From positions 327,135 to 354,247 of the forward strand of contig WELB01000082.1 of the NCBI GenBank assembly GCA_009602725.1: DNA of 27,113 nt, in the 5' to 3' direction. The notes beneath the pieces were generated by a model. That model worked only from the letters and a program-made list of their open reading frames with translations. It ran no database searches and had not been told where the DNA came from. The position numbers were made by a program, and so were the translations under genes. The DNA is from Spirogloea muscicola (lineage: Eukaryota > Streptophyta > Zygnematophyceae > Spirogloeales > Spirogloeaceae). This document shows positions 1-27,113 of the stretch, piece by piece (the first letter of the stretch is position 1; each line of letters starts with the position of its first letter).

Positions 1-34
1 GGCGGCGGCGGCGGCGGCGGCGGCGCTGAACCCG

Positions 35-47
35 AAACCCTAACCCT
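35..47 (+). promoter_or_regulatory. telo-box / short telomere-like repeat
   Basis: AAACCCTAACCCT contains AAACCCTAA, the plant telo-box, which is known from promoters of ribosomal and housekeeping genes. It sits just upstream of the first gene's GC-rich 5' region. Only about one and a half repeat units are present, so it is not a telomere. A copy in the opposite orientation lies in intron 1 of the crooked-neck gene (6160-6174). Confidence 0.4.
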
Positions 48-62
48 ACTCCCTCTGCCGCG

Positions 63-1540
63 GTGGCGGCGGCGGCGGGCGCCGGCCAGGCGCGGCGCCG
101 GGGCTGGCGGGAGTCGGTGAGTGGCCGGAGGGGGTGGTCGGCCAGCTGTCGGCAGGCCCGGGCCCCCCTCCCCCCGCGGGGAAGCGCCCCTTCCCAGAGA
201 GTGGTAGCGCGTCGTGCTGGGGCACTGCCTCCGGAGGGGAGAGCCTCTGCCCGGGAGGGCCCCCCCCCTCCTCCGCCCGCTTGTCCCCTTGCGCGGCGCG
301 CCCGGGGCGGCCAGGCTCGGCAGGCATGCGGCTGCCGGTTTCCCCACGGGCCGCCGAAATCCGACCATCTCCGGATTCTTTCCGGGCTGCCGGCGCAGAA
401 ATCGGCCTCGCCCCGACGGGGCTGCCACAGTCAGAGGGTGTTCGTAATCTGCCACTCCGGCGCCGGCCTCGCCGCCGCCGCCGCCGCCTGCCCCGGCCTG
501 CGCGCCGTGGACATCAGCCGCTGCGACGCGGTGGACGGCGCGGCCATCCAGGCCCTCGCCGACGCCTGCCCCCACCTCCGGACCCTCCGCTGCGGCGGCA
601 CCGCGTTCAGCGATGGAGGTGGGCCTCGGCCTGAGGGCCATGTCTTGGCGCTAGCTCACGCTCAGCTCCGCCTGTCGCCGTTTCTGGCGCACGCTGCTCC
701 AACAGGACGTGGTGTTGCGCTTGTGGCAGCTGTGCGGGCCTCTCTGCGGCGGTGGATGCCGCGGCTGAAGCCCGTCGGCGCTGCTGCCGGCAGCAAGGAC
801 GGTGGCGGTGGCGGTGGCGCCGGATCGCTTGAGAGCTCAACATGGGAGGAGTTCGACGTCGACAATATTGCGCAGGGAGCCAAGGTGCGCAAATCGTGCC
901 AGATTGCTTGCGCTTTCTGGCGGTCCTGCATGCATGGCCGCCGCTGGGGATCGAGCGCCTCCAACTTACTGCAAAATTTAGAGCTAATAATTCCTAAGTT
1001 AACCTGTCGTTTGAAGATGAGGACTTAACAGCTGTGGGTGCGCAGTGCTATTGTTGCCTCGTCCCTGGCTCAGCACAGGCAGCGCTTGGTGCATCGCAGG
1101 CACTGCGGTGGCTCGTCTGGCCAGGCGTCGACGAGAAGTCGGCGGCGCTTCTGGCGACGCGCTGCCCAGGCGTCGTGCTCAACCCGTCGCTGGCGTCGCT
1201 GCCGCCGAGCCTGCGCCGCGAGGGTGTGCCGCCTGAGGCCCAGCCCGGCGTGGCGCTCGATGCGCCCTTTGTCGAGGGCCTCGATCCCGCCACATGGGTG
1301 GCCTCAGCTGGAGTCCCCTCAAGCAAGAGGAAGGTCGACTGGCGAGTCCCGCTGCCACTGGCCGAGCGCTTTCGGCTCGCATACGTGGCGCGCGATGACC
1401 GTCTGGCGCCAAAGCGAGCCAAGAACCAGCGGCAGCAAGCGCGGCGAGCTGAGCGTGCCTTCCTCAACAGCGACACTGATTTCAAGGCGCGGGCGCTAGC
1501 CGGCAGCATCGGCCGCCACCTGCGCCTGGAGCACGCTTGA
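63..1540 (+). CDS. RNI-like / leucine-rich-repeat protein, 5' end unresolved
   Basis: The supported exons are roughly 431..618, 706..884 and 1100..1540. The first holds an LRR of the cysteine-containing (RNI) type, with CPGLRAVDIS and CPHLRTLRCGGTAFSD. The second ends in a WEEFDV block. The third starts ALRWLVWPGVDE and runs through LDAPFVEGLDPATWV, FRLAYVARDDRLAPKRAKN and a basic arginine/lysine-rich end to the TGA at 1538-1540. This C-terminal arrangement is what I recall for plant RNI-superfamily proteins of unknown function. Phases agree: intron 619-705 is phase 1 and intron 885-1099 is phase 0. Upstream, a strong donor (GTGAGT at 117) suggests an earlier exon ending at 116, but there is no convincing ATG, so the start lies in unresolved GC-rich sequence or left of the window. 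The gene converges on the UCH37 gene, 307 bp away. LRRs of this type usually bind proteins; no F-box is visible, so a ubiquitin-ligase role is only a guess. Confidence 0.7.
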
Positions 1541-1847
1541 CTGCGGCGCTTGCCAGCTCCAAGAGCTGCCGAGCCCACCGGTCCTTCCTCCTGTTTGGCG
1601 AGATGACATGCTGAGCATTGATTGACATTGCGAATGCTGCCGTCGCAACTTGATCTGTGCTTGAAGTAGCCGTAATTGGTCTGCGCGACCTGCCGAGCAG
1701 GTGCAGGAAGTCCAAAATGCTGCGCATGCTTGACTTGTATTTGCAAATGAGAGAGGGGGGGGCAGGAGTAAGATAGTGACCAGGATGGAGGGATGAGGAA
1801 GGCAACCAAGTCAGGGGGGTGAGCAGGGGCAGCCTCGTGGCGCTGTG
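1541..1847. other. convergent 3' intergenic spacer
   Basis: This 307-bp spacer lies between the stop codons of the RNI/LRR gene (plus) and the UCH37 gene (minus) and must hold both 3' UTRs. It contains a short purine run near 1750-1762. I saw no TGTAA signal and no other gene. Confidence 0.6.
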
Positions 1848-3936
1848 CTATGATGGGGGTTCGGCTGTCGGCTCCGACTTCGCCTGTGGTGGCAGTGGCG
1901 GCGCGGCAGCAGAGGCCGCAGCGGCTGCAGCCGCCGCGTCGCGCGCCTTGTCAATCAGCGGCTGCAGCTGCTTCTTCTCGGCGAGGATCTTGAGGAAGTT
2001 GAAGAGGAAGGGGATGTAGTTGTGCTTGCGCCGCACGTTCTCCACCTTCCACCGCGCCGCCTTGGCGTCCTCAGCCGCCATCTGCCCCGCCAGACTTCAC
2101 CGGTCCAGCTCAAGCACTGCTCAACGCTGTCATGCTGGGCCCCAGCTCTTGCAGTGGCTGACTTAAGTCCGACTCTGCAAGCATTTTGAGAGCCACAACT
2201 CAAGGTGATGGGACTTTTGGTGCTCACTTCGTCGTCGATGGTGAGGAGGTTGGCCCGCAGCTCCACGAGCTCCGCCTCACGCTGCGCTATGTCAGGGTCA
2301 GTGGCATCCACATCCATGGGCGCATCAGCAGGCTCTGCAGCGCCGCCATCCTCTGCCGCTGGAGCTGCTCCAGCTGTGGCGCCGCCCTCCAGCTTGCGAA
2401 GGCGGGCCTCGAGCTCGTCGCGCTGCGTGCGCAGCAACTCCTTGCGGTTGCGCACGATCGCCATGAGGTTGAAGCGGATCTCACTTGCTGCATAACGGTC
2501 AATGCGCTCCTGCATATCACCAGGGTACCCATATTAGCGATGCCATTGCCGGTGATAACTCGAGCGCGACAGCAAGGGCGCTATACCAGTGCAACTCAGA
2601 GATTATACTTGACCTCACTTCAGCTGAGATGTAAGCTGTCGTGTCTGAAACACAGACGGCATCCCGCGTCCTGCCCTCCTGCCGCTGCCCGCCCTCCCTC
2701 CCTCCTGCCTCACCTGGATGACGGGCTGCACGAGGCGCAACCAATCCTCGTCGGCCGGGCCGCACGGCCCAAGGCTGATTGGCCCGCTCTTGAGGCCGTC
2801 GAGCTCGTAGAGCACGCCATCCAGTGGCAGGTAACTGATGAAGTGGTACAAGTCGTCGTCGCCGGCGCCTGCAGCGCGCGCTTCATCCGCTACAAACGCC
2901 TCGGGCCGCGCAAAGCTGTTGTGGGCCACCCTGATAGCCTGACACACCGGGAGGGGTTGCAGCAGTGCGAAAAGGGCGGGGGTGAGAAAGTGTATGTCAC
3001 GCAAGGGGTCACGGTGAGGGTCACGTCATGCGGTCATGGCGGTGTTGCTAGCGAGCCAGACAACAACAAGAGCCGCGAGCCGTAAGCGCCAGAGGCGAAG
3101 GCAAGTGAGCAGGTGGCGGAGCACGGAGGAAGGTTTGGGGAGGAGTACCTCGCTGTTGTTGATGGCCAGCCCCTTGAGGTCGGGTGGGAAGTCCCGTGTG
3201 AACTCGCATAGCATGGAGAGCTCAGGCCCGATGTCCACGCCGCCGCGGCCGCTGCAGTTGAGCAGGATGGAGAGGATCGCCTGCGTCGCGCACGCGTTGT
3301 TGATCACCTGCAAGCACGCGGCAAGAGATTTCAGCCCCATGCTGGGTTGGCCCAACCAACTACGGTCAAGGCATTGCCGACCTCGTGGCCGTTCAGCAGA
3401 CTCAAGGGGCACGCGACATTGCCACAGCCGGAGCGAAGGAGCTGAGCTCGCGTGCGACCAAGGCAGCAGCAACGATGGCGTGCATGGCAGCAGCGCGACG
3501 GCCTGCGACAAAAGGAAAATGGTAAAGGGTTTTAACCTGGTTGGCGAAGAAGAGGTCGGCGTTGTGCGTCTTGAGCGGCTCGCGCCCACTCTTCTCGCCG
3601 GGCCGCCACTTGAAGAGGAACACGAGGCCGTAGACCGGCCTGGTGGCAGCGGGGAGCACTGTGAGCAGCGTCGCCGGCAGCCACATGGGCGTGGCAGCCG
3701 GCAGCAAGCAGCGCCTGGCGACGAGCTGGTGCTTGGGGCACCTAGAAGATGGCCAGAACTAAGCTCCAGAGCTGCGTTAACTTTCGGTTGAACATTTCAC
3801 TAAGGGGGGCGAGGTTGGGGTGCAGGGAATGGGGCCGCTAACCGGAGGTCCAGCAGAGAGGCCATATCCAGCGTGTAGAGCTCCTCGACTTGGACGCCCT
3901 TGACGCCCATCTGCTGGATGAGCTCTGTGAATACGC
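1848..3936 (-). CDS. UCH37: UCH37/UCHL5-type ubiquitin C-terminal hydrolase, 5' partial
   Basis: This is a cysteine protease that trims ubiquitin chains at the 26S proteasome and, in animals, also at INO80. Six exons were rebuilt: complement(3843..3936, 3537..3639, 3149..3307, 2714..2938, 2228..2509, 1848..2081). All junctions are GT..AG with agreeing phases, giving 365 visible residues (the human protein has 329). The UCH order is intact: [31 protein letters not shown]; the oxyanion Gln in FFANQ; the nucleophile Cys in NNACATQA (codon 3292-3290); the crossover-loop end VAHNSFARP; the catalytic His in YHFISY (2845-2843); and the catalytic Asp in LYELDG. A coiled region ([16 protein letters not shown]) and the C-terminal ULD helix ([18 protein letters not shown]) follow, which separates it from short UCHs. 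The tail is Ala/Pro-rich. The family's N-terminal WC..ESDP segment must be on an upstream exon that I could not place; the first visible exon begins in phase 1. Confidence 0.93.
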
Positions 3937-4130
3937 CTGCAGGGCGGCCAGCAACAAACAATTTGGAGGCCGGCAGTGATAGCGCGGACACGTTCTCAGC
4001 AGGGCAGCCACTGTCAATGAAAAGCAGGGGTGTGAGGCTGGGTGTAGGCGAGGGAGAGGAGCAGGGAGATATGGGGAATGTGAAGAAAGGGTGAGAGGAC
4101 GTTCAACAGGTGTAAGGGGTATTCAGGGTG

Positions 4131-4155
4131 GAGAGAGAGAGGAGAGAGAGAGAGG

Positions 4156-4251
<96 letters not shown>
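4131..4251. repeat. (GA)n/(CT)n microsatellite, about 120 bp
   Basis: This is a nearly pure GA dinucleotide tract on the plus strand, with small interruptions in its first 30 bp (GG and GGGAGG). On the UCH37 coding strand it reads as a (CT)n polypyrimidine run, about 195 bp upstream of the first recognised UCH37 acceptor. It is therefore either in that gene's first intron or in its promoter. The Arg-Glu and Ser-Leu reading frames across it are artefacts of the repeat. Confidence 0.95.
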
Positions 4252-4253
<2 letters not shown>

Positions 4254-5545
4254 ACGGCCGATCGGCGCATCGGTCGGGCCGGGCGCGGATCGGACGGCGA
4301 GCAGGCCACCCCACCCTCCCCCAAGTCCGGTCGGGCCCGATCGAGGACCGGCTTGACGTCCCGCCTCCATCCGCCTCCTTCCCGCTGCCTCCGCCTTAGC
4401 ACTGTCACAACTTTGGAGCCTCTGCCCCTTCTTGATAGTACTTGTTCTTATCACGAAATGCTTACATTCACGATGTGCTTACATAACGAGCTTTTCTGAT
4501 GTGAGCTTGCAAGGAGAATTCAAGACTGCTGTGCAGGAGGGCACTAAGATTCAGCTGGCTGCTGTGAGACTTGCTTCTTTACCACAATGTGCTTGCAATA
4601 AGCTGCTTCAATACGATCTTGCAAGAAAAATCTCATATGTCTGGTACGCATGCATGCAGACGGCACTAGATTCAGCTCGGCGGTGAGGGTACAGCAGCTC
4701 CGTGGCCAAGTTTGATTCTGGAGGAGACGGTGGAGGAGACCGAGCTTTGATTGATTCTTGTTCGGGAGCGGCGTTGGACAACGATTGCTGTCAGAGGTAT
4801 CCTTGGGGAGGACGCCCAATTGTTGCACAAGCGAATAATGAATAGAGTAATGCCTGTCAGCGACCAGAGGCTGAGTGCGGAGAGGACCCAGAGAAGAATC
4901 TACGCACTTTCAGAAGGGCCTGCCTCCGGAAGAGGACGGCAGCCCACGGGAGGGAGGTTGAGAGCGAAAAAGGTTAGGAGTATGGAGAGGGACTGAGATT
5001 CATGAATGAGAAAACCAAAAGAGAGTGACTCCTTCTACGCTGGCACCACCGGACTCCCTAGCCCGCATCTAGCCCTAGTTGAACGCTGTATGTGATGAGC
5101 TTCATGAAGCATTTATTCAATTGGTACCGCCCCGCCACACACTGCACTGAACCTGGACGATACGAGCTACATTTTCAAACCTTCCTTAGGACTTTCCCTT
5201 CAAAGACATGCAGCCTGCTCAACGTCCAAGCAAAGTGAACAAACCAGAGCAACGATGTCAAGCCCACCGGAGCCGGCAACCGCTGCGTGATGGGCCCCAG
5301 GGGGGCATTGCATTGCAAGTTGAGCGTCCAAAACGCATTCGGAAGGACGACGCCAGCAGAGGAGGCCAACGCAGCAGATCAAGCGCCCAAATCAAAGCAT
5401 GTATGCAGGCTCAGCGAGTGGCGAGATGAGACGAAGAGCGTCACAGTAAAGCCCATTCGCTTCATGAGGTTCTCGAAAGAGAGAGAGAGTCTGACAGCTC
5501 TCTATGTAATGGGGCGATAGTCTCGATAGGCCAGTCCTTCAATGA

Positions 5546-5767
5546 ATGACATGGTTCAAATGGGCGGTAAGCTCTTTACCACACAGCTACGCAAGTGGCT
5601 AGTCCAAGTGGGTGCTTGATGATCCTTAGTCAGCAGCTGCAGTCAGAGAACCTTGCAGCCGCAAAAGGGAGGGAGGTGAAGAATCAGCCTTTTCAAAGTA
5701 AGACAAGGTTGTGAGAGGGCAGCCCAGAAGGACTAAACAAGGTCCGAAAGGGCCGGAAGGTGTCAAA
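5546..5767 (+). repeat. dispersed repeat, copy 1
   Basis: Two blocks (5546-5600 and 5707-5767) are recognisably similar, in the same order and orientation, to blocks 12005-12063 and 12208-12268. Shared words include GGTTCAAATGG, GCAAGTGGCT and GAAAGGGCCGGA. There is no coding capacity. It could be a degenerate non-autonomous transposon or SINE; GGTTCAAAT resembles a tRNA B box, but I see no convincing A box. Confidence 0.6.
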
Positions 5768-5897
5768 GCACTAAAGCACATGACTTTTGTGACTGGGATC
5801 TTAGTGACCTCTGGTCAAGCATACAGCAAGGGGGCGATGGCTGTGAAAAGCCAGCCCAGTGACCCCTAATTAGCAACCGCAATCTNCGGCGGGCACC

Positions 5898-8800
5898 ATG
5901 GCGGGGCGCGAGGCCGACCCGGCGCTTGGGTACATGACCAAGCGTGAGGCGGAGGTGCGGCTGCCGCGGCCGACGCGCGTGAAAAACAAGACGCCAGCGC
6001 CGGTGCAGATCACGGCGGAGCAGATCCTGCGCGAGGCCCGCGAGCGCCAGGAGGGCGAGCTCCCGCCGCCCAAGCAGAAAATCACCGACGACGAGGAGCT
6101 CGCCGGTGCGCCGCCGCTGCCGCCGCCGCCGCCGGCCTCGCCGGTGTGGCACTGAGGAGTTAGGGTTAGGGTTTGGGCCGCCTCCAGCTCGCTTTGCCGC
6201 TGCTGCTGCGCGTCCTCACGGCCCCCCATTCTCTCTCTCGTTCTCGTGCCTGCTGTGGTTGAGAGTTCAAGTCCCTGACTTCCGTGCAGACTACCGGCTG
6301 CGTCGCCGCAAGGAGTTTGAGGACCTCATCCGCCGCGTGCGATGGAACATCAGCGTGTGGACCAAGTACGCGGCGTGGGAGGAGAGCCAGCGCGACTTCG
6401 CCAGGTGGGTTTGCCGAGGAGCAGTTGGTGTTGCCGGCCTTGGAGCCTTGCTGGGCGCTCAGCGGCAGCGTTTCAATGAAGATTGTTCTTATTCTTATTG
6501 TCATTATCGTTATTATGATAATTATTTTTATCATCTTTTATTATTGCCCTAAGTTTTCCTGGTTGGTTCTTTTTAAGCGAGAGAGCTATCGGAAGGCCTG
6601 ACGCTTGCAGCAGCGCGGCGGCGGCTGTGCCAGGGCGCGGTCCATCTGGGAGCGCGCGCTGGAGGTGGACTACCGCAACACCACGCTCTGGCTCAAGTAC
6701 GCCGAGATGGAGATGAAGCACCGGTTTGTGAACCACGCGCGCAACATCTGGGACCGTGCCGTCTCGCTGCTGCCCCGCATCGACCAGCTGTGGTATAAGG
6801 TGCGCACCAAGTCGCTGGCCTGAGTAGCTGGCAATAATCAAGAAGAGGCTATGGTTGACCTTGTTAGAGAGCAATGACTCAAGTCCCAGTGATTCTATGG
6901 CAGGTGTTGAGTGCAGTAAAGGCTTTAGAAGCAGGCAAGTCCAAGTATTGCTAGATGCGTTGGTCTTATCAATGGCGCCTGGACTTCCGGAGACCGTCCA
7001 TGCCGCCAGGATGCTACTCACTCTTCGGTCCGTTGGTGCCCCGCAGTACATCCACATGGAGGAGATGCTCGGCAACATTGCGGGCGCACGCCAGATCTTT
7101 GAGCGCTGGATGGCCTGGGAGCCTGACCACCACGGCTGGGCGGCCTTCATCAAGGTACGCAAGGCGCGACAAAATCCCAGCCCTCTCATGCACAAGGCAA
7201 GCAAGGATGAGCTTGCGTGCGTTGCTGAAGTTGGCAGCTGCCTGTGGCTCGTTGCCGCTGTTGCCAGTTTGAGCTGCGGTACAATGAGGTGGAGCGCGCA
7301 CGGCAGATCTACGAGCGGTACACGCAGTGCCACCCGACCGTCAAGGCCTGGATCAAGTATGCCAAGTTCGAGGTCAAGCACGGCGAGATTGCACGCGCGC
7401 GTAAGGCGTACGAGCGCTCAATTGAGCAGGTCTGTGCCTGGGCCCTGCACCCTTTCGGGCTGCAATGGCTGCAATGGCTGCAACCTGGACGCGAATACCC
7501 GCACTTGGCTACGTTCATGAATCTGAAGTCCTTGAAGCTGGGTAGGATGTCCATGCTGTCTGCCGCCAGCTTGAGGTGTTGAGTGGCAACGTGTGCCATG
7601 CAGCTGGGAGAAGATGGGCAGACAGAGGAGCTGTTTGTGGCCTTCGCGGACTTTGAGGAGCGGTGCAAGGAGCACGAGCGCGCGCGCGCCATCTACAAGT
7701 ACGCACTGGACCACATTCCCAAGGGTCAGGCTGACAACCTCTACCGCAAGTTTGTGACCTTTGAAAAGCAGGTTCGCCCTGCACCTTCAAGCCCCCCTTA
7801 TGTCCTACTGGAACCCTCAGATAAATACAGATAAGGAACTGGCAATATCAAGGCCCTCCATGCCAGAATTTTTCCTAACATAGATGCAGACGATCGATGA
7901 CCTGCGCTTCAAAGGCTTGCACCGGTTGATCAGTCTCAAATATGGAGGTCCTTGCGCTGATTTCACCTTTGTATCTCTTCTGTAGCCACTTGTTCCGCTG
8001 CCTGACATGCTGCTAACCATGATTGGGTGCGTTGGGCATCATGCAAACAGTACGGTGATCGCGAGGGCATCGAGGACGTGATTGTTGGCAAGCGGCGATT
8101 CCAGTACGAGGAGGAAGTTCGCAAGAATTCGCTCAATTATGACGTGTGGTTTGACTATGCGAGGCTGGAGGAGAGCAACGGCGACCGCGACAGGGTTCGG
8201 GACGTATACGAGCGAGCAATCGCCAACTTGCCTCCTGCGGAGGAGAAGCGCTACTGGCAGCGTTACATCTACCTCTGGTGAGCACCAACTCTGATTACGG
8301 GAAGGTTGCGTTCTGTAGCCAGAATCATAAGCCGCACAGTGATTGAAGACAAAGCAGTTCCTTTTCCTATGAGCTACAAAGCTGGTGAGCCAGATACTCT
8401 GGCCCCTTGGGGGGGCCAATGGTTGGGGTGCTTCAAGACCTTGGCAGCTTCTATGGCTGATGCCTTCTCTGCACATATTGCCAATGTGGCAGGATCAACT
8501 ATGCCTTGTTTGAGGAGCTGGAGGCTGAGGACATGGAGCGGACTCGAGAGGTGTACCGGTGGGTGGATAGTGCTCTGATGCGCTTGTATCTGGACGCACT
8601 GCAGTTGTATTTGTGGTTGTACACTTGACCTTGGGACTGCGGCGGGTTGCTGATAATAACCTTCACACTGATAGATTCTTGCTCTGCAGCAGAGAGATTA
8701 GTATCTGCCAGAGATCATCAGAAATCTGGCAAAACTTAAGCGTACTGTGGTTGGGCTGTGCAGGGAGTGCTTGACGCTCATCCCGCACAAGGTGTTCTCG

Positions 8801-10435
8801 TTCGCCAAGATCTGGCTCATGGCTGCGCAGTTTGAGATCCGGCAGAAGAATGTGCGCCGTGCTCGACAGATCCTTGGCATGGCCATTGGCACAGCCCCCA
8901 AGGACAAGGTGTGTTCCTGCGCGATGAACTTCCATGCATATAGATCTCATTTGTCCTCACTGTGAAATGTGATACAGACACTTAGTATGTCTGTCGTAGC
9001 TAAGTTGCTGATTGCTGTGTAATGGTGCCGTCAGCTGTAGGCTAAGGAGCTCATCCTGCTGTGCGGGCACGCAGATCTTCAAGACGTACATTGAGATGGA
9101 GCTGCAGTTGGGAAACATCGACCGCTGCCGGACGTTGTATGAGAAGTACCTCGAATGGTCACCCGCTAACTGCTACGCATGGAGCAAGTTTGCAGAGCTG
9201 GAACGCAGCCTGCGGGAAATCGAGCGCGGCCGCTCTATCTTCGAGCTCGCCATTGCTCAGCCGGTGCTGGACATGCCTGAGCTTCTCTGGAAGGTCTGGC
9301 ATTGCCCAAACAGCTGGACTGCATAATCTTGCAGAATTGTGCACTCTTGTAGCCTGCTTACTGAAGTACCTCTGCTCTTGACGGAGTGAGCTGCATGTCA
9401 TAGTTACTTTTGTCAAGTCTCAGGAATCGCCTAGCAGTGTCATGTGGTGGACTTCAGCAGCAGGAGCTGACCAGCCAGTTGCTTCCTGAGTAGGCGTACA
9501 TCGACTTCGAGATATCGGAGGGGGAGCATGAGCGGACGCGGCAGCTGTATGAGCGCCTTTTGGACCGCACGAAGCACGTGAAGGTGTGGATGAGCTACGC
9601 AGCATTCGAGGCGGGCGTGGCGCTCCCTGAGGAAGTACAGGCGGCCGACGAGGGCCGCGAGCCCTACCCTGAGGACGTACTGGAGCAGGAGGAGGAGCGC
9701 ACCAAGCAGGCCCGCGGTCAGTGCCGCCTGCCTCACCCTACATTTGCCAACGACTGTACGCAGTTGATGTGATCAACACTGAGCAGGACAATAGAGTCAG
9801 AGTTCATGCGTGGTCTCAAGTTGCAAGACACTTCATGGTTTGTGGTGTAGGTGTGTACGAGCGCGCATTCGAGTCGATGCGGACCAACGTGCCAGAGCAG
9901 AAGGAGGAACGTGTCATGCTGCTAGAGGCTTGGCGAGAAATGGAGAGGTCTGCTGGCACAGCCGGAGACCCCAGCACCGTCGAGCGCAAGATGCCCAAGC
10001 GCGTCAAGCGGCGGCGGCCAATTGCTGCCGAGGACGGCACTCCTGCTGGGTATGCCACCAGCAATCCCGGGGACGCAGCCCTCACCAAGTGGCCCCAACT
10101 GATTGTCTTGTTTGTTTTGCTTGCATTGCTTTCAGTGATGGCTATGCAGTTTCTAAGCGCGTCAGCTGTTCCTGATCATATTCACAGATTGAAGAGCATT
10201 CATCCAGAGTCATGCCTGGTGTTCGTTGCCACTATTGACTATCCGATCTGTGGGTCACTCCGAGCAGATGCTGTTCTTCTCAAGGTCTGACCTATGTCAT
10301 GACTTGTGCAGGTACGAGGAATACTACGACTACATCTTCCCGGACGAGGCCGGTGGGGCGCCAAACCTCAAGATCCTGGAGGCTGCATACCGTTGGAAGC
10401 GCCAGAAGCAAGAGCAGGATCAAGAAGCCAGCTGA
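5898..10435 (+). CDS. CRNKL1: Crooked neck-like pre-mRNA splicing factor (CRNKL1/Clf1/Syf3), complete
   Basis: This is a core scaffold protein of the Prp19-associated (NineTeen) complex in the spliceosome, acting in the nucleus. Thirteen exons were rebuilt: 5898..6105, 6290..6404, 6634..6799, 7047..7154, 7268..7429, 7604..7771, 8051..8277, 8493..8558, 8764..8908, 9075..9293, 9494..9716, 9851..10049, 10312..10435. They total 2130 nt, or 709 aa, and every junction is in phase. The start ATG is in an ACCATGG context and opens the family's N-terminal block ([20 protein letters not shown], then [12 protein letters not shown]). About fifteen HAT (half-a-TPR) repeats follow, for example [63 protein letters not shown] and QFEIRQKN. 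The protein ends with the typical [20 protein letters not shown] and a Lys/Gln-rich tail. Length and order match animal and fungal homologues. A TGTAA lies at 10651. Confidence 0.97.
6160..6174 (-). promoter_or_regulatory. telo-box-like repeat in intron 1 of the crooked-neck gene
   Basis: TTAGGGTTAGGGTTT contains the reverse complement of the telo-box AAACCCTAA. It lies 55 bp inside the first intron. The intronic position near the 5' end is compatible with a regulatory role, but none is shown. Confidence 0.35.
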
Positions 10436-10650
10436 CAGGTCACTCGGCCCATGGCTCCATGTCCACCTTCTCAAAGATGGCATGTGGACATCCTTGAGAA
10501 GCTTGGCTGAGTATACTGTGCGGACATTTAGGACTGCATCCCTCCAGGATGCACATATTAGCATACCTTGAGAGGCTTGAGAGAATCTTTTAAGATCATG
10601 GCACGTGCTTAATATGGTCCAATCAAAGTCTAGCACACAAGAATGTGATG

Positions 10651-10655
10651 TGTAA
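10651..10655 (+). terminator. TGTAA polyadenylation signal (candidate) of the crooked-neck gene
   Basis: TGTAA is the usual poly(A) signal in chlorophyte algae. This copy lies 216 nt after the stop codon, in otherwise featureless sequence. A five-base motif occurs often by chance. Confidence 0.35.
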
Positions 10656-12004
10656 GGTTCTGTCACTAGTGTGACATGCTGTGCCTTACTTCGCATAGGT
10701 GGAAAGGATAGAGTGTTACATGCAACAACCATCTAACTATGCTCGTCTTTTGCATGCGTCAGTCAGAGTCCTTTGCTTATCATGACTTGATCACGTCAAG
10801 AGCGACCGGCCTCTGCTCTTCTGAAGCTCAAGGGAAAGTGGTAGAATCATTCAGAAGGATCTTGCAAAAGTAGCTCGTGCAAAGACACGCACTGGAGTTC
10901 ACATCCACTTTGCTATTCAGCTGGCAGTGAACCATCTGTAGACCACTGCATGCATATACAACTGAAGGAGGGGTCTGTGTGACCCACAAAGGCGCACCGG
11001 CTCGATCACCAGTGTGAGCCTGACTGAGACTGAGCTACCAAATCCTGAGCTCGGAGGTAATCAAGTGGCTGATGCATTTGGGAAATCCAGTGAGTTCCTT
11101 CTGGCTAGCTTCAAGTAATGAATGTGGCGGCCACTAATCCATTACCAACAGACCTTGTTAGCTAATCAGTCGAGCGGACTCTGCAAGCCACCTCTACTAG
11201 CTAGTCCCACTAACCTGCTGCTGATCCTCGCAACCCAACACATGGTAAGTCACCTTAGAATCCTAGGCAAGCACGCCGACGGCTACAGGTCATCTGTTGT
11301 TTGCTGCATACATAAGCAGCAGGTCTGTTGAAGATTTGCAGCGGTTGTAGGCCTCCTCAGCACCTTCATGCCAATTCCACGGCAATTTCCGCAGCAGCCC
11401 GTACAATGTTGCGGTTGACTGGCTCTGCGATGTTGGGTTTTTCAGGGCGGTACACCCAGTGGGAAGTGAATCGAGGAAGAGGACGTTCATTGAATGTTGG
11501 AGGGCCTGAGTGGCCAAGTACAAAGACAAGCACATCCACAGAACGAGCGGAGGTGTAAGGGCCTGTTGGATGCCTCACCTAGTAGCGCGGGCAAATCTGA
11601 GGACCTTGTCCGCAGCTTTCTGAACACCCTGTAAGCGCTCACAGACTGTGGAACGCTGATGTGGCAGGCAGGAGCAAGCCAGCGACCTGGAAGCAAGAGG
11701 CTTGTTTTTGGTTCTGGGCATGCAACGCCCCAGTGGAGATGAGGTGATAGCCACACACTATCTCTCCAGCAGCTGGTCATTCATACCCAACATTGACGAT
11801 GCGTTACATGCACATAGACCTCTGGCACCGAGGGCACAACTTAAACCCGGACAAGTGCCACTAGATTACACGCTGCTTCTTTGAGTAAGCCACCAGCTAG
11901 CTGCTGCACCCTTGACAGCTCTGTCTAAGCAGCCTGCTGTTACTGAGGCAAGGCGTCAGATAGGGGCTCTTCTAAAGGGAGCTAGGACTGCCCAGCAGAG
12001 GAGG

Positions 12005-12268
12005 ATGACAAGGTTCAAATGGCCGAAAGGCGCTATGTAAAGCAGACAGCTATGCAAGTGGCTGATTCAGGCGTTACAGGCGTGAGAGGACTCACAATGG
12101 AGTCCAAACGCCTCAACCTTTTGGGCTGGCCTCCCACAGGCCCCGCTCAGAAGAGCTTCTTCTTTCCTGCTTCAATCAGAGAATCAGCTCTTCTAATTTG
12201 CGGCAATGGCTGTGAGAGGCCAGCCCAAAGAAATGCACAAGGTCAGAAAGGGCCGGATGGTGCCAAAA
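12005..12268 (+). repeat. dispersed repeat, copy 2, with internal inverted repeat
   Basis: Blocks 12005-12063 and 12208-12268 match copy 1 (5546-5600 and 5707-5767). Between and into the second block lies an inverted repeat: TTGGGCTGGCCTCCCACAG at 12121-12139 pairs with 12210-12228 at 18 of 19 positions, giving a stem with a loop of about 70 nt. Similar GGCTG..CCAGCCC words recur at 5839-5859 and 12421-12440, suggesting one repeat family. Confidence 0.6.
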
Positions 12269-12420
12269 CAAGGATACTAGTTTTCAAAGAGAAGAAGTGG
12301 CTTTTCCAAAGGCTGCCTAGCAGGGGTCACTGAGTGCTTCGTAGCTGCTTAGTTTCTTCATGTGCTTGTTTTCCTTAGTGCTTCCCCTTGCCCCTTCTCG
12401 TACTTTGTTCATTCATTTTT

Positions 12421-12440
12421 GGGCTGGCTTTTTCCAGCCC
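12421..12440. repeat. short perfect hairpin
   Basis: GGGCTGG and CCAGCCC are perfect 7-bp arms around the loop CTTTTT. The word is related to the inverted repeat of dispersed-repeat copy 2. Confidence 0.7.
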
Positions 12441-12481
12441 CTATCCTCAATGGGCGAGCCCTTCCTCCAAAGGGGACTCTT

Positions 12482-12508
12482 GGAGACTTTGGCTCTCCCA
12501 AAGTCTCC
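12482..12508. repeat. perfect 11-bp inverted repeat (hairpin)
   Basis: GGAGACTTTGG (12482-12492) and CCAAAGTCTCC (12498-12508) are perfect reverse complements separated by CTCTC. The downstream CAAAGTCTCC (12507-12516) repeats the right arm once more. Confidence 0.85.
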
Positions 12509-12524
12509 AAAGTCTCCGAGACTC

Positions 12525-12538
12525 AATGAGCGCTCATT
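12525..12538. repeat. 14-bp perfect palindrome
   Basis: AATGAGCGCTCATT is its own reverse complement. It lies 16 bp after the 11-bp hairpin and 11 bp before an AGA/AAG microsatellite (about 12554-12570). Confidence 0.85.
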
Positions 12539-13185
12539 AACCTCTAGTCAGCAGAAGAAGAAGAAGAAGAAGGCGCGCAGTGCGCATGACATTGAAGGGA
12601 GGCCAATTCTGGCCTTACAAATGTCCTTTTAACTGGGTAATGAGCTGGCTAAGGGGGACACTAATATCCCCGAGTGAGCACATGCATATCTGACAAGCTA
12701 TATAGAGGAGCCACACCACCACCACGGAAGCCATTAGCCTGGGCTTATGCACGACCAGCGCGCTGGTGTATCGCGAGTGCCTGGGAGCAAGTCAGCAAGT
12801 TCAAGTCAAAACAACTAGAGGGCGGAACAGCGTCGCCCTGACGGACCCGGAGGCGGCAGCCAAGGCGCGGCCTGCACGTAAGTGGACGGGAGTTCAATCC
12901 AACGGGAGTTTGATGATGCGGGAACAGCGCCAGCGGTGGGGCTATCGGAGCCCGGGCGCGAGCGTCGCGCTAAGTCACGGGTAGTTAAGAGAGACATCCT
13001 TGCGGCCAGGGCGCCCGCCCAGCCCGCGGAAGGTCGTTCGTCGCTCGCTTGCCGACGCCGCTGCCCGCCTTCCTCCGCCCCACTTCTGGGCGGCGGCGGC
13101 GGCGGTGGCGGCGGCGGCGGCGGCTGGCGCGACGGCCTCTCGAGGAGGCCTGAGAGAGCAGCAAGTCGGGGCGGCGATCTTGGCC

Positions 13186-14590
<1,405 letters not shown>

Positions 14591-15860
14591 ATATACTGTT
14601 CCTAGCAAGCTTCACTTTGATTGATGTTGCAGCACTTCTCCGGCTTCTCAAAGTGGTAGGTGTACGAACAGTAGCCATGACTCGTATAAGGAGCTGCTGT
14701 AGTTTCAATATGTACGGGATTATTTTGTGTCACGTTGCTGTTTGCAGATGGCTCTCACCATGTGCATGCTTGCGCCCGTACTGAGGCCCAGCGTGCAACC
14801 CCATGCGCTGCGGCCTAATTTCTCGGTGCAGAGACTGACCTGGACAGCGCAACATGCTTTGCAAGCCAGCCAAAACACTCTTCATGCTCTTGTTGCCAGC
14901 TGCGCTTCCACATGGCCATGCATATGTGAGGCTGCTCAGCCTTGAGCTCTACAGCATATGCTGCCTTCCTCCTGGGTGGATGCTTAAGTGCTGCAAAGAA
15001 GTTGAGCTCCACAGCATATGCTGCCTTCCTCCTAGGTAGATGCTTAAGTGCCGCAAAGAAGTACATGAGAAGGGTGTGGTAAGAGCTCCACGAAAAAGAG
15101 CACAAGGCACAGTGTGACTGTGACCGTGACCTAATGCATATAATTTAGTATGCAATCTCTATGATGGGCTGTATTACTTACTGCAAGAGCAAGCTGGCTT
15201 TTGAAGGAAGAACAGGTTTTGTCTGGCATGGCTTGAGAGCCACCGAGGCTGAAGAAGCTACAAGGGTCAACATGAGCTGCACCCATCCTCCCGTATCACT
15301 GGGTCCCTCAACAAATGTACCAGCCACAGTCAGGGCGCGGTGGCAGGCTGTAATGGACGTGATGCTTCATAGCTCAGGAGTCAGGATGGATGAGTCGAGC
15401 AGTGGCGGCAGAGGATGTGCAGGTCAAAAGACAGCTTGCTGATACACCAGGCTTTGGTGTACAGGTTGATGCCTTGCAGGCATCCTGAAGTGGAGGACAT
15501 TCATTAGGATTGATACGGCTGTCTGGAGATTGAGTAGCCCACATAAGTTGACCACGGCTGTGGAGCGGTCTCTCGTGGACATCCTCGAATCCGACAACCA
15601 TCACCAAGGTTTCTAGAAGTGGCTCCTCCAACCATAAAAAGCCCAAGGAAAGCCAACAGTTAAGCCTTAGCCAGCTCACTGTCCCGTTACCAACGGAACA
15701 ATGTAAGGCTTTCATTAGCCTCCCTTTTGGTTCACGCGGACGGCGCGCCCTTTCTTTCTACGGGAGCGCCCCCGGTGGTAAGAAAGAATGGGCTTCTAAT
15801 ATAGAAAGCGGCTGTTGAAGTCAGCGGTAACGGGATACCGAGCGACGGTGTGTCAGCCGG
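14591..15860. other. intergenic region with tandem duplication, no gene seen
   Basis: This interval of about 1.27 kb lies between the zinc-knuckle stop and the ARF-GEF 5' region. It holds the zinc-knuckle 3' UTR and a 60-bp tandem duplication (14941-15060). Near 15748-15792 there is an imperfect inverted repeat (TTTCTTTCTA versus TAAGAAAGAA). A 93-codon frame at 15161-15442 shows no recognisable features. Confidence 0.6.
14941..15060. repeat. tandem duplication, 2 x 60 bp
   Basis: Units 14941-15000 and 15001-15060 are identical at 55 of 60 positions with no gaps. Each contains the 12-bp palindrome CAGCATATGCTG and the words CTGCCTTCCTCCT and GATGCTTAAGTG. Confidence 0.95.
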
Positions 15861-18800
15861 ATGACGGCGATGACGGCCGCTGTCGGCGCTGAGACTGTCA
15901 TCAGTTGTCGCGCGCCCGGGGGGGGGCCGGTGGCCGAGGTCCCCCCGCCCGCGGCGGCGGCGGCGGCGGCAGCGGCGGCCGCAGAGTTGNNNNNNNNNNN
16001 NNNNNNNNNNNNNNNNNNNNNNNNNNNNNNNNNNNNNNNNNNNNNNNNNNNNNNNNNNNNNNNNNNNNNCCGGGCGGCGGCGGCGGCGGCGGCGGCGGCG
16101 GGCCGCGCTATGTGGACGACGACGCACCCGAGGACCTGCTGCTGCGCGACCTCAAGACGCTGCGGCGGCGCATGTTCGAGCTCGGCCGCACCACCGCCGG
16201 CGGGTGGCCCGCCGTGCGGCCCGCCGAGTACCTCGCGCCGTTCCTGGAGGCGGTGCGGTCCGTGGAGACGTCCGCGCTGATCACGGCCGCCGCCCTGGCC
16301 GCGGTGCACCGCATCCTGCGCCTCCGGGGCGCGCTCGGCGCCAGCACGCCGCACGCGCAGGAGGCGGTGCACGCCGTCATCGACGCCGTCACGGGCTGCC
16401 GCTTCGAGGTCACCGACCCCGCGTCCGAGGAGGTCGTGCTTATGAAGATCCTGCAGGTCAGCGCCACACAGCGGCAGAGCCCTCACCCTGGCCAAGCGCC
16501 TGTCAGTTGCAGTAGGCGCCATTGCCATGTCGTGGCCGTCAGGCCCGCGGGTTTCCGAGCAAGCCACCGCTTCCTGCGCATACAATGTCCACATTGGCAT
16601 CTTTGGTACGCTCGGCGGTGGTTGATCATGGTCTGCAGGCGCCACCAGGCTTTGCCAGCCAGCCACCCTCGCTTCACCAACCGCCGCAGCCAGCGGCGGG
16701 GCTGACGACGACTGCTGGCGCCGAATGCAGGTGCTGCTAGCGTGCCTGCAGTGCGAGGCTGGGGCGCTGCTCACCGACCGCGACGTGTGCAACGTCGTCA
16801 ACACGTGCTTCCGCGTCGTGCACCAGGCGGCAGCCAAAGGCGAGCTGCTGCAGCAGATGGCCTGCCACACAATGCAGGAGATGGTGCGCACGCTCTTTGC
16901 GCGCCTCCCGGATCTCCCGCCATCGGCTCTGGAGGACGACAATGAGGCCGCAGCTGCAGCCTTTGCCACCGAAGGGACACTCTCTGTGCCTGAGGTTGAC
17001 CCTGAGATGCGGCAATCGTCGCCGGTGTCCGCCCAAGTTGGCGACAACGAGGGCGGGCTCAGGCCCAACGGACCGGCCATGCCTTCAGTCAATGGTCAGC
17101 TGGAGGTACGCATGGGGTTGGCATCTGAGCTGTGACATTGGCAGCTTACAGTCATCATAACAAGCCTGCTCAGCAGCTGCATTGAGGTGAGAGTTGACAG
17201 TGAGTGATAAACTTTGGGGCGTGGGCCCCCTGTCTGTCTGCAGGACGACAGCACTTTGCCGTCGTCGTCATCGCTTGAGGAAGCTTCGCAAGCAGAAGTT
17301 ACTGGTGCAACTGATACTGCCGGAGGCAGCGATCCTGCAGTGAGCACGGCAACAGATGCGAGCTTGGCAGAGGGCCGGCTTCCTGGCAGCCTTGACTTGG
17401 CGAGTGATGCTGAGGGCAGCAGCCCTGGCAGCAGGGGTCGGCCACCGCTGCCGCCGGGGTCGCGGCCTGCGCGGCCGGCGCCGCTGGACGTGGGGGCAAG
17501 CCCCAGCGAGGCGGCGGCAGCAAGCAGTCCCCGGCGCCTGGCAGGGAGTCCGAGCAGCCGGCGGTCGAACGAGGCGGCGCTGGGGCAGGACGCTGGCCCA
17601 GCAGGCAGCACGATTGTGGGACGGCCACACGGCGTGCCGTGCATGGTGGAGATCTTCCACTTCCTTTGCTCGCTGCTCAGCTTGGACGACGCCGCCGCAG
17701 GGCTGGGCTCTGGGCGGCCCGGGGGCGGCGGTGGTGAGGAAGACATGCCGCTGTTTGCGCTGGGCCTCATAACCACAGCACTGGAGCTGTGCGGGCCGGC
17801 AGTGGCGGACCACCCAAAGCTCCTGGCGCTTGTGCAGGATGAGCTCTTCCGTTCACTCATGCAGCTGGGCCTGTCGACAAGCCCCCCATTGCTGTCGCTT
17901 GTCTGCTCCGCCGTACTGTCGCTGTACCAGTTCCTGCGCCGCCACCTGAAGTTGCAGCTGGAGGCCTTCTTCGTTGTCAACATCGTGCGCCTGGCGCAGG
18001 GCAAGTACGGCGCAAGTTACCAGCAGCAGGAGGTGGCCATGGAGGCGCTCGTGGACTTTGTGCGCCAGCCGCCATTCATGGCCGAGATGTTCGCCAATTT
18101 AGATTGTGACATCACATGCAGCAATGCGTTCGAGGACCTCACATCGCTGCTCTCGAAGTCGGCCTTCCCTGTCAACTCCCCGCTCACGACAATGCACGTC
18201 CTTGCGCTGGATGGCCTGCTGGCGCTGGTACATGCGATTGCGGGCCGTGTCGATGCACTTGCAATCACGCCGATGACCTCGGCAGCGTTGGCTGGAGCAG
18301 GCGACAACAGTGAGCAGACGGCCCACCTGCCCTTCTGGACGGCAAGGTGCGACTATGGCGACCCAGCGCAGTGGGTGGGCTTCGTGCGCGCGCGCAAGCA
18401 CGTGAAGCGGCGGCTCGCCATTGGCGCGGACCACTTCAACCGCGACCCCAAGAAGGGCCTCGAGTTCCTGCAAGGAGCGGCACTGCTGCCAACGCCCGCC
18501 GATGCGTCGTCCGTTGCCTGCTTCTTCCGGTACACACCGGGCCTCAGCAAGAGCTTGCTGGGCGAGTACTTCGGCGACCCCGAACCATTCCACATTGCTG
18601 TCCTGCGTGCCTTCACGGCGCTCTTCGACTTCACCGGCATGCCGCTTGACGCCGCGCTGCGCACGTACCTGGAGTCGTTCCGCCTGCCAGGCGAGGCGCA
18701 GAAGATTGAGCGCGTGCTGGAGGCATTTGCGGCGCACTATTACGACCAGTGCCCGGAGCTGCTTCCAAGCGAGAATGTTGCCCACATCCTGTCCTACTCT

Positions 18801-21799
18801 ATCATCATGCTCAATACGGACCTCCACAATCTGCAGGTGAAGCGCAAGATGACGGAGGAGCAATTCATACACAACAATCGAGAGATTGATGCTGGCAAGA
18901 ACCTGCCACGCGAGACGCTCGCCGAGCTCTACAAGTCCATCGCACGCAATGAGATTCGGATCTCGTCCGATGGCAATGCGATGCATGGTGCGCCTGAGAT
19001 GACCTACAGCCGCTGGATCGACCTCATCCGCCGCTCGCAGACAGCCGCGCCCTACATCTTGGCAGGCAGCGCGGCGGCGCTGCTGGACCACGACATGTTT
19101 GCCATCATTGCCGGCCCGACAATCGCGGCTATCTCCGTCGTGTTCGACCACACGGAGGATGAGGAGGTTCTTCAGGAATGTATGGAGGGCTTCCTGGAGG
19201 TCGCCAAGATCTGCGCGCGCCATCGGCTGGAGGGCGTCCTTGACGACCTCGTCGTTTCGCTCTGCAAGTTCACGACGCTCCACAATCCGTCATCTGCGGC
19301 CTTCGCCGATCCCGTCCTTGTCTTCGGCGAGGACCTCAAGGCGCGCATGGCCGCCATGACGGCTTTCACGGTTGCCAACCGGTATGGCGACCATATCGGC
19401 CCCGGGTGGCGCAACATTCTGGACTGCATTCTCCGCCTCCACAAGCTTGGGCTTCTGCCGTCAAAGGTGGCGGCCATGACGGAGGCTGGAGACGAAGCCA
19501 GCGACGGCACCGACTCGGGTGCTGTGCCGCAACCTGTCGTGGTGGCACCGCTGCAGCCTACGGGCGCCCGCAAGCGCTCGACCGGCCTGATGAGCCGCTT
19601 CAGCCAGCTGCTGCTGCTGGACGGCGACGACGCGCGTGCTCAACCGACGGAGCAGCAGCTGGCAGCGCACCAGCGCTCTCTGCGGGCCGTCGAGGTGTGT
19701 CACATTGACCAGCTCTTCACCGACAGCCGCTTCCTCCAGGCGGACAGCCTGCAGCAGCTGGCCAAGGCGCTCGTGTGGGAGGCTGGCCGTCCTCAGCAGG
19801 TGCCGCAGAAGGGCGGCGGTGGTGGCGCCGGCGGTGCCGCCGAGGACGAAGACACGGCCATCTTCTGCCTGGAGCTCCTTATCCTGGTTGCGCTGACGAA
19901 CCGGGACCGCATCGCACTGCTGTGGCCGCTTGTATACGAGTACATGTCCAGCATTGTAGCATCAGCGACCGCGCCGGGCCCGCTAGTCGAGAAGGCGGTC
20001 TTTGGGCTCCTCCACATCTGCCAACGTCTGCTGCCTTACAAGGAGGAGCTAGCCGATGAGCTCCTTCGGTCGCTGCAGCTCATCTTGAAGCTCGACGCCC
20101 GGGTTGCTGACGCCTTTTGTGAGCGCATCACACTGGAGGTCAGCCAGCTCGTGCGCACGAGCGCTGGCTATGTCCGCTCCGCAATGGGCTGGCGCACCGT
20201 CTGCTCGCTGCTGGCCATCACTGCACGCCACCCCGAGGCCTCGGAGGCGGGTTTCAGCGCGCTTGAGTTTCTCATGGCCGACGGCGCACACGTCACTCCG
20301 ACCAACTATGTCCCCTGCCTGGACGCTGCGCGGCAGTTTGCCGACGCACGGATTGGCGGTGTAGAGCGCTCGCTCAAGGCCCTCGATCTGCTCGTGGGCC
20401 TTACCAACAGCCTGCAGCGGTGGTCCATGACTGTGGTGAAGGATGCCATGGCCTCCAGCCCTGCCAAGGCAGCTGCGGCTGAAGTGGCAGAGGCTGAGCA
20501 GGGGGTGCTAGAGGCCGACGAGAGCACAAGCCAGGGTGCGCTGGAGCTGGCGGAGCTGTGGCAGCGGCTGGCGCACGGCCTGCGGCGCGTGAGCGGGGAC
20601 CATCGGGAGGAGGTGCGGAATCATGCAATCCTCAGCCTGCAGCGGTGCCTCCTGGCGGCGGAGCACATCTATGTGCCCCTTTCAGCGTGGGGCCCCTGCT
20701 TCGACCAGGTGTGGTGCTCTCGCTCGCCGTTGTCGTGCTCTCCTGTCCCATGGTTCAGTATCACAGTCTTGTGCCTCCAATCTGCTGCTAGAGAAGGTAG
20801 CGCAGGCCTATATGTCATGGGTCATTTTACCAGACTGCACCTTGTGAGGGACTCCAGAAAGTGTATAGTCGCCCATATCACCTTCCAAGTCTGTGTGCTC
20901 ACAGACCTCTTGTGACTGTGACATTTGCACAACAAGCTGATGTCATTGGATGCAAGCTGCAGGTCATCTTTGTGATGCTGGACGACTTGCTGGAATGTGG
21001 CGTGCGAGAAAAGCCAAAGGACTTCCGGGCCATGGAGAACACTCTTTACCTTGCTATGAAACTACTCTCAAGAATACTTTTGCAGTTCCTCGAGAAGCTT
21101 TCGACCCTCTCAACGTAAGACAGCTCTCCCATGCTCAACCTCAACTGTTATGTTGTACTCATGTTGTTTGAGCTCAGATTCTCGCAAAATAGTAATTTTC
21201 CTGCAAGTCTTTCTTAGCAGTAAATACTTCTGCTTCTCACCTACTGGAATCGACCAACATGGCGTGCTGCTGTGTCTATGTACTTATCTGGTATTTGACT
21301 GCTGACGTGGAACCTCAGCTCAGAAAAGGCTAGTGCTTGATCTCGTGCACGCAGATTCCGGGGCCTATGGCGGGCGGCGCTGACGCGCATGGAGATGTAC
21401 ATGAAGGCGAAGGTGCGGGGCGGGAGCGAGGAGCTACGAGAGAACATCCCAGAGCTCCTCAAGAACCTGCTCCTGGTCATGCATGCTCGCGGCGTTCTGG
21501 TGCCAGCAGCCACGCCCTCTGGCGACTCGCTCTGGGAGCTGACGTGTCACCACGTGGAGGGCATATCCGCAAGCCTTATTGCTGAGCTCTTCCCCCCGCC
21601 CCCGCCTGCGCCACGTTCACCAGAGGCTGAGAGCACCCAGCCTCTGCTTGCGGAGCAGGACCAGTCGCTTGCAGTCGACAGGGCAGAGCCGCTGGCGAGT
21701 GTTGTGGTGGCCAAGGGCGGCCACGACAGCAGCACTGAGACAAATGGTGAGAATGGGCAGCTGGTCACAGAGCAGGGAGGTCTTCTGACCAGGTTGTGA
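15861..21799 (+). CDS. GNOM: GNOM/GBF1-class ARF guanine-nucleotide exchange factor (Sec7 domain), gap in 5' part
   Basis: It loads GTP onto ARF GTPases for coat recruitment at Golgi or endosomal membranes. Exons: (gap)..16456, 16731..17105, 17244..20708, 20963..21114, 21355..21799, all phase-consistent. The DCB region reads RFEVTDPASEEVVLMKILQ then VVNTCFRVVHQA, near-identical to plant GNOM. A low-complexity Ser/Ala/Gly/Pro insert (about 17244-17630) precedes VEIFHFLCSLLS, and the HUS box NLDCDITCSN follows near 18100. The Sec7 domain (about 18390-18965) has the catalytic glutamate in FRLPGEAQKIERVLEAF (codon 18693) and the YSIIMLNTDLHN motif. HDS-type helical regions follow, ending in FRGLWRAALTRMEMYMKAKV and DSLWELTCHHVEGIS. 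The N terminus is uncertain: an ATG at 15861 opens a frame into a poly-Ala stretch and the 80-N gap, and after the gap the frame differs unless the true gap is not 80 bases. A TGTAA follows at 21947. Confidence 0.95.
15990..16069. other. assembly gap (80 N)
   Basis: A run of 80 undetermined bases is flanked on both sides by GGC-type low-complexity DNA. It falls in the first coding exon of the ARF-GEF. The given length may be an estimate, because the reading frames on its two sides do not agree. Confidence 1.
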
Positions 21800-21946
21800 C
21801 GTTGACGCGACAACCTGCAAACACGGCTCGCCAGCTACAGATCATGGGTTTTGTTTGATGTGAACCCTCGGTTTGCATTCTAACGAGCTTATGATCATTG
21901 TCGCATTGTCTTGAGAATTCCTTCCTTTATCTTACCTTACCAATCC

Positions 21947-21951
21947 TGTAA
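21947..21951 (+). terminator. TGTAA polyadenylation signal (candidate) of the ARF-GEF gene
   Basis: TGTAA, the chlorophyte-type poly(A) signal, occurs 148 nt downstream of the ARF-GEF stop codon. It is a candidate by motif and position only. Confidence 0.4.
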
Positions 21952-23102
21952 CAGGTTCCTTAGCACTCTGGCGCACCATTTGTGCACAATCTGATAAGAC
22001 CGCCTCACAGCAACGACCTTTGACAAGTCTTTGAGCGATGGCAATCATTTGCAAGCATTAGCCGCCTGTGTTGGTCAAAGCAGTCTGTTCTCGACTAACA
22101 CATGCCCAGACCCAGCCTTCCAGTCTCTCTAAGACGGACAGCTCAGACACAGTCGGTAATGCTAATCGTAACTACTTTTGAAGGAACAAGTAGGTGCCCT
22201 ATCTGTCTTCAACTGGGTCTCAGCGATGCTGACAGCCCTACTAAGAGATGGAACCTCAAATTGCTGCGACCATGGCCCCTGCTGCCAAGCCGAGTCCATC
22301 TTCGTGTTTGTGGAGACGCCTGGTCCTGATGCAGGAAGGAGGTACTGTTGGAATAGTGCCGACTCTCGCTGGGGCCTGCCTTTGTCCCGCATCAATTGAA
22401 GAATGAGCAGCTGCGTTGGACTATATAGCTGCCCATCATACTTTATCATTGCTTGATCAAATGGCAATTTCTGCGAGCCCGCTACAAGGACTGAAAAGTA
22501 TCTGACTCACCCACTAGCAAGCAATTCCCACATTTTCCCTTCAATTTGATGTTGTATTGCATCTGCTCGATGTGCATTTAACACGAGAGACCCGACTTGT
22601 CCTCAGCAGCTCCTTCACACTTGCATGGCCATGGCTAGAGGGCCAGTTGAAGCTGCTTGCATGACCTCTCAACATTGTCATATTGTGGCAAGCAAGGAAG
22701 GACAAATCCAGCCCTTTGGTGCATCAAGGGCCTAGGCTGAAGATTGCTCATCACGGCAGTCCATCTTCTACGTGAAGAGCGACACTGAGCTGCTTGCAAA
22801 TGCCGAACAGTCCAGCACATATACTGCAATGTTGCAGAAAGCAGTGAGAGTCTGATTGCCAGTCCCTTCAACGCCGCTACAAGTGAGTCCTACATACGAA
22901 CTTATTTGGATTCGCAGGATCTTTGAACCAACTCAAATTGCATCTCAACGCACACACATCACATTAACCCATCTCTCTCACTATCTCAACTCCGATCAGA
23001 TGGAATACAGCATCGATTTTGATTTGTCGGCCAGAGATGTGTTCTAGTGCCTTGGTCAAGTGCTCAAGACATGCACATCCTTGAGATTGATGCATAATTG
23101 AA

Positions 23103-23107
23103 TTACA
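23103..23107 (-). terminator. TGTAA polyadenylation signal (candidate) of the phosphatase-CP12 gene
   Basis: On the minus strand TGTAA lies 80 nt after the stop codon of the CP12-encoding exon. It suggests that the transcript ends here. It is a short motif, so chance is possible. Confidence 0.4.
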
Positions 23108-23186
23108 CGAAGATACCTTTCAGACGTCAACTATAACACCATAAAATAAAGCTGCAATCAGGCCACTTGTCTCTGAAAGACCACTG

Positions 23187-26100
23187 CTAGTCCTCATACA
23201 CACGGCACTCGGGCGTCTCTGGATTGCCCGCACAGTAGGCCTCCAAGGGATCTGCAGAGCTGCTCTCTCCACCTGAAGCGCCATTGCCAGTTGAGCTGCC
23301 ATCGACCGGGGCACCTTGAGAAATGGTGGTGCCTACTCCTTGCTGCTCTTCAACCTCCTGTTTGCAAGAACCACAAACCCACCCTGTCAAACCAAAATTG
23401 CAACAAGCACAGCACGATGTGCACAGCTTTCATTCAAGTGGCCCTACCACTGAGCTTGAGCGTGAAGAAGTGCAAGTAGCGACACCAGGTGAAGGCCTCA
23501 AGCCTCACCTCTGGGTCAGAGCTTGTGCATTCTCGAGTGATGACATTGCACTCTTCTGCAGCCTCCGTCTCCAAAGCTTCACCCTGATATTCCTTCTCCA
23601 CAGCGAACGTACAGTCAACTTTCGATGAGTGTCCCTAGACTACGCAAAAATGCCAGCATGGACAGAGGTACAGATGCACAAGATGCACAAGAGGTGAACG
23701 CGCCAAAAAGGACAATACTTGTCTTGCAAGTGAAACCCATCATCTATTCATTGAGTACTTCGGTACAACTTGAGACAATTAGAAATTTATACGGGGAAAG
23801 GAGAGTGGCAAAGTATGGCCGAGGTAGACACTTTACCAAATTTTGTCCAGCAACAGTGGCGGCTGACCCGTTTGTTGCCGGAGGAGGAGACTGCTGCTTA
23901 TTCGAGGTGTAAGCTTTCTCCGCAATGTCCAGTTCAAGCTGGAGTTTGCCCTGAGACCAGTGGTAACGTCAACAAAGTCAGCTCTATGTAGCAAGCTGTT
24001 GATGATCTCAGATGGCGCAAGCAATTTGCAAAATAGGAGTAGCTAGAGCTAGAGCTAGAAGCCTATCCTCCACCTGACTACCTTCTGAGGACCTATAGCT
24101 CGTTACAAGCAACTCACCATGTCAATCTCGAGGTAGCGGGCGAAGGTTCTGGAGATGGCAACTTGCTGCAGCCCATAGGTGTGAAAGGACGACATGGCTA
24201 GTCAAATAGGATGGCAGTGACTGGTATGATACTGATGCTGTCACTTTGAGAGTCATGGTGAGCAAAAGTGCTAATGATGTCAACTATATCACCCCAATTC
24301 ACTCAGATACTCAGGCCCTTGACAGGCTGACTCAGCTTGAGAGTCGCATTGCTCTGTGACTGGAAGCAGTCTAACTCTCACGTAAGCTACCTGGGCCTTG
24401 CTGCTCCACTTCTGTAACCCACATACCTGTGCAGCACCCCAGTCAGTCTTGGAGTTGCCGTGAACTCCTCCTGCACAGCGTCCTTGATATATCTCTTTGG
24501 AGATAAAAGTCAACTCCTCCTGCCTTCCGTCTGATCAAGCACTGCAACAAGTCAGTCTGCTGCTCACAGCAGCAAGAACGCCCACGCAACATACACAAAG
24601 TAGTCCTCAGAAACCATCCACATTATTATTTAGTCATTTGAGGGGGTTCTTGCCGCTTCAGCACAACCTTTCCTGCTCGCATGCACACCACATTACAGGG
24701 AGACCTTGCATTTAATCTAATACAGCTCATTTGCATTCTTCCCTTTCATTCACCTAGAAGGTGGTCGTGGACTTTCTGCCAGCACTCAATGTATGGATGG
24801 GCCACTGGTCTTGCTAACCTCACCACCTTCACTGCCTCATCTATGGTCATGCCCTGCCACCCCCAGATGCTTTCAAGACTTCAAGACCATAGCCAAGGCA
24901 AAGCACAGAAGTCAATACATAGTGAAACATAGGCTCCAAAAAGGACTGCATGTCAAAGGAGGGAGTACAACATTAACCTAGAGTACTTGTTTAACCAAAT
25001 TCCATTTGTATGGTTCCCCGTCTTGGCACAGCTAAAGGCTTGCAAGTAGGAAATGACTAAGCTGTACTTGTAAACCCGGAGTTGCCTGCATACGAAGAGA
25101 GCCCGCATGTTCTACTGCATACAGATGCACTTTGCAGCAAGGGGCAAGTACAACGAACCTGCACATAGGTCAGATAGCCAACAACAGCCAATGTGGCTCT
25201 GTTGATACCAGCAGTACAGTGTACATACACTTTGAAGCCACGTGAAACCAGCATGTTGAGCGTTCGAACAGCTTCAGGCAGCATCATAGCCTGTCATCGA
25301 ATATTATCAGAACAGATTGACATTTCAGCAGCAATATTTCTCAGTAGCACTGTTCTTCAACATTCATGGGTTTTCCTATGGTCTTGTCATCCTTACAAGT
25401 TGACAAGTGTGTTTCATGAGGACCTGGCAAGTCTTTGACCAGTTCTTGCCACGTCAAGTGGAATTGCCTGATGGTTTTGGAACATGTCAGATCAACATTA
25501 GGTACACTACATATGGACCAGCACACAACGGCCTCCACTACCAACTCAACTCCAGAATTATGGCAGGGATGCCTTGGCTGATGTGCCTGATGTATTACCT
25601 GATCACCCCGATCAAAGTCCCTTGTTGGCACCCGATGTAGAAGGACTCCCCTCTCAATGGCCCTGCTTCTGATGCTATGGTAAGGAATCTGTGTACTACA
25701 AACGGTTGCATTATCGCATTATGAATGCCAGAACCACATACATCATACTGAGTAAGGCAGCTAAAAATAAGCACCATACCCTAAATAATGTTTGTGTGAT
25801 GTAGAGGAGCTTTAGGGTGCTGGCGACGATGTCTGAAGAACATGCATTGTACACTTGAGGACAAAGTGCACTTTCAAGCAAGACGGGTTGGCACACCTCA
25901 AGAGCTTCAAAGCAGAGATCCGACTGCAAGTTCAATATTGCCTGCACACCACCTTCCTCCACCAACTGGTCCTGTCGAGCAGGTATGAGAGTTCCCATTA
26001 GACGCCAGAGTGTGTGGTAGACTGGCACCTCACTTCCAGTGGATGGAACAGTCAGTCATGTAGCTGGGTAGGCCTTCTTAAGCAAGAGCTGCAAGTCTGG

Positions 26101-26538
26101 AACAAGATTTTCTTCTCTCACTTACTATGTCAGCGCTGGAGCGAGGACACGATCCGACCATGATACTGGGGGTGATGTGGTCCCAATTCAATGTCCACTC
26201 CCAGCTTCCAAACGTAGGCGCTGTCCCCGCCTCATCTGCCTCAGCCTGCAAGTGCAATGATGCCTAATAAGCAGTGTGAGATCACTTTTTTCAGCGCACC
26301 TTGAGGGTCTCTCTAAGCCGTCTGTCCTTGTAGTCTGGAGCACGAACCTCTTATTAGGCTGAGGCATCTTCAGGCCTCCATGTACGTCTATCTGAGCAAT
26401 GAATGAGTAATTAATGATCCCAACACATTCAGCCACTATCCTGCAGCTGCCCGATGTAGCACCTTGCGTTTCTCCCACCCCTCCTGTTCTGCGCCCGACT
26501 TTGGTGGAGTCGTTGCTTGAGCCATACAGGCCACCTTC
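23187..26538 (-). CDS. plant-type dual-specificity phosphatase fused to a C-terminal CP12 domain
   Basis: Twelve exons: complement(26463..26538, 26300..26347, 26126..26245, 25897..25971, 25599..25688, 25159..25290, 24754..24853, 24427..24530, 24118..24165, 23837..23938, 23509..23634, 23187..23357). All junctions are GT..AG and in phase. From the ATG at 26525 the frame is 392 aa. Residues about 50-205 form a DSP domain: WTLNWDHITPSIMVGSCPRS, ILNLQSDLCFEAL, the acid loop RDFDRGD, and the P-loop HCTAGINRA (Cys157, Arg163). This resembles the SEX4/LSF glucan phosphatases but has no carbohydrate-binding module. Residues 206-260 are a helical extension. Residues 261-294 are a Ser/Pro/Ala/Thr linker. 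Residues 295-392 are CP12-like: a cysteine pair (323, 330), EVEE, and the GAPDH-clamp end DPLEAYC..NPETPECRVYED (Cys378, Cys387). A plastid location is likely; the first visible exon starts in phase 2, so an exon lies upstream. The substrate is unknown. Without transcript data, two genes remain the alternative. Confidence 0.85.
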
Positions 26539-27113
26539 CTGCACAGTCGGATCAGGATCGTGCATGAGCTACAGGCTGCCTGCCTTCTGAGACCAGGCCA
26601 AGGCCACCCACTGCCTGTCAGATGAACGACTCAGAGATCCCACACATGCTCGACGAAGTAGACAGCCAAGCACGCCAAGAAGTATGTGTGCTCGAGAAGG
26701 ATGTGCGCTGCTGCACTGAGCGTCCACAAAGCCAGCTGCCAGCCGCCTCAGCTGCAGGCGGGGCTGAGGGCGAGCAGCCCTACCTTGCTCCAGACGGATG
26801 CTGCATTGCAAGAGCCCGCCCGATCTCGCCTCCCTGCAGCGGCAGGACCTCGGGGCCTCTCATGAACGTTCCCAGCGACGGCCGCCGAGACGGTCAGCCA
26901 GGGGCGCTCGCCCATCCATTCGGCCATTGTCAGGACTCGAGAGCAACAGGGGGAGCCGCCCGCGCTTGACCATCCGAGGGGCAGGGCTCTGCCATAAGGC
27001 GGCAGCCTCCGCGGCGTACCTGAGCGCACGGAAGCCGCGCCCTGTCCGGCAGGCGCGACGACGCGGCGGGGAAGGGCAGCGCGGCGCCGGGCAGCGCCGC
27101 CGGGCCGCGGGCC
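26539..27113 (-). other. 5' region of the phosphatase-CP12 gene with a candidate transit-peptide exon
   Basis: Sequence upstream of the first firm exon becomes very GC-rich toward the window edge. On the minus strand, a donor (CTCAG|GTACGC, GT at 27019-27018) ends an open stretch from the edge. In the phase needed by exon 26463..26538 it ends ACRTGRGFRALR and would join to KVACMAQATT. It is rich in Arg, Pro, Ala and Cys and has no acidic residues, like a plastid transit peptide. No ATG is visible, so the gene may continue beyond the window. Other frames here are open too, so the call is weak. Confidence 0.35.

Follow-up and report, generated by a model that had tools for sequence, protein, structure and literature searches.

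Results

On the plus strand of the window, that is, the whole stretch of 27,113 nucleotides analysed in the present study, one long open frame (17211-20915) contains the Sec7 and HUS domains of an ARF-GEF, by eye GNOM/GBF1-like, and 13772-14590 encodes a zinc-knuckle (zf-CCHC_3) protein with a long tail rich in Ser, Asp and Glu. The minus strand carries one open frame that runs through the exons down to a stop at 23187, with GT..AG borders and phases read from the sequence. To the extent that genomic sequence alone allows, the fusion of a phosphatase and a CP12-type C-terminal tail in one gene is confirmed from exon 3 to the stop. The predicted protein has more than 380 residues and is composed of a tentative Arg-rich leader, a DSP-type phosphatase, a kept segment for which Pfam has no match (exons 8-10), a linker and the end DPLEAYCAGNPETPECRVYED.

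All exons lie on the minus strand. Exon 0 (27020-27113) is tentative and cut by the window end; it encodes the Arg-rich leader PAARRRCPAPRCPSPPRRRACRTGRGFRALR, which by eye is part of a transit peptide. Exon 1 (26463-26538, KVACMAQATTPPKSGAEQEGWEKRK) holds at residue 5 of alignment A1 a Met that is present in each of the three gene copies described below and may be the translation start if exon 0 is left out. It is followed by the weakly conserved exon 2 (26300-26347). The phosphatase domain begins in exon 3 (26126-26245), passes through exon 4 (25897-25971), exon 5 (25599-25688, with the acid loop RDFDRGD at 25622-25602) and exon 6 (25159-25290, with the P-loop HCTAGINRA at 25221-25195) and ends in exon 7 (24754-24853). 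The kept segment follows in exon 8 (24427-24530, DGRQEELTFISKEIYQGRCAGGVHGNSKTDWGAAQ) and exon 9 (24118-24165, QVAISRTFARYLEIDM), exon 10 (23837-23950) is linker, exon 11 (23509-23583, GEALETEAAEECNVITRECTSSDPE) carries the first Cys pair (C-x6-C), and exon 12 (23187-23357) encodes further linker and, at 23252-23187, the CP12-like end with the stop.

The earlier note on this DNA had described minus-strand exons with GT..AG borders and matching phases, which agrees with the sequence, and had not listed exon 2. A start of this exon at 26391 was rejected as it brings stops into the frame; from 26347 the exon is open in all three copies, and it varies at 5, 8 and 7 of its 48 columns in the three copy pairs. 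The junction 23837|23634 of the same note was wrong. Comparison of the copies shows variation at 11-12 of the 51 columns of 23634-23584, with a 1-nt deletion, hence a frameshift, in the C17 copy. By contrast, 23583-23509 varies at 1-3 of 75 columns, and no copy leaves the frame there; the start of exon 11 was therefore placed at 23583. For the junction 24118|23938, position 24118 was retained as the border of exon 9, and at the other side the acceptors 23950, which was used in the model, and 23938 are both in frame. We also considered a separate CP12 gene within the locus, which had been named beforehand as the outcome contrary to a fusion. In the exons checked, Met is absent from exons 10-12 in all three copies, and the last Met is residue 264, at the end of exon 9.

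Intron 10 is divergent (30, 50 and 49 of 252 columns in the three copy pairs). Intron 11 varies at 5, 13 and 12 of 151 columns, which is close to the level in exon 12 (5, 12 and 14 of 171); hence the junction 11|12 is not supported by exon/intron contrast, and the junctions of the tail rest on the splice sites, the frame, the divergent intron 10 and the dN/dS values given below. Introns 0 (27019-26539) and 11 (23508-23358) are more conserved than the other introns, with 18 of 476 and 5 of 151 differences between the window and C57, and they perhaps contain promoter or regulatory sequence.

Searching the genome (153 Mb), we found the locus three times, on C82, which holds the window, on C57 and on C17. 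The blocks are 84-91% identical at the DNA level. Exons 1-12 are equal in length across the copies, and 10 of the 12 introns (0-11) are unequal, only introns 2 and 11 being of the same length. Divergence in the three copy pairs was 0.035, 0.055 and 0.053 for exons 1-12 and 0.076, 0.162 and 0.156 for introns 1-11. Between the copies, which are not independent of each other, dN/dS was 0.30-0.605 for exons 1-2, 0.16-0.25 for exons 3-8 and 0.06-0.15 for exons 8-10 (exon 10 alone gives no ratio in one of the three pairs, where it has no synonymous change). For the tail (exons 11-12) it was 0.15-0.18, against 0.69-1.69 in the two wrong frames. The equal exon lengths, the lower divergence of exons than of introns and the low in-frame dN/dS together indicate that the tail is kept as protein, under purifying selection alongside the phosphatase, in all three copies. 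In alignment A1, the three copies are identical over residues 214-266 (exons 8-9, window 24530-24118), after the DSP domain. For the segment of exons 8-10 no Pfam domain was found at E up to 10, and NCBIfam gave one match, far under its cut-off. A genome triplication has been reported for Spirogloea muscicola (PMC11712027), and the finding of GapB and of genes in triplicate would be in keeping with a zygnematophyte like this species.

The frame of exon 0 is open and its GT donor present in all three copies, over 94, 97 and 67 nt in the window, C57 and C17, the last being clipped by the contig end. Exon 0 differs at 11 of 94 positions (window/C57), 12 of 67 (window/C17) and 14 of 67 (the other C17 pair), and the corresponding counts for intron 0 are 18 of 476, 37 of 475 and 40 of 476. 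The leader thus diverges more than the adjoining intron, unlike the conservation expected of an exon.

The DSP domain with HCTAGINRA and RDFDRGD, as first noted from the letters, is present. In the joined exons 3-12, Pfam DSPc (PF00782) scored 48.8 bits against a cut-off of 33.5 (E 8e-13), and the nearest PDB chains were LSF2 (3.1e-18), SEX4 (8.2e-18), laforin (2.2e-15) and LSF1 (9.7e-13). With a profile made from the three copies, the scores were 74.7 bits for SEX4, 73.1 for LSF2, 57.3 for laforin and 54.6 for LSF1. Aligned to LSF2 and SEX4, the sequence has the hallmarks of a DSP of the PTP superfamily, namely the HCx5R P-loop HCTAGINR and the upstream general-acid Asp in RDFDRGD, so that the catalytic Cys, Arg and Asp are all retained. 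The aromatic channel of LSF2 is reported in PMC5779698 to comprise Y83, Y85, Y135, W136 and F162. In the PDB alignment F162 is retained, Y135 and W136 are replaced by Ala and Leu (exon 4), and Y83/Y85 lie outside the aligned span. The P-loop CTAGINR has Asn before the Arg, where the glucan phosphatases have the Gly of AGxGR; this Gly is described for LSF2 and OsttaDSP in the same source and is found in the LSF2-like and SEX4-like exons of this genome. No CBM family was found by Pfam in exons 3-12, and none of the genome's 22 AMPK1_CBM matches lies on C82, C57 or C17. These features suggest a divergent phosphatase branch that is probably active and not specialised for glucan.

The tail was recognised by Pfam CP12 (PF02672) in the joined exons 3-12, then still with the uncorrected exon 11, at 29.6 bits against a cut-off of 22.7 (E 1.2e-6). 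The match covers profile positions 47-70 of 70 (24 positions) and lies at the extreme C-terminus; exons 10-12 with the corrected exon 11 gave 30.6 bits over the same profile positions. Against PDB, the tail matched the CP12 chains 6kez (1.3e-5) and 3qv1 (1.4e-5) and, weakly, GapB 2pkq (0.043). Of its last 21 residues, 16 are identical to the alga's own GapB and 13 to its CP12. Canonical CP12 is described in PMC9406205 as having an N-terminal Cys pair spaced 7-8, the AWD_VEEL core and CxxxPxxxxC. The last of these is present here in all three copies as CAGNPETPEC, with the Cys pair spaced 8 and a Pro, and the tail ends YED with the penultimate Glu kept in each copy. The N-terminal pair, CNVITREC, is spaced 6, not 7 or 8, in all three copies, and the AWD_VEEL core is absent, the copies having SSDPEEVEEQ, SSDPEEIEEQ and SSDPEEVEDQ. 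A full CP12 domain was considered, since the order A-EE-C..EC..EVEE resembles the N-half of CP12, yet Pfam finds no match for the N-half alone, and in a comparison with the alga's own CP12 its score was reached by 1394 of 5000 shuffles, and by 1797 of 5000 when the linker was included. The likeness is thus a suggestion only. Hence, of the C-terminal CP12-like domain claimed in the earlier note, the end holds and the complete domain does not; by its sequence, the tail is not a complete CP12 and has only the C-terminal end by which CP12 contacts GAPDH.

The nine genome-wide matches of PF02672 fall into three sets of three, namely CP12 of almost full length (profile 4-70), GapB ends and the tail copies of this gene. 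The own GapB end matches profile positions 51-70, and its label is backed by PDB (2.2e-13 to GapB chains). When the genome was searched with the tail, six exon places of the gene itself came first, followed by GapB and CP12 at three places each; the two remaining matches were weak, with E above 3. In addition, LSF2-like DSP exons were found at two places, C22 and C116, one of them matching LSF2 at 1.5e-21 and SEX4 at 1.3e-7, at best 1.2e-7. SEX4-like DSP exons were found at three places, C39, C49 and C24, each followed after about 1.2 kb by an AMPK1_CBM match in the same orientation. The C39 exon, the one that was read among these three, matches LSF2 (2.3e-12) and SEX4 (1e-11) alike, and it is the CBM on which the name SEX4-like is based. 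SEX4-like genes thus occur in three copies and LSF2-like genes in only two found; a third copy of the latter may have disappeared, may have diverged too far or may be absent from the assembly. Relatives of the fusion gave no match among viral contigs or genome contigs, neither of which is a eukaryote collection, so nothing is implied for other algae. CP12 matched in 65 of 146 genomes sampled from the phylum to which a Calothrix genome belongs. Among the matches listed, no open frame is longer than 248 aa, which is less than the length of this protein, and a smaller fusion is possible there.

Discussion

In the present study, we tried to explain what a CP12-type end may do on a phosphatase. The end CxxxPxxxxC is reported in PMC9406205 as the GAPDH-interacting end of CP12, A2B2 GAPDH and ADK3. 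Likewise, PMC4436894 states that the oxidised end of GapB and CP12 enters the active site of GAPDH and that in Chlamydomonas CP12 the penultimate Glu79 touches GAPDH Arg82. Since both CxxxPxxxxC and the penultimate Glu are present in our protein, docking on GAPDH appears to be the most likely and best-supported function of the tail, provided that the protein is plastidic, and it would most likely resemble the docking reported for the ADK3 tail. The fusion gene proposed in the earlier note is upheld, with purifying selection in three copies and with the very residues to which GAPDH binding is attributed in the literature. On the other hand, the docking on PRK that it had offered finds no sequence support, because the AWD core is absent and the N-half does not score above shuffles.

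We therefore propose, with a probability of about 0.5, that the nuclear gene encodes a DSP-type phosphatase whose oxidised tail docks it on chloroplast GAPDH and which is released by light through thioredoxin. In the dark, the pair C369/C378 (A1 numbering) would oxidise and the tail would fold; the folded tail would enter the coenzyme cleft of photosynthetic GAPDH, and the phosphatase would be carried on it. In the light, reduction of C369/C378 by thioredoxin would set the phosphatase free. A docking partner would be available, as the genome has GapB and CP12 genes. More tentatively, the CP12 tail could be a portable redox docking tag, which brings the phosphatase to GAPDH in the dark, perhaps recruiting it to the GAPDH/CP12/PRK complex, and places dephosphorylation of its target under the thioredoxin signal of carbon fixation; we regard this wider idea as possible and less probable than not. 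The protein is probably a chloroplast protein encoded by a nuclear gene, targeting being judged by eye from the partial leader of exon 0, and this plastid targeting is the weakest point of the docking proposal.

If translation begins at the Met of exon 1, the leader is lost and the protein could therefore be cytosolic, in which case the tail cannot meet photosynthetic GAPDH and would serve another partner or redox use. The conservation of this Met in all three copies and the divergence of exon 0, greater than that of intron 0, speak for such a protein. However, exon 0 is open in frame, its GT donor is kept and its indel in C57 is of 3 nucleotides; moreover, transit peptides generally evolve fast, and we consider the cytosolic location unlikely. 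The tail may also be optional, if the gene gives two products, the fused form and a tail-less phosphatase that stops just past exon 7. Reading through the exon 7 donor into intron 7 (24753-24531) leads in all three copies to a stop after two codons (HLLGE-stop or HILGE-stop), and TGTAA, a 3'-end signal in chlorophytes, occurs 56-60 nt into the intron in each of them. The copies are, however, not independent, and a signal from chlorophytes perhaps does not apply to this alga. In every copy purifying selection acts on exons 8-12, and therefore the fused form would be used, which makes the optional tail distinctly unlikely. An origin of the tail as a short motif by chance or convergence, with neither the ancestry nor the function of CP12, could be argued from the match to only 24 of 70 profile positions and from the non-significant N-half. 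This is highly improbable in view of the 16/21 identity to the alga's GapB end, the position at the very C-terminus, which GapB and CP12 share, the Pfam E of 1.2e-6, the low dN/dS of the tail and the ranking of the GapB and CP12 places directly behind the gene's own exons.

Regulation of starch dephosphorylation by the tail, on a glucan phosphatase of the SEX4, LSF2 or laforin kind, was likewise weighed. The nearest solved relatives are these very enzymes, and RDFD and the equivalent of Phe162 are retained, but the equivalents of LSF2 Tyr135 and Trp136 are Ala and Leu, CTAGINR stands in place of AGxGR, and the genome has separate LSF2-like genes at two places and SEX4-like genes at three. We give this explanation a low probability. 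Starch, named as one possible target in the earlier note, is thus doubtful as a substrate, because two glucan-contact aromatics are lost and the alga has SEX4-like and LSF2-like genes of its own; given the loss of these aromatics, the substrate is more likely to be a phosphoprotein, or else a small phosphate compound, at the GAPDH complex. Finally, the tail could act on its own phosphatase, its oxidation covering or distorting the active site, so that the enzyme is controlled by thioredoxin without stable binding to GAPDH. Precedents are the GapB tail, which regulates its bearer enzyme (PMC4436894), and SEX4, which is redox-regulated via a disulfide with the catalytic Cys (PMC12892837). The GapB tail, however, enters the coenzyme site of GAPDH, a site that the DSP domain does not have, and the residues kept here are those reported as GAPDH contacts; hence control of the own phosphatase seems improbable to us, and docking on GAPDH is preferred.

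CP12 tails on other enzymes are already known. PMC9406205 names such ends or modules for GapB, ADK3, argininosuccinate lyase, a cyanophage protein and CBS-CP12. In a full-text literature search that covered mainly open-access papers, no phosphatase bearing a CP12 tail was found. Compared with canonical CP12, the protein shares the C-terminal part, with the Cys pair spaced 8 around a central Pro and the penultimate Glu, and differs in having no AWD core, a first Cys pair spaced 6 instead of 7-8, and an enzyme in front. SEX4, LSF2, laforin and LSF1 share with it the DSP domain, HCx5R and RDFD; unlike them, it has no CBM that could be found, Asn for Gly in the P-loop, lost aromatic contacts, and an additional segment with the CP12-like tail. 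The CBS-CP12 proteins are similar in that a CP12 module is joined to another domain in one protein, but they carry CBS domains and are cyanobacterial (PMC9406205 and PMC3906501), and modelling is said in the latter to predict no binding to GAPDH; GAPDH binding is thus not a necessary property of every CP12 module, which speaks against the docking proposal. ADK3, likened here by description and not by sequence, is a different enzyme, likewise not a GAPDH, whose C-terminal tail is of the CP12 type and for which an interaction with GAPDH is reported (PMC9406205). The closest likeness in the residues is to the extension of GapB in A2B2 GAPDH, which shares 16 of the last 21 residues, CxxxPxxxxC and the YED end; here the extension is on a phosphatase rather than on a GAPDH subunit, and it has an additional Cys pair upstream. 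Such a combination may tie a phosphatase to carbon fixation by light and dark, and if this is true, the light/dark redox switch could also recruit the removal of phosphate signals. PMC4436894 asks whether further Calvin-cycle enzymes will gain such tails; the one described here would sit on an enzyme outside that cycle.
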